A DNA stretch of 47,241 nucleotides, taken from positions 1-47,241 of IMG/VR virus record IMGVR_UViG_3300038557_000041; one strand, written 5' to 3'. The notes beneath the pieces were generated by a model. The model was not told where the DNA came from and did no database searches. It saw only the letters and a program-made list of their open reading frames with translations. This document shows, piece by piece, positions 1 to 47,241 of the stretch. The position numbers and the translations under genes are program-made. The DNA is from a virus. The first letter of the stretch is position 1. The number at the start of each line of letters is the position of its first letter.

Positions 1-798
1 TTGCGCAAATCTCTGCTGCCGCTCGCTGCCTTCGCCCTCGCCGTCGCGACATTCGTGGGGGGGCCGGCCGTGGCACAGGACGAAGCCGACCTGAGCCGGA
101 TCGGCCAGATGAACCTCAAGGAGCTGGCGACCCTGGTTGGCGCCGTGACCCGGACGGTGGGCCAGGACACCATCAAGCTGCAGCCGGCGGCACAGCGCAG
201 CGACTGCGCCGAGTTGATCCGCGCCTCCAACTCGTTTGCGCTCGGCTATCGGCTGCTCGCCGAGGTGCGAGGCTCGCTGGAGGGGAAGCCCGCCAAGGAC
301 ATCGCGGCGCTGCAGACCCATATCGTGCAGTCGCGCGTCATCACCTTTGCAGCGCGGGTACGGGCCGAGGAATGGCTGAGTCGGCTCTGCGTCAGCTTTC
401 CGATGCCGGCCGACAAGGCAAACGAACCGCGCTACGCCAAGCCGGTGAAACTCCAGACCGCCGAATTCACTCAGGCGGTGATCGAGGCGCGGCAGGCGGC
501 GGAGGCGAACCTGGCGCTGGCGGTAGCGGCGGGGATCGGCAAGAAGTGTCCCCAGGTGATCTCGGCGATGCAGTCGATCCAGCTGTTCGTGCCCTATCTC
601 GAAAAGCTCTCCAAGGATGTGGCCAAGCGCCCGGAGGCGCTCGGCCCGCGCGCCAGCCGCCGCGGCCTCGAGGTGGCGCGGGGCCAGCTGATCAACGCCG
701 GCAACAAGCTCTATCGCGAACTCGGCATCGGCTGCCGCGCCAAGCCGCCGGCCGAGGCAGAGGCTCCGGCAGACGGGGCTCCGCCCGCGGCGCAGTAA
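1..798 (+). CDS. Exported protein of unknown function (host)
   Basis: The 265-residue product starts with a typical Sec signal peptide: a basic MRK start, a hydrophobic stretch and an AVAQ cleavage region near residues 22-26. The mature part is mostly helical in character and alanine rich, with cysteines in SDCAEL, RLCVSF, GKKCPQ and IGCRAK that could form two disulfides in the periplasm. The C-terminus is a Pro/Ala/Glu-rich tail. The start codon is TTG at the very first base of the window; the signal peptide begins right there, so this is probably the true start, although a start further upstream cannot be excluded. I do not recognise the family. It lies outside the phage gene order and on the far side of the tRNA, so I read it as a chromosomal gene next to the insertion. 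Confidence 0.75.
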   Translation: MRKSLLPLAAFALAVATFVGGPAVAQDEADLSRIGQMNLKELATLVGAVTRTVGQDTIKLQPAAQRSDCAELIRASNSFALGYRLLAEVRGSLEGKPAKDIAALQTHIVQSRVITFAARVRAEEWLSRLCVSFPMPADKANEPRYAKPVKLQTAEFTQAVIEARQAAEANLALAVAAGIGKKCPQVISAMQSIQLFVPYLEKLSKDVAKRPEALGPRASRRGLEVARGQLINAGNKLYRELGIGCRAKPPAEAEAPADGAPPAAQ

Positions 799-940
799 GG
801 GGTTCGGGGCCGCGGGTCAAAAAACTGTCACGCAATGCGCTTTTTGCCTTGAGGTGGCGGAGATCACCCCCTATATACCCCCTGCGTCGGCGGCGATGGC
901 CGCACACGAAGGCGCAAAAAGCCAAGGCTTTGATATCTGA

Positions 941-2546
<1,606 letters not shown>

Positions 2547-2575
<29 letters not shown>

Positions 2576-2723
2576 TGTCCTCGTGCTCCGTCTCTTTCAG
2601 GTGGTCGAGCCGGGCGAGCCGGCGGCCCATCGTCCGCGCGATAGCGAGCAGGGCCTCACGCGCCGCGGCAGCATCGTGCTGCGGCGCGGTAAGAGGTGTC
2701 AATGGCGGGTACGCCTGCTTCAT
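2547..2723 (-). CDS. Small protein upstream of recombinase
   Basis: A 58-residue product beginning MKQAYPPLTPLTAPQ, with a helical segment AREALLAIARTMGRRLARLDHL and an acidic tail. The ATG overlaps the stop of the upstream gene (ATGA, 2720-2723), and the gene runs 29 bases into the recombinase, so it is translationally coupled on both sides. Small basic-helical proteins occur just before recombinases in many alphaproteobacterial prophages. The role is unknown; a directionality factor is a guess from position only. A longer reading from 2822 exists but its extra N-terminus is arginine-rich and looks non-coding. Confidence 0.65.
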
Positions 2724-2941
2724 GCGGCACGAACGAAGTTCGGCAGTTCCTCTACCACGACGCGGAACTTGCGGCCGCTGGCGGTGGTGATGAGGAAGCT
2801 GGCGTCGTCGCGGTCCTCGCACCGGAGATCGGCGGCCTTGATCGGATCAGCGTGCTGCTGATCTGGATCATCGTCATGGTGAAAGTCGCAGAGCGTGACC
2901 AGGTGCTGGGCAAGCGCGTCAGCGTGACTAGCTTTTGCCAT
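2720..2941 (-). CDS. Hypothetical small phage protein
   Basis: A 73-residue product beginning MAKASHADALAQHL, rich in His and Asp in its first half (FHHDDDPDQQHADP), ending in a beta-like segment with SGRKFRVVVEELP. The start ATG shares one base with the stop of the upstream gene at 2941, and its own stop overlaps the next start, so it sits inside a tightly coupled leftward operon. No family is recognised. The upstream part of the same frame is Arg/Pro rich and reads as a shadow of the neighbouring gene, which is why the internal ATG was chosen. Confidence 0.65.
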   Translation of the reverse strand: MAKASHADALAQHLVTLCDFHHDDDPDQQHADPIKAADLRCEDRDDASFLITTASGRKFRVVVEELPNFVRAA

Positions 2942-3402
2942 CAGTCCCTCGCGAACTTGCGCTGCTGGATGATGGCGAACGCCTCGGCGAGGATCTCGGG
3001 CCAGAGGTCGCGCAGCTCGTTGGCAGAGTAGCCCTGGTGCAGGCTGGCGAAGGCCTCGACGCTGCAGTTGGCCAGCGGCAGGGCCACAAGCGTGCCTGCG
3101 GCTTGGGCGACGCGTTCCTTGCGATAGTCGCGGTCGAGGTCCCAAGGCATGACCGGCACCGCCGGCTGATCGTGGCGAACGACCTCACCTTTCATCAGGC
3201 GCTTGGCGGCACCGATATGGGCGCCGATCTGCGCCTCGCTGAGGTCGCAGGTTTCTTCGGCATGGAGGAAGTCGGTGATGGTGGTGGGCTGGCCCTCGAG
3301 CCGCTTGCGGCGGATCACTTCCACCAGGCGCTCGGCAATGCTCATCTGAGCGATCGAAGGCGGGATCGGCGCAAGAGGCACCACGTTGAATGAGGTCTGC
3401 AT
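2941..3402 (-). CDS. Hypothetical protein of the lysogeny operon
   Basis: About 153 residues, starting MQTSFNVVPLAPIPPS. Four in-frame ATGs compete (3432, 3414, 3405, 3402); GGAG ends six bases before the one at 3402, which decides the choice. The central part (TTITDFLHAEETCDLSEAQIG and following) has the look of a winged-helix or other helix-turn-helix fold, and the C-terminal half (ANELRDLWPEILAEAFAII) is helical. It is the first gene after the repressor in the leftward operon and has its own promoter and operator region just upstream (3435-3472). The family is not recognised; a DNA-binding regulator is an inference only. Confidence 0.65.
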   Translation of the reverse strand: MQTSFNVVPLAPIPPSIAQMSIAERLVEVIRRKRLEGQPTTITDFLHAEETCDLSEAQIGAHIGAAKRLMKGEVVRHDQPAVPVMPWDLDRDYRKERVAQAAGTLVALPLANCSVEAFASLHQGYSANELRDLWPEILAEAFAIIQQRKFARD

Positions 3403-3434
3403 CATGCACTCCATCGGTTCTCGATGGCGCATGA

Positions 3435-3472
3435 TGTAGCAACAAATGTTACACTGTCAACCTAGTGTAACA
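3435..3472 (-). promoter_or_regulatory. Operator and promoter of the leftward operon
   Basis: Three repressor-like boxes lie between the repressor gene and the next gene: TGTAGCA (3435-3441), TGTTACA (3447-3453) and TGTAACA (3466-3472). The outer pair forms a perfect inverted repeat TGTTACACT / AGTGTAACA with an 8-base spacer. On the minus strand TTGACA (3460-3455) is followed after 16 bases by TACATC, a plausible promoter overlapped by the boxes. The same boxes in the same spacing recur at 4286-4335. Confidence 0.65.
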
Positions 3473-3481
3473 AAATCTGCG

Positions 3482-4255
3482 TCACCGCCTCCCGATGTGC
3501 CAACTCACCTTGCCGAGAATCAGCACGGCGGCGAGAGGCACCTCGAAGTTTTGATAGGCCGGGTTGTCGGAGATGATCGCGACCTTCACCGGCTGCGAGA
3601 AGGGAATGCGCTGCAGGCGCTTCACCTGGGGTGGGCTCGAGCCATCGCTGATCATGTAGACGCCATCGCTCATCATGGCGTTCTGCGACAGGTCCACAAC
3701 GGCGCGGTCGCCGGGTAGATAGGTCGGGATCATGCTGTCCCCGTCTATCGCCGCAACGATGGACTGAGAGGGACTCGTGCCGCTGTCTCGAAGGAAGTCG
3801 GCAGGGAACAGCCACTCGCCGGTGATGCGATGGCCCGAGTATGCCTCGCCGTTCACCTCGAGCGTCATGATTTCGCCCACAGCGCCTTGGCCTGCGCCCA
3901 TCTTGATGTCGAGTTCCGGCAATGCGCCGGCGACGCGCGGTCGATAGGTTTCCCGACTATAGGCCTCACCCTCGAAATCGGGCTCGGGGCGCCAGTTGCT
4001 GTCGTGTTCTGGCAAAGGCACGTAGGTCAGGTCAGGCTTGCCCGACGCCGGTGGGGTGTTGAGCATTAGTTGGTCAGCGGTGACCTGCAGGTGCGGCGCC
4101 ATCTCTTCGGCGCGGTCGCGCTTGAGCTTCCGGTGGTCGTTGGCCAGCCGGTTTATCGTCGCCCGGGAGAGGCCCATAGCGTCGGCCAGTTGGTCCTGGG
4201 TCAGGTCGGCGGCAGCTAGAAAGGGGGCGAGCCAGTTCATGTTGCGGTTATCCAA
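3482..4255 (-). CDS. CI-like repressor, XRE HTH plus S24 peptidase domain
   Basis: Master lysogeny repressor. With the ATG at 4255 the product has 257 residues: an N-terminal helix-turn-helix (DLTQDQLADAMGLSRATINRL, about residues 18-38), a linker, and a LexA/UmuD-type S24 domain. The Ser/Lys dyad is visible as Ser175 in GDSMIPT and Lys213 in PPQVKRLQ; an Ala-Gly pair in RVAGALPE (110-111) is a candidate self-cleavage site, so induction by RecA after DNA damage is likely. The reading frame stays open up to 4312, but that extension lies in the operator; ATG at 4240 is another possible start. No start has a strong ribosome site, which may mean weak or leaderless translation. It is divergent from the Cro-like gene. 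Confidence 0.9.
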   Translation of the reverse strand: MDNRNMNWLAPFLAAADLTQDQLADAMGLSRATINRLANDHRKLKRDRAEEMAPHLQVTADQLMLNTPPASGKPDLTYVPLPEHDSNWRPEPDFEGEAYSRETYRPRVAGALPELDIKMGAGQGAVGEIMTLEVNGEAYSGHRITGEWLFPADFLRDSGTSPSQSIVAAIDGDSMIPTYLPGDRAVVDLSQNAMMSDGVYMISDGSSPPQVKRLQRIPFSQPVKVAIISDNPAYQNFEVPLAAVLILGKVSWHIGRR

Positions 4256-4285
4256 CATGACGATGTCGCACGCTATGCCATGAAA

Positions 4286-4335
4286 TGTTACACGCCGCTT
4301 GACATGTAACATATTGTGTAGCAGGTCTTGCTACA
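4286..4335. promoter_or_regulatory. Divergent operator region between cI-like and cro-like genes
   Basis: Four boxes of the TGTARCA type: TGTTACA (4286-4292), TGTAACA (4305-4311), TGTAGCA (4317-4323) and TGCTACA (4329-4335). The last two form a perfect inverted repeat with a 5-base spacer ending at the Cro-like start codon; the first two repeat the 12-base spacing seen at 3447-3472. TTGACA at 4299-4304 is a possible -35 box for rightward transcription, although no good -10 follows at the usual distance. This should be the OR-like switch of the phage. Confidence 0.75.
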
Positions 4336-4550
4336 TGCAGCTGGATCGCTACATCGCCGAGCACACCACGGTCACCGACTTCGCCAAGAAGATCGGCAAG
4401 AGCCGGATGCAGGTTCACCGATACCTTCGTGGTGAGAACCTCACCAAACGCGTGATCGAGCAGATCTGCGAGGCGACGGACAATGCGGTCCGTCCTGCCG
4501 ATTTCTTCGAACAGCCGCATGTCACCTCCACTGAAAGCGCGACGCTATGA
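4335..4550 (+). CDS. Cro-like HTH regulator
   Basis: A 71-residue DNA-binding protein starting MQLDRYIAEHTTVTDFAKKIG. Residues 10-35 read as a helix-turn-helix (TVTDFAKKIGKSRMQVHRYLRG), the fold of Cro/CI family proteins with no cleavage domain. It is transcribed away from the S24 repressor, and its ATG is the last part of the operator inverted repeat, so binding there would block its own expression. A longer reading from 4299 would put coding sequence through the operator and is unlikely. The stop overlaps the next start (ATGA). The expected role is repression of the lysogeny operon and autoregulation of the early operon. Confidence 0.8.
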   Translation: MQLDRYIAEHTTVTDFAKKIGKSRMQVHRYLRGENLTKRVIEQICEATDNAVRPADFFEQPHVTSTESATL

Positions 4551-4735
4551 CCCGCTCATATCGCTCGTCGTCGGCAGCCCAGCGGGACGCGATCCGCCAC
4601 ATGCTGCTCGCCGGTATGCGGCCGCGCGACGTTGCCCACGACATCGAGATCGATCCGCGTCGCGCAGAGATCCGTTTACGCCGTCCATCGGCGACCGCCG
4701 CGAAGCTCGCCCGCATCACCGAGGTGCGGAAATGA
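4547..4735 (+). CDS. Small HTH-like early protein
   Basis: A 62-residue basic protein. The segment RDAIRHMLLAGMRPRDVAHDIEIDPRRAEIRLRR has the spacing of a helix-turn-helix (loop at GMRPRDVAHDI), so DNA binding is likely, but I do not recognise a named family. It overlaps the Cro-like gene by four bases and the next gene by four bases (ATGA at both ends), which makes it the second member of the rightward early operon. A CII-like or accessory regulatory role is possible but only inferred from position. Confidence 0.65.
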   Translation: MTRSYRSSSAAQRDAIRHMLLAGMRPRDVAHDIEIDPRRAEIRLRRPSATAAKLARITEVRK

Positions 4736-5139
4736 GCAAGCGCTACAAGTTCAGCTACGCGCCTCGCCGGCATCGGCCGGACCACCCCGTTGAGTGGCCC
4801 TTCGAGGCGGACATCGTTGCGTCGGCATGCTGGCCCGCCGGCAACTGGCCGCGTCGCCGCGCGATGGCCCGGCCGATTCGTGCGGTGGCGACCTGGTTGC
4901 GCCACCTTGCCAGCCGTGCCGACGACCTGGTGGACCTCGTCGAGGGGCAGCCGCTGATCCAGGTGTACTGGCAGGCCGGTTGGGAACGCTCGATGCTGAT
5001 GTCGAGCAAATACCCCTATGGCTACTTCGGCGACATCACTCCCGAGATCGTCGCGATGTTCGAGGCGCAGCCCGAGCGCTTCGCCGGCACCGATCCGAAG
5101 GTCGTTGCCAAGATCATCGCAGCTGCGAGGCAGGCATGA
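4732..5139 (+). CDS. Hypothetical early protein
   Basis: A 135-residue protein, aromatic and basic at the N-terminus (MSKRYKFSYAPRRHRPDH), with helical stretches in the middle (AVATWLRHLASRADDLVDLV) and a C-terminal DITPEIVAMFEAQPERFAGT followed by a short helix. No catalytic motif or transmembrane segment is seen and no family is recognised. The ATG overlaps the previous stop by four bases, fixing the start. It is the last gene of the first rightward cluster; the next gene is on the other strand and meets it tail to tail, six bases away. Confidence 0.65.
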   Translation: MSKRYKFSYAPRRHRPDHPVEWPFEADIVASACWPAGNWPRRRAMARPIRAVATWLRHLASRADDLVDLVEGQPLIQVYWQAGWERSMLMSSKYPYGYFGDITPEIVAMFEAQPERFAGTDPKVVAKIIAAARQA

Positions 5140-5144
5140 TCCGC

Positions 5145-5438
5145 TCACAGAACGCGCTCGGTGACGAACGTCACGTAGGTCTGGACGGTATCGAGCGCGA
5201 TCCTGCGCGCCATATCGGCATCGTAGGTGCCGGGACGCAGGTCGGTGACGCCAGTGTCGCCGATGTTGCTTTCCAGGTCGGCCAACAGGCGCCGCACGCA
5301 CTCGGTCCCTTCCTCGCTCGGCGAGCCGTCGACCCGAGCCACGCCAGCCAGGTAGGCGGCGAGGTTGGTGGCCAGCGCCTGGGTGGCGTTGAGCGCCATC
5401 TGCGCTGCCACATACTGCGTCTCGGCGCTGATCTTCAT
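5145..5438 (-). CDS. Hypothetical protein, minus strand within early region
   Basis: A 97-residue helical protein beginning MKISAETQYVAAQMALNATQ, with an acidic middle and a C-terminal helix DMARRIALDTVQTYVTFV. AGGGAA a few bases before the ATG supports this start; a longer frame from 5537 would pass through a strong hairpin and has an Arg/Gly-rich, improbable N-terminus. It is alone on the minus strand between two rightward gene clusters, so it probably has its own promoter in 5439-5563. Such lone reversed genes in prophages are often expressed in the lysogen, but no function can be assigned from the sequence. Confidence 0.6.
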   Translation of the reverse strand: MKISAETQYVAAQMALNATQALATNLAAYLAGVARVDGSPSEEGTECVRRLLADLESNIGDTGVTDLRPGTYDADMARRIALDTVQTYVTFVTERVL

Positions 5439-5485
5439 CGCAGTTCCCTTCGGCCCGCGTTCCCCTCGCGCGGTGCCGTGGCCGG

Positions 5486-5525
5486 GGCCTCGCGCGCTTT
5501 CCTCCTCCCTGTAGCGCGCGAGGCC
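5486..5525. repeat. Perfect 12-bp inverted repeat in divergent region
   Basis: GGCCTCGCGCGC at 5486-5497 pairs perfectly with 5514-5525 around a 16-base loop. No U tract follows on either strand, so it is not a standard terminator. On the minus strand the loop shows a GGGAGGAGG purine run that looks like a Shine-Dalgarno. It lies between two divergent genes and may be an operator or a leader hairpin. Confidence 0.6.
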
Positions 5526-5563
5526 TCCCTTCGTCATGGCGTAAGTGGTGGCGAGGTTATGCC

Positions 5564-6052
5564 ATGCTGACCCGGCGCCTGCCCGAGCGGGTCTATCTGC
5601 GCCTCAAGGGAGCCTTCGGCGACCTGCTGCATGCCAATGGCGGCGGGGTCGACGCGGCCAAGCGCACGCGGCTGCAGCAGCCCGACCTCAGCCGTTTCCA
5701 ATCGACCAACCCCGAGCATGCGCTGCGTTTCGCGCCGATTGACGTGGTCGCCGACCTCGAGCAGTTCGCCGGCGAGCCGTACGTGACGCGCCTGCTCGCC
5801 GAGCTGAACAACTGCCTGCTTGTGCCGCTGCCCGAAGGCATGGCCGAGGGCGCGCTCGCGGAACGGACCGGCAAGTCGGCCAAGGAATTTGGCGATGTCA
5901 TGGTGCGCATCGGCGAAGCGCTGCGCGATGGCGAGATCAGCGAAGACGAAGCGGCGTCGATCCTGCGTGAGATCCGCGAGGTGATGCTCGAACTCAGCGC
6001 CCTGGCCGAGGCCGTCCGCGCCGCCACAAAGCGGGAGGATGCCGATGGCTGA
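5564..6052 (+). CDS. Phage regulatory protein, CII (CP76)-like
   Basis: A 162-residue protein. The first half (YLRLKGAFGDLLHANGG, then RLQQPDLSRFQSTNPEHALRFAPIDVVADLEQFAG) resembles the phage regulatory CII/CP76 pattern of a helix-turn-helix followed by a PIDVVADLE segment; the second half is a long acidic helical region that could make a coiled coil for oligomerisation. The assignment is by recalled pattern and is moderate. GAGG seven bases before the ATG fits the start. It opens the second rightward early cluster, and its 3' end overlaps the next gene by eight bases. Confidence 0.6.
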   Translation: MLTRRLPERVYLRLKGAFGDLLHANGGGVDAAKRTRLQQPDLSRFQSTNPEHALRFAPIDVVADLEQFAGEPYVTRLLAELNNCLLVPLPEGMAEGALAERTGKSAKEFGDVMVRIGEALRDGEISEDEAASILREIREVMLELSALAEAVRAATKREDADG

Positions 6053-6263
6053 CGCTCCGATCTCGTGCTGGCTGCACCAAGGCCCGAATTCGCAGGCGAC
6101 GGTCTGCGTCAGCTTCATCGGCACGCACAAGCAGTTCGCCCTGACCCGTGGGCAGGTGCACGAGCTGCGATCGCGGCTCGAGGAAGCCGAACGGCTGCTC
6201 GAACGCGACGACAGCGAAATCCAGTTCCGAAAATCAATCAAGCTCGGGGGCGTTCACGCATGA
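6045..6263 (+). CDS. Hypothetical early protein
   Basis: A 72-residue protein starting MADAPISCWLHQGPNSQATVCVSF, with a beta-rich first half and a C-terminal helix (VHELRSRLEEAERLLERDD) of coiled-coil character. An in-frame ATG at 6039 directly abuts the GGAGG at 6034-6038, whereas the ATG at 6045 stands six bases from it, so 6045 is the start. It overlaps the genes on both sides. No family is recognised. Confidence 0.65.
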   Translation: MADAPISCWLHQGPNSQATVCVSFIGTHKQFALTRGQVHELRSRLEEAERLLERDDSEIQFRKSIKLGGVHA

Positions 6264-8275
6264 GCGACGACAGCATTCCCATGTTCTGGCCCGAAATCGG
6301 GCCACGTCCGCACCCGTATGCCGCGGTGTTTCGCATGCTCGTGGGCGAGGAGAAGGAAAGCCTTGCGGCCAACGTCGCCGACAAGGGGCTCCAGGAGAAG
6401 GTGAAGATGTTCGAGGAGATGATCCTCGACGGTCGCAACCGTTACCTGGTGCTGGTCGACGAAGGTGTGTTCGACCCCGAGATCGAGACATGGCGCGAAC
6501 GGCCCGACCTGTTCGAAGAGTTCAGCGGCACCCGCGAGCAGGCGCTCGACTACGTCTGGTCGCTCAATGCCGAGCGCCGGCACGACACGCCTAGTCAGCG
6601 AGCGATTGCGGCCGAGCGATACGCAAATTTGCGGAACATCACCCAGGCCGAGGCCGCCGAGAAGTTCGGCGTCTCGGAGCGGCAGGTGAACTCTGCCTCG
6701 AAGGTGATCGAGAAGGGTGAGCCCGAGCTGGTGCAGGCGGTCGAGGCGGGCACGCTGCCCCTCTACCTCGCGGAACAGGTTGCCGACCTCGACGAGGACG
6801 ATCAGCGCGAGATTGCCGAACTGCCGAAGCGCGAGGCCTCGGCCGTGGCGAAGCAGAAGCTGCAGGACCCGCCACCGCTGGCGGAGAGCGGCCCGGTGGT
6901 GAAGGCCATGGACCCGTCATCGCTGGTGATGTTTGCAGCGGCGGTCTTCGCCGTGGGCGAGGCTGGCAAAGACATCGATGCGGCCACGCTCGATGCGCTG
7001 GCGCGCGAACACCGATTGCTGGCTGATGCCGACGGCACGCTGAACCTCAGGCAGGAAGTCCGCCTGGCGTTCGACGTGGCTCGCAAGAGGACCAATGTTG
7101 GCGATGGTGATCTGCTCGGCAGTTCGCTGTTCGCGGTGCTGACGGCAGGAATGCACGATGATCTCGACCTGCTGATCGAAGATTATCGGCAGGCTCACAA
7201 GCTGTTCGACCAGGCCATGCGCGCTGGCGAAGAAGAGAGGGCCGGCGAGGCGAAGTTGATGCTGGCCGCGCTACTCTGGCACGCGAACGGCAAGTCTCGG
7301 AACGGCGTCATTGTCAACGAGAGGCCGGTGGCGCTGGTCAAGGCGGCCACAGCGCCGCTCGGCACCGCTCCAATGTGGGGGCAGAACGGCCTATTTGAGA
7401 TCGTGGTCGATGGGCTGCCAGCACTGGCACGCTACATGTTTGATGACTGGGGTTTCGGCCCCAGCTTCACGTTCCGCGCCACACGGTTCGATCAGCTGTT
7501 CCCCCGTGGCGGCTGGGCGGAAGTGCGGGTGCGTTTCGCCGATCACCTCGGTCGCTCAGTGGCCGAAGCGGCGGATGCTTGTTTCAAGGAACTGGTCGCG
7601 CATCATCGGGAAGCAAAGAGGACCACAGCGGACGATCGCGTGGGCCTGTACTACCCGGAGTTCGTGAACCGCATCGATGCGGATGACACGTATGACCAAA
7701 TGGAGCGCATCCATCGCGGCATGAAGTTGGTTGCCGGCGAATGGCCCAAGCTCCCCCACGATGTCACCGAAAAGGATTGCCGAGACAAGCTCAATGCCTG
7801 GAAGAGCTCCGGCCGAGGCTTCCCCAAACCAAAGCACCTGGCCACGCACATCCTGCGGCTGACGGGCGAGGACCTGTTGAGGCCGGTGGCTGACTTCCCG
7901 ATCGAGGGGCCATACGTCTCGGAAAACAATGGGACCTGGCGGTTCGTGGATGATGCCAGCGACGCCGCCGAAGACGCTGTGGCTGCACGTTTACGCCCCG
8001 CGACTGATGAAGGTGCGGATCTGAGCCAGCCAGATTGGGCCGCCGCATACGTGGGCGCCGTCGCATCGCTGACCGAGCCGAAGGGCAAGCTACATCAGTC
8101 AACAGCCGCCGACGCGTTGCGGGCGGGTGTGAATGCCGGCATCAGCCGGGCGCAGATGGCCGAGGATCTTGGCCACCCGATCGGCACCATCCTCAACTGG
8201 ACCCATAAGCTCAAACTGACTGGCCTCGGTGAAGGTCGTTCCGCACCTCGACCTCGCCCGGAGGCTGCGGAATGA
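6260..8275 (+). CDS. ParB-like nuclease-domain protein with HTH
   Basis: A 671-residue protein. Residues about 15-70 carry the ParB/Srx-like N-terminal signature (ESLAANVADKGLQ, then MILDGRNRYL), followed by a helix-turn-helix at about 126-150 (ITQAEAAEKFGVSERQVNSASKV), the arrangement of ParB/RepB-type DNA-binding proteins. The rest is a long region without recognised motifs, ending in a second possible helix-turn-helix (SRAQMAEDLGHPIGTILNW). Phage members are thought to act in replication or gene control rather than chromosome partition; no ParA partner is present here. The ATG overlaps the previous stop (ATGA). One copy of the CGCAAATTTGCG palindrome lies in its coding sequence at 6622-6633. 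Confidence 0.8.
   Translation: MSDDSIPMFWPEIGPRPHPYAAVFRMLVGEEKESLAANVADKGLQEKVKMFEEMILDGRNRYLVLVDEGVFDPEIETWRERPDLFEEFSGTREQALDYVWSLNAERRHDTPSQRAIAAERYANLRNITQAEAAEKFGVSERQVNSASKVIEKGEPELVQAVEAGTLPLYLAEQVADLDEDDQREIAELPKREASAVAKQKLQDPPPLAESGPVVKAMDPSSLVMFAAAVFAVGEAGKDIDAATLDALAREHRLLADADGTLNLRQEVRLAFDVARKRTNVGDGDLLGSSLFAVLTAGMHDDLDLLIEDYRQAHKLFDQAMRAGEEERAGEAKLMLAALLWHANGKSRNGVIVNERPVALVKAATAPLGTAPMWGQNGLFEIVVDGLPALARYMFDDWGFGPSFTFRATRFDQLFPRGGWAEVRVRFADHLGRSVAEAADACFKELVAHHREAKRTTADDRVGLYYPEFVNRIDADDTYDQMERIHRGMKLVAGEWPKLPHDVTEKDCRDKLNAWKSSGRGFPKPKHLATHILRLTGEDLLRPVADFPIEGPYVSENNGTWRFVDDASDAAEDAVAARLRPATDEGADLSQPDWAAAYVGAVASLTEPKGKLHQSTAADALRAGVNAGISRAQMAEDLGHPIGTILNWTHKLKLTGLGEGRSAPRPRPEAAE
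6622..6633. repeat. Palindrome CGCAAATTTGCG, copy 1
   Basis: A 12-bp perfect palindrome inside the ParB-like gene, read in frame as Ala-Asn-Leu-Arg (GCA AAT TTG CGG). It is one of four copies in the window. Confidence 0.9.
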
Positions 8276-8457
8276 TTCCCTCCGACAAGGACATCATCGT
8301 CTATCTGCGAAGGCGCTCGGGCTTCTATGGGCTGCGAGCAAAGCAGCGCAGCGGCAAACTGGCCGATCGCGATCGTGCAATTGCCCGGGCTTACCGAGAG
8401 GACGCTCGCGAGGTCGAGCGGAATGCCGGCACCAGCGACAGCGGAGCGGCCGAGTGA
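8272..8457 (+). CDS. Small basic early protein
   Basis: A 61-residue protein starting MIPSDKDIIVYLRRRSGFYGL, strongly basic and helical, with a degenerate acidic/Ser-Ala tail. Both ends overlap neighbours by four bases (ATGA at the start, GTGA at the end), so it is a coupled member of the early operon. The family is not recognised; a nucleic-acid-binding role is suggested only by charge. Confidence 0.65.
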   Translation: MIPSDKDIIVYLRRRSGFYGLRAKQRSGKLADRDRAIARAYREDAREVERNAGTSDSGAAE

Positions 8458-11081
8458 ACCTGCCGCTCACCTATCGCGAGTTCCTGGAGGCGAAGATCAT
8501 TACCGCGCCGGTTGGCGGGTTCGAGGTTGCGCTCGAGGACATCAACCCGCTGCTGAAACCGCACCAGAAGGCGATGGTGCAATGGGCCTGCCGCGGCGGC
8601 CGACGGGCGATCTTCGCTGCGTTCGGGCTTGGGAAGAGCTTCATCCAGCTCGAAATCCTCCGCCTGGTGCTGCTGCACACCGGCATGCCGGTGCTGCAGG
8701 TGGCGCCGCTCGGCGTGCGCCTCGAGCTGATGGGCGACGCGCGGACGCTGTCGATCGGTGACCACCCCGACATCACCGACGAGCAGCGCGCCGAGCTTGC
8801 CACGTGGCTTGCGGCTGGCCCCGGCCGAGGGATCGACCTGAAATTCATCCGCCGCACCGTCGAGGTGCATGGCGCCGGGCACTATCTGGCCAACTACGAG
8901 AGCATCCGAGACGGGAAGATCGACCCGCTGGTGTTCGGCGGCGTGTCGCTCGACGAGGCCTCGTGCCTGCGCGGGTTCGGCGGCAGCAAGACCTTCCGCG
9001 AGTTCATGCGGCTGTTCGACGGCATGGGCTACAAGTTCGTCGCCACGGCCACGCCAAGCCCGAACGAATACATCGAGCTGCTGGCCTACTCGGCGTTCCT
9101 CGAGGTGATGGATATCGGGCAGGCGAAGACCCGGTTCTTCAAGCGGAATAGCGAGAAGGCCGACAGCCTGACCATCCACCGGCACAAGGAACGCGAGTTC
9201 TGGCTGTGGGTCGCGAGCTGGGGGCTGTTCGTCGAGCGGCCATCGGATCTCGGGTTCTCCGATGAGGGCTACGAGCTGCCCGGGCTCGATATCCACTGGC
9301 ACGAGCTGCCGTCGAACCACCTGACCGCCGGTACCGAGAAATCGGGTCAGGGGCGGCTACTTAAGAATGCAGCAGCGTCGTTGAGCGACGCAGCGCGGGA
9401 GAAGCGTGAAAGCCTATCGGTGCGGGTGGCCAAGCTGATGGAGCTGCGGGCGCTCGACCCGGATGCGCACCGGGTGATCTGGCATGACCTCGAGGCCGAG
9501 CGTCACGCAATCGAGGCTGCGATCGGCGCCAGCGTCAAATCGGTATGGGGGTCGCAGGACCTCGACGAGCGCGAGAAGCGGCTGACCGACTTTGCCTATG
9601 GGCGGCTCGGCGAGCTTTCGACCAAGCCGGTGATCGCCGGCCAGGGCTGCAACTTCCAGCGCTACTGCCACTGGGAAGTGTTCCTCGGCATCGGCCACAA
9701 GTTCAACGACCTGATCCAGGCGATCCATCGCTGCTACCGATTCCTGCAGCGGCACCAAGTGCGGGTCGACCTGATCTACACGGAGGCCGAACGGCCGATC
9801 CGCGACAGCATCGAAGCCAAGTGGCGCCGCCACGACGAACAGCGGGCAATCATGACAGACATCATCCGGCAATACGGCCTCTCGGCCGTGGCCATGGCTT
9901 CGTCGCTGAAGCGTGGCATGGGGGTCGAGCGCGTCGAGGTGCGCGGCGATCTCTTTACGCTCGTCAATAACGACTGTGTCGACGAAGTGCGGCAGATGGC
10001 CGACGACTCGGTTGACCTGATCGTCACCTCGATCCCGTTCTCGACGCAGTACGAGTACAGCCCGAACTACGCGGACTTCGGCCACACCGACGACGACCGG
10101 CATTTCTGGTCGCAGATGGATTTCCTGATCCCCGAGCTGTTGCGCGTGCTGGCGCCGGGCCGCGTGGCGATGATCCACGTCAAGGACCGGATCGTGCCCG
10201 GGGGGCTGACTGGGCTGGGGTTCCAGACCGTATCGCCGTTCTCGGACGATTGTGTCGCGCGGTTCCGGCAGCACGGCTGGGCCTTCCTCAGCCGCGTCAC
10301 CGTGACCACCGACGTGGTGCGCGAGAACAACCAGACCTATCGGCTCGGCTGGTCTGAGCAGTGCAAGGACGGCTCGCGCATGGGCAACGGGCTGCCCGAA
10401 TATTGCCTCGTGTTCCGCAAGCCGCCTTCGGACAACTCGAACGGCTATGCCGACAAGCCGGTGAAGAAGGCCAAGCGCGCGTTCGAGGCTGGTAGCTGGT
10501 CCAATGACGGCTACTCGCGCGGCCGGTGGCAGCTCGATGCCCATGGCTTCCGCAAGTCGAGCGGCGACCGACTGCTGACGCCGGAGGAGCTGCGCGGGCT
10601 CGACGCCAATGTCATCTACAAGGTCTGGAAGCAATACGACCTGGGCGCGGTCTACGACATCGAGCGACACGTCTACCTCGCCGAAGGGCTGGAGGAGGCG
10701 AGCGGCCTGCCGAGCGACTTCATGCTGCTGCCGCCGCACTCGAACCATCCCGAGGTGTGGAGCGACGTGGCGCGCATGCTGTCGATGAACACCCTGCAGG
10801 CGCAGCAGGGGCGCGAGATGCACCTCTGCCCGCTCCAGTTCGACATCATCGACCGGGCGATCCGCCAGTACAGCGAGCCCGGGGAGACGGTGTTCGACCC
10901 GTTCGGCGGGGTGATGAGCGTGCCGTACCGCGCGCTGAAGCTCGGCAGGAAGGGCCGGGCCGTCGAACTCAACCCCAGCTACTTCCGCGACGGCTGCGCC
11001 CACGTGGCACGAATGGCCGAGGAGCTGGCCACGCCGGATTTGTTCGGGGTGCTCGGTATCGAGGAGACGGCTGATGCCTAA
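8454..11081 (+). CDS. Helicase-DNA methyltransferase fusion
   Basis: An 875-residue protein with two enzymes. The N-terminal half is an SF2/SNF2-like helicase: Walker A in FAAFGLGKS (54-62), Walker B DEAS (167-170), motif III-like VATATPSP (196-203) and motif VI-like QAIHRCYRF (422-430). The C-terminal part is a beta-class N4-cytosine/N6-adenine methyltransferase: motif IV as TSIPF (525-529) instead of the usual (S/D)PP(Y/F), and the AdoMet-binding motif VFDPFGGVMS (813-822), in the IV-then-I order of that class. The start is GTG, overlapping the previous stop. It probably methylates phage DNA as it is replicated, giving protection against host restriction or changing gene expression; the recognition site cannot be read from the sequence. 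Confidence 0.88.
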   Translation: MNLPLTYREFLEAKIITAPVGGFEVALEDINPLLKPHQKAMVQWACRGGRRAIFAAFGLGKSFIQLEILRLVLLHTGMPVLQVAPLGVRLELMGDARTLSIGDHPDITDEQRAELATWLAAGPGRGIDLKFIRRTVEVHGAGHYLANYESIRDGKIDPLVFGGVSLDEASCLRGFGGSKTFREFMRLFDGMGYKFVATATPSPNEYIELLAYSAFLEVMDIGQAKTRFFKRNSEKADSLTIHRHKEREFWLWVASWGLFVERPSDLGFSDEGYELPGLDIHWHELPSNHLTAGTEKSGQGRLLKNAAASLSDAAREKRESLSVRVAKLMELRALDPDAHRVIWHDLEAERHAIEAAIGASVKSVWGSQDLDEREKRLTDFAYGRLGELSTKPVIAGQGCNFQRYCHWEVFLGIGHKFNDLIQAIHRCYRFLQRHQVRVDLIYTEAERPIRDSIEAKWRRHDEQRAIMTDIIRQYGLSAVAMASSLKRGMGVERVEVRGDLFTLVNNDCVDEVRQMADDSVDLIVTSIPFSTQYEYSPNYADFGHTDDDRHFWSQMDFLIPELLRVLAPGRVAMIHVKDRIVPGGLTGLGFQTVSPFSDDCVARFRQHGWAFLSRVTVTTDVVRENNQTYRLGWSEQCKDGSRMGNGLPEYCLVFRKPPSDNSNGYADKPVKKAKRAFEAGSWSNDGYSRGRWQLDAHGFRKSSGDRLLTPEELRGLDANVIYKVWKQYDLGAVYDIERHVYLAEGLEEASGLPSDFMLLPPHSNHPEVWSDVARMLSMNTLQAQQGREMHLCPLQFDIIDRAIRQYSEPGETVFDPFGGVMSVPYRALKLGRKGRAVELNPSYFRDGCAHVARMAEELATPDLFGVLGIEETADA

Positions 11082-11241
11082 GGTCGATCATCGCCTCGCC
11101 AAACCCACTCCGCTCAGCCGCGACGAGATCGGGGAGCTGCGCAAGCGTCCCTCGTCGGCCCTCAGCAACGCGCGGATTTCGGCCGGGCAGATGGCCTGGC
11201 TGCTGAACCTCGCACTCGAACACATGGAGAAGGACGAATGA
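11074..11241 (+). CDS. Small hypothetical protein (55 aa)
   Basis: ATG at 11074 overlaps the end of the fusion gene by eight bases and the TGA at 11239-11241 overlaps the next ATG. The product starts MPKVDHRLAKPTPLSRDEIG and ends in a helix (AGQMAWLLNLALEHMEKDE). The continuous chain of overlaps and normal codon use support a real gene. No family is recognised. Confidence 0.65.
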   Translation: MPKVDHRLAKPTPLSRDEIGELRKRPSSALSNARISAGQMAWLLNLALEHMEKDE

Positions 11242-11465
11242 GCGTAATCGTGCATGGACCAATGGCCTGCGGAAAGACGCGCCACGCGGAGAAACTGCGC
11301 CAGCATTTTGGCCTGCGGCACATCCGAGACGGATGGTCACCGGGCGATCCTGTCGCGGCGGATACCCTGATGCTGACTGCTGCCGATGAGGTCCATGTCA
11401 GTGCTACGCGAAGGGGTGCGCGCGTCGTGAGCTTCGCACGAGCGATGGAGCAGATCGATGGCTGA
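11238..11465 (+). CDS. Small P-loop NTPase-like protein
   Basis: A 75-residue protein with a clear Walker A motif, GPMACGKT (residues 7-14), preceded by a hydrophobic strand (SVIVH) as in P-loop kinases, and a following helix. The rest is too short for a complete kinase or ATPase; LMLTAADEVHVSA could supply a Walker B-like strand. It could be a minimal nucleotide-binding protein or a partner to the MazG-like product encoded next. It overlaps both neighbours. The fold assignment is supported by the motif, the function is not. Confidence 0.65.
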   Translation: MSVIVHGPMACGKTRHAEKLRQHFGLRHIRDGWSPGDPVAADTLMLTAADEVHVSATRRGARVVSFARAMEQIDG

Positions 11466-12024
11466 TCTGACCTTTGCGCGGCTACGCGAACATAACCTCC
11501 CTCGATGCCGGCGCTGGCACCCCGAAGGTGCGCCACCATGGTCCCTAGATGACTGGCTGCTGGCCTTGGGCGGCGAGGTGGGCGAGGCGCTAAACGTGGT
11601 CAAGAAGCTCAACCGCGATCGGGATGGCCTAGCAGGCAACACTCAGTCGCGCATTGAGCTGGTTGAGAGCCTCGGCACCGAGCTGGCCGACGTCGTGATC
11701 TATCTCGACATCTGCGTCGGCTGGGACTTCCCCAACCGGCCAGTGTTCCTTGAGAGCGACTTCGACGATCTGCGCGAGGACACCGAGTTCGCCATCAGGA
11801 CCTATCCATCGAGCGTGAAGTCGCCCAGCCAGCTAGGCAACTGGCTGTTCAAGCGGGCCGGCCTAGACCCTGACGACAACGAGGACGGCCGCGCGTTCTG
11901 GGCGCGACAGATCTATCGCGCGGCTGACAATCTGGCGTGTCACTTCGGCATCGATCTGAAGTCGGCTGTCGTCGCCAAGTTCAACGCCACCAGCGAGCGT
12001 TTCGGATTTCCGGAGCGCCTCTAG
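11458..12024 (+). CDS. MazG-like NTP pyrophosphohydrolase
   Basis: A 188-residue protein with the all-alpha NTP pyrophosphatase signature: GGEVGEALNVVKKL (EXXE-type helix, about residues 39-52) and LGTELADVVIYLDI (EXXD helix, about 72-85), the four acidic metal ligands of the MazG/dUTPase-like fold. The family hydrolyses non-canonical or regulatory nucleoside triphosphates; phage copies are proposed to adjust (p)ppGpp or clean the nucleotide pool during infection. A roughly 60-residue stretch after the second motif holds an unfamiliar acidic segment before a final helix pair. It overlaps the P-loop gene by eight bases. Confidence 0.75.
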   Translation: MADLTFARLREHNLPRCRRWHPEGAPPWSLDDWLLALGGEVGEALNVVKKLNRDRDGLAGNTQSRIELVESLGTELADVVIYLDICVGWDFPNRPVFLESDFDDLREDTEFAIRTYPSSVKSPSQLGNWLFKRAGLDPDDNEDGRAFWARQIYRAADNLACHFGIDLKSAVVAKFNATSERFGFPERL

Positions 12025-12026
12025 CT

Positions 12027-12251
12027 GTGGCCCGTCGTGATGTCGTCTTGGCGTTCCATCGCCCTCGGTTCGAGCGGATGCTCAGGGATCTTCGGCTCGA
12101 TCCCGGCTCGGTGCTGCCCGATGGCGACATGGCGCTGGTCGACGACATCACGCACCGCCGGCTGACCCCGCCCCTCAACAACCAGACGCTGGTCGAAGGC
12201 CTAGCCTCGGCCGTGAAGCTCGCAGCGCTGCTGCTGGAGGATGTGCCATGA
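12027..12251 (+). CDS. Hypothetical early protein
   Basis: A 74-residue protein starting at GTG (MARRDVVLAFHRPRFERMLRD), two bases after the previous stop and overlapping the next ATG by four bases. Helical N-terminus, acidic middle (GDMALVDDITHRR) and a helical C-terminus (LVEGLASAVKLAALLLEDV). No family is recognised. The frame is open further upstream but that part is a shadow of the MazG-like gene. Confidence 0.55.
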   Translation: MARRDVVLAFHRPRFERMLRDLRLDPGSVLPDGDMALVDDITHRRLTPPLNNQTLVEGLASAVKLAALLLEDVP

Positions 12252-12463
12252 AGGACTGGAACGAGCTGACCGAGGCCGAGAAAGTTGCAGCGCATGAGGC
12301 GAGGCTGAACAGCGGCCACACCTCGGTGGTGCGCTACGAAAAGCGGCTGCAGCTCCTCGCGCGCGCCGACGCGTTCGACGAGGCGATCAGCTTCCTCGCG
12401 GCGCACGGGTTCGCCGACGCCTCGGCCGCGCTCGAGGCGGCAGCGTTCGAGCGGGTGAGCTGA
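12248..12463 (+). CDS. Hypothetical early protein
   Basis: A 71-residue helical protein (MKDWNELTEAEKVAAHEARLN). The ATG overlaps the previous stop (ATGA). It ends two bases before the stop of a convergent minus-strand gene, and so closes the early rightward operon. Function unknown. Confidence 0.6.
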   Translation: MKDWNELTEAEKVAAHEARLNSGHTSVVRYEKRLQLLARADAFDEAISFLAAHGFADASAALEAAAFERVS

Positions 12464-12465
12464 TG

Positions 12466-12681
12466 CTAGTCGTCGGCTGCCGCATCGGCGGGCATCTTCA
12501 TGACCTGAGCCACCAGGTCGCGCGCCTCTGCAACGAGGTGCGCCGGCTGGTTGGTTCGTTCAAGGTAACTCACGATCGAGCCGGCCTGCTCGATGAGCCA
12601 CAGTGGCGCCCTGCCGTAGTGCCTGGCCTGGCGCACGCCGGCGCGAAAGCGGGACAGCTGCGCCTCGGGTTCGTTGCTCAT
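12466..12681 (-). CDS. Hypothetical protein downstream of hicB
   Basis: A 71-residue helical protein (MSNEPEAQLSRFRAGVRQARHYG). It follows the HicB-like gene by six bases on the same strand and probably belongs to its transcript. No family or motif is recognised. It could be a third member of the toxin-antitoxin operon or an unrelated passenger. Confidence 0.6.
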   Translation of the reverse strand: MSNEPEAQLSRFRAGVRQARHYGRAPLWLIEQAGSIVSYLERTNQPAHLVAEARDLVAQVMKMPADAAADD

Positions 12682-12687
12682 GGCACC

Positions 12688-13128
12688 TCAGGCAGCGATG
12701 TCGGCGACCGAGATGACGAACTGCTTGCCCATGGCGCGCAGCCCGGCCTCGAGCGCCGGCAGCTTGGTGGCGTGGTAGGGGTCGAGCATGCGGCGGACCT
12801 CTGTTTCCGCCTTGCCGAGCTTGCCCGCAAGCGCAGTGCGCGTGGTGCCGGAAGCGCGGAAGGCCTCGATGAACGCGACTTTGGCTGCCGTGGCGGCGCC
12901 GATCGAAACCCAGCGGTAGGAGCCGCCAGCATCGGGGCGCTTCCGCGGCTCGGGCAGGGCCCGCATATCCTTGGTGTAGGTCAGGACCGTCACCTCGAGC
13001 GCGTCGATCGCGTTGGCGACCGCCTCGTCGAGGTTCTCGCCGGCCGTATTGGCCTCGGGAAAATCGGGGAAGGTGACGACGAAGCCCTCTCCATCTTCCT
13101 GGAACCGGGCAAGGTAGGACTGGTGCAT
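12688..13128 (-). CDS. hicB: HicB-family antitoxin
   Basis: Antitoxin and autoregulator of a type II system. With the ATG at 13128 (GGAGG eight bases upstream) it has 146 residues; a start at 13149 lacks a ribosome site. The N-terminal half has the HicB fold pattern, YLARFQEDGEGFVVTFPDFPEANTAG (split here as YLARFQEDGEG and FVVTFPDFPEANTAG), a partly degraded RNase H-like domain that blocks HicA. The C-terminal half is an XRE-type helix-turn-helix (TRTALAGKLGKAETEVRRML) for operator binding. It follows hicA with a 39-base gap. The probable operator is the pair of 16-bp repeats upstream of hicA. Confidence 0.87.
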   Translation of the reverse strand: MHQSYLARFQEDGEGFVVTFPDFPEANTAGENLDEAVANAIDALEVTVLTYTKDMRALPEPRKRPDAGGSYRWVSIGAATAAKVAFIEAFRASGTTRTALAGKLGKAETEVRRMLDPYHATKLPALEAGLRAMGKQFVISVADIAA

Positions 13129-13167
13129 GGTGTGGCCCTCCATGGCCATATGCAGCAGCGGCCGGGG

Positions 13168-13359
13168 CTAGAGCCCCAGCTGCTTGCGGATGATCTTTGC
13201 CATCAGTGGAGTGATTTCTCCACTCTTGATGACGCTGAACTGGCCAGCGAGGCGGACGACGCAGTGACCGCCCTTGCCGCGTGCCATGTCGACGACGAGA
13301 TCGAGGCCGAGCGCTTTGGCTTCCTTGTTGAGTTCCCGGATGAACTGATCGCGCTTCAT
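13168..13359 (-). CDS. hicA: HicA-family mRNA interferase toxin
   Basis: Toxin of the pair: 63 residues starting MKRDQFIRELNKEAKALG, with the double-stranded RNA-binding-like HicA fold and the catalytic His at position 32 in GKGGHCVVRL. HicA cleaves mRNA independently of the ribosome. A longer frame to 13455 runs through the operator repeats and is unlikely. Toxin-first order is usual for hicAB. Position between the early operon and the primase on the opposite strand suggests expression in the lysogen, where it could act in prophage maintenance or against other phages. Confidence 0.87.
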   Translation of the reverse strand: MKRDQFIRELNKEAKALGLDLVVDMARGKGGHCVVRLAGQFSVIKSGEITPLMAKIIRKQLGL

Positions 13360-13393
13360 GTGACGCCCCTCGTTTCGACCTGTCCTTTGTCGC

Positions 13394-13440
13394 ACAAAAA
13401 TGTTCGAACAGCAAGGGAAATCGAACAAAAATGTTCGAAC
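13394..13440 (-). promoter_or_regulatory. Direct repeats, probable hicAB operator
   Basis: The 16-mer ACAAAAATGTTCGAAC occurs at 13394-13409 and 13425-13440, spaced 31 bp start to start, about three helical turns. Each contains the palindrome GTTCGAAC. The repeats lie between hicA (leftward) and the primase gene (rightward), and so could control both. Confidence 0.7.
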
Positions 13441-13454
13441 CCTAGGGTGGCGCA

Positions 13455-14642
13455 ATGAGCTTGCCCGATGAACTTGCGGCCATCCGCGACGAGGCCATGC
13501 GCTGGAGCTGCGAGGGCTGGGCGATCCAGAACCGCTGGACGTTGAGCCCCGGCCGGGATCGATCGGGCCCGTGCCCGAAATGCGGCGGCAGCGATCGCTT
13601 CTCGATCAACACGGTCAAGGACGTGTTCAACTGCCGGCATTGCGGGATTTCCGGGCAGGGTGTCATCAAGCTGGTGATGCTGGTCGAGGACCTCGAATTC
13701 GTTGCGGCCTGCGAGCTGATCACCGGCAGGACGGCCAAGGCGCCGGTCGACCCCAAGAAGTGGGCGGAGGACCGCGCCGCGGCCGAGGCGAAAAAGAGGG
13801 AAGCCGCCCACATCGCTACGATCGAGCGCGAGAAGGCGCGGCAGGCCGGTTACATAATCTGGCAGAGTGGCTGGAAGCTACCGCCGGGCGGAATGGTCGA
13901 CACGTACCTCAAGCGCCGAGCCCTCGACTTCAGTGGCCATCCGGCGATCCGCTCGCTGCACGACCTGCAGCTGAGGGAATACGACCGCCTTCAGTACGTG
14001 CACCCGGTCAAGGACGAGCTCGAAAACACGGTCTATCGCACTCTGCACACTGGCCCGGTGATGCTCGCGGCGATCACTATGCGCGACGGTCGGTTCGGGG
14101 CGGTGCACCAGACCTGGATCGACCTCGACCAGCCCAAGGGCAGGCTGCTGCTGCCGCTGCAGCCCGGCGACAAGAAGGCGCCGCCAACGAAGAAGATGCG
14201 CGGCACCAAACAGGGCGGCGCGATCCGGCTCTACACGCCTGAAAAGCCCCGACGCATCGTGATGGGCGAAGGAATCGAGACGACGCTCACAGCCCTCTGC
14301 CATGCCTATGAGCCGGAAACGGCCTATTGGGCTGGCGGCGACCTGCCGCACATGTCTGGCAGGGCCGCCCATGGCTCGGACGGCAAGCGGCTCGAGGCCG
14401 AGCCGGACATGAACGATGAAGACTGCTTCATCGCGCCGACCTGGTGCGAGGAGCTGGTGTTCCTCGGCGAGGCCGACGAACCGGGCAAGCACCAGGAGGC
14501 GAAGTGCCAACGCGGACTGCTGCGCTCGTGGAACCGCCGGCAGGAAGACAAGTGGCACGACCACTACCACGGCAACGTCAAAGACCTGACCACCATCTAC
14601 GTGCCGCCCGCCGGCATCGTGCGGGAGACTAGCGACGCATGA
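13455..14642 (+). CDS. Phage primase (CHC2 zinc finger, Toprim)
   Basis: A 395-residue DNA primase. A CHC2-type zinc finger is visible at Cys40, Cys43, Cys60 and Cys63 (CPKCGG and FNCRHCG). A linker of charged helices follows, then a Toprim-like domain with VMGEGIETTLTAL near residues 270-285 supplying the metal-binding glutamate. The C-terminus ends with a Toprim-type acidic region (LGEADEPGK). It makes primers for phage DNA replication and overlaps the helicase gene by four bases, so the two act together as a primase-helicase pair. The ATG follows the hicAB operator by 14 bases, so HicB could influence its expression. Confidence 0.88.
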   Translation: MSLPDELAAIRDEAMRWSCEGWAIQNRWTLSPGRDRSGPCPKCGGSDRFSINTVKDVFNCRHCGISGQGVIKLVMLVEDLEFVAACELITGRTAKAPVDPKKWAEDRAAAEAKKREAAHIATIEREKARQAGYIIWQSGWKLPPGGMVDTYLKRRALDFSGHPAIRSLHDLQLREYDRLQYVHPVKDELENTVYRTLHTGPVMLAAITMRDGRFGAVHQTWIDLDQPKGRLLLPLQPGDKKAPPTKKMRGTKQGGAIRLYTPEKPRRIVMGEGIETTLTALCHAYEPETAYWAGGDLPHMSGRAAHGSDGKRLEAEPDMNDEDCFIAPTWCEELVFLGEADEPGKHQEAKCQRGLLRSWNRRQEDKWHDHYHGNVKDLTTIYVPPAGIVRETSDA

Positions 14643-16516
14643 CCCTATCTGGCGGCACCGACCTCAACGACCTGGCGATGGGTAACCCGGCCGAGGCTGC
14701 AGCCCGCGTGCGCGCCGCCATGGCCAACGGCCGGGTCGTCGAGGGCGTGTTTCATGAACCTGACGACGAGGACGCCGACCGCAAAATTGCGGACGACGAG
14801 GCCTCGGCCGAGGCTCCGCCCCGCGACCCCTCCGACCCCGGGCCGGATGCTGACGGCATCCTCTCCGACTACGATGCGCCCGAGGATTACAGCGAGGCGA
14901 AGCGCATCGTGGCGCGGTTCTGCGCCGAGCTGGACCAGAACGATCGCGACAATGGTCGCCGCCTGGTCGCGTGGTTCGGCGAAAGGCTCTGCTACGTTAC
15001 CGGCCTCGGCTGGCTGGTGTGGCGCAACACCCATTGGCTGCGCGACGAGGCGGAACTCGATGTGCGGTACCTGGCGCAGCAGGTGGTCGACTGCATCAAG
15101 CTCGAGGCGCTGGAAATCGTCGCCACCGAAAAGCAGAGATCCATTCTGCGCATGGCGGACAAGGCCCAGGCCAAGGACGAGGACGAGCGGACCGAAGCCG
15201 ACAAGCTGCTGATGGGGAAGGCCGTCGCGGTGCGCAAGTCGATCGAGGCGAAGCGCGGCAAGCGCATGAACTGGGCCGTCACTTCGGGCAATGCCGGGAA
15301 GACCTCGGCAATGCTGGAGCAGGCGCGCAGCCTTAAGGCGGTGCCGATCGAGCGGCTCGATGGCGACAACATGCGCTTCAACGTCGCCAACGGGACGCTG
15401 ATCTTCGGACGCGCGCCCGACCCGGAACGGCCCGATGACGATAGCCCGCGCAAGATCGGCACGGTGGAGTTCGTCACGCACGATCGGGCGGACTTCATCA
15501 CCAAGGTTGCCGATGTCCGTTATGACGAGAAGGCGACCTGCCCGTTCTTCCTCAATGAGTTCCTGGCCAAGGTGCAGCCCGACCAGCGCATGCAGCTGTT
15601 CCTGCAGGTATCGACCGCCTATGCGCTGCTGGTCGGCGGCAATGACGAGCAGCGGCTGTTCTACCACTACGGCACCGGCGCCAACGGCAAGTCGGCGTTC
15701 CTCGAGCTCGTCGGCCGGATCGCCGGCTCCTATCGATCGATAGCCTCGCCGGACACGGTGACGGGCGATGGTCAGCGGCAGGGGCAGCAGGCGAACCCGG
15801 ATATCGCCCGGCTGCACAACACGCGCCTGGTGACGATCGAGGAGCTGCCCAAGAACGTGCCGCTGCGTGAGGAGCTGATCAAGGCGCTGACCGGCGGCAC
15901 GAAGATCCTCGCGCGCTTCCTAAACAAGGACTTCTTCGAGTTCATGCCGGTGTTCACGCCCATGCTTTCCGGCAACTCAAAGCCGGCGATTTCGGGCGCC
16001 GACTACGGCATCTGGCGGCGCGTGCTGCTGGTGCTGTGGGGCGTGACGATCCCGCCTGAGGAGCGCATGCACCCCTCGCTGCTCGCCGAACGGCTCGATG
16101 CCGAGCGGCCGGGCATCCTCAATTGGCTGATCGATGGGCTGATGCTCTACCTCAAGCACGGGCTCGAGCCATATGTGCCGGCCGAGGTGACCGCCTTCAC
16201 CCAGGACTATCGCGAGGAGCGCGACAATGTCGGCGTGTTCGCCGAGGTGGCGCTGAAGCGCGAGGAAAACCACAACGAGAAGGCCGGGCCGGTCTACAAG
16301 GCCTATACCGACTGGTGCGAGGTCAACGGCCTTCGCGCCGCCTCGCATCGCAGCTTCGGCGATCGGCTGACCGAGCTGGGCTTCAAAAAGCGCCGCGGCA
16401 ACTACTTCGTCTACCTCGACGTACGGCTCAATCCGACGGCCTCTAAGTTTGACGGTGTACCTGTTCCGCCCAGGGAGCCGGCCGGCGACCCGGGCTGGAA
16501 ACCCTCGGACATGTGA
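14639..16516 (+). CDS. D5/P4-type replicative helicase (SF3)
   Basis: A 625-residue protein. The N-terminal third is acidic, followed by a D5_N-like region; the SF3 helicase core has Walker A in YHYGTGANGKSAFLE (about residues 341-355), Walker B-like RLVTIEELPKN (about 398-408), and motif C-like PMLSGNSKPAI with the arginine finger region IWRRVLL. The C-terminal segment with VFAEVALKREEN and LTELGFKKRRG has a winged-helix look, typical of P4 alpha/D5 proteins that bind the origin. The ATG overlaps the primase stop. This is the replicative helicase and possible origin-binding initiator. Confidence 0.88.
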   Translation: MTLSGGTDLNDLAMGNPAEAAARVRAAMANGRVVEGVFHEPDDEDADRKIADDEASAEAPPRDPSDPGPDADGILSDYDAPEDYSEAKRIVARFCAELDQNDRDNGRRLVAWFGERLCYVTGLGWLVWRNTHWLRDEAELDVRYLAQQVVDCIKLEALEIVATEKQRSILRMADKAQAKDEDERTEADKLLMGKAVAVRKSIEAKRGKRMNWAVTSGNAGKTSAMLEQARSLKAVPIERLDGDNMRFNVANGTLIFGRAPDPERPDDDSPRKIGTVEFVTHDRADFITKVADVRYDEKATCPFFLNEFLAKVQPDQRMQLFLQVSTAYALLVGGNDEQRLFYHYGTGANGKSAFLELVGRIAGSYRSIASPDTVTGDGQRQGQQANPDIARLHNTRLVTIEELPKNVPLREELIKALTGGTKILARFLNKDFFEFMPVFTPMLSGNSKPAISGADYGIWRRVLLVLWGVTIPPEERMHPSLLAERLDAERPGILNWLIDGLMLYLKHGLEPYVPAEVTAFTQDYREERDNVGVFAEVALKREENHNEKAGPVYKAYTDWCEVNGLRAASHRSFGDRLTELGFKKRRGNYFVYLDVRLNPTASKFDGVPVPPREPAGDPGWKPSDM

Positions 16517-16914
16517 CGCGCCCGGTGAGGGGAGATAGTCCGCGCTTTCGCGCCGCCCCGCACCCCCTCCGGACAGACAGAGAAACGGAAGTCTCGACCC
16601 TCTCCGCGCTGCCGCGCGGCGATAGAGGGTCGAGAGAGTTAAGTGATAGTCGAATGCGAATGTCTGCGCGCCAATACAACAGCGAAATCAATACTTTGAA
16701 GATATTCTGAGACAGTCTGCGGGCTGTCTCTCGCGTATACGTAGAGGGGGGTGGGGGCGGTCTACTCGGAGCGCGGTTTTGAGCCTTTGGCGGTTCATGC
16801 ATTACGGGTCGACTGTCTGCACCCTCTTCTCTCTCTCTAAGTCTCTACTGCTGTTCTGCTTTTTCCCGAGAGACAGTTGAGAGGGACTATCTGCAACCCT
16901 CTATGGAGCTGCTG
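16517..16914 (+). other. Non-coding leader with several inverted repeats
   Basis: About 400 bases with no convincing gene. Structures: a perfect 12-bp inverted repeat TCTCGACCCTCT (16592-16603) with 16624-16635, its 20-base loop being GC-rich and itself foldable; and GAGACAG (16709-16715) with CTGTCTC (16724-16730). Similar motifs recur: CTGTCTGCACCCTCT near 16813 and CTATCTGCAACCCTCT near 16888. None has a U tract. A promoter, an early terminator or RNA antitermination sites are possible; a replication origin is another option given its place after the helicase gene. Confidence 0.5.
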
Positions 16915-17586
16915 ATGCCAAAGTGGCGGGATAAGGACGGGGCAGAGCATGAGGATGATCGGCCGGCCGGCGCGATGCGCCGCATCAAGGCGCAGCGGCC
17001 AGCGCTGGCTTGGCCCAGCCGCCACCTCGCGGCGCTGCACTGGTATGCGGTGATGACGCGGGCCGGCACCGAGTTCGCCGTCGAGGCGCTGCTCGAGCGG
17101 CGCGGGTTCGTCGCACTGGTGCCGATGCACACCGAGTATCGGCGGGCGAACCGATATGCTCAGCGCAAGCATGAGGTGAGCTACCCAGTGGCGCCGCGCT
17201 ATGTGCTGGTCGGGTTTACGCCCGAGCAGCTGCGTCGCGGCGGCGTGCCGCCCTGGCATCAGGTGTTCTCGATCACCATGGTGAGTTCGGTGGTGGGGCT
17301 GGGCGAGCAGCCCTGGCGGATGAAGGGCAAGGAGACGGCCGAGTTCGTCAAGGCGCACGGCAGCACCAGGGCGCCGGAGGTGTATAGCCACATGGGCATG
17401 CGCGCGCACCACGAGTTCAAGGCGGGCGACACTGTGCAGGTGGTCGAGGGCTCGCTCGCCGGGCTGACGGTCAAGGTGGCATCGATCGAGGGGAAGGCTG
17501 CCAAGGTGCTGCTGCCCCTGTTCGGGAAGGACGAGCAGGAGTTCCCGCTCGATGTCGCCCACCTGGAGCCGGTGGACGGGCAGTAG
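16915..17586 (+). CDS. NusG-like transcription elongation factor
   Basis: A 223-residue protein with an NGN domain (HWYAVMTRAGTEFAVEALLERRGFVALVP, split as HWYAVMTRAGTEF and VEALLERRGFVALVP) and a C-terminal KOW segment, KAGDTVQVVEGSLAGLTVKV near residues 173-192, then an acidic LLPLFGKDEQEF end. NusG paralogs bind RNA polymerase and increase processivity; phage and specialised paralogs (RfaH, LoaP types) act on single operons. ATG at 16915 has GGAG six bases upstream, better than ATG at 16903. The gene is followed by an intrinsic terminator and then the late operon, which makes it the best candidate for the late-gene antiterminator. That role is inferred from position. Confidence 0.8.
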   Translation: MPKWRDKDGAEHEDDRPAGAMRRIKAQRPALAWPSRHLAALHWYAVMTRAGTEFAVEALLERRGFVALVPMHTEYRRANRYAQRKHEVSYPVAPRYVLVGFTPEQLRRGGVPPWHQVFSITMVSSVVGLGEQPWRMKGKETAEFVKAHGSTRAPEVYSHMGMRAHHEFKAGDTVQVVEGSLAGLTVKVASIEGKAAKVLLPLFGKDEQEFPLDVAHLEPVDGQ

Positions 17587-17740
17587 CACGGGGATTGACA
17601 GTTAGCCCGAAGCGCTTCAGCTTCACCCACGGATGATCCGTCGATCTGTCGCAGGCCGCTGACCTTCAGCGCGATACCCGAGCGGCAGGCGGACCCGGCC
17701 TCCTAGTTAGGCGACCGCCCGGATCATGTCCCAAGTTTGC

Positions 17741-17774
17741 AGCCCGCCCTGGCAACAGCGGCGGGCTTTGTTTT
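17741..17774 (+). terminator. Intrinsic terminator before late operon
   Basis: Stem AGCCCGCC (17741-17748) with GGCGGGCT (17760-17767), an 11-base loop, then TTGTTTT. It stands between the NusG-like gene and the terminase genes, so late expression needs readthrough or a promoter downstream of it. Confidence 0.8.
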
Positions 17775-17820
17775 GCTATCTCGATGTGTGACCTCCAAGC
17801 CAAGCAGGGGGCTCGACCCT

Positions 17821-17834
17821 CCGCAAATTTGCGG
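17821..17834. repeat. Palindrome CCGCAAATTTGCGG, copy 2
   Basis: A 14-bp perfect palindrome, the only intergenic copy of the four. It lies in the loop of a longer inverted repeat (arms 17809-17815 and 17840-17846) upstream of the small terminase gene. Confidence 0.9.
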
Positions 17835-17961
17835 TTGGCCGAGCCCTTGGGTCCTTCCTGGGGTCAAAAACTCATGTGGGGCGGCGAAGCGCTTGTGACG
17901 CGGCTGTTTCGGCCTTTGGCTCATGTGAGCTTTAGGTTGATGTTGTTTTTCAGAGAGATCG

Positions 17962-18558
17962 ATGGATACCGGCGACAACGGCTTGCCCGCTGGCGTGGTC
18001 GATGCCGTCCTCAACCGCGGCGAACTCGCCCGGGCGCTCAACAAATCTGAACCGACGATCGATCGGTACATCGACGATGGCATGCCGTGCCTGGTCGAGG
18101 GCACCAACGGTCGGGCGTGGGAATTCCAGCTCTCTGCGTGCTGGACGTGGCTGCAGGATCGCGACCGTGCCGAGCAGGACAAGCGCTCGGTGGCCGAGAC
18201 GGCAGTGCAGCAGATGCGCCTTGCCCTGATCGGCGGCAACGATGTCGCCGACGCGGATCGCGTCCTCAGCCCGAAGCAGCGGCAAGAGGCTTACGACGCG
18301 GAACGTGCCTTCATGCTCGCGGCCCTGCAGCGCGCCGACCTGGTGCGGCGCGGCGACGTCGTCGAGGCGTGGGAAGAGGTGTTCAAGATTTTCCGCGAGG
18401 AGATGACGGCATTTCCCGACCGCCTCGAGCGGGAGGTCGGGCTGACCGGCAAGGCGCTGATCATGGCGATCGAACTTTGCGACAACGTGTTGGCGCAGGC
18501 CGAGAAGCGTATCGGACTGCTGACGGGCGACGCGGCCTATAGGCAGGCCGCCGAGTGA
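17962..18558 (+). CDS. terS: Terminase small subunit (Nu1-like)
   Basis: A 198-residue protein with an N-terminal winged helix-turn-helix of the Nu1 type (NRGELARALNKSEPTIDRYI, about residues 18-37, followed by the turn DDGMPCL) and a long helical oligomerisation region. It recognises the cos site and recruits the large subunit during packaging. It precedes terL with a four-base overlap. Nu1-like subunits go together with GpA-type large subunits, as here. Confidence 0.85.
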   Translation: MDTGDNGLPAGVVDAVLNRGELARALNKSEPTIDRYIDDGMPCLVEGTNGRAWEFQLSACWTWLQDRDRAEQDKRSVAETAVQQMRLALIGGNDVADADRVLSPKQRQEAYDAERAFMLAALQRADLVRRGDVVEAWEEVFKIFREEMTAFPDRLEREVGLTGKALIMAIELCDNVLAQAEKRIGLLTGDAAYRQAAE

Positions 18559-20717
18559 GCGCCGAGCCTGACTACCGGCGCGACAGGGGTGTGTTGCCGC
18601 CATTCGCCAGCGTGCTCGGTTGCGTGGCGGAGGCGCTGCCGGCCCTGGCGCCGGCCCAGCGCATCACGGTGCCGGCCGCTGCGGCCAAGTACCGTGTCGT
18701 CGATGCGCCTGGCTATCGTGGCCCATGGCGCAACGAGGCAGCGCCGCAGATGGTCGAGCCGGCCGAGATGATGACGTCGCGGCGCTTCGAAGGCGTGATC
18801 TTCGCTGGTCCGGCGCGCACCCTGAAAACCGATGGCCTGGTGGTCAACGTCATCGCCCACCGGATCATGACGCAGCCGCGCGACCTGCGCGTCTTTCACA
18901 TGAGCCGCGACACGGCGCGTGAGTTCTCGGCATCGACTATCGATAAGATGATCCGGACCTCACCGGCCATCCGGTCGCGTCTGGTGACCAACCGCCGGTC
19001 GGACAACATCTTCGACAAGCAGTTCGCCGGCGGCATGCGCCTGACGATCGCCTGGCCGGTGATCGCCCAGCTCTCGGCGGTGACGCTGCCGGACGTGCTG
19101 TTCACCGACTACGATCGCATGCCCGAGGACATCGATGGCGAGGGCGAGCCGTTCTCGCTTGGACGAAAGCGCACGGCGACGGTCGGCTCGACGGGCAAGG
19201 TGATGGCCGAGAGTTCTCCGGGCCGTCCGATCCTCGACGATGACTGGAAGCCCGGCTCTCCGCATGAGCCGCCGCCGACCACCGGTATCCTGAACCTCTA
19301 CGGACAGGGGACGCGCGGTCGCCTCTATTGGCCGTGCCCGCATTGCGGCAAGCGCTTCGAACCGAAGTTCTCGCTGTTCCGCTGGCCTGAGGATGCGCCC
19401 GCAGTCGAGGCTGGCGAGCAGGTGCGGATGCTGTGCCCGCTGTGCGCCTTCCCGATCGCGCCCGAGTTGAAGGGCGAGCTGCTGCAGGAATCTGGCTGGT
19501 TGCACGAGGCGGCCGATGAAGGCCTCGGCGGTCACCTCGCCGGGCTGACCACGATCGACGGAAACGTCCGGCGCTCGACGCTGGCCAGCTACTGGATGTT
19601 CGGGCCTGCTGCTTCGTTCCAGACCTGGCCGAAGCTGGTCGCCGCGTACCTCCAGGCCGAGGAAGCCTATCGCCGCACCGGCGATGAGAAGGCGCTGCAG
19701 GTGACGGTGAACGTCGACCAGGGCGATGCATACCGGCCGCGCGCGATGGGCACCGCCAGCCTGCTGACCGAAAGCGAACTGAAGAAGCGGGCGGTCAAGG
19801 GCTACGAGCCCGACAGCAAGATCGTGCCTGCCAACACCCGGTTCATCACCGTGCAGGTTGACGTGCAGGCCAACCGGTTCGTGGTGCAGGCCGATAGCTG
19901 GGGGCCACTGCTAGAGCGGACGTTGGTCGATCGGTTCGAGCTGTTCCAGCCCGCCGATGCCGACGCGGAGCGCGCGCTCGATCCGGCCCGCTACCTCAAG
20001 GATTGGGACTGCCTGTTCGACCTGGCCGAGCGGCGGTACGAAGTCGACGGGACGGGGTACAGGTTGCGGCCTGCCTTTGTCGTCGTCGACAGCGGTGGCG
20101 CTCCCGGCGTTACCTCGAATGCCTACAAGTTCTGGAGGCGGGCGCGGCGCGACGGTCTCGGCCAGCGCATCATGCTGGTGCGCGGTAACCACGTGAAAAA
20201 CGGGCTACCTGAGACGCAACGGCGTGCATTTGTCGCGTTCCCCGAGCGATCGACTGAGAACGGCAGGAAGACGCAGCTCGACGTGCCAGTGATCTGGGTC
20301 GGCACCGATGCGCTGAAGGATGAGATCAGCGCGGCGCTGACCCGCGATGAGATCGGCGAGGGATCGTACAATGTCCTCGACCGGGTCGACGAGCGCGTGT
20401 TCGCCGAGCTGGCGGCCGAGCGGCGGACCGACAAGGGCTGGGAGAAGCGGCCCGGCGTGCTGCGCAACGAGGCGCTCGACCTCGCGGTCTACGGCAAGGC
20501 CGTGGTGATCGTGAAGGGCGGTGAGAAGATCGACTGGAACAATCCGGTCGATTGGGCGCGACCGATGCCGGACAACGCCTATGCAGAAAAGATCGAAGGG
20601 TTCGTCGTGCCGGAAGGCGCGGCCGCTGTCGTCCCGCCAGTTGTGGCGCCGCAGGCTGTCCAGCCACGGCGCGACAACTGGTTGGGCGGTCGGCGCAGAG
20701 GGTATCTCGGGAGATAG
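18555..20717 (+). CDS. terL: Terminase large subunit (GpA family)
   Basis: A 720-residue packaging motor of the lambda gpA family. The ATPase half has the GpA-type Walker A variant GPARTLKTDGL (about residues 84-94), a Walker B-like VLFTDYDRM and a zinc-binding CPHCGKRF followed by CPLCAFP. The nuclease half includes FITVQVDVQANRFVVQ and VVVDSGG, which fit the RNase H-fold acidic residues. The start is GTG, overlapping the terS stop. The GpA family cuts at cos and leaves cohesive ends, so the virion DNA probably has cos ends. The length is close to the family norm. Confidence 0.93.
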   Translation: MSAEPDYRRDRGVLPPFASVLGCVAEALPALAPAQRITVPAAAAKYRVVDAPGYRGPWRNEAAPQMVEPAEMMTSRRFEGVIFAGPARTLKTDGLVVNVIAHRIMTQPRDLRVFHMSRDTAREFSASTIDKMIRTSPAIRSRLVTNRRSDNIFDKQFAGGMRLTIAWPVIAQLSAVTLPDVLFTDYDRMPEDIDGEGEPFSLGRKRTATVGSTGKVMAESSPGRPILDDDWKPGSPHEPPPTTGILNLYGQGTRGRLYWPCPHCGKRFEPKFSLFRWPEDAPAVEAGEQVRMLCPLCAFPIAPELKGELLQESGWLHEAADEGLGGHLAGLTTIDGNVRRSTLASYWMFGPAASFQTWPKLVAAYLQAEEAYRRTGDEKALQVTVNVDQGDAYRPRAMGTASLLTESELKKRAVKGYEPDSKIVPANTRFITVQVDVQANRFVVQADSWGPLLERTLVDRFELFQPADADAERALDPARYLKDWDCLFDLAERRYEVDGTGYRLRPAFVVVDSGGAPGVTSNAYKFWRRARRDGLGQRIMLVRGNHVKNGLPETQRRAFVAFPERSTENGRKTQLDVPVIWVGTDALKDEISAALTRDEIGEGSYNVLDRVDERVFAELAAERRTDKGWEKRPGVLRNEALDLAVYGKAVVIVKGGEKIDWNNPVDWARPMPDNAYAEKIEGFVVPEGAAAVVPPVVAPQAVQPRRDNWLGGRRRGYLGR

Positions 20718-20719
20718 GC

Positions 20720-20917
20720 ATGGCCTGGTCGCAGACGGACATCGACGCGCTGAAAGCCGCCATGGCCAAAGGGGTAAGGCGCGTTCGCTATACGTCGGGT
20801 GAGGTCGAGTACCAGTCCGTCGACGACATGCGGAAGCTGCTTGCCGACATGGAGCGCGAGGTCAATCCCGATAACCACTCGTCGCGCCGCGTCGCGCGCT
20901 TCGTCGGTGGGTTCTAG
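20720..20917 (+). CDS. Head-tail joining protein, gpW family
   Basis: A 65-residue protein (MAWSQTDIDALKAAMAKG, then VRRVRYTSGEVEYQSVDDM, then a helix RKLLADMEREV). The helix-hairpin-helix arrangement, length and position between large terminase and portal match lambda gpW, which closes the connector after packaging. It starts two bases after the terL stop and ends one base before the portal ATG. Confidence 0.85.
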   Translation: MAWSQTDIDALKAAMAKGVRRVRYTSGEVEYQSVDDMRKLLADMEREVNPDNHSSRRVARFVGGF

Positions 20918-20918
20918 C

Positions 20919-22418
20919 ATGAAGGCCAACGCCCTCGATCGCGCCATCCTGTGGGTGAACCCGAAGGCTGGCGCCGCCCGGCTCGCCGCTCGTGCCCAGG
21001 CGACGATGCTGCAGTCGGCGTTCGACGGCGCATCGCCATCGCATCGCAACGCCAACCGGCGGTACCGGCCAGGCGACGCCAACAGCGCGGTGATGAGTGG
21101 CGCCAAGCGCCTACGCTATGCCGCTCGCGACCTTGAGCGCAACAATCCGCTGGCGGCGCGTGGCTTCAGCGTACTGACCAGCAACGTCATTGGCACCGGC
21201 ATCATTCCCGCAGTCGCCGGCGTCCGTGGCGCTCGAACCCGCGATGCCCTGCAGGCGATCGTCAACAGCCATTGCGATACGCCGAACATCGACGCCGCCG
21301 GCCGGCAGAACCTCTACGGTCTTGAGGCTGTGGCCTTTCATGCAGCGGCGCGCGATGGCGCGTCGTTGATGGTGCGTCGGCGCGCCACTTCGTCCGAAGG
21401 CTTGCCACTTCCGTTTCAGGTTGCCGTGCTCGAGGCGGACTACTTCGACGAGCGGGTGCACGGCCAGCTCTCAAACGGCAATTACGCGATCGAGGGTATC
21501 GAGTTCAACTCGCGCGGGGCGGCGGTTCGCTATCACCTCTATGACCACCACCCAGGTGACGTGTCCCGCTTCGGCACTTTGAAGAGCACGGCATATCCGG
21601 CCGCAGATGTGGTGCATCTCTATCGCATCGATCGCCCCGGCCAAGCGCACGGCGTTTCCTGGCTGGCACCGGTAATGGTGCGGCTCGCCGACTTCGACGA
21701 AACCAAGGACGCCTACATCCTGCGGCAGAAGATCGCCGCGTGCTTCGCCGCCTTCGTCAAGAAGACCTCAGCGGCTGGGTCGCCGGAGAATGTCGGGGAT
21801 CGCACCAGCGCGGGAAACCGCATCGAGACGGTCGAGCCGGGGATGATCGAGTTCCTCGAGCCCGGCGAGGACGTCACCTTTGGCACGCCGCCGGTGGTGC
21901 AGGATCTCGAGGCGTTCTTTCGCGTGAACGGCAGGGACATCGCGGTCGGCCTTGGCATGACCTACGAGGCGCTGACCGGCGACCTCAGCGGCGTCAACTT
22001 CTCGTCGGGTCGCATGGGGTGGCTCGAGTTCCATCGGAACATCGCCGGCTGGACCGAGCAGATGGTGCTGCCCCAGATGTGCAGCAAGATCGGCGAATGG
22101 ATCCTCGACGGGCTCCGGCTGATGGCAGCCGTCCCCGCCGGCGTGATGATCGGGTGGACCCCGCCCCGGCGCGAGATGATCGATCCGGCGGCCGAACTGA
22201 AGGCCGCTGCCCAGGCGGCCAAGGACGGGCTTGGCACCCGGTCCCGCTGGCTGCGCAGCCAAGGTTACGACCCCGAGACGGTCGATGCCGAGCGCGCTGA
22301 AGAACTGGCTCGCGAGCTGAAGCTGGGCCTGTCCTACGACACGAATGTTTCGACCGCGGCCAAGGCCGCTCTCGCCCCGCCTGCGGACACAACCGCGCCG
22401 GGACAGCAGGAGACCTGA
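20919..22418 (+). CDS. Portal protein, lambda family
   Basis: A 499-residue portal starting MKANALDRAILWVNPKAG. Lambda-type portal features: an N-terminal RRYRPGDANS/LRYAARDLERNNPLAARGFSVL segment, NVIGTGIIP, a central ADVVHLYRIDRPGQAHGVSW loop, and the GLGMTYEALTGDLSGVNFSS clip-region motif (20 residues). It forms the dodecameric ring for DNA entry. The usual place after gpW and before the protease-capsid gene supports the call. A longer frame from 20799 overlaps gpW in another frame and is not used. Confidence 0.93.
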   Translation: MKANALDRAILWVNPKAGAARLAARAQATMLQSAFDGASPSHRNANRRYRPGDANSAVMSGAKRLRYAARDLERNNPLAARGFSVLTSNVIGTGIIPAVAGVRGARTRDALQAIVNSHCDTPNIDAAGRQNLYGLEAVAFHAAARDGASLMVRRRATSSEGLPLPFQVAVLEADYFDERVHGQLSNGNYAIEGIEFNSRGAAVRYHLYDHHPGDVSRFGTLKSTAYPAADVVHLYRIDRPGQAHGVSWLAPVMVRLADFDETKDAYILRQKIAACFAAFVKKTSAAGSPENVGDRTSAGNRIETVEPGMIEFLEPGEDVTFGTPPVVQDLEAFFRVNGRDIAVGLGMTYEALTGDLSGVNFSSGRMGWLEFHRNIAGWTEQMVLPQMCSKIGEWILDGLRLMAAVPAGVMIGWTPPRREMIDPAAELKAAAQAAKDGLGTRSRWLRSQGYDPETVDAERAEELARELKLGLSYDTNVSTAAKAALAPPADTTAPGQQET

Positions 22419-22421
22419 TCC

Positions 22422-24587
22422 ATGCATTGGCTGATCGTGAACGGCGAGCTCGTGCTCTACGGGTTCGTGGGCGAAGGCTATTGGGACACCGACTACTTCA
22501 CGCCGCGTGACGTCCTCGACGCGCTGCTGCTGCTGAAGGGCGACATCACCGTTCGCATCAACTCCGGCGGCGGCGTCGCGATGGATGGCCTCGCCATCTA
22601 CAACGCGCTGAAGCTGCACGATGGCAAGGTGACTGTGGTCGTCGACGCTGCAGCCGTGTCGGCGGCTAGCCTGATCGCGATGGCCGGCGACACGGTTCAG
22701 ATGACCGCCGGGTCGCTGATGATGATCCACGATCCGAGCACGGTTGGCGTCGGCAATTCTGACGAACTGCAGGCCGCTGCCGATGTCCTCGACAAGATGG
22801 CGGACCAGTTCGCTTCGATCTACGCGGCGAAGGCCGGGATCACTGCTGAAGCCGCGCGCGAGATCATGAAAGCCGAGACCTGGTACACGGCCGACGAAGC
22901 CGTTGCCGCCGGTTTCGCCGACGAGGTCGCCTCGGTCGACGCCAAGGCCGTCGCGCTGTTCGACTATCGCCTCTACCCCAAATCCCCGACTTCGCTGACG
23001 GCGCTGGCTACGGCGTCGGCTTCTATGTTCCAGCCAAAAGCGGCAACCGCCGCGCAACCCCAGGAGAAAAGCATGACGCTCGAACAGCTGATTGCAATGC
23101 TTGCCGCGCGGTTCGGAAGCCCCGCGGCCGACGTGACCACGATGTGCAACCAGGCCATCGCCGCCGGTATCGAGCTTGCCGCCCTCACCGTGATGTTCAA
23201 GGACACGGCCACGCTGCAGGCCGCCAAGGACGCCGTGAAGGCCAAGGCCGCCGAGATGCTCGGCGCGGTGACGGCACCGGCGCCGGTCGCTGCGCCTGCG
23301 CCCGCCGTCACCACCATGTCCGCTGCCGACCTTCGCGATGTCTCGACCCGTGCCCTCGCTGGCGGGCTGGACCTTGCGACCGTCAACACCATCATGGCGC
23401 TGCCGAACAAGGAAGCCGCGTTCGCCGCCATCATCGACAAGGTCGCCGAGATGAAGGGTACCAACGCGCCGACCGCAACTGCCCAGGTGACCGAGGACGC
23501 GCGCGACAAGTTCCGCGAGGGCGCGTCGAAGGCTCTGCTGTTCAAGGAGCCGAAGACCCGCGCGCTCGGTGAGCGCAACGAGTTCTCGGGTCTCAGCCTC
23601 GTCGAGCTGGCGCGCGAAAGCCTGATGGTGGCCGGCCACAAGGACGCACGCCGGATGGACCGCATGGTCATGATCGGCACCGCGTTCACCGGCGGCGTCT
23701 TCATGTCGGGCGGGATGCACTCCACCTCCGACTTCGCCTTCATCCTGCAGAACGTCGCTGCGAAGTCGGCGCTCAAGGGTTACCAGGAGGCCGAAGAGAC
23801 CTTCGACAAGTGGACGTCGGTCGGCTCCGCCTCCGACTTCAAGCCGATCAGCCGCGTCGACCTCGGCTTGTTCCCCAACCTCGACAAGGTCGAGGAAGGT
23901 GCCGAGTACAAGTATGGCAAGATCGGGGATCGCGGCGCCACCGTGGTGATCGCCACCTACGGCAAGATGATCGCCATCACCCGCCAGGCGATCATCAACG
24001 ATGACCTGTCGATCCTCGGCAGCCTGCCGATCAAGATGGGCCGCGCGGCAAAGCGCACCGTGGGCAACCTCGTCTATGGCGTACTGACCGCCAACCCGAA
24101 CATGCCCGATGGTAAGGCTCTGTTCCACGCCGACCACGGGAACCTCGGCACCGCTGCCGTCCCGTCCGAGACCAGCTGGCAGGCCGCGGTCAACGCCATG
24201 GGCCAGCAGAAGGACGCCGACGCCATCGCGACGGCGCTCAACATCCGGCCGAGGTACTTCCTCTCGGGCGCGTACGAGTTCACGGCCAAGCAGCTGCTGA
24301 CCTCGACCGGCTCGCTGGAAAACAGCAAGAGCGCCGCAGTCGCCAACACCGTGCAGGGTCTGGTCGAGCCGATCACCGATCGCCGCATCACCGGCAACCA
24401 GTGGTTCATGGCGGCCGACCCGAACCAGTTCGATACCATCGAGGTGACCTACCTCGACGGCGTGCAGGAACCGGTGGTCGAGAGCAAGGACGGCTGGAAC
24501 ATCGACGGCACCGAACTGAAGGTCCGGCTCGATGCCGGCGTGAACCCGCTCGACTATCGCGGCCTGTTCAAGAACCCCGGCGCCTGA
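22422..24587 (+). CDS. Head protease-major capsid fusion protein
   Basis: A 721-residue protein joining head maturation protease and major capsid protein. Residues 1-180 are a ClpP-like S14/S49 fold: INSGGGVAMDG (46-56), the serine loop AAAVSAASLIAMAGD (Ser80 aligned with ClpP Ser98) and MMIHDP (His103). Residues about 218-350 are an Ala/Pro-rich scaffold-like helical region, and about 370-721 are a gpT-like HK97-fold capsid (TGGVFMSGG, GAEYKYGKIGDRG, ITRQAIINDDL). An internal ATG at codon 218 with AGGAG six bases upstream could give a separate 504-residue scaffold-capsid protein. GGAG before the first ATG is nine bases away. Fusions of this kind are known; self-cleavage would release the capsid protein. 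Confidence 0.9.
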   Translation: MHWLIVNGELVLYGFVGEGYWDTDYFTPRDVLDALLLLKGDITVRINSGGGVAMDGLAIYNALKLHDGKVTVVVDAAAVSAASLIAMAGDTVQMTAGSLMMIHDPSTVGVGNSDELQAAADVLDKMADQFASIYAAKAGITAEAAREIMKAETWYTADEAVAAGFADEVASVDAKAVALFDYRLYPKSPTSLTALATASASMFQPKAATAAQPQEKSMTLEQLIAMLAARFGSPAADVTTMCNQAIAAGIELAALTVMFKDTATLQAAKDAVKAKAAEMLGAVTAPAPVAAPAPAVTTMSAADLRDVSTRALAGGLDLATVNTIMALPNKEAAFAAIIDKVAEMKGTNAPTATAQVTEDARDKFREGASKALLFKEPKTRALGERNEFSGLSLVELARESLMVAGHKDARRMDRMVMIGTAFTGGVFMSGGMHSTSDFAFILQNVAAKSALKGYQEAEETFDKWTSVGSASDFKPISRVDLGLFPNLDKVEEGAEYKYGKIGDRGATVVIATYGKMIAITRQAIINDDLSILGSLPIKMGRAAKRTVGNLVYGVLTANPNMPDGKALFHADHGNLGTAAVPSETSWQAAVNAMGQQKDADAIATALNIRPRYFLSGAYEFTAKQLLTSTGSLENSKSAAVANTVQGLVEPITDRRITGNQWFMAADPNQFDTIEVTYLDGVQEPVVESKDGWNIDGTELKVRLDAGVNPLDYRGLFKNPGA
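23062..23075 (+). promoter_or_regulatory. Internal ribosome site and start codon in capsid fusion
   Basis: AGGAG at 23062-23066, a six-base spacer and ATG at 23073-23075, in frame with the fusion gene (codon 218). The spacing and match are better than at the gene's own start. It would give protease-free scaffold-capsid chains in excess, as lambda Nu3 does within C. Confidence 0.6.
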
Positions 24588-24610
24588 TCGGCCGACGACG
24601 AGATGATGCT

Positions 24611-24643
24611 GCGAATGGGGCGCCTCGGTGGCGCCCCATTCGC
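24611..24643 (+). other. Strong intercistronic hairpin after capsid gene
   Basis: A perfect 14-bp stem (24611-24624 with 24630-24643) and a 5-base loop, followed by TTTCCC. It lies between the capsid and decoration genes. It may protect the 3' end of the abundant capsid mRNA or partly terminate transcription. Confidence 0.7.
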
Positions 24644-24686
24644 TTTCCCGGCCCTGCATCAGGCCGTTTCAATCTCGGAGAGAGAC

Positions 24687-25016
24687 ATGAAGAACTTCAT
24701 TCAGACGGGCCTTGTCATCGACATCGTCCTTGCCGCGAACATCGCTTCCGGCGCCGGCCTGCTGACTGGCCAGCTGTTCGGCGTTGCGGTCAAGGCGGGG
24801 GTGATCGGCGACACCATCGGCGTCCAGACGGAAGGGGTCTTCGACCTCACCTATGGTGTCGCCGCAACGGCTGCCGTCGGCGACCTGATCTATTGGGACG
24901 ACACGGCCAAGACCGTGACAAAAACCTCGACCTCGAACAAGAAGATCGGCATCTGCGTCAAGGCGGCGGCCTCGGCCGATGCCACCATGCGCGTCAAGCT
25001 GGTCCCGACGATCTGA
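24687..25016 (+). CDS. Capsid decoration protein, DUF2190-like
   Basis: A 109-residue beta-rich protein (MKNFIQTGLVIDIVLAANIA, GVAVKAGVIGDTIGVQTEGV, YWDDTAKTVTKT). The pattern of short strands with a tower of G/T/V residues and the place after the capsid gene match DUF2190 and other lambda gpD-type decoration proteins that stabilise the expanded head. GGAG a few bases before ATG 24687 supports this start over upstream in-frame codons, which fall in the hairpin. Confidence 0.8.
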   Translation: MKNFIQTGLVIDIVLAANIASGAGLLTGQLFGVAVKAGVIGDTIGVQTEGVFDLTYGVAATAAVGDLIYWDDTAKTVTKTSTSNKKIGICVKAAASADATMRVKLVPTI

Positions 25017-25333
25017 TGCGTCGCGACCTGGTGGAGGCGGTGCTCGACGCCGCCTCCTTCGCCCTGTTCGAGGATGTTCTCTACACCCACGCGCCCGCTG
25101 GTCCTGCGCTGGTCAAGAAGGCGATCTCGGGTGTGGAGATCATTTCCGAGCGCTTCGAGATGCTCGGCCGGGACATGCGCGGCGCGACGCATACGACCCG
25201 GGTGCTGCTATCGAAGCTGCCGACGATCAGTATCGGCGACGGCCTCGACGATGGCGCGCAATATAGGGTGCTCGATCTCCAGCCGGTCGGCGACGGCAGG
25301 TTCGAGGTCGAGGCCAGCCTGCTGAAGCTTTAG
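25016..25333 (+). CDS. Head-tail attachment protein, FII-like
   Basis: A 105-residue protein (MRRDLVEAVLDAASFALFED) with a helical start and a beta-rich C-terminal half (TRVLLSKLPTISIGDGL, YRVLDLQPVGDGRFEVEASL). Size, fold pattern and position between the decoration and Z-like genes suit the lambda FII / phage attachment family, which joins head and tail. The ATG shares its A with the stop of the previous gene (TGATG). Confidence 0.65.
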   Translation: MRRDLVEAVLDAASFALFEDVLYTHAPAGPALVKKAISGVEIISERFEMLGRDMRGATHTTRVLLSKLPTISIGDGLDDGAQYRVLDLQPVGDGRFEVEASLLKL

Positions 25334-25339
25334 ACGCCG

Positions 25340-25981
25340 ATGCGCCTCGAGGCCGCTCTGCTCGGCAATCTTGAAGAGGTGATGGCCGCCGAGCTAGACG
25401 CTGGCGCGCGTGCGGTCACCACCGGCACGCGGTCGACAGTCGATGTGGTGAAGAACCTGCTGCGGTCGCAGACCATGGCGGCGTTCGGGTCGCAGCAGTT
25501 GGCAAACACCTGGCGCGGCGTTGCCTATCCGAAGGGTGGCAAGGTCAGCCTTGGCGCCGCGGGCACGGTGTTCTCGAATGCGCCGCACATCGTCGAGGCG
25601 TTCAGCGCTTCGACCACGATCCGCAGCAAGTCGGGTTTCTTCCTCGCCATCCCTTCGCCTGAGGCGATGACGATGCGCGGTAGTCGAAAGGAACGACCGA
25701 CGCCGGACAGCGTCGAGCGCCGGCTCGGGCTCAAGCTGCAGTTCGTCTATCGCCCTGGCAAGGCCTCGCTGTTGGTGGCGGACCTTCGGCGCCGGACCGG
25801 CAAGCGTGGCGGGTTTGCCGCGCCTTCGGCGCGCACCCGCACCACGGAATCGGTGGTGCTGTTCTTTCTCGTGCCGTTCGTCCGGTTGAAGCAGGTCTTC
25901 GACATGGAGGCGACGGAGAGCCGTGCGCTGGACGACCTCGCGCGCAACATCCTGGCGGAGTGGAACCGTGACCGTTCTTAA
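25340..25981 (+). CDS. Minor tail protein, gpZ-like (DUF6441-like)
   Basis: A 213-residue protein (MRLEAALLGNLEEVMAAELDAGARAV) with an N-terminal helix, ANTWRGVAYPKGGKVSLG and HIVEAFSASTTIRSKSG in the middle, and a C-terminal LVPFVRLKQVFDMEA, a segment common in alphaproteobacterial DUF6441-type or HK97 gp10/lambda Z-type proteins. These cap the tail end that meets the head. The name comes from synteny and recalled pattern; moderate certainty. It overlaps the next gene by 14 bases. Confidence 0.6.
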   Translation: MRLEAALLGNLEEVMAAELDAGARAVTTGTRSTVDVVKNLLRSQTMAAFGSQQLANTWRGVAYPKGGKVSLGAAGTVFSNAPHIVEAFSASTTIRSKSGFFLAIPSPEAMTMRGSRKERPTPDSVERRLGLKLQFVYRPGKASLLVADLRRRTGKRGGFAAPSARTRTTESVVLFFLVPFVRLKQVFDMEATESRALDDLARNILAEWNRDRS

Positions 25982-26390
25982 GCGCGAACAGATCCTCGCC
26001 GCCCTGGCGATCGCGCTCGGCAACATGCCGCGCAACATCCCGCTCGGCGACATCAGGCCGACGATGCCACACAAGGCGCTGCACGATGGCGACGCCGAGC
26101 TGGTCGAGGAGTTTATCAATCCGCCGGTCTACGAGTGGACCATTCGGCCGGTGATGTTCTTCGTCGTCGCCTGGCCGGAACAGACCTCGCCGGACGCCGC
26201 GCTTGCCGCATTGATCGAGGCCGCAGCGACAACACTCGACGGCATCGTTGACCAGCTTGGCGGGCTGGTGACGGACATCCGGCCACAGGCCCCCAACTTC
26301 GCGCCGCAGTCCCTCTGGGGCGCGGCGAACATGAAGGGCGCAGAGGTGGCCGTCGAAATCGACTACTGGTCCGAGAGTTCGCTCGGCTAA
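25968..26390 (+). CDS. Tail terminator-like protein, gpU position
   Basis: A 140-residue protein read from GTG 25968 (MTVLKREQILAALAIALGNM), seven bases after GGAG. It has an N-terminal helix, strands around YEWTIRPVMFFVVAW and VAVEIDYW, and a middle helix (DAALAALIEAAATTLDGIV), the alpha-beta pattern of tail terminator proteins. The place between the Z-like and tail tube genes fits lambda gpU. A frame open from 25923 has an Arg/Trp-rich, improbable N-terminus. Confidence 0.6.
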   Translation: MTVLKREQILAALAIALGNMPRNIPLGDIRPTMPHKALHDGDAELVEEFINPPVYEWTIRPVMFFVVAWPEQTSPDAALAALIEAAATTLDGIVDQLGGLVTDIRPQAPNFAPQSLWGAANMKGAEVAVEIDYWSESSLG

Positions 26391-26414
26391 CCCTTACCCC
26401 ATCGGAGAACCGCT

Positions 26415-27386
26415 ATGGCCAAGCCGCGCGCGCAGGGCGCCGACGTCGTTACGCTCATTGCCAAGGAATCTGTCTACGGCACGCCGCCTGCCGGCAACTG
26501 GCGCCGCATGCCGTTGCGCTCGGACGATGTTAGCGCCGCGCAGGGGCTCGAGGATGATCCGACCTGGAACCTGCCGACCGCCGACGACGGCGATCCGTCG
26601 TCAGCGGCCATGACCGTAGCCGGCGACATGGTGTTCCCGATGGACGTGCGCGGCCTCGGCGTGTTGATGACCATGGCGCTCGGTGCGTCGACGGTCGTCG
26701 AGACGACGCCGGATGTGCTCTGGACCCATACCTGGAAGTCGGGGGGCGACCTCTTCACCTATTCGAAGCAGGTCGGCCATCCGAAGCTGACGACGCCGAA
26801 GTATCGTACCCAAGCGGGGCTGAAGTCGAACGGATTCAGCTTCCCGATGGCGCGGAACGGCCGGGCGCTGCTCACCATGCCGTTCATCGCCCAGGGCGAA
26901 ATCAAGGACGTCGCCAGCCGAGACCCCACCCCCGATGCCTACGCGTACCTGCCGTTCGACAACGCGACGGGCGGAGTGAAGATCGACGGGGTGGTGCTCG
27001 CCAGCCTTACCGGCATGCAACTGAACTTCTCGAACTCACTCGAAGCCGTCGAGACGATCCGCGAAGACATGAAGATCGATGGTGCCGACGAGACGCGCCG
27101 CACCTGCTCCGGAACCGCAAATTTGCGGTTCGGCAGCGACGAGACGATCGACGACCTGGTTGACGACAAAACGCCGTGCGAGCTGACATTCTCGTTCAAG
27201 CTGCAGGCTCAGCCGACCTGGACGTTCATCGTCACCCTGCACCGTGTGTTCTTCGAAAAGACCAAGCAGTCGATCGGCGGTCCGGGCGGCATCGAACAGC
27301 CAACGGCGTTCCGCGCTGCCTACGACGAGACAGCCGGCTGCATGATGACGGTGACGCTCGCCAACGACGTCGAAACCTACAACTAG
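26415..27386 (+). CDS. Major tail tube protein (gpV-like)
   Basis: A 323-residue protein with the phage_tube_2-type pattern: the N-terminal AKESVYGTPPAGNWRRMPLR, central TYSKQVGHPKLTTPKYRTQA and KSNGFSFPMARNG, and a beta-rich C-terminal domain ending CMMTVTLANDVETYN. It polymerises into the non-contractile tail tube. It sits just before the tail chaperone. A 20-bp palindrome (27112-27131) lies in the gene and is translated in part as Ala-Asn-Leu-Arg, so the CGCAAATTTGCG motif is tolerated in a structural protein. Confidence 0.87.
   Translation: MAKPRAQGADVVTLIAKESVYGTPPAGNWRRMPLRSDDVSAAQGLEDDPTWNLPTADDGDPSSAAMTVAGDMVFPMDVRGLGVLMTMALGASTVVETTPDVLWTHTWKSGGDLFTYSKQVGHPKLTTPKYRTQAGLKSNGFSFPMARNGRALLTMPFIAQGEIKDVASRDPTPDAYAYLPFDNATGGVKIDGVVLASLTGMQLNFSNSLEAVETIREDMKIDGADETRRTCSGTANLRFGSDETIDDLVDDKTPCELTFSFKLQAQPTWTFIVTLHRVFFEKTKQSIGGPGGIEQPTAFRAAYDETAGCMMTVTLANDVETYN
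27115..27128. repeat. Palindrome CCGCAAATTTGCGG, copy 3
   Basis: The 14-bp motif is here extended to a perfect 20-bp palindrome, GAACCGCAAATTTGCGGTTC (27112-27131), inside the tail tube gene and read as Ala-Asn-Leu-Arg. Confidence 0.9.
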
Positions 27387-27398
27387 GACTGGCTCGGC

Positions 27399-27818
27399 AT
27401 GTTGAAGCTCTACAAGCCAAGCGCTCCCAGGTGGGTGGAGTTGCCGGCCGGCGGCGCGCTGTTGTGCGTGCCGGTCTCCACGCCGTTGGCCTATGCCGCT
27501 CGGGCGCGAGCCGATGCACTGCTGGTTGAACTGCAGTCGGCTGGCGAGGTGGTGACGAAGGCTGGCGGACACATCGTCGATGTACCGGACCTCAGCACAC
27601 CAGAAGGGCTCGCCGGCACCCGGCAGTCGTTGTTCGTAGTGTCGCTCGCCGAGCTGGCGGCCACCGACTGGCGTGGCGTTGGTGACGACGATGGTGCGCC
27701 GCTGAAGTTCGATGCTGGCCACATGGCAGGGCTGATGGCTCATCCCGGCGTCGCCGACGCGTTTCAGGCGGACTACCTCAGCCCGGTCTACTCGGTGATA
27801 TCCGAGGGAAACGCCTAA
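27399..27818 (+). CDS. Tail assembly chaperone (gpG-like)
   Basis: A 139-residue protein (MLKLYKPSAPRWVELPAGGALL), mostly helical after a beta start, located between the tail tube and tape measure genes exactly where lambda gpG lies. It coats the tape measure protein and recruits tube subunits. Its last codons are GAG GGA AAC GCC TAA, which include the slippery heptamer G GGA AAC followed by a stem-loop, so a fraction of ribosomes should shift to -1 and make a G-T type fusion. The short form ends SEGNA. Confidence 0.82.
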   Translation: MLKLYKPSAPRWVELPAGGALLCVPVSTPLAYAARARADALLVELQSAGEVVTKAGGHIVDVPDLSTPEGLAGTRQSLFVVSLAELAATDWRGVGDDDGAPLKFDAGHMAGLMAHPGVADAFQADYLSPVYSVISEGNA

Positions 27819-27851
27819 CGGCCCTTGCCGATTGGCACTTTGGCAAGGGCC
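27806..27851 (+). promoter_or_regulatory. Programmed -1 frameshift element
   Basis: Slippery heptamer GGGAAAC at 27806-27812 in the X XXY YYZ phase of the chaperone frame, a 7-base spacer (27813-27819, containing the chaperone stop), and a perfect 10-bp stem GGCCCTTGCC (27820-27829) with 27842-27851 and a 12-base loop. Lambda uses GGGAAAG at the same place in G. Confidence 0.8.
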
Positions 27852-27960
27852 GGGGCCGAACCTACTGCGACGGGTGCGAGGCGGCTGGAGCCGCCTGCGC
27901 CACCACCACACCCAAGGACTGCGTCTACCACCAACAGGCCCGCGACCGGACGCCGGTCGC
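27813..27960 (+). other. -1 frame extension of tail chaperone (gpT-like)
   Basis: After a -1 shift at 27806 the frame stays open and reads GKRLTALADWHFGKGRG, then a segment with cysteines in TYCDGCEAAGAAC and KDCVYHQQA, up to about RDRTPVAW. This looks like real protein, unlike the other two frames here. No stop occurs in this frame before the tape measure, which shares it; the downstream similarity seems to jump to another frame at 27961. The C-terminal limit of the fusion is therefore uncertain. Confidence 0.5.
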
Positions 27961-28170
27961 ATGGCCTGGTCGCTGTTCCTTGACGACGCATGGCGAGTGC
28001 GGGTGCTCGGCATGGGCTTCGTCGCCGGCGTCGATACGAGCCGCGCCGAGGCGCGGCTCGAAGCGGCCGGCGTCGATCGGGAGGTCGCAGAGGATCTCCT
28101 GTCGGCCTGCGAGCTGGGATTCTTCACCGCGGCGAATGAGAAGGACGATGTCGATGGCGCCAAAGAGTAG
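27961..28170 (+). CDS. DUF1799-like small tail protein (possibly part of GT)
   Basis: A 69-residue reading starting MAWSLFLDDAWRVRVLGMGFV, with helices SRAEARLEAAGVDREVAEDL and LSACELGFFTAANE, reminiscent of DUF1799-type proteins found between the tail chaperone and tape measure in many phages. No Shine-Dalgarno precedes the ATG. The upstream -1 frame ends with TPVAW just where this frame reads MAWSLFLDD, so the two may be one protein joined by a second shift, or by an indel in the sequence. It overlaps the tape measure start by 17 bases. Confidence 0.5.
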   Translation: MAWSLFLDDAWRVRVLGMGFVAGVDTSRAEARLEAAGVDREVAEDLLSACELGFFTAANEKDDVDGAKE

Positions 28171-30229
28171 GGAAGTCGGCATCCGTCTCAGCGTCAAGGA
28201 TGCCGAGGTGGCCAAGCGCGCCCTTGCTGCCTTCGGTACGGATGGGCAGGCCGCCCTGAAGCGGATCGAGAATGCGGGCAAGCCGGCCTCAGTGTCACTG
28301 CACGCGCTGAACGCGGCGACGGGTGGCGCCCGGGCCGCGATCAGCGGGTTCGTCTCCGGTGCTGTTGCGGGCATCGTGCCGATCCTGAGTTTGTCGGCGG
28401 CGATCAGCAGTACTCGGGCGGCGCTCGAGAAGTTCGGAGCGATTGCTGACCAGTCGAAACGGTCGGGGCTAGACACCGAGTTCTTCCAGGGTATCGCGCA
28501 GCAGGCGAAGCTTGCGGGCATCGAGGTCGGAACGACGGCCGCCGCACTTGCAACCTTCGCGCAGAACTCCGGCCTCGCCGCTGAAGGCCGAGGCCGGATG
28601 GTCACCACGCTCAAGGCGCTCAATCCTGAGCTGCTGCGCAACATCCAGCTGGCGACCACGCAGGAGGAGCGGGTTCGGCTCGCAGCCGATGCGATCAACG
28701 CCGCCACCTCGGCTGCCGAGAAGGCGGCGCTCTCGGGCGCCCTGTTCCAGAACAAGGACCTCGCTGCCGCATTCGAGGGTGGCGCGGCTGCCCTCGATGA
28801 CTTCGTGCGCAAGGGACGTGAACTGGGGCTGATCGTCGATCGGGACGTCATCGCTCGCGCCGACGAGCTGGGAGACTCGCTCGATACGGCGTCAGAGATC
28901 ATCGACAACAACCTGAAGCAGGCATTGCTGAACCTCGCGCCGGGGCTCGCCAACTTCGCCGGCTGGGTTGCGATCATTTCCGCCAACATCCGCGACATGG
29001 TGGATGCGACCAAGGCCCTCGAAGATCGCTCGAGTGCAACGCTCAACAACCAGTTGCGCGATCTCGGCATCGCCGACGTCGGGCTGGAGAACCGCGCGAT
29101 CGACGTGCAGGGTCGGCTCAACAATCCGAGCCTGCTCGATCAGTTGAACCGCGGCGCGCTCGAAGCCGAGCTTGCAAAGATCAAGGCGGAGCGCGAGGCC
29201 AACCAGGCGCAGCAGAAGGCGATCCTCGACCAGCTCGCGACGCGGACACCCGTCGAACCCGTGGTGCCGCTCGACACGCCCGACCTGCCGACGTCCGACG
29301 AGGCGAAGGCGGCGATCAAGGAAGCCGAGGCGCTAACCAAGCGACTGCGGACCGCGACCGAGGAATATGCCGCGACGATCGCCGACCTCGGCCAGAAGCA
29401 AGCGGCGGGGCTGATCTCGCAGGAAACCTACAACCGGGCCGCCGGCGAGGCGGCGCTGAAGTTTGCTGCGGCAGCCGATGGCAGCGACGCCTACGCCGAG
29501 GCGCTCGCGCGCCTCGACCAGGCGAAGGCGGCCGGCATCATCACCGAAAAGCAGTACACCGATGCCGTGGAGAGCCTGACCAAGCGGCGGCTGATCGCGC
29601 AGAACGATTGGGTTGCCGGTGTGCAACTGGGGCTGATGCAGATCGCCGATGGCGCCGACGAGGTGACCAGTTCAGTAGCGCAGGCAGTGAGCGGCTGGGC
29701 CGAGAGCCTTGGCACTCAGGTCGGCGACGTGTTCCGCACCGGCAAGTTCGCCTGGCAGGATTTGGTGAAGACCATGCTGGCTGACATAGCGAAGCTCGCG
29801 ACGCAGCAGTTCATCACCAAGCCCCTGGCAGGGCTTCTCGGCAGCGTGTTTGGCGGGCTGCTCGGTGGTGGCGGCGGGCTCACACCGCAGCCAGTCACCA
29901 ATATCGGTTTCGGCAGCTACGGCAGTTTCGACACCGGCGGCTGGACAGGCGACGGCAACCCTGCCGATCCGGCAGGCATGGTTCACCGCAAAGAGTTCGT
30001 GGTGAAGGCTGGCCCCGCCGCCCGGTACCGCAGCGCACTAGAGGCCATCAACGAGGGGCGGTCCCTTGCGGGCGGCGGCGCTATCACGTTGGCGCCAACT
30101 TACAATGTCGACGGCTCCAGCCTGTCGCCGGGGCAACTGCTCGCCGTGCTCGACCAGCACAGCTCGATGCTGCTCGACCGTGTGTCGGGGATCGTAAAAC
30201 GTGACGTGAAGAACGGGGTGTTCAATTGA
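28154..30229 (+). CDS. Tape measure protein
   Basis: A 691-residue tape measure beginning MAPKSREVGIRLSVKDAEVAK; AAGGA eight bases upstream favours ATG 28154 over 28148. It is helical throughout, with a hydrophobic section near residues 55-85 (ISGFVSGAVAGIVPILSLSAAIS, split: ISGFVSGAVAGI and VPILSLSAAIS), long Ala-rich coiled coil, repeated ADG/QAKAAGIITEKQ-type segments, and a Gly-rich end (LLGGGGGLTPQ, FDTGGWTGDG, GMVHRKEFVVKAGPAARY) typical of tape measures. It sets tail length and helps DNA cross the membrane. The frame is open upstream to the frameshift site, so a fused reading is formally possible. Confidence 0.9.
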   Translation: MAPKSREVGIRLSVKDAEVAKRALAAFGTDGQAALKRIENAGKPASVSLHALNAATGGARAAISGFVSGAVAGIVPILSLSAAISSTRAALEKFGAIADQSKRSGLDTEFFQGIAQQAKLAGIEVGTTAAALATFAQNSGLAAEGRGRMVTTLKALNPELLRNIQLATTQEERVRLAADAINAATSAAEKAALSGALFQNKDLAAAFEGGAAALDDFVRKGRELGLIVDRDVIARADELGDSLDTASEIIDNNLKQALLNLAPGLANFAGWVAIISANIRDMVDATKALEDRSSATLNNQLRDLGIADVGLENRAIDVQGRLNNPSLLDQLNRGALEAELAKIKAEREANQAQQKAILDQLATRTPVEPVVPLDTPDLPTSDEAKAAIKEAEALTKRLRTATEEYAATIADLGQKQAAGLISQETYNRAAGEAALKFAAAADGSDAYAEALARLDQAKAAGIITEKQYTDAVESLTKRRLIAQNDWVAGVQLGLMQIADGADEVTSSVAQAVSGWAESLGTQVGDVFRTGKFAWQDLVKTMLADIAKLATQQFITKPLAGLLGSVFGGLLGGGGGLTPQPVTNIGFGSYGSFDTGGWTGDGNPADPAGMVHRKEFVVKAGPAARYRSALEAINEGRSLAGGGAITLAPTYNVDGSSLSPGQLLAVLDQHSSMLLDRVSGIVKRDVKNGVFN

Positions 30230-30846
30230 GCTTTCCGAGCGGCCTGCTGTCGATCGACTTCGCCCCGTTCTTCCCGGTCGAGGAAGCGCGCGACGATGGC
30301 GGCAACGTGTGGGAGACGCGCGATGCCGACGCCTATTGGCAGGGCCGCGGCACCACCGGTAAGCTCAATTTCGACCGGCTGCAGGACTGGGATGGCTTCA
30401 TGCTCGACGCCATGCTCAATCGCAGGGTGATCGAGTTTATCGATCCGATCTACCGCTTCCCTGCCCATTACAGGAACTCGCCTCTGCCGGGCGGCTTCAG
30501 TGGGACCGGCCAGGTGGCAAGCCTGCTCGATCCGTTGAACCCCGCAGTGCAGGGCTTGCCGGTGGGCATGGTGTTGAAACGCGGCGACCGGATCGGCTTT
30601 GCCGACAGCAACAACAAGACCTGCCACGTCATCACCGCCAACCTGGTGGTGAGCACTAATGTGGCGCAGCCGATCCCCGTCGTGCCGCCGGTGCTGCCGA
30701 ATGTGTTCGGCCCTGGCGATGAGGTGATGCTTGTCGACCCGGTGCTGCGATTGAACATCGAGCCGAACAGCTGGTCGGCGCCTCGACGGGCTCGACAGGA
30801 CACGGTCGGCACGTTCTCGGTGATCGAGGCGAGTATCGTCACGTGA
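30226..30846 (+). CDS. Distal tail protein-like
   Basis: A 206-residue protein with a TTG start overlapping the tape measure stop (TTGA). It begins MSFPSGLLSIDFAPFFPVEE and continues with a conserved-looking WETRDADAYWQGRGTTGKLNF segment and a beta-rich C-terminal half. Position right after the tape measure indicates a tail-tip component of the distal tail or DUF2460-like kind, lambda gpM/gpL region. The specific family is not certain. Confidence 0.65.
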   Translation: MSFPSGLLSIDFAPFFPVEEARDDGGNVWETRDADAYWQGRGTTGKLNFDRLQDWDGFMLDAMLNRRVIEFIDPIYRFPAHYRNSPLPGGFSGTGQVASLLDPLNPAVQGLPVGMVLKRGDRIGFADSNNKTCHVITANLVVSTNVAQPIPVVPPVLPNVFGPGDEVMLVDPVLRLNIEPNSWSAPRRARQDTVGTFSVIEASIVT

Positions 30847-31460
30847 AGAACTACGGTGCCGAGATCGAGGCGCAGCTCGCAGCCGGCAGGCTTCGCCGCC
30901 GCCTCGCCGTCCGCTTCGACCTTCCATCCGGGCAATATGGCTTCATCACCGGCTTTCGCGGCAACATCACCCACGAGGGAACGCTCTACGTGGGGTCCGG
31001 CGGTCTGATCGAGATCACCCAGCCCGAAGCCAAGATGTCGGCTGAGGCGACTGAGGTGACCGTCTCGCTGGCTTCGCATCGCCGGATCAATGGCGAGGTG
31101 GTGCAGCTGTTCGAGCCGCACCTGCTCGACACGATCGAGGACGAAGTCTGGTTCATGCAGCCGGCCGTGGTGCAGCGGTTCTGGTTCAACGCCGGCCGGC
31201 AGCTCGAGGACGTGGAGCAGCTGCACCTGCGGGCGATCTTCTCGATCGAGCACAAGAAAGCACGGACCGGCCGCCGGATTGAAGGGCGGCTAATGGCGCC
31301 ATCGGCGTTCGCCAAGGTGTTCGAGGCGAAGCCGAACGGGCCCGACCTGCAGAAGCAGATCGACCCGACCGACACGAGCTATGACGACATCCTGACGGCG
31401 CTAAGCGACCCGATCTACTGGGGTCGCGAAGACCCCAAGGCCAAATCCGGCAAGAGGTAG
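30843..31460 (+). CDS. Tail tip protein, DUF2163/BR0599-like
   Basis: A 205-residue protein, GTG start overlapping the previous stop (GTGA). The sequence MKNYGAEIEAQLAAGRLRRRLAVRFDL, then VTVSLASHRRINGEVVQLF and the C-terminal DPTDTSYDDILTALSDPIYWG fits the DUF2163 / phage BR0599 family, which lies next to the NlpC/P60-like protein in many gene-transfer-agent-like and lambda-like tails. It is likely a baseplate hub part. Confidence 0.7.
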   Translation: MKNYGAEIEAQLAAGRLRRRLAVRFDLPSGQYGFITGFRGNITHEGTLYVGSGGLIEITQPEAKMSAEATEVTVSLASHRRINGEVVQLFEPHLLDTIEDEVWFMQPAVVQRFWFNAGRQLEDVEQLHLRAIFSIEHKKARTGRRIEGRLMAPSAFAKVFEAKPNGPDLQKQIDPTDTSYDDILTALSDPIYWGREDPKAKSGKR

Positions 31461-31465
31461 ACCCC

Positions 31466-31924
31466 GTGACCGACGTGACGAAACCGACCCGGCTTCGGGG
31501 CTGGGAGCTGGCGCTTGCCGACGTGGTGGCGAACCATGCCGGCCTGCCTTTCGAATGGGGGCGCTCCGACTGCCTGACGCTGGTCGCCGATGTGGCGCTC
31601 GCCCTCACCGGCGATGACCCGTTGGCGACCTTCCGGGGGCGCTACACGACCGCACGAGGTGCCAAGCGCCTGATGACGGGCGCGGGCTTTACTGGCCTGC
31701 CTGAGGCCCTTGCCGGCTCGTTCGAGGAGGTGGCGCCGGCGATGGCGCGCCGCGGCGATTGCGGCCTGGTGGAAACGATGGTGCGCGGCAAGGTGGTGCT
31801 GGCGGCGGTTGTTGTGACGGGGCCCAACGTAGTGGGCAAATCCGCGCCCTCTCGCAAGGGCGGTACCGGGCTGACGACGCTCGGCCGCGACCGGTTGGTT
31901 CGCGCTTACCGGATCGGGTGGTAG
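31466..31924 (+). CDS. Tail-associated NlpC/P60-like protein (DUF6950-like)
   Basis: A 152-residue protein read from GTG 31466 (MTDVTKPTRLRGWELALADVV). LPFEWGRSDCLTLVADVAL carries the catalytic-type cysteine (S-D-C at the start of a helix) of NlpC/P60 peptidases; RRGDCGLVET and VVTGPNVVG may follow as strands. The expected histidine is not obvious, so the fold may be present without activity. Such proteins (lambda gpK region) may open peptidoglycan at infection or help tip assembly. Confidence 0.7.
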   Translation: MTDVTKPTRLRGWELALADVVANHAGLPFEWGRSDCLTLVADVALALTGDDPLATFRGRYTTARGAKRLMTGAGFTGLPEALAGSFEEVAPAMARRGDCGLVETMVRGKVVLAAVVVTGPNVVGKSAPSRKGGTGLTTLGRDRLVRAYRIGW

Positions 31925-31927
31925 CCG

Positions 31928-34372
31928 ATGCCTGCAGTTGCCGCTGCCATCCCTGGAGTTCTGATCAACCTCGCCATCGGCGCGGCTGTCAATGTCGGGG
32001 TCGGGCTGATCTCGAATGCCATCTTCGGATCGGGCGACCCGACGCGTACCAGCCGCGGTGTGGAGCGCGAGCCGCGTGCCGGCGTCAACCAGCCAGTGCG
32101 GGTTATCTTCGGCGAGCGGGCGACCCCTGGCCGGTTCTGGCACCAGAACTCGTACGGCAACGACAACGAGTATCTGCAGCTCGTCTTCGAATGCGGCCGG
32201 ACCGAATACGACAGCATGGTCGGCATCCTTGCCAACGGGAAGGCAAGGACGCTCTCCGGGTCCAACGCCAACCCGCGCGGTCGGGTGATCGATGAGTACA
32301 CCAGGGGCGGCGTGCCGCATGCCTGGGTGAAGTACTATACCGGTGCCCCGGGACAACTGGCCGACCCCGAGCTCGTGGCGCGCGCTGACCCGCCGGGCCG
32401 TTGGCCCGCGACCAAGAAGATGACCGGTACGGCCTACGCGATCGTGACGGTGCGCTACAACGAGGAGGTGTTCGAGGAAGGGCTGCCCGAGTGGCAGTTC
32501 GTCTGGCGCGGAGCGAAGTTCTACGACCGGCGCAAGGACTCGACGCAGCCGGGTGGCTCTGGGTCACATCGGTGGGGTCAGCCCGAAACCTACGAGTGGA
32601 CGAAGAACCCGGCCGTTATGCTCGACAATTTCCGGCGCGGCCTGTGGATCAACGGCGTGCGGGTGCTGGGCATAGGTGTGGGCGAGAGCGCTTGCCACCA
32701 CGCGCGCTTTGTTGCCGCTGCCAACCTCTGCGACGAGACCGTATTCTACGAGGACACCGGCAGGAGCCTGCCGCGCTACAGCTTCAGCGGTGAGATCAGC
32801 GATGCTGAGGATCAGATCTCGGTGGTGCGCATGTTCGAGACCGCCATGGCCGGCTACGGCGCTGAGTTCGGCGGCGCCTACGGGCCGCTGCCGGCGCAGA
32901 CGATGATCCCGGTGATGACGCTGACGGACAAGGACCGGGTGACCGGCGAGGACGTGAGCGAGCGGACCCGGCTCGACCCGACCGAAACCAAGACTGCCTA
33001 TAACGGCATGTTCGTCTCGCCAGAAAATGGCTGGGTCGAAAAGGAGTATGGCCTCCGCAAGGATACGGCCATCGAGTTCCTTGAGGGCGGGCGCCGGCAG
33101 GGGAAGCTCGACCTGGAGTTCATCATCGAGCAGGAGACGGCCGGCTGCGTCGCCGAGATTTTCCGGCGCCGTGATCGCTACTCGGCGACCGAGGTGGCTG
33201 TGTACGGGCCGAAGGCCGCGAAGCTCGAGCCGGGCGATGTGGTGACCCGGGTGAGCGAGCTGTTCGGCACTGTGCCGATGATGGTCTGGGGCATCAAGGA
33301 GCTTCCGGGCGCGAAGTATCAGATCACCTTGCGGGGCTGGCACAACTCCATTGTGCCGACGACGACGGCCGGATTCCTGCCGCTGCTACCCACGCCCATA
33401 GCTGCGCCGGTACCGGCTCGGCCGATTACGGTCAGCGGGTTGCTGGCGGTGGCGGCAACGCAGACCTCGGGCCCGAACACGGTGCCGGCGATCCGTGTCA
33501 CCTGGACGCCGATCACCGATCGCACCGTCGACCGGGTGATCATCAAGTATTGGCGGGATGGCGACCCCGACGATGCGCGATACCTGTCGGTCGACGAGCC
33601 TGGCGCCGGCATCGCGGTCATCGAGAACCCGGTGCCCGAGGCGGCTTATACGCTCGCTGCGACCATTGCCACGACGCCCCCCCGCACCACCATTTGGTCG
33701 GCGGAGCGATCGGTCACCACCGGGCCGCTGACCGTCGCCGCTGTGCCGGGTCCCGGCAGCGTCGATTACGCGGCGCTCGGGGCCGAAGTACAGCATTCGC
33801 TGATGTGGATCAGCTCGGGCGTGCGTTCGGCGCTTGAGGCGTTCAAGCACATGGGGTCGCTTATCGGCGAGCAGGACCTCGAGAACTACGAGCAGCGGCA
33901 GCAGCTGCGGCGGGAGATCGGCGTTCGGCTGGATGAAGTCGAGGCGAGCTTCACCGAGGTGATCGAGGTGGCGCTCGGGCCCGGCGGAGCAATCGCCACG
34001 GCGTTGTCGTCACTCTATGCGGCGATGGGCGGCAATGACTCTCAGGTCAACGTGCGCTGGGAGGCCGTCGCTGCGCCGACTGGCTACGCCGCGCGATATG
34101 CCGTCACGGCAGAGGTCAACGACGGCAGTCGTCGGGCCGCCTCCTTCATGATCGACGTGCCCGTCAATCCAGCCCTTCGCACTAGGGTCGTGCTGGCGGG
34201 TGGGGAGATCGTTCTCGCCACAGGTGATGACCCGAATGACCTGAAGGTCGCGCTGGTGGTCGAGGACGGCGAGATCAAGTTTGCCGGCGCCCGGGCGGGC
34301 CGCATCACTTCAGCCGATGGGACGTCGATGGTCATGGACTTCGACGACCCCGAAATCTACATGGAAGCCTAG
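31928..34372 (+). CDS. Central tail hub/tip protein (gpJ-like)
   Basis: An 814-residue protein. It begins with a hydrophobic Gly/Ala helix (VAAAIPGVLINLAIGAAVNV) and the conserved tip motif PVRVIFGERATPGRFWHQNSY, then a hub domain (EYLQLVFECGRTEYDSM), the beta-rich middle and fibronectin type III-like strands at about 480-600 (TSGPNTVPAIRVTWTPITD), and a C-terminal coiled coil (LENYEQRQQLRREIGVRLDE). It matches the order of lambda gpJ and GTA tip proteins, and would form the trimeric tip that contacts the host receptor. It is the last gene of the conserved tail module. Confidence 0.85.
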   Translation: MPAVAAAIPGVLINLAIGAAVNVGVGLISNAIFGSGDPTRTSRGVEREPRAGVNQPVRVIFGERATPGRFWHQNSYGNDNEYLQLVFECGRTEYDSMVGILANGKARTLSGSNANPRGRVIDEYTRGGVPHAWVKYYTGAPGQLADPELVARADPPGRWPATKKMTGTAYAIVTVRYNEEVFEEGLPEWQFVWRGAKFYDRRKDSTQPGGSGSHRWGQPETYEWTKNPAVMLDNFRRGLWINGVRVLGIGVGESACHHARFVAAANLCDETVFYEDTGRSLPRYSFSGEISDAEDQISVVRMFETAMAGYGAEFGGAYGPLPAQTMIPVMTLTDKDRVTGEDVSERTRLDPTETKTAYNGMFVSPENGWVEKEYGLRKDTAIEFLEGGRRQGKLDLEFIIEQETAGCVAEIFRRRDRYSATEVAVYGPKAAKLEPGDVVTRVSELFGTVPMMVWGIKELPGAKYQITLRGWHNSIVPTTTAGFLPLLPTPIAAPVPARPITVSGLLAVAATQTSGPNTVPAIRVTWTPITDRTVDRVIIKYWRDGDPDDARYLSVDEPGAGIAVIENPVPEAAYTLAATIATTPPRTTIWSAERSVTTGPLTVAAVPGPGSVDYAALGAEVQHSLMWISSGVRSALEAFKHMGSLIGEQDLENYEQRQQLRREIGVRLDEVEASFTEVIEVALGPGGAIATALSSLYAAMGGNDSQVNVRWEAVAAPTGYAARYAVTAEVNDGSRRAASFMIDVPVNPALRTRVVLAGGEIVLATGDDPNDLKVALVVEDGEIKFAGARAGRITSADGTSMVMDFDDPEIYMEA

Positions 34373-34375
34373 TCG

Positions 34376-35155
34376 ATGGCGAAGATCTGCTTCCGGGCCC
34401 ACAACGGGAAGGTAGCCATCTGGGTGAAACCGCCGAGCGGTGACCCGCTGGCGCCATTCAATGATCCGTTGAACAACCTGCAATACGTGCGGTTTCACTC
34501 GGATTTTCAGTACCTGTCGGACGCAATCATCGGGCTGGGTCGGACGGTGAACCATACGTCAGTCGCCGGCGTCACCGGCACCGGCTTTACGGTGTCGGCC
34601 GGCGGCTCATCCTCTGGCGCGACGCAGGCGGCCAACGGTCAGGTCGTGACCGCCACCTACGACCTCTACACCCATAACCTGGGCTACGTGCCGCTGTTCT
34701 TCGTCGTCTACAATGGCGAGATCATTTCGGGCTGCAACGTCGTCCAGGAAGATACCGAGTACCGAAGCCGGACGGTTTCAGTGTTCGCCACCACGACAAA
34801 GATCAGGCTCAAGGATGTGGGCTACTCGAGCGCCAACAGCTTGGGTGCGGTCAGCCGCTCCTACGATGTCTACATCTTCAAGAACACGGCCCCGGATATG
34901 TCCAAGCCGCTCTTCCGAGCGAAGCCTGGGCTCTCCTCCGAGGCGGTCGTTATGGGGCACGGCAAGATCACCAGCGATCAGCGGGTGATCCGCCGCGCCG
35001 CCTCTGGTGAAGCGCTGCTGTACTTCCCGCTCGATCGCGTCGCCGACATTGGGAACGGCGCGATCCGCACGATCTCGCCGATCTCTGGCGTTCACAACGT
35101 CGGTAAGTACCTGGGGCACTTCTTCTCGACCAAGGTCATTCCGGTAACATTGTAG
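34376..35155 (+). CDS. Tail-associated protein of unknown function
   Basis: A 259-residue protein (MAKICFRAHNGKVAIWVKPP), rich in Gly/Ser/Thr and beta-like, with YDLYTHNLGYVPLFFVVYNG and TRSYDVYIFKNTAPD-type segments (the latter reading VSRSYDVYIFKNTAPDMSK). It starts three bases after the J-like stop. No family is recognised. Similar proteins follow the tip protein in rhizobial siphophages and are thought to be fibre or tip accessories, an inference from position. Confidence 0.6.
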   Translation: MAKICFRAHNGKVAIWVKPPSGDPLAPFNDPLNNLQYVRFHSDFQYLSDAIIGLGRTVNHTSVAGVTGTGFTVSAGGSSSGATQAANGQVVTATYDLYTHNLGYVPLFFVVYNGEIISGCNVVQEDTEYRSRTVSVFATTTKIRLKDVGYSSANSLGAVSRSYDVYIFKNTAPDMSKPLFRAKPGLSSEAVVMGHGKITSDQRVIRRAASGEALLYFPLDRVADIGNGAIRTISPISGVHNVGKYLGHFFSTKVIPVTL

Positions 35156-35161
35156 GGGGCC

Positions 35162-36727
35162 ATGGTCACCAAGTATCAACACTCCAACGAGCGACTGCTC
35201 GTTGAGGAGGATGGCGTTGTCGTCTTCGACACCGACCTGTTCCCCGTCCAGTTGTTCCCCTCGTCCGAGGTGATCAGCATCACCGGCAAGACGATCACCT
35301 GGCCGGACTTCGTCAAGGGCAATGCCTACGGCTTTGCTCAGGGGATGAGCGGCGGCTCCCTGGTTGGATCGTGCCATAGCTATGCCGGTATCCCCGGACA
35401 GAACTGGGGGTCGCCGGATGCCACTCCGCCGCCGGCGAGTGGCTATGAACTGAACGACGAAATTATCGGGGTGGCGCCGCCTGGGACCGATCTCCTCTAC
35501 GTTCGCGTGAAGCTGACCCGGACGAATGCGCCGGACCAGATCAACGGCGTCAGCATTCCCGTGCTGTTCGAAGAAGGCCAGTGGGTCACCTGTGTCGGCG
35601 GCTCGCTCCCCGTCGAGCGCCTCTTTCCGATCGCCCGCTACATGGAGATTGTGCTGCGCCGCGACGCCAATGGCGAGATCGACCCAAATGTTGATGGGAC
35701 CGTTGACATTCTGCTGCGTCGCAAGCAGTCCGCGGACTCCAGATCGTACTCGTTCTATCGCTTCGGCGGCGACACACAGAACTCCGGCTGGACCGCTGGA
35801 GGAACCGGCGGGGCCTTCAACTATCCAGTGTTCTCGCTGCAGGCAAAGGGACCCGTGGTCGACCCGACTGGCGTCGGCGGCCGTCAGGCACGCGGCGGGT
35901 CGGATCAGTGCTCGCTGATCGATGTCTCAGACTACTCCACGACCCTCACTGGTGACATCGAGGTCATCCCCGGTTGCTCGCTGATCACCCCGCAGGACGC
36001 GACAGGCGGCGACAGCAAGGCTTACATCTACCTCGAGACACGGCAGGAATTCGCCAACCTCGCAAGCTATTCCCTCCCGGATTTCCAGTTTGGGCCCGCA
36101 AATCCCGAGCGCTACATCTACTTCGCGCTCTTCATCGGCAACTGGCAGGACGGTACTCAACGGGACATCTCGGGAGCGAGTATCACCGACATCAATGGAA
36201 CGGTCATCCCCGCGACTCTCATAGCAAAGAGACGCACTTTCTTTGGTGGCGGGACGACGCAGCGAAATCTCTGCGCGGCGATATTCGCGGCCCACGTGCC
36301 GGACGGGGTCACCGGCACTATCAATGTCTCCTACACCGGCACTGCCTGGCAGCTGCAGCTTGCAGCCTGGGCTGGGTACAACATGGACAACCCGCTCACC
36401 CCCGTATCCGTCGTTCAGAGCAGCGATGTCTACGGAGGCACAAGCGGGGCGTCGATGGCGACAGGGGCGGGCGGCTTTGTGATCGGTCACTACGGTATCC
36501 GAGGCGGCGGCGATCTCTACACTGAGGGCTTCTTGGAGTGGGAAAACTACTTCAAGCGTCCAGCCTATTTCGACGGAAGCGCCAACTTCAGTCCCGTTGG
36601 CGGCTTCGGCGATAACCCGACCACCGGTGCGAATATTCGTGCGCGCTGCCGGTACAAGCCGGGTGATCCGGACAGCACGGCGGATGCCGGCGCGGACTTC
36701 GTTTGGGTCGCCGCGGCCTTCGCTTAG
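35162..36727 (+). CDS. Tail fibre-like protein of unknown function
   Basis: A 521-residue protein beginning MVTKYQHSNERLLVEEDGVV. It is beta-rich with little helix; the first part repeats the theme of the previous gene product, and the second half (GTINVSYTGTAWQLQLAAW, SGASMATGAGGFVIGHYG) resembles a lectin-like or jelly-roll domain. It lacks a coiled coil. Function as receptor-binding or decoration protein of the tail is inferred from position and composition only. It sits six bases after the previous stop. Confidence 0.6.
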   Translation: MVTKYQHSNERLLVEEDGVVVFDTDLFPVQLFPSSEVISITGKTITWPDFVKGNAYGFAQGMSGGSLVGSCHSYAGIPGQNWGSPDATPPPASGYELNDEIIGVAPPGTDLLYVRVKLTRTNAPDQINGVSIPVLFEEGQWVTCVGGSLPVERLFPIARYMEIVLRRDANGEIDPNVDGTVDILLRRKQSADSRSYSFYRFGGDTQNSGWTAGGTGGAFNYPVFSLQAKGPVVDPTGVGGRQARGGSDQCSLIDVSDYSTTLTGDIEVIPGCSLITPQDATGGDSKAYIYLETRQEFANLASYSLPDFQFGPANPERYIYFALFIGNWQDGTQRDISGASITDINGTVIPATLIAKRRTFFGGGTTQRNLCAAIFAAHVPDGVTGTINVSYTGTAWQLQLAAWAGYNMDNPLTPVSVVQSSDVYGGTSGASMATGAGGFVIGHYGIRGGGDLYTEGFLEWENYFKRPAYFDGSANFSPVGGFGDNPTTGANIRARCRYKPGDPDSTADAGADFVWVAAAFA

Positions 36728-36754
36728 CCAGTTCTCTAACATTCGGAGGCTTCT

Positions 36755-37432
36755 TTGCCCCTTCCGACCTACTACGACACCGGCTCCGCGGCGGTGAACG
36801 CCGGCGGCCTGACTGTCACCGGCACCGGCACTGGCTGGGGCACCGACAGCTTCGGCCTGCCGGTAATCGCGGCCGGCGACTTCTTCATGGATCCCGCGCA
36901 GCCCGAGATCCCGCCGCAGCGCATCGCCTCGGTGACGGACGCGACGCACCTGGTGCTGGCTCGGCCATGGCCCGGCGCCAACGTCTCGGGCCCGTACGAG
37001 GTGCAGTTCGTCGGGGACATCGTGCGCTCGACGGCGCAGACCCGCCGCATGCTCGAGGGGCTGACCTATGGCCTGCTGTTCGAGTGGATCATCGCCCTCA
37101 GCCATGAGGATGGGGTGATCAGCGGGCAGATCGGCGTCATCAAGGTCCCGATCCCCCGCAACATTCAGGTGCAGGGGATTTCGGCATACCTCAACGACCC
37201 TTCCGACAGCGGCAACGTCGTCCTCGACCTCAACCTCGATGACGCCTCGGTGCTCTCGACCAAGCTCACCATCAACCAGGGCGAGCACTCGAGCGAGGCG
37301 GTCGGCACAACTCCGTACGTCCTGACCGAGGACGAATGGGACAAGGGGCAAGTCCTCTCCGTCGACTTCGACACCGCCGGCAGCAACGCCGCCGGCATCA
37401 AGCTCACCATCATCGGCCAGCGCCGCAACTAG
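36755..37432 (+). CDS. Tail-associated protein
   Basis: A 225-residue protein with a TTG start supported by GGAGG five bases upstream. The N-terminal domain (YYDTGSAAVNAGGLTVTGTG, then GWGTDSFGLPVIAAGDFF) has a pattern I associate with phage tail proteins that carry an N-terminal adapter; the C-terminal half (IKVPIPRNIQVQGISAYL, VVLDLNLDDASVLSTKL) looks like a beta sandwich that might bind sugar or another subunit. The family is not certain. Confidence 0.6.
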   Translation: MPLPTYYDTGSAAVNAGGLTVTGTGTGWGTDSFGLPVIAAGDFFMDPAQPEIPPQRIASVTDATHLVLARPWPGANVSGPYEVQFVGDIVRSTAQTRRMLEGLTYGLLFEWIIALSHEDGVISGQIGVIKVPIPRNIQVQGISAYLNDPSDSGNVVLDLNLDDASVLSTKLTINQGEHSSEAVGTTPYVLTEDEWDKGQVLSVDFDTAGSNAAGIKLTIIGQRRN

Positions 37433-37444
37433 CAGGAGATATCC

Positions 37445-37879
37445 ATGCCGGCATCTACCCTCACGCTCTTTCAGGACTTCAAGGAGCAGCTCGCCAAGGG
37501 CAAGCACGACCTCAGCGGTCACAGCTTCAAGGTCTGCCTGAGCAACACCGCGCCGAGCGCATCCGCCAATACCGTGCTCGCCGACATCACCCAGATCGCG
37601 GCCGGCAACGGCTATGTGTCGGGCGGCTTTGATCTCGATAGCGAGACGCTGTCCGAGACCGGCGGTGTCGCGAAATGGACGATCGCCGACGAGGTGATCA
37701 CCGCGGCCGGCGGTTCGATGGCGGCGTTCCGATACGCAGTGGTCTACAACGATACCCAGTCCACACCCGCGAAGCCCTTGGTTGGCTTCTACGACTATGG
37801 CTCGTCGGTGACGCTGGGGGACGGCGAGAGCCTTACCCTCGACTTCGACGGTACCAACGGCGTGCTGACCATCACCTGA
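37445..37879 (+). CDS. Small phage structural protein
   Basis: A 144-residue protein (MPASTLTLFQDFKEQLAKGKHDL) with a helix, then strands (HSFKVCLSNTAPSASANTVL, VAKWTIADEVITAAGG, FRYAVVYNDTQSTPAKPLVG) and a C-terminal SLTLDFDGTNGVLTIT. This pattern is common in phages close to the tail fibre genes; it is probably a tail or head decoration protein. AGGAG precedes the ATG. The exact role is unknown. Confidence 0.65.
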   Translation: MPASTLTLFQDFKEQLAKGKHDLSGHSFKVCLSNTAPSASANTVLADITQIAAGNGYVSGGFDLDSETLSETGGVAKWTIADEVITAAGGSMAAFRYAVVYNDTQSTPAKPLVGFYDYGSSVTLGDGESLTLDFDGTNGVLTIT

Positions 37880-37891
37880 CGGGAACCGACG

Positions 37892-39250
37892 ATGCTGCTG
37901 ACCAACCCCTTCCTCTACCGGAAGACGTTGCGCCTCGAGGCGACGCCCAAGGCGATCTCGGTAGTGCCGAACTCCGCACGGTTGCTGCATCGTCGACGTA
38001 TCGCGGCGCAGCCGGCCGGCGTCATCTTGGCGCCGTCAGCGGCGGGACTGTCTCGTACCCGCGTGCTGCTAGCTCAGCCGGTGGCGATTTCGCTCGCTGG
38101 TACGGCTTCGCTGAAACGGCAACTGCTGCTGAAATGCTTGCCGGCCACGGTCAGCCTCACCACAACTGAGGCCATCCTGCAGCGCACGCGGCTGGCGGGC
38201 TTTATCAAGGCCGAAATCACCATCGAGCCGCAGCCCGCGCGGCTGTTGCGGAACCTGGTGCTGAAGTGCCAGCCGGCCTCGATAGACCTGACGCCGAACT
38301 CGGCCAATTTCCTCAAGGTGTTGGGCTCGATCGAGGCGCAACCTCAGGCCATTGCCATCGACGGACGCGCGGCCGACCTTCGCGCGAGCCGGCTGCTTGT
38401 GGCGGCGCCTGCTACAATCGGCGTGACGCCTCGACCGGCGCAACTGCTGCGGACGTATCCGCTATCGGCCCAACCTGTGGGGCTGGCGCTCTTGCCACGG
38501 CCGGCGATCCTGCGGATGTCGCGCGTACTGAAGGCGGTAAAGCAGGATATTGCGATCGCTCCGAAACCGGCAGATCTCACTAGAAACGGCGATCCGTACT
38601 TTCATTTGGTTCAGCTGTTGCTTCATGGCGATGGCGCCGACGGTTCGACCACCTTCACCGACAACTCATCCTTCGCCCGGACACTGACGCCTGCTGGCAA
38701 CGCTCAGATCGACACCGCGCAATCACGATTCGGTGGCGCGTCGATGTTGTTCGACGGCACAGGCGACTACGTCATCTGCGATGATCAGGTTGCGGCGATC
38801 GGCACTGGCGACGTGACCATCGAGTATTGGGTTCGATGGAACAACGTGACGACGCTAAACCAATGCCAGTTTGATACGCGCTCGGTTGGTAGTGCAAACG
38901 AGCCATTGATCGCTACTTCGTTGAGCAGTGGGACGACACTGCGCGTTCAAATTGACAACGCCGATAGGATGACCACGTCCATCGCCATCAACACCTGGTA
39001 CCACATTGCCCTCACGAGAGCGTCGGGGGTGTGGCGAGCCTTTAAGGATGGTGTTCAGTTTGGCTCGAGTTACAGCAGCGCAACCAACCTCACCGGAAAT
39101 GACGTTACCGTAGGCGCCTTCCGCGACGACAGAAACACTGTGGCCAACAATAAGATGCGCGGCTGGCTAGACGAGGTGCGCTATACAGTGGGAGTCGCAC
39201 GATACACAGCCAACTTCACCGTTCCGGCCCAGCCATTTCTCAATTTCTGA
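37892..39250 (+). CDS. Tandem-repeat protein with LamG-like domain
   Basis: A 452-residue protein of two parts. Residues about 9-232 consist of ten imperfect repeats of about 22 residues with the theme L-x-A-Q-P-x-x-I-x-L-x-P-x-x-A-x-L-L-R-x-R-x, for example LVAAPATIGVTPRPAQLLRT and LSAQPVGLALLPRPAILRMS. Residues about 240-452 are a LamG/concanavalin-like lectin domain (FHLVQLLLHGDGADGSTTF, YVICDDQVAAIGTGDVTIEY, INTWYHIALTRASGVWRAF, MRGWLDEVRYTVGVARYT), common in phage receptor-binding proteins. The repeats may form a beta-solenoid or stalk that presents the lectin. The lectin half appears lower in GC than the rest, as if acquired. Confidence 0.75.
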   Translation: MLLTNPFLYRKTLRLEATPKAISVVPNSARLLHRRRIAAQPAGVILAPSAAGLSRTRVLLAQPVAISLAGTASLKRQLLLKCLPATVSLTTTEAILQRTRLAGFIKAEITIEPQPARLLRNLVLKCQPASIDLTPNSANFLKVLGSIEAQPQAIAIDGRAADLRASRLLVAAPATIGVTPRPAQLLRTYPLSAQPVGLALLPRPAILRMSRVLKAVKQDIAIAPKPADLTRNGDPYFHLVQLLLHGDGADGSTTFTDNSSFARTLTPAGNAQIDTAQSRFGGASMLFDGTGDYVICDDQVAAIGTGDVTIEYWVRWNNVTTLNQCQFDTRSVGSANEPLIATSLSSGTTLRVQIDNADRMTTSIAINTWYHIALTRASGVWRAFKDGVQFGSSYSSATNLTGNDVTVGAFRDDRNTVANNKMRGWLDEVRYTVGVARYTANFTVPAQPFLNF

Positions 39251-39327
39251 CTGCTCACGGGGCAGCGGTTCTTGGGGGGCACGTTGATGCTCGCCACACC
39301 GAATGGCAACGTGCTATCGGAATCGCC

Positions 39328-39621
39328 ATGTGGCCATTTCTCACCGCCTCCAGTGGAGTTGCTGCCGTCCTACAGGCAGACAAGACGGCCTATCGTCGGG
39401 CAGAGGATGCTCTATACGACCCGGACATGGCGGGGCGGTACTTGGGCGACACACAGTCTCTTGTCATTCAGCGGCTGAGGCTTCTAACGGTTGCTCTGGA
39501 GGGCGCCAGCACTCGTGAGCGGCGGGTTCTGCAGCGCCGCATCGACAGGTGGGTGGGATTGGATGCGGCCATTGACGCTCAACACCGCGTCAGAGGGTAC
39601 GTGTTCGGCAACGAGCCGTAG
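39328..39621 (+). CDS. Hypothetical protein
   Basis: A 97-residue protein starting MWPFLTASSGVAAVLQADKT, helical and basic (AYRRAEDALYDPDMAGRYLG, STRERRVLQRRIDRWVGLD). It lies between the LamG-like gene and the glycosyltransferase on the same strand. A start at 39272 belongs to another frame and is not preferred. No family is recognised. The open frame and continuous helical pattern suggest a real gene. Confidence 0.5.
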   Translation: MWPFLTASSGVAAVLQADKTAYRRAEDALYDPDMAGRYLGDTQSLVIQRLRLLTVALEGASTRERRVLQRRIDRWVGLDAAIDAQHRVRGYVFGNEP

Positions 39622-39632
39622 GGAGAGAGAGT

Positions 39633-40424
39633 ATGGCTCTCGCGGTCGCGAACACCTTCTGGAACGGTCCGTCACTGGGGCCGATACACTCTGCATGCCT
39701 TCGCTCATTCCTGTCGAATGGGCACACCGTTCGGTTGTTCGCATACACAGCTCCGGCCGACGTGCCGCACGGTGTGGAAGTCTTGCCGGCGTCTGAGATC
39801 CTTCCTTGGTCTCGCGTCAGCTGGTACGTCGAAAATGGCCACATAGAACTCGCGTCTGATTTGTTTCGGTACCATCTGCTCGCGGCCTCCGCGGGCCTCT
39901 GGATCGATGCTGACTGCTTCAGCGTCAGACCGATCGAGGATGAGGACTACATCTTCGGCCAAGAGACGGTTTCTGGGCTCAACTCTGCCGTACTGAAGCT
40001 CCCCTGCGCTTCGCCGGTGCTTCGGGCGCTCTGCTCGATCGACCGAGACTTCATTCCTCCATGGGAATCTCGGCGCCGTAAGCGGAACGCACAGGTGAGA
40101 CGGATGCTGGGGCGTCCCCGCGGTTTAGAGCGCTGGCCTTGGGGTACCGTTGGTCCAACCGCTCTGACCCACTATGCCAAGGAGCATGGCATCCTGGACC
40201 TCGCCGAGCGGAGCGATGTGTTCTATCCCGTCCACTGGGATCACTTGGACCGACTGCTAGATGTGGGGTTGCATCTCTCCGACTTGACCACGCCGCGTAC
40301 GAAAGTGGTGCACCTCTACACTTCACTGATGCGAAGGCGCTACCATCTCGGAGAGCCGCAGCCGGGCTCGCCCTTGGGGCAAATACTCTCCCTGCCGCAG
40401 CCGATGGAGCTCGTCTCGGTTTAG
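39633..40424 (+). CDS. Glycosyltransferase (GT32-like)
   Basis: A 263-residue protein with the sugar-transferase pattern FWNGPSLGPIHSACLRSFLSN, then SDLFRYHLLAASAGLWIDAD: the DXD metal and nucleotide-sugar site is DAD at 92-94, as in GT32 / alpha-1,4-glycosyltransferase DXD families. It also has WGTVGPTALTHYAKEHG and a C-terminal VVHLYTSLMRRRYH, where His may bind metal. No signal peptide, so cytoplasmic. It may modify host surface polysaccharide in the lysogen, or phage proteins; the sequence does not tell which. Lower GC than neighbours suggests recent transfer. It ends the host-range cassette. Confidence 0.8.
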   Translation: MALAVANTFWNGPSLGPIHSACLRSFLSNGHTVRLFAYTAPADVPHGVEVLPASEILPWSRVSWYVENGHIELASDLFRYHLLAASAGLWIDADCFSVRPIEDEDYIFGQETVSGLNSAVLKLPCASPVLRALCSIDRDFIPPWESRRRKRNAQVRRMLGRPRGLERWPWGTVGPTALTHYAKEHGILDLAERSDVFYPVHWDHLDRLLDVGLHLSDLTTPRTKVVHLYTSLMRRRYHLGEPQPGSPLGQILSLPQPMELVSV

Positions 40425-40526
40425 CCGCTGAGAACGCGTCAGCTCGTTCGCTTTCGTCACGCCCTGTTTCCTTCAGCAGTCCGTCACGGCCTGCCCCATT
40501 CTAGCGACTCAAGCGGGTGAAAACCT

Positions 40527-40546
40527 GGCTGCCGCAGCAGGCAGCC
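40527..40546 (+). other. Hairpin between glycosyltransferase and lysis genes
   Basis: Stem GGCTGCC (40527-40533) with GGCAGCC (40540-40546) and a 6-base loop, with no U tract. It lies in the 180-base gap (40425-40603) in which no gene is seen and may mark a transcript boundary before the lysis cassette. Confidence 0.45.
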
Positions 40547-40603
40547 GAGATCGCTCACGTCTTGTAGCGCAACCCTCCCCACCTGAAGACCGGAGACCTT
40601 CCC

Positions 40604-40852
40604 ATGACACCGATCGCCGATTGGCGCCGGGTGCTTAAGCACGCCTGGAGCGTCCGCCTGATGATTGTCGCCGCGCTGCTGAGCGGCGCCGAGGCCGCGC
40701 TGCCGTTCCTCGACCTGCCGATCCCGCGCGGCCTGCTCGCCGTCCTCTCGATGACGGTGACCGCCGCCGCCTTCGTCGCGCGCTTCATTGTGCAGCGCTC
40801 GCTGGCCACCCCTTCGACCGAACCTGACTGGGAAGATGGAGAACCCAAATGA
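40604..40852 (+). CDS. Small membrane protein at holin position (DUF7940-like)
   Basis: An 82-residue protein (MTPIADWRRVLKHAWSVRLM) with two hydrophobic segments, at about residues 18-38 and 43-66 (LLAVLSMTVTAAAFVARFIV), and a charged tail EDGEPK. It directly precedes the SAR lysozyme with a four-base overlap, the place of a holin or pinholin. With a SAR endolysin, membrane depolarisation by a small holin would set the time of lysis. Homologues annotated DUF7940 occur in alphaproteobacterial phages; holin function is inferred. Confidence 0.7.
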   Translation: MTPIADWRRVLKHAWSVRLMIVAALLSGAEAALPFLDLPIPRGLLAVLSMTVTAAAFVARFIVQRSLATPSTEPDWEDGEPK

Positions 40853-41322
40853 AGACCTCGACCAAGGGCGGCGTCGCCGGCGCCGTCGTCGCCGTGATCA
40901 TGCTTGCCGCTGCGATCGTCCAGCCGTGGGAGGGTCGCGAGCTGAAGGCGTATCAGGACATCGTCGGCGTCTGGACCATCTGCGACGGCGAGACGCGCGG
41001 CGTACAGCCGGGCGATGTGGCGACGCCGGCCGAGTGCGATCGGAAGCTCTACGCCAGCCTGGCGGAATACAAGTCCGCGCTCGATCGCTGCCTGGTCTAC
41101 CCGCTGCCGCCGAAGACGGCCGCCGCTCTGCTGAGCTGGACCTACAATGTCGGGGCCGGCGCGGCGTGCGGCTCGACGCTGGTGCGGCTGGCCAACACCG
41201 GCAACCTCAAGGCGGCGTGCGAGCAGCTGATGCGCTGGAACCGAGCCGGCGGGCGTGAGGTGCGCGGTCTCACCAACCGGCGCGCAGCCGAGCGCAAACT
41301 TTGCCTCGAGGGGCTCGGCTGA
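40849..41322 (+). CDS. SAR endolysin, GH24 lysozyme (R21-like)
   Basis: A 157-residue peptidoglycan muramidase. The N-terminal segment GVAGAVVAVIMLAAAIV (about residues 8-24), weakly hydrophobic and rich in Gly/Ala, is a signal-anchor-release helix: the enzyme is first tethered and inactive in the inner membrane. The catalytic triad fits Glu28 (PWEGREL), Asp37 (AYQDIVG) and Thr43 (VWTICDG) with T4-like spacing. The YNVGAGAACGSTL and RWNRAGGREVRGLTNRR segments match phage 21 R. It is released when the membrane is depolarised by the upstream holin-like protein. Confidence 0.92.
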   Translation: MKTSTKGGVAGAVVAVIMLAAAIVQPWEGRELKAYQDIVGVWTICDGETRGVQPGDVATPAECDRKLYASLAEYKSALDRCLVYPLPPKTAAALLSWTYNVGAGAACGSTLVRLANTGNLKAACEQLMRWNRAGGREVRGLTNRRAAERKLCLEGLG

Positions 41323-41660
41323 TGCGTCTCCCGCTCTGGGCCTACGGCCTTGCGGCCGGGGCGCTGCTGGCCGCTGGCTGGGCCGTCTACTCCCACATCC
41401 GCGCCGAGGGCTACCGCGAGGGTTTCGCGGTGGCCGAGGCCGCCTGCGAGGCCGAACAGCGAAAGCAGGAACTCGCCAACCGCAACGCGATCGACGCTGC
41501 CAACAAGCAGCTGCTCGAGCGCGCCGAGGAACTCATGAAGAAGGAGCTGCAGCTCGATGACTACGTCAAAGCGAATGATCTGCTGGCCGCTCAAGAGCTT
41601 GGTGCTGGCGACAAGTGTCTCCCTGCTGGCAGCGTGCGCCGCCTCAACACCATCCGCTAG
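41322..41660 (+). CDS. Inner-membrane spanin (Rz-like)
   Basis: A 112-residue protein starting MRLPLWAYGLAAGALLAAGW: one transmembrane helix at the N-terminus, then a periplasmic coiled coil (EAEQRKQELANRNAIDAANK, QLLERAEELMKKELQ). The layout is that of an i-spanin, which bridges to the outer membrane lipoprotein and fuses the membranes in the last lysis step. ATG shares a base with the lysozyme stop. A start at 41301 would extend into the lysozyme gene and is less likely. The Rz1-like gene overlaps its 3' third. Confidence 0.8.
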   Translation: MRLPLWAYGLAAGALLAAGWAVYSHIRAEGYREGFAVAEAACEAEQRKQELANRNAIDAANKQLLERAEELMKKELQLDDYVKANDLLAAQELGAGDKCLPAGSVRRLNTIR

Positions 41661-41874
41661 GGCGTCAATCCACCTGCCGCCGCTACCGGCAAAGCTGACG
41701 AGCTGCGAGCGCCCGGTACTGATGCCCGAGGTCGAGCTCAACCAGGCGCAGGTCGAGCAGTTGTGGGCGCGCGATCGCGCCGCGCTGGTGAAGTGCGGTT
41801 TCCGGCTCGGCGACCTGGTCGCGTTCTATGAGGATCTATCGCGGCGTCTGGACACCGCAAATTTGCGGAAGTAG
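41557..41874 (+). CDS. Outer-membrane spanin lipoprotein (Rz1-like)
   Basis: A 105-residue protein with a lipoprotein signal: basic MTTSKRM start, hydrophobic stretch and the lipobox LLAAC, so the mature protein begins at Cys27 and is lipid-anchored. It starts inside the i-spanin gene in another frame and overlaps it by about 100 bases, as Rz1 does in Rz. The mature part is longer than lambda Rz1, and has Pro-rich HLPPLPAKL and two further cysteines (SCERP, KCGFR). Its 3' end carries copy 4 of the palindrome, read Ala-Asn-Leu-Arg just before the final Lys and stop. Confidence 0.8.
   Translation: MTTSKRMICWPLKSLVLATSVSLLAACAASTPSARASIHLPPLPAKLTSCERPVLMPEVELNQAQVEQLWARDRAALVKCGFRLGDLVAFYEDLSRRLDTANLRK
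41855..41868. repeat. Palindrome CCGCAAATTTGCGG, copy 4
   Basis: A 14-bp perfect palindrome at the 3' end of the Rz1-like gene, read in frame as Ala-Asn-Leu-Arg directly before Lys and the stop codon. Confidence 0.9.
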
Positions 41875-41881
41875 CGGCCCG

Positions 41882-42364
41882 ATGTCGCGCACTCGATCTT
41901 CAACTCCGCCAGCGTCACGGCGACCAAGCAGCGGGGGCAACGTGGCCGATCAGAATGCACTGCTGCTCAAGATGCTCGAGCAACTGAGAGACGACTATGC
42001 GCGCGACCAGGAGGCGGCCCGGGAGAGCCGTGCCAAACTGCACGAACGGGTGGACGCAATCGGCGAGCGCATCGGCAAGATGGAAACGACGACGGCTCTC
42101 GCCGGCCAGATCGATGCCCAGGTGCGCACCGAGTTGGATGGCCTCAATCGTCGAGTGCATGACGGGCTTGGCGCGCTGAATGGACGCCTCGACCCTGAGA
42201 AGGGCGACATCGGCTCGACCGTTGCCGCCTGGAACGACATGCTGAAGACCGGACGCCGAATATCTTGGCTGCTCGGCATCGCTGGCATCACCTCGGTCGG
42301 GACCGGGCTGGCGCTGATCGGTGGCGCATGGGATGCGATCAAGGCGTGGCTGAAGCTGGGTTAG
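41882..42364 (+). CDS. DUF1515-like phage membrane protein
   Basis: About 160 residues from ATG 41882, or 140 from GTG 41942, which begins at the conserved-looking VADQNALLLKMLEQLRDDYA. The middle is a coiled coil (SRAKLHERVDAIGERIGKME) and the C-terminus has one membrane helix (WLLGIAGITSVGTGLALIGG) followed by WDAIKAWLKL. This is the layout of DUF1515 proteins of rhizobial phages. It is next to the lysis genes and may be a holin-like or membrane-anchored accessory. Start choice is uncertain because neither has a strong Shine-Dalgarno. Confidence 0.7.
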   Translation: MSRTRSSTPPASRRPSSGGNVADQNALLLKMLEQLRDDYARDQEAARESRAKLHERVDAIGERIGKMETTTALAGQIDAQVRTELDGLNRRVHDGLGALNGRLDPEKGDIGSTVAAWNDMLKTGRRISWLLGIAGITSVGTGLALIGGAWDAIKAWLKLG

Positions 42365-42378
42365 CAGACGAAATGGAT

Positions 42379-42406
42379 GGACCCCGGCGGAGGGGCACCG
42401 GGGTCC
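42379..42406 (+). other. Hairpin at end of late operon
   Basis: Stem GGACCCCGG (42379-42387) with CCGGGGTCC (42398-42406), 10-base loop, no U tract. It follows the last late gene by 14 bases and could protect the mRNA end or act as a factor-dependent stop. Confidence 0.6.
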
Positions 42407-42521
42407 GAGGAAACGTCCCTAGGTGTTTGGTGTCGGTCAAACCCTTGGGGCTTTCATCAAACTGCCTTCGCGTCCGTTGGTTCCCTTGCACATTCGTTCG
42501 TTTTTGCTCACTGACCGGCGC

Positions 42522-42735
42522 TCAGTGTCGTGGTCCTGCTGCATCCGAAACCGACACACCAGCCGAGTCGAAAGCGAGCGTTTCGTTGCCGTCGCTCCAC
42601 AGGTGAACGGTGGCGCGGCCGCCGGTTTCATTGTGATATTTTTCGGCAGCTTCGATCCTGGCGGCAACTGCCTCGGTCTGTGTGCTGTGGACACGAAATC
42701 CAGGGCCGCTTTGGGTATTGGCCCTGCAAATTCGC
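42522..42735 (-). pseudogene. Possible gene remnant without start codon
   Basis: On the minus strand one frame ends at a stop at 42522-42524 and reads plausible protein (AVAARIEAAEKYHNETGG, then RATVHLWSDGNETLAFDSA), with G/C-rich third positions. No ATG, GTG or TTG opens it at a sensible place, so it may be a decayed gene, perhaps left by the recombination that formed the phage. The rest of the 42407-42850 gap shows no convincing gene on either strand. Confidence 0.3.
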
Positions 42736-42811
42736 TGACATCTACTTGGAACGAAGTTGTCAGAACCGGGTTGTAAGAGCTGTGTAAGTAGTATTGACGC
42801 TGCATACTTAG

Positions 42812-42846
42812 CCCCGGCCCCTCCCTCGATGGGTCGGGGTTTTTTG
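42812..42846 (+). terminator. Intrinsic terminator, end of late region
   Basis: Stem CCCCGGCCC (42812-42820) with GGGTCGGGG (42831-42839), one G-U pair, 10-base loop, then six T. It is the first good terminator after the late operon on the plus strand. Confidence 0.85.
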
Positions 42847-42850
42847 ACGT

Positions 42851-43111
42851 TCAGCCCGTTACCGTAGTGTCGGTGAGCGCCGGACCGGGCGACGTTTCAA
42901 AGGCCAGCCTCACCGAAAAGGCCAGCTCGTCCTGCAGCCGGACTCTAATGACAAGGTCCTTGGTGGACCCATCGTACGGCAGCAATTCGCGAGCCAGTTC
43001 CGTGAGCGCAAGGACTGCCTGGTGCCGAGCCCGGAGGTCGCTTGCGCACTCAACGCCCAGGTCATCTCTTGCCCAATGATCCCCGTCAAAAATATCAAAG
43101 AAGTACCGCAT
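42851..43111 (-). CDS. DUF6894-like protein
   Basis: An 86-residue protein starting MRYFFDIFDGDHWARDDLGV, followed by ALTELARELLPYDGS and a beta strand pair. The RYFFD-x-x-DG-x-x-x-x-D-x-x-G pattern is that of the DUF6894 family, abundant in Hyphomicrobiales such as Methylobacterium and Bradyrhizobium, of unknown function. GGAGG five bases upstream picks the second of two adjacent ATGs. Its presence supports the host assignment; it could be a host gene or a prophage passenger. It runs against the late operon and is separated from it by the terminator. Confidence 0.75.
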   Translation of the reverse strand: MRYFFDIFDGDHWARDDLGVECASDLRARHQAVLALTELARELLPYDGSTKDLVIRVRLQDELAFSVRLAFETSPGPALTDTTVTG

Positions 43112-43279
43112 CATAGCCTCCCGCGTTAGCGCAAGACGTGGCAAGCCGGGCTTGGTTGCAGACTCTCGGCGTGAGTTGAACACGAACGCTTGCAGGCAGG
43201 GCGGGGACGTCGCTAAGCTTCGACCCGATGCTGAAGGCCGCGGCAGTGGTTGCGCAAGCCGGCCCAATGGAGGAGCATC

Positions 43280-43402
43280 ATGCTTAGGGGGCGATACGGC
43301 GTTGGCTGGATGATCGTGGCGTGGCTTTTACTAGTCGCGCTTCTCGGAGCGGGCATCTACTTAGTCGCCAGCGGAGCTCACCTGTTCGGGGGTAGCGCCT
43401 AA
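43280..43402 (+). CDS. Small single-pass membrane peptide (40 aa)
   Basis: ATG 43280 preceded by AGGAG at four bases; stop TAA at 43400-43402. The product reads MLRGRYGVGWMIVAWLLLVA and then LLGAGIYLVASGAHLFGGSA: one long hydrophobic helix with a basic N-terminus. It overlaps the 3' end of the convergent minus-strand gene by four bases. It is short, but the ribosome site and membrane pattern are good. Function unknown; a toxin-like peptide or small membrane regulator are both possible. Confidence 0.55.
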   Translation: MLRGRYGVGWMIVAWLLLVALLGAGIYLVASGAHLFGGSA

Positions 43403-43713
43403 CCCCTGAGGACGCTGTCGAGCGCGGCGAGATAATCGATCACAGCGGGCATCTCGCGAATATCATCCATCTCAAGAACGAACGCCTGACGGGCCATCTC
43501 CATCTCTTTCCGGAGCGCGGCGAGCTGCATTTCTCCGGCCTCGAGAGCGTCTGCAGTTTGGTGGCGAGAGTTGTGCATAGCGCGCAATTGAAGTGACTTG
43601 CTCCGCCAACGCTTCAGGTCGGACAGGTACGGCGCAACCCTCTCCCTCGCCAGCTTTCGTTGCGTGATCAGCGGACTCATGACGCGCGAGGGTGACGAGT
43701 GTTCTTCGTACAT
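43399..43713 (-). CDS. Hypothetical coiled-coil protein
   Basis: A 104-residue protein starting MYEEHSSPSRVMSPLITQRK with GGGAG seven bases upstream; a longer frame to 43800 is less likely. The middle is basic and helical (LARERVAPYLSDLKRWRSKS), and the last half is a heptad-like helix (GEMQLAALRKEMEMARQAFV). No family is recognised. It meets the 40-residue membrane peptide tail to tail. Confidence 0.6.
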   Translation of the reverse strand: MYEEHSSPSRVMSPLITQRKLARERVAPYLSDLKRWRSKSLQLRAMHNSRHQTADALEAGEMQLAALRKEMEMARQAFVLEMDDIREMPAVIDYLAALDSVLRG

Positions 43714-43859
43714 GATGAGGCTCCCATTGCTGTTCGAACTTCCAAAAGGGTTAGCTGGTTCCCGCAGGAGCCAGCGAACGCGCGCGGAACCAAATCGCAT
43801 GTCTCCTAATTAGAACTGGACTTGAGGTTGTCCCTCCCTGTCCTCAGGTATTGTGTGCC

Positions 43860-43892
43860 GCCGGACCCCGCTGCCCCCCAGCCGGGTCCGGC
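43860..43892. other. Hairpin downstream of 43900 gene
   Basis: Stem GCCGGACCC (43860-43868) with GGGTCCGGC (43884-43892), 15-base loop, no U tract on either strand. It lies seven bases after the stop of the minus-strand gene and may end or stabilise that transcript. The rest of 43714-43899 shows no gene. Confidence 0.5.
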
Positions 43893-43899
43893 TCGCATT

Positions 43900-44118
43900 C
43901 TAGGGCTGCCTTCTGACCAGCCACACCCGTCCCTCGATCGAGTGCGGCTCATCCTCCTCCTCGAACCCGAACCAGCCGCGCCAGTAGTTGAATTGCACGC
44001 GTTGCAGGGCAGGATCGTCGGTCGGGAACGTCCACCTGGCGAAATCAGGCTCCAGGAACTCAACGGTGGGCATAGCAGGCTCTGGCAAGCCGGCGCCTGG
44101 CGTTTTAGCGGCCGACAT
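43900..44118 (-). CDS. Hypothetical small protein next to ligase
   Basis: A 72-residue protein with an aromatic and acidic middle (FARWTFPTDDPALQRVQFNY, WRGWFGFEEEDEPHSIEG). Its ATG lies 14 bases inside the 3' end of the ligase gene on the same strand, so the two are probably coupled. No family is recognised; a role linked to the ligase is possible but not shown. Confidence 0.55.
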   Translation of the reverse strand: MSAAKTPGAGLPEPAMPTVEFLEPDFARWTFPTDDPALQRVQFNYWRGWFGFEEEDEPHSIEGRVWLVRRQP

Positions 44119-44995
44119 GTCGAAGCCTCTTGAGCGTGCCGTGGCGAAGCATCCCCTCGCCGCGCAGATGCCTCACCGTTGCCGCCAGCCCCGGCCGCAA
44201 CCATGTCCCGCGCCGTTTCAGCGGTAAAACAGGGACCTCGACCGTGTTCGCCTCGACGTAGGCCCAGAAATCCTCGCGGTCCGCCGCCTTCAGCGTAATG
44301 AAGGCATCCCCCACATAGTGCAGTCCATGCTCGTCTCGCCGTGCGAGGATCGCCACCGGTGCCCCCGTCGGCGACAGGTCGGCGCCGATCACCTCGAACT
44401 CGCCCACGGTGAACGTCTTCGTCTTCAGCCAGGTATCGGCGTCGCCGCTCTTGTAGCGGCTGCCGCGCTTCTTCGAGACGATCCCCTCGAGGCCCATGGC
44501 ATCGATGGCGGTAAAGGCCTCGGGGCCGTCGGCGCCCAGCTCCTGGCTGAAGGCGAGAGATGGCGCCGGCGCGCTCTGCATGAGGCCACTCAGCATTGCG
44601 CGCCGGCTCTCCACCGGCCTGCTGCGGACATCCTCCCCGTTCAGATGCAGCAGGTCGAAGGCGACGAAGATCAGATCCTGGGGCCGCCAGCGGATGGCCG
44701 CTGGTAAGCCTGAGAAGTCGGCCGCGCCACGGGCGTCCGGCAGGTAGACCTCGCCGTCAAGGATCGCAGAGGTGCACCGAAGTTGCGCGGCGGCGGCGAC
44801 GATCTGCGGATATTTGCTGGTCCAGTTCGCTCCGCTGCTGCTGAAGGCCTTCGCGCTGCCCGCCTCAAGATGCAGCTGGGTGCGGTAGCCGTCGAACTTC
44901 ACCTCGTGCAGCCAGCCGTCACCGCTCGGCGCAGTGTCGACCAGGCGCGGCTTCATCGGTTGGATATAGCGGAGGGCAGGGCGTTCCAGGAGCAT
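44105..44995 (-). CDS. ATP-dependent DNA ligase (LigD ligase-domain type)
   Basis: A 296-residue enzyme that seals nicks in DNA using ATP. Motif I is EVKFDGYR with the adenylated Lys33, motif III ILDGEVYLPD, motif IV LEGIVSKKRGSRYKSG, and motif V-like WLKTKT; an OB-fold follows. The length and motifs fit the stand-alone LigC / LigD-like ligase domain found in Rhizobiales and not T4-type ligases. No Ku or polymerase domain is present beside it. It could be a host repair gene next to the prophage or a phage accessory gene; the small overlapping gene downstream shares its transcript. Confidence 0.88.
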   Translation of the reverse strand: MLLERPALRYIQPMKPRLVDTAPSGDGWLHEVKFDGYRTQLHLEAGSAKAFSSSGANWTSKYPQIVAAAAQLRCTSAILDGEVYLPDARGAADFSGLPAAIRWRPQDLIFVAFDLLHLNGEDVRSRPVESRRAMLSGLMQSAPAPSLAFSQELGADGPEAFTAIDAMGLEGIVSKKRGSRYKSGDADTWLKTKTFTVGEFEVIGADLSPTGAPVAILARRDEHGLHYVGDAFITLKAADREDFWAYVEANTVEVPVLPLKRRGTWLRPGLAATVRHLRGEGMLRHGTLKRLRHVGR

Positions 44996-45116
44996 GCCGG
45001 CAATTTAATGCGGATGCAGAACGAATCCGAGTCGACTCGCGATCACTGATTCGTTGCTGCGGAACCGGACAGGGTCGAACGGGTTGAGTCGCCTTCGCAG
45101 TAGTCAGGCGCGTCCC

Positions 45117-45317
45117 ATGCCGAAGTTCCCTCCCAAGCCGCCGGCACCTAGCGTGCGCACGACAATCGGCGAGGCGATCGGCCGGGCACGAGCCCTTTCG
45201 AAGGAAGAGCGGCCCATGTCGCAGCAAGAGGTGGTCCGGGACATGATCGCCAAGCTCGATCTCCCGACAGCCCTCAAAAAGCGGCTCCGCGAGCGCCACG
45301 GCTTGAAGGATAGGTAG
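45117..45317 (+). CDS. Hypothetical small protein
   Basis: A 66-residue basic protein starting MPKFPPKPPAPSVRTTIGEA. The C-terminal half is helical (QQEVVRDMIAKLDLPTALKK). ATG 45117 is preferred to 45054, whose extra residues look non-coding. It is followed one base later by the next gene. No family is recognised. Confidence 0.5.
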   Translation: MPKFPPKPPAPSVRTTIGEAIGRARALSKEERPMSQQEVVRDMIAKLDLPTALKKRLRERHGLKDR

Positions 45318-45318
45318 G

Positions 45319-45516
45319 ATGGAACGGCTGCTTCAGTTTCCAGCGCGCCCAGTCACCAAAGCCGAGAGCGTGCTTGCACAGGCTATCGCAGTCGTGCAGG
45401 CGGCCACGCCGCCGGACAGCGGCATCAGCCGAGAGGAGCTGCTCGACCTGTTGCTGGAGGTCCTCGACGGTCCGGAAGCGCTGGAGGTCTATAATCGGGT
45501 TATGCAGACCTACTGA
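45319..45516 (+). CDS. Hypothetical small protein
   Basis: A 65-residue acidic helical protein (MERLLQFPARPVTKAESVLA, then GISREELLDLLLEVLDGPEA). It starts one base after the previous stop, so the two form a small operon. No family or motif is recognised. Confidence 0.55.
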   Translation: MERLLQFPARPVTKAESVLAQAIAVVQAATPPDSGISREELLDLLLEVLDGPEALEVYNRVMQTY

Positions 45517-45535
45517 CGCTTGCCGGATCAACGGG

Positions 45536-45793
45536 TCACTCCATGTCGGGGATCGCGCCCCACCGGAAGATCACCTCGGGGTCGCCGAACACACCATTGG
45601 TGAGATCGGCCGAGCGCGACCAGGCGATCGCGCCGGCATACTGCCCGCTGCCGGCCCATATACGCGCTTCGCGGCCGGCGCGCTCTTCGCTCTGCATCTC
45701 GCGCGGCTCGAAGGCAGGGCGCAGTTCGCCCTCCTCGTCGCGCACGAAGGCCATGGCCACGATCAGCTTGGTTGGTTTGATCTGGGGTTCCAT
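45536..45793 (-). CDS. Hypothetical protein
   Basis: An 85-residue protein starting MEPQIKPTKLIVAMAFVRDE, with GGAG seven bases before the ATG. It has beta character at the start and an RIWAGSGQYAGAIAWSRSAD middle. Proteins of this look are frequent in Rhizobiales genomes as hypothetical proteins; no name can be given. It faces the previous small operon tail to tail. Confidence 0.55.
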   Translation of the reverse strand: MEPQIKPTKLIVAMAFVRDEEGELRPAFEPREMQSEERAGREARIWAGSGQYAGAIAWSRSADLTNGVFGDPEVIFRWGAIPDME

Positions 45794-45902
45794 CCTGGGC
45801 TCCTTTCGATGCCTCGCAGGGCGAGATAGCACACCCATCAGAATCCGTCTGTTCTATTTTTGTTCACGGTGGTATGAGTCCTCACCTCTGATGGAGGTGA
45901 CC

Positions 45903-46124
45903 ATGAGTTCGATCGCAATCGAAGCCAAAATGTCCACGAGGGTACGCCTGCTCCGCGAGCGGCACCCGTACATGTCAGAACTGGATTTGGCCATGCTGCT
46001 CGGCGTTCCCACGAAGCAGGTTCGGTCTGCCCTCGGTGCCAAGGACAACGACAAGCCCAAGTCCAGGATCACGCCGCGAGGCCGTATAGGCGTCACGCCG
46101 GCGCACATGCGGCAGGGGGTGTGA
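45903..46124 (+). CDS. Small HTH-like protein
   Basis: A 73-residue protein (MSSIAIEAKMSTRVRLLRER) with GGAGG five bases before the ATG. The segment YMSELDLAMLLGVPTKQVRS has helix-turn-helix spacing, so DNA binding is possible. The tail is basic and Pro-rich. It begins a rightward group of three close genes. Confidence 0.55.
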   Translation: MSSIAIEAKMSTRVRLLRERHPYMSELDLAMLLGVPTKQVRSALGAKDNDKPKSRITPRGRIGVTPAHMRQGV

Positions 46125-46125
46125 C

Positions 46126-46314
46126 GTGGCATTCGTTCGCCTTTCACCCGGAGAGTTCACCAGCGCGGGGCGTGCGGCTTGGCTCGAGCAGTTCGAGCGG
46201 ATCGGGCGCGATCGGATCGAGGCACCCAATGCACCGGCCGTGCACGCGCGCAAGAAGACCTCAGAGCCCGCGATCGAGGCCGATCTCGAATGGGACGAGC
46301 CTCGGCCGGCATGA
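46126..46314 (+). CDS. Hypothetical small protein
   Basis: A 62-residue protein read from GTG 46126, one base after the previous stop (MAFVRLSPGEFTSAGRAAWL). It has a helical N-terminus and an acidic end. No family is recognised; adjacency and codon use support a coupled gene. Confidence 0.5.
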   Translation: MAFVRLSPGEFTSAGRAAWLEQFERIGRDRIEAPNAPAVHARKKTSEPAIEADLEWDEPRPA

Positions 46315-46317
46315 ACG

Positions 46318-46647
46318 ATGCCTACCGCCTACCGCAGAGAGCGCCCCTATCCGGGGAAGTATCGAAAGCTCGAGGATGCCGCGGCCGACCACCAGCTGAT
46401 CGAGGTCTACTGCAGCGGTTGCCGGCGCCTGGTGCGCTATCTGGCGTCGGACCTGATCGAGTTCTTCGATGAGCGCCGAGACGTTATGGAGCCGCCATTC
46501 CCATGCTCACGCTGCGGAACCGATGCGCGCATGAGGGTCAACGTGATCAGTCCTGACGCCGGCGACTATGGCTCACTGATCGTTCGTCGGCCCGGGCCGG
46601 TGCTCTACACTCAGACGTGGCGCTGGACGAAGCTTGGCGATCCCTAA
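46318..46647 (+). CDS. Zinc-ribbon-like hypothetical protein
   Basis: A 109-residue protein with two CXXC pairs, VYCSGCRR (Cys32, Cys35) and PFPCSRCGTD (Cys63, Cys66), which form a zinc-ribbon site of about 30 residues. The rest is mixed alpha-beta (LASDLIEFFDERRDVMEPP). It may bind nucleic acid or act in protein contacts; the family is not recognised. It is the last of three close rightward genes. Confidence 0.6.
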   Translation: MPTAYRRERPYPGKYRKLEDAAADHQLIEVYCSGCRRLVRYLASDLIEFFDERRDVMEPPFPCSRCGTDARMRVNVISPDAGDYGSLIVRRPGPVLYTQTWRWTKLGDP

Positions 46648-46731
46648 GGGACGGGCGTTCGGGTACGCTGCCCCGGTCGGCAAGTTGATCTCTTAACCGG
46701 GCAACGCATATTGTCCTCGCCGGAGGGCAAA

Positions 46732-47241
46732 ATGGCGGTTGGTGGAGATGAACTCTTAACTGAACAGGACGTGGAAAGCGCCCTATCCAAAGCCTATGTG
46801 CAGGCCATCGCAGGCCATGCAGGCTATGTTTGCGGCACACCGCCCGAGCCCGATCGAGATAGTGTCGACATCCAGATATCGGCAGGCGGGCCCATGCGCC
46901 CTAAGCTGGACGTTCAACTCAAGTCTACAATGAATCTCCGTGGAAACGCTGAAGCCTTCTCCTATGCACTGAAACTGAAGAACTATGAGGATCTTCGGAT
47001 CGAAACGCAAACTCCACGGATTCTGGTGATCCTTGATTTGCCCGATGATCGCTCCGTGTGGCTAACGACACATGTGGACCAACTGGTAATTCGGCGCTGC
47101 GCATATTGGCTCTCCCTGCAGGGAATGCCGGCTAGCTCTAACACTTCCAGCGTAACCCTGAACGTTCCCCGGTCGAACGTGTTCGACGTCGCCTCGATCG
47201 TGCGCCTGATGGAAATGTCGCGGACGGGAAGAATCCAATGA
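46732..47241 (+). CDS. DUF4365-like protein, possible nuclease
   Basis: A 169-residue protein starting MAVGGDELLTEQDVESALSK; GGAGG five bases before ATG 46732 decides against the TTG at 46711. DSVDIQIS (about residues 43-50) and PKLDVQLKST (about 62-71) give the D...(D/E)-x-(Q/L)-K pattern of PD-(D/E)XK nucleases, and ILVILDLPDD with SVWLTTHVDQL are typical of DUF4365, a family seen in defence-related loci. The function is not proven. The gene ends at the last base of the window. Confidence 0.7.
   Translation: MAVGGDELLTEQDVESALSKAYVQAIAGHAGYVCGTPPEPDRDSVDIQISAGGPMRPKLDVQLKSTMNLRGNAEAFSYALKLKNYEDLRIETQTPRILVILDLPDDRSVWLTTHVDQLVIRRCAYWLSLQGMPASSNTSSVTLNVPRSNVFDVASIVRLMEMSRTGRIQ

Follow-up and report, generated by a model that had tools for sequence, protein, structure and literature searches.

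A programmed −1 ribosomal frameshift signal of the lambda G/GT type very probably lies at the end of the tail assembly chaperone gene, here G, of a siphovirus-like prophage, and we hold this assignment, made from the sequence, with high confidence. The prophage was found in the window, i.e. the whole stretch of 47,241 nucleotides that was analysed (positions 1 to 47,241 of IMG/VR record IMGVR_UViG_3300038557_000041). The frameshift reading was put forward in an initial annotation, and is supported by the phase of the heptamer, the stem, the gene order, and a −1 frame gene, T, that is conserved in about 30 relatives.

Most ribosomes would stop at the UAA codon at 27816 and release the chaperone G. 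A stem-loop of 11-13 bp would stall a minority of ribosomes on G_GGA_AAC, and these would slip one base back, from GGA-AAC to GGG-AAA, and read on into T to give a G-T protein. The device is a known one and not a new mechanism, the prophage being a further member of the lambda G/GT class, in which an identical heptamer and an equivalent stem are also present in Rhodobacter phage RcKemmy. A member of this class is expected to make the GT fusion product at a low level, to need it for tail assembly, and to lack it in virions. In lambda, gpG and gpGT are required at a ratio of about 30:1, with G binding the tape measure and T the tube protein (PMC5009743). By analogy, G of the prophage would coat the tape-measure protein, and recruitment of the tail tube protein would fall to the scarce GT.

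Gene order and prophage setting

Pfam and PHROG matches gave the gene order tube protein, G, T and tape measure, with the following features around the signal.

26415-27386, plus strand: tail tube (major tail) protein gene, upstream of G (Phage_tube_2, E 3.5e-35; PHROG 290)
27399-27818, plus strand: G, probable tail assembly chaperone, 0-frame product of 139 aa, TAA stop at 27816-27818
27806-27812, plus strand: slippery heptamer G_GGA_AAC, phase checked; relatives have GGGAAA[CA] or AAAAAA[CA] there
27813-27818, plus strand: spacer of 6 nt, which includes the 0-frame stop codon
27819-27852, plus strand: candidate stimulatory stem-loop, 11-bp perfect stem (27819-27829 with 27842-27852)
28148-30229, plus strand: tail tape-measure protein gene (Tape_meas_lam_C, E 2.5e-12), in the −1 frame of G

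Two overlapping ORFs thus lie between the tube protein and the tape measure, as is characteristic of the lambda G/GT type. G matched PHROG 313 (tail assembly chaperone) weakly (E 0.0056), and the match was better from the G of one relative (E 4.7e-6); the location of G, with the tube gene before it and the tape-measure gene after it, also speaks for a chaperone. A domain search gave no Pfam match to G, PDB profile searches with G and T found no relative, and a protein search of annotated phage genomes with G gave no match; annotated Rhodobacter phages were retrieved with T, not G, as the query.

The window holds a large serine recombinase, an S24-domain repressor, a GpA-type terminase, a Clp protease-capsid fusion and a lysozyme, and looks like an integrated prophage with flanking bacterial (host) sequence. 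The recombinase is located at 974-2575 and the S24 repressor at 3482-4312; towards the end of the window (44105-44995) lies what is probably an ATP-dependent DNA ligase of the host. The Clp-type protease and the major capsid protein occupy a single ORF (22422-24587), and a fusion of this kind is likewise reported for Rhodobacter phages of the RcC cluster (PMC8601537).

The slippery heptamer and the stem-loop

Read by codon, the 3' end of G is TCC GAG GGA AAC GCC TAA. The first G of GGGAAAC is at codon position 3, and the heptamer is therefore in slip phase, so that the X XXY YYZ phase proposed for it was borne out. The stop codon comes one codon past the heptamer; the six bases originally given for this distance hold when counted from the first base of the AAC codon, and from the last base of the heptamer it is 3 nt. 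The spacer was described as 7 bases long, and this was not upheld, as it has 6 nt. The stem had been called a perfect 10-bp stem, and it is indeed without mismatch but 11 bp long, or 13 pairs if inner G-U and A-U pairs are counted, with a loop of 8-12 nt.

As a word GGGAAAC is not rare, with 3 occurrences in the window versus 4.4 expected, and a second in-phase GGGAAAC sits within the portal gene. In-phase X_XXY_YYZ heptamers numbered only 10 in the 5810 codon positions of 15 late genes. What sets the site apart is that phase, position and stem come together, and not GGGAAAC as a word.

The 48 nt 3' of the heptamer fold at −32.2 kcal/mol, compared to −18.0 ± 2.8 kcal/mol for dinucleotide shuffles (z −5.2, none of 200 equal). 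The stimulator rules in the passages of PMC4066793 that concern hairpins call for a hairpin 4-10 nt past the motif, a G-C first pair, and a stability of at least 7.6 kcal/mol. The stem agrees with the rules given in those passages, since it starts 7 nt past the heptamer, has a C-G first pair, and reaches about −28 to −32 kcal/mol. In the passages of the same source that concern heptamers in E. coli, G_GGA_AAC is outside the most efficient ones, and by this E. coli rule a heptamer with Z = C is intrinsically less slippery, while the alphaproteobacterial tRNA-Lys set may differ. The move from AAC to AAA is non-cognate, and a strong stem is therefore plausible as compensation; probably the stem does compensate for the less slippery heptamer.

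A perfect GC-rich inverted repeat directly past the stop codon of G could also be a transcription terminator or an mRNA-processing site and not a frameshift stimulator. However, the genes downstream are tail genes in collinear order, a fixed distance always separates the stem from the slippery heptamer, and an Rfam search gave nothing reaching the gathering score. The terminator reading was rejected, as the stem-loop has no U-run and did not appear in the list from the terminator scan, and we consider this whole alternative extremely improbable.

The lambda site, like that of the prophage, is located between the major tail protein and the tape measure, shifts in the −1 direction, and has a G_GGA_AAN heptamer in the same phase. 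The presence of GGGAAAG at the same gene and place in lambda was confirmed (position 10109). In contrast to the prophage, the lambda heptamer ends in G and the downstream structure is weak (only −7.3 kcal/mol for 50 nt), so that the added strong stem and the different last base pointed out in the initial annotation were both recovered.

Relatives of the signal and coding constraint on the stem

A search with a T profile retrieved 19 viral and 19 bacterial loci, the latter mainly prophages of Devosia, Paracoccus, Rhodobacteraceae and Erythrobacter, and T was found in 9 of 136 genomes from the family of the Devosia prophage. At all of the usable loci examined, about 30 in number, an intact −1 frame T of roughly 100-125 aa starts at the heptamer, which is GGGAAAC, GGGAAAA, AAAAAAC or AAAAAAA. 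These relatives come from viral contigs, from prophages of alphaproteobacteria, and from an isolated Rhodobacter phage whose chaperone gene is annotated as joined (T-intact set L003, L005, L006, L012-L015, L017-L027, L029-L044, L057 and L064-L072). They are split in two branches, one with GGGAAA[CA] and one mostly with AAAAAA[CA], and T is always −1 to G. The distance from heptamer to stem is constant across the relatives, and the stem is kept in nearly all of them, with heptamer, phase and −1 T frame kept in about 30. According to the initial annotation, the proposal would fail if related phages did not conserve the heptamer and the stem; when this was looked at, the signal survived in some 30 relatives.

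Three relatives (L003, L005 and L006), with G proteins 45-49% identical to that of the prophage, have GGGAAAC or GGGAAAA, a stop codon one codon on, and the stem, and their −1 frame T is intact, with 120-122 aa. The isolated phage RcKemmy (gp15/gp16; RcC cluster, MW677517) has GGGAAAC in the same phase and gene order, a comparably long stem with an identical upper part (CCCTTGC/GGCAAGGG), and a homologous T with the same four-cysteine motif, about 37% identical to the T of L005. Its annotated joined tail assembly chaperone CDS ends exactly at the stop codon of T as read from GGGAAAC. RcKemmy differs from the prophage in that its 0-frame stop is about 30 codons further on, its T is intact, and the outer two stem pairs are swapped. 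PMC8601537 implies that the frameshift is present in most phages of the Rhodobacter collection. The AAAAAAC branch, in prophages of Paracoccus, Rhodobacteraceae, Erythrobacter and Devosiaceae (L019-L044 and L069-L072), shares the homologous T, the −1 shift and the stem distance, but has A_AAA_AAC for G_GGA_AAC, and its 0-frame stop is often further downstream.

Alphaproteobacterial phages thereby offer a well sampled natural series of one frameshift site, with four heptamers and stems of varied strength. The usual heptamer class of these phages is a mediocre one in E. coli, and it is paired with a strong 3' stem; this routine pairing makes the strengths of heptamer and stimulator comparable in a constant gene context.

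The loci L045, L046, L047 and L063 were exceptions, the records being cut or G or T being broken or fused. A second T copy in L063 (~1938, reverse strand; Rhizobiales genome YIM 77505) follows a run of 8 A with G and T in-frame, which reflects either an error in the homopolymer or a GT that is naturally in-frame. Its sister copy L036 has 7 A, and a shift is needed. In the Nioella ostreopsis prophage (L047, 2560-3400) indels break both G and T.

The arms of the stem overlap codons of conserved T residues (ALAEWHFGKGRG; ALADWHFGKGRG). Because the stem lies in the codons of a conserved protein stretch, its conservation is in part accounted for by these codons and by itself proves little. The stem could accordingly be only a by-product of the amino acid sequence of T and of high GC, with the heptamer alone driving frameshifting. 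Its arms do encode the conserved ALADWHFGKGRG, and null sequences for the same protein already reach about −19 kcal/mol. However, GC-matched synonymous recoding of the window peptide gave about −19.5 kcal/mol versus −32.5 kcal/mol for the natural sequence (p about 0.004), and against this null p was below 0.03 in eight of ten related sequences, so that most natural stems beat it; two members of the clade, L065 (p 0.12) and L067 (p 0.66), exhibited no excess. The Fisher combination of the ten sequences is 5e-10, a value that overstates the case since the sequences are related. The same trend was observed in most members of the AAAAAAC branch, with no excess over the null in L026 and L041, nor in L042 when GC was not matched.

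Pairing across relatives pointed in the same direction. Among 22 aligned sequences 89% of the stem cells are paired, compared to 45-58% in slid controls, and at five stem pairs both partners have changed (14 cells of this kind versus 4.9 in shuffles), including the C-G/G-C swap of the two outer pairs in RcKemmy. The amino acid sequence of T does not call for so strong a stem, which is conserved beyond the coding constraint, and we consider it unlikely that the stem is a mere by-product of coding.

The interrupted T gene of the prophage

In the prophage itself T is broken in the middle, and the features concerned are listed below.

27806-27955 (edge approximate), plus strand: N-terminal half of T in the −1 frame (GKRLTALADWHFGKGRGRTYCDGC...), with the four-cysteine motif, located by tblastn with the T proteins of relatives
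27940-28170, plus strand: C-terminal half of T (DAGRMAWSLFLDDAWRVR..., DUF1799/DUF7697-like) in the next frame, stop codon at 28168-28170, overlapping the start of the tape-measure gene
27942-27960, plus strand: inverted repeat, 8-bp perfect with a 3-nt loop (GCGACCGG acg CCGGTCGC), located where the base is missing

T starts normally in the −1 frame (GKRLTALADWHFGKGRGRTYCDGC...CVYHQQ). When the T proteins of relatives were aligned by tblastn they matched frame 2 up to 27940-27973 and then frame 1, where the C-terminal half is 45-54% identical to their T and matches DUF1799 (E 0.0055) and DUF7697 (E 0.028), both under the curated cut-off. Compared to the close relatives with an intact T, exactly one base is missing near 27940-27955, and from the conserved Y-H/N codons to the W codon there are 35 nt in the window versus 36 in L003, L005 and L006. 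The second half of T is in another frame because of this one base. This copy therefore has no intact T that ends at the start of the tape measure, the signal itself being unaffected, and with a base missing mid-gene the −1 product as deposited cannot be a normal GT. Thus, while the signal for a −1 product at the tail chaperone is well supported, the interruption of T in this genome had gone unnoticed in the initial annotation.

When the ORFs of three relatives were mapped onto the window, T was the only broken gene; other ORF matches in two frames were antisense or out-of-frame shadows. The only close DNA relative found to span the hinge of T was a second record, IMGVR_UViG_3300039239_000017, which is identical over 38.5 kb, includes the T lesion, and may not be independent. 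Both sequencing errors and real deletions plausibly occur at such a hairpin as the one at this site. We lean towards a sequence artefact as the source of the missing base, and regard a real mutation of the prophage as a serious possibility. Artefact or prophage decay, and not a part of the frameshift device, is the likely cause of the broken T.

Two other accounts take the interruption as real and functional, and we judge this very unlikely overall. According to the first, the missing base is real, and the −1 shift yields a fusion of G, a truncated T and the tape measure of about 943 aa. The stop map shows that frame 2, the −1 frame of G, is stop-free from 27683 to 30227, into the tape-measure gene, and the second record has the same lesion. 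However, when other genes of the window are read in the corresponding relative frame, 8.6% (about 9%) of their 66-codon stretches are open by chance, and the open −1 frame is for that reason not evidence for a fusion. Moreover, from the hinge to the tape-measure start the open frame is not T in any relative, and the C-terminal half of T is still conserved in its own frame. A chaperone-tape-measure fusion drawn from the long open −1 frame was rejected on the grounds that this openness is near the chance level, and we find it very improbable indeed.

The second account, to which we give hardly any credence, holds that the frame is restored by a further recoding step within T, and GT would then be reached through two −1 steps, the second of them motif-less. 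The sequence of the C-terminal half is intact and one further −1 step away, and a strong 8-bp hairpin is found at the junction. Against this, a second slippery site or a frame-restoring homopolymer was looked for in T and not found, the junction being without an in-frame X_XXY_YYZ or Z_ZZN motif and with homopolymers of at most 3, and the T-intact relatives all read through the junction unbroken. The broken T of L047 lends no support to a programmed second break because its G is broken too.

Gene callers would miss or mis-start the second half of T (27940-28170), and automatic annotation of the prophage would miss GT twice, at the programmed shift and then at the missing base.

In this family of T proteins the N-terminal half contains a conserved four-cysteine motif, YCxxC...C...C (27863-27931), ahead of the DUF1799-like part, and this motif is possibly a zinc site.
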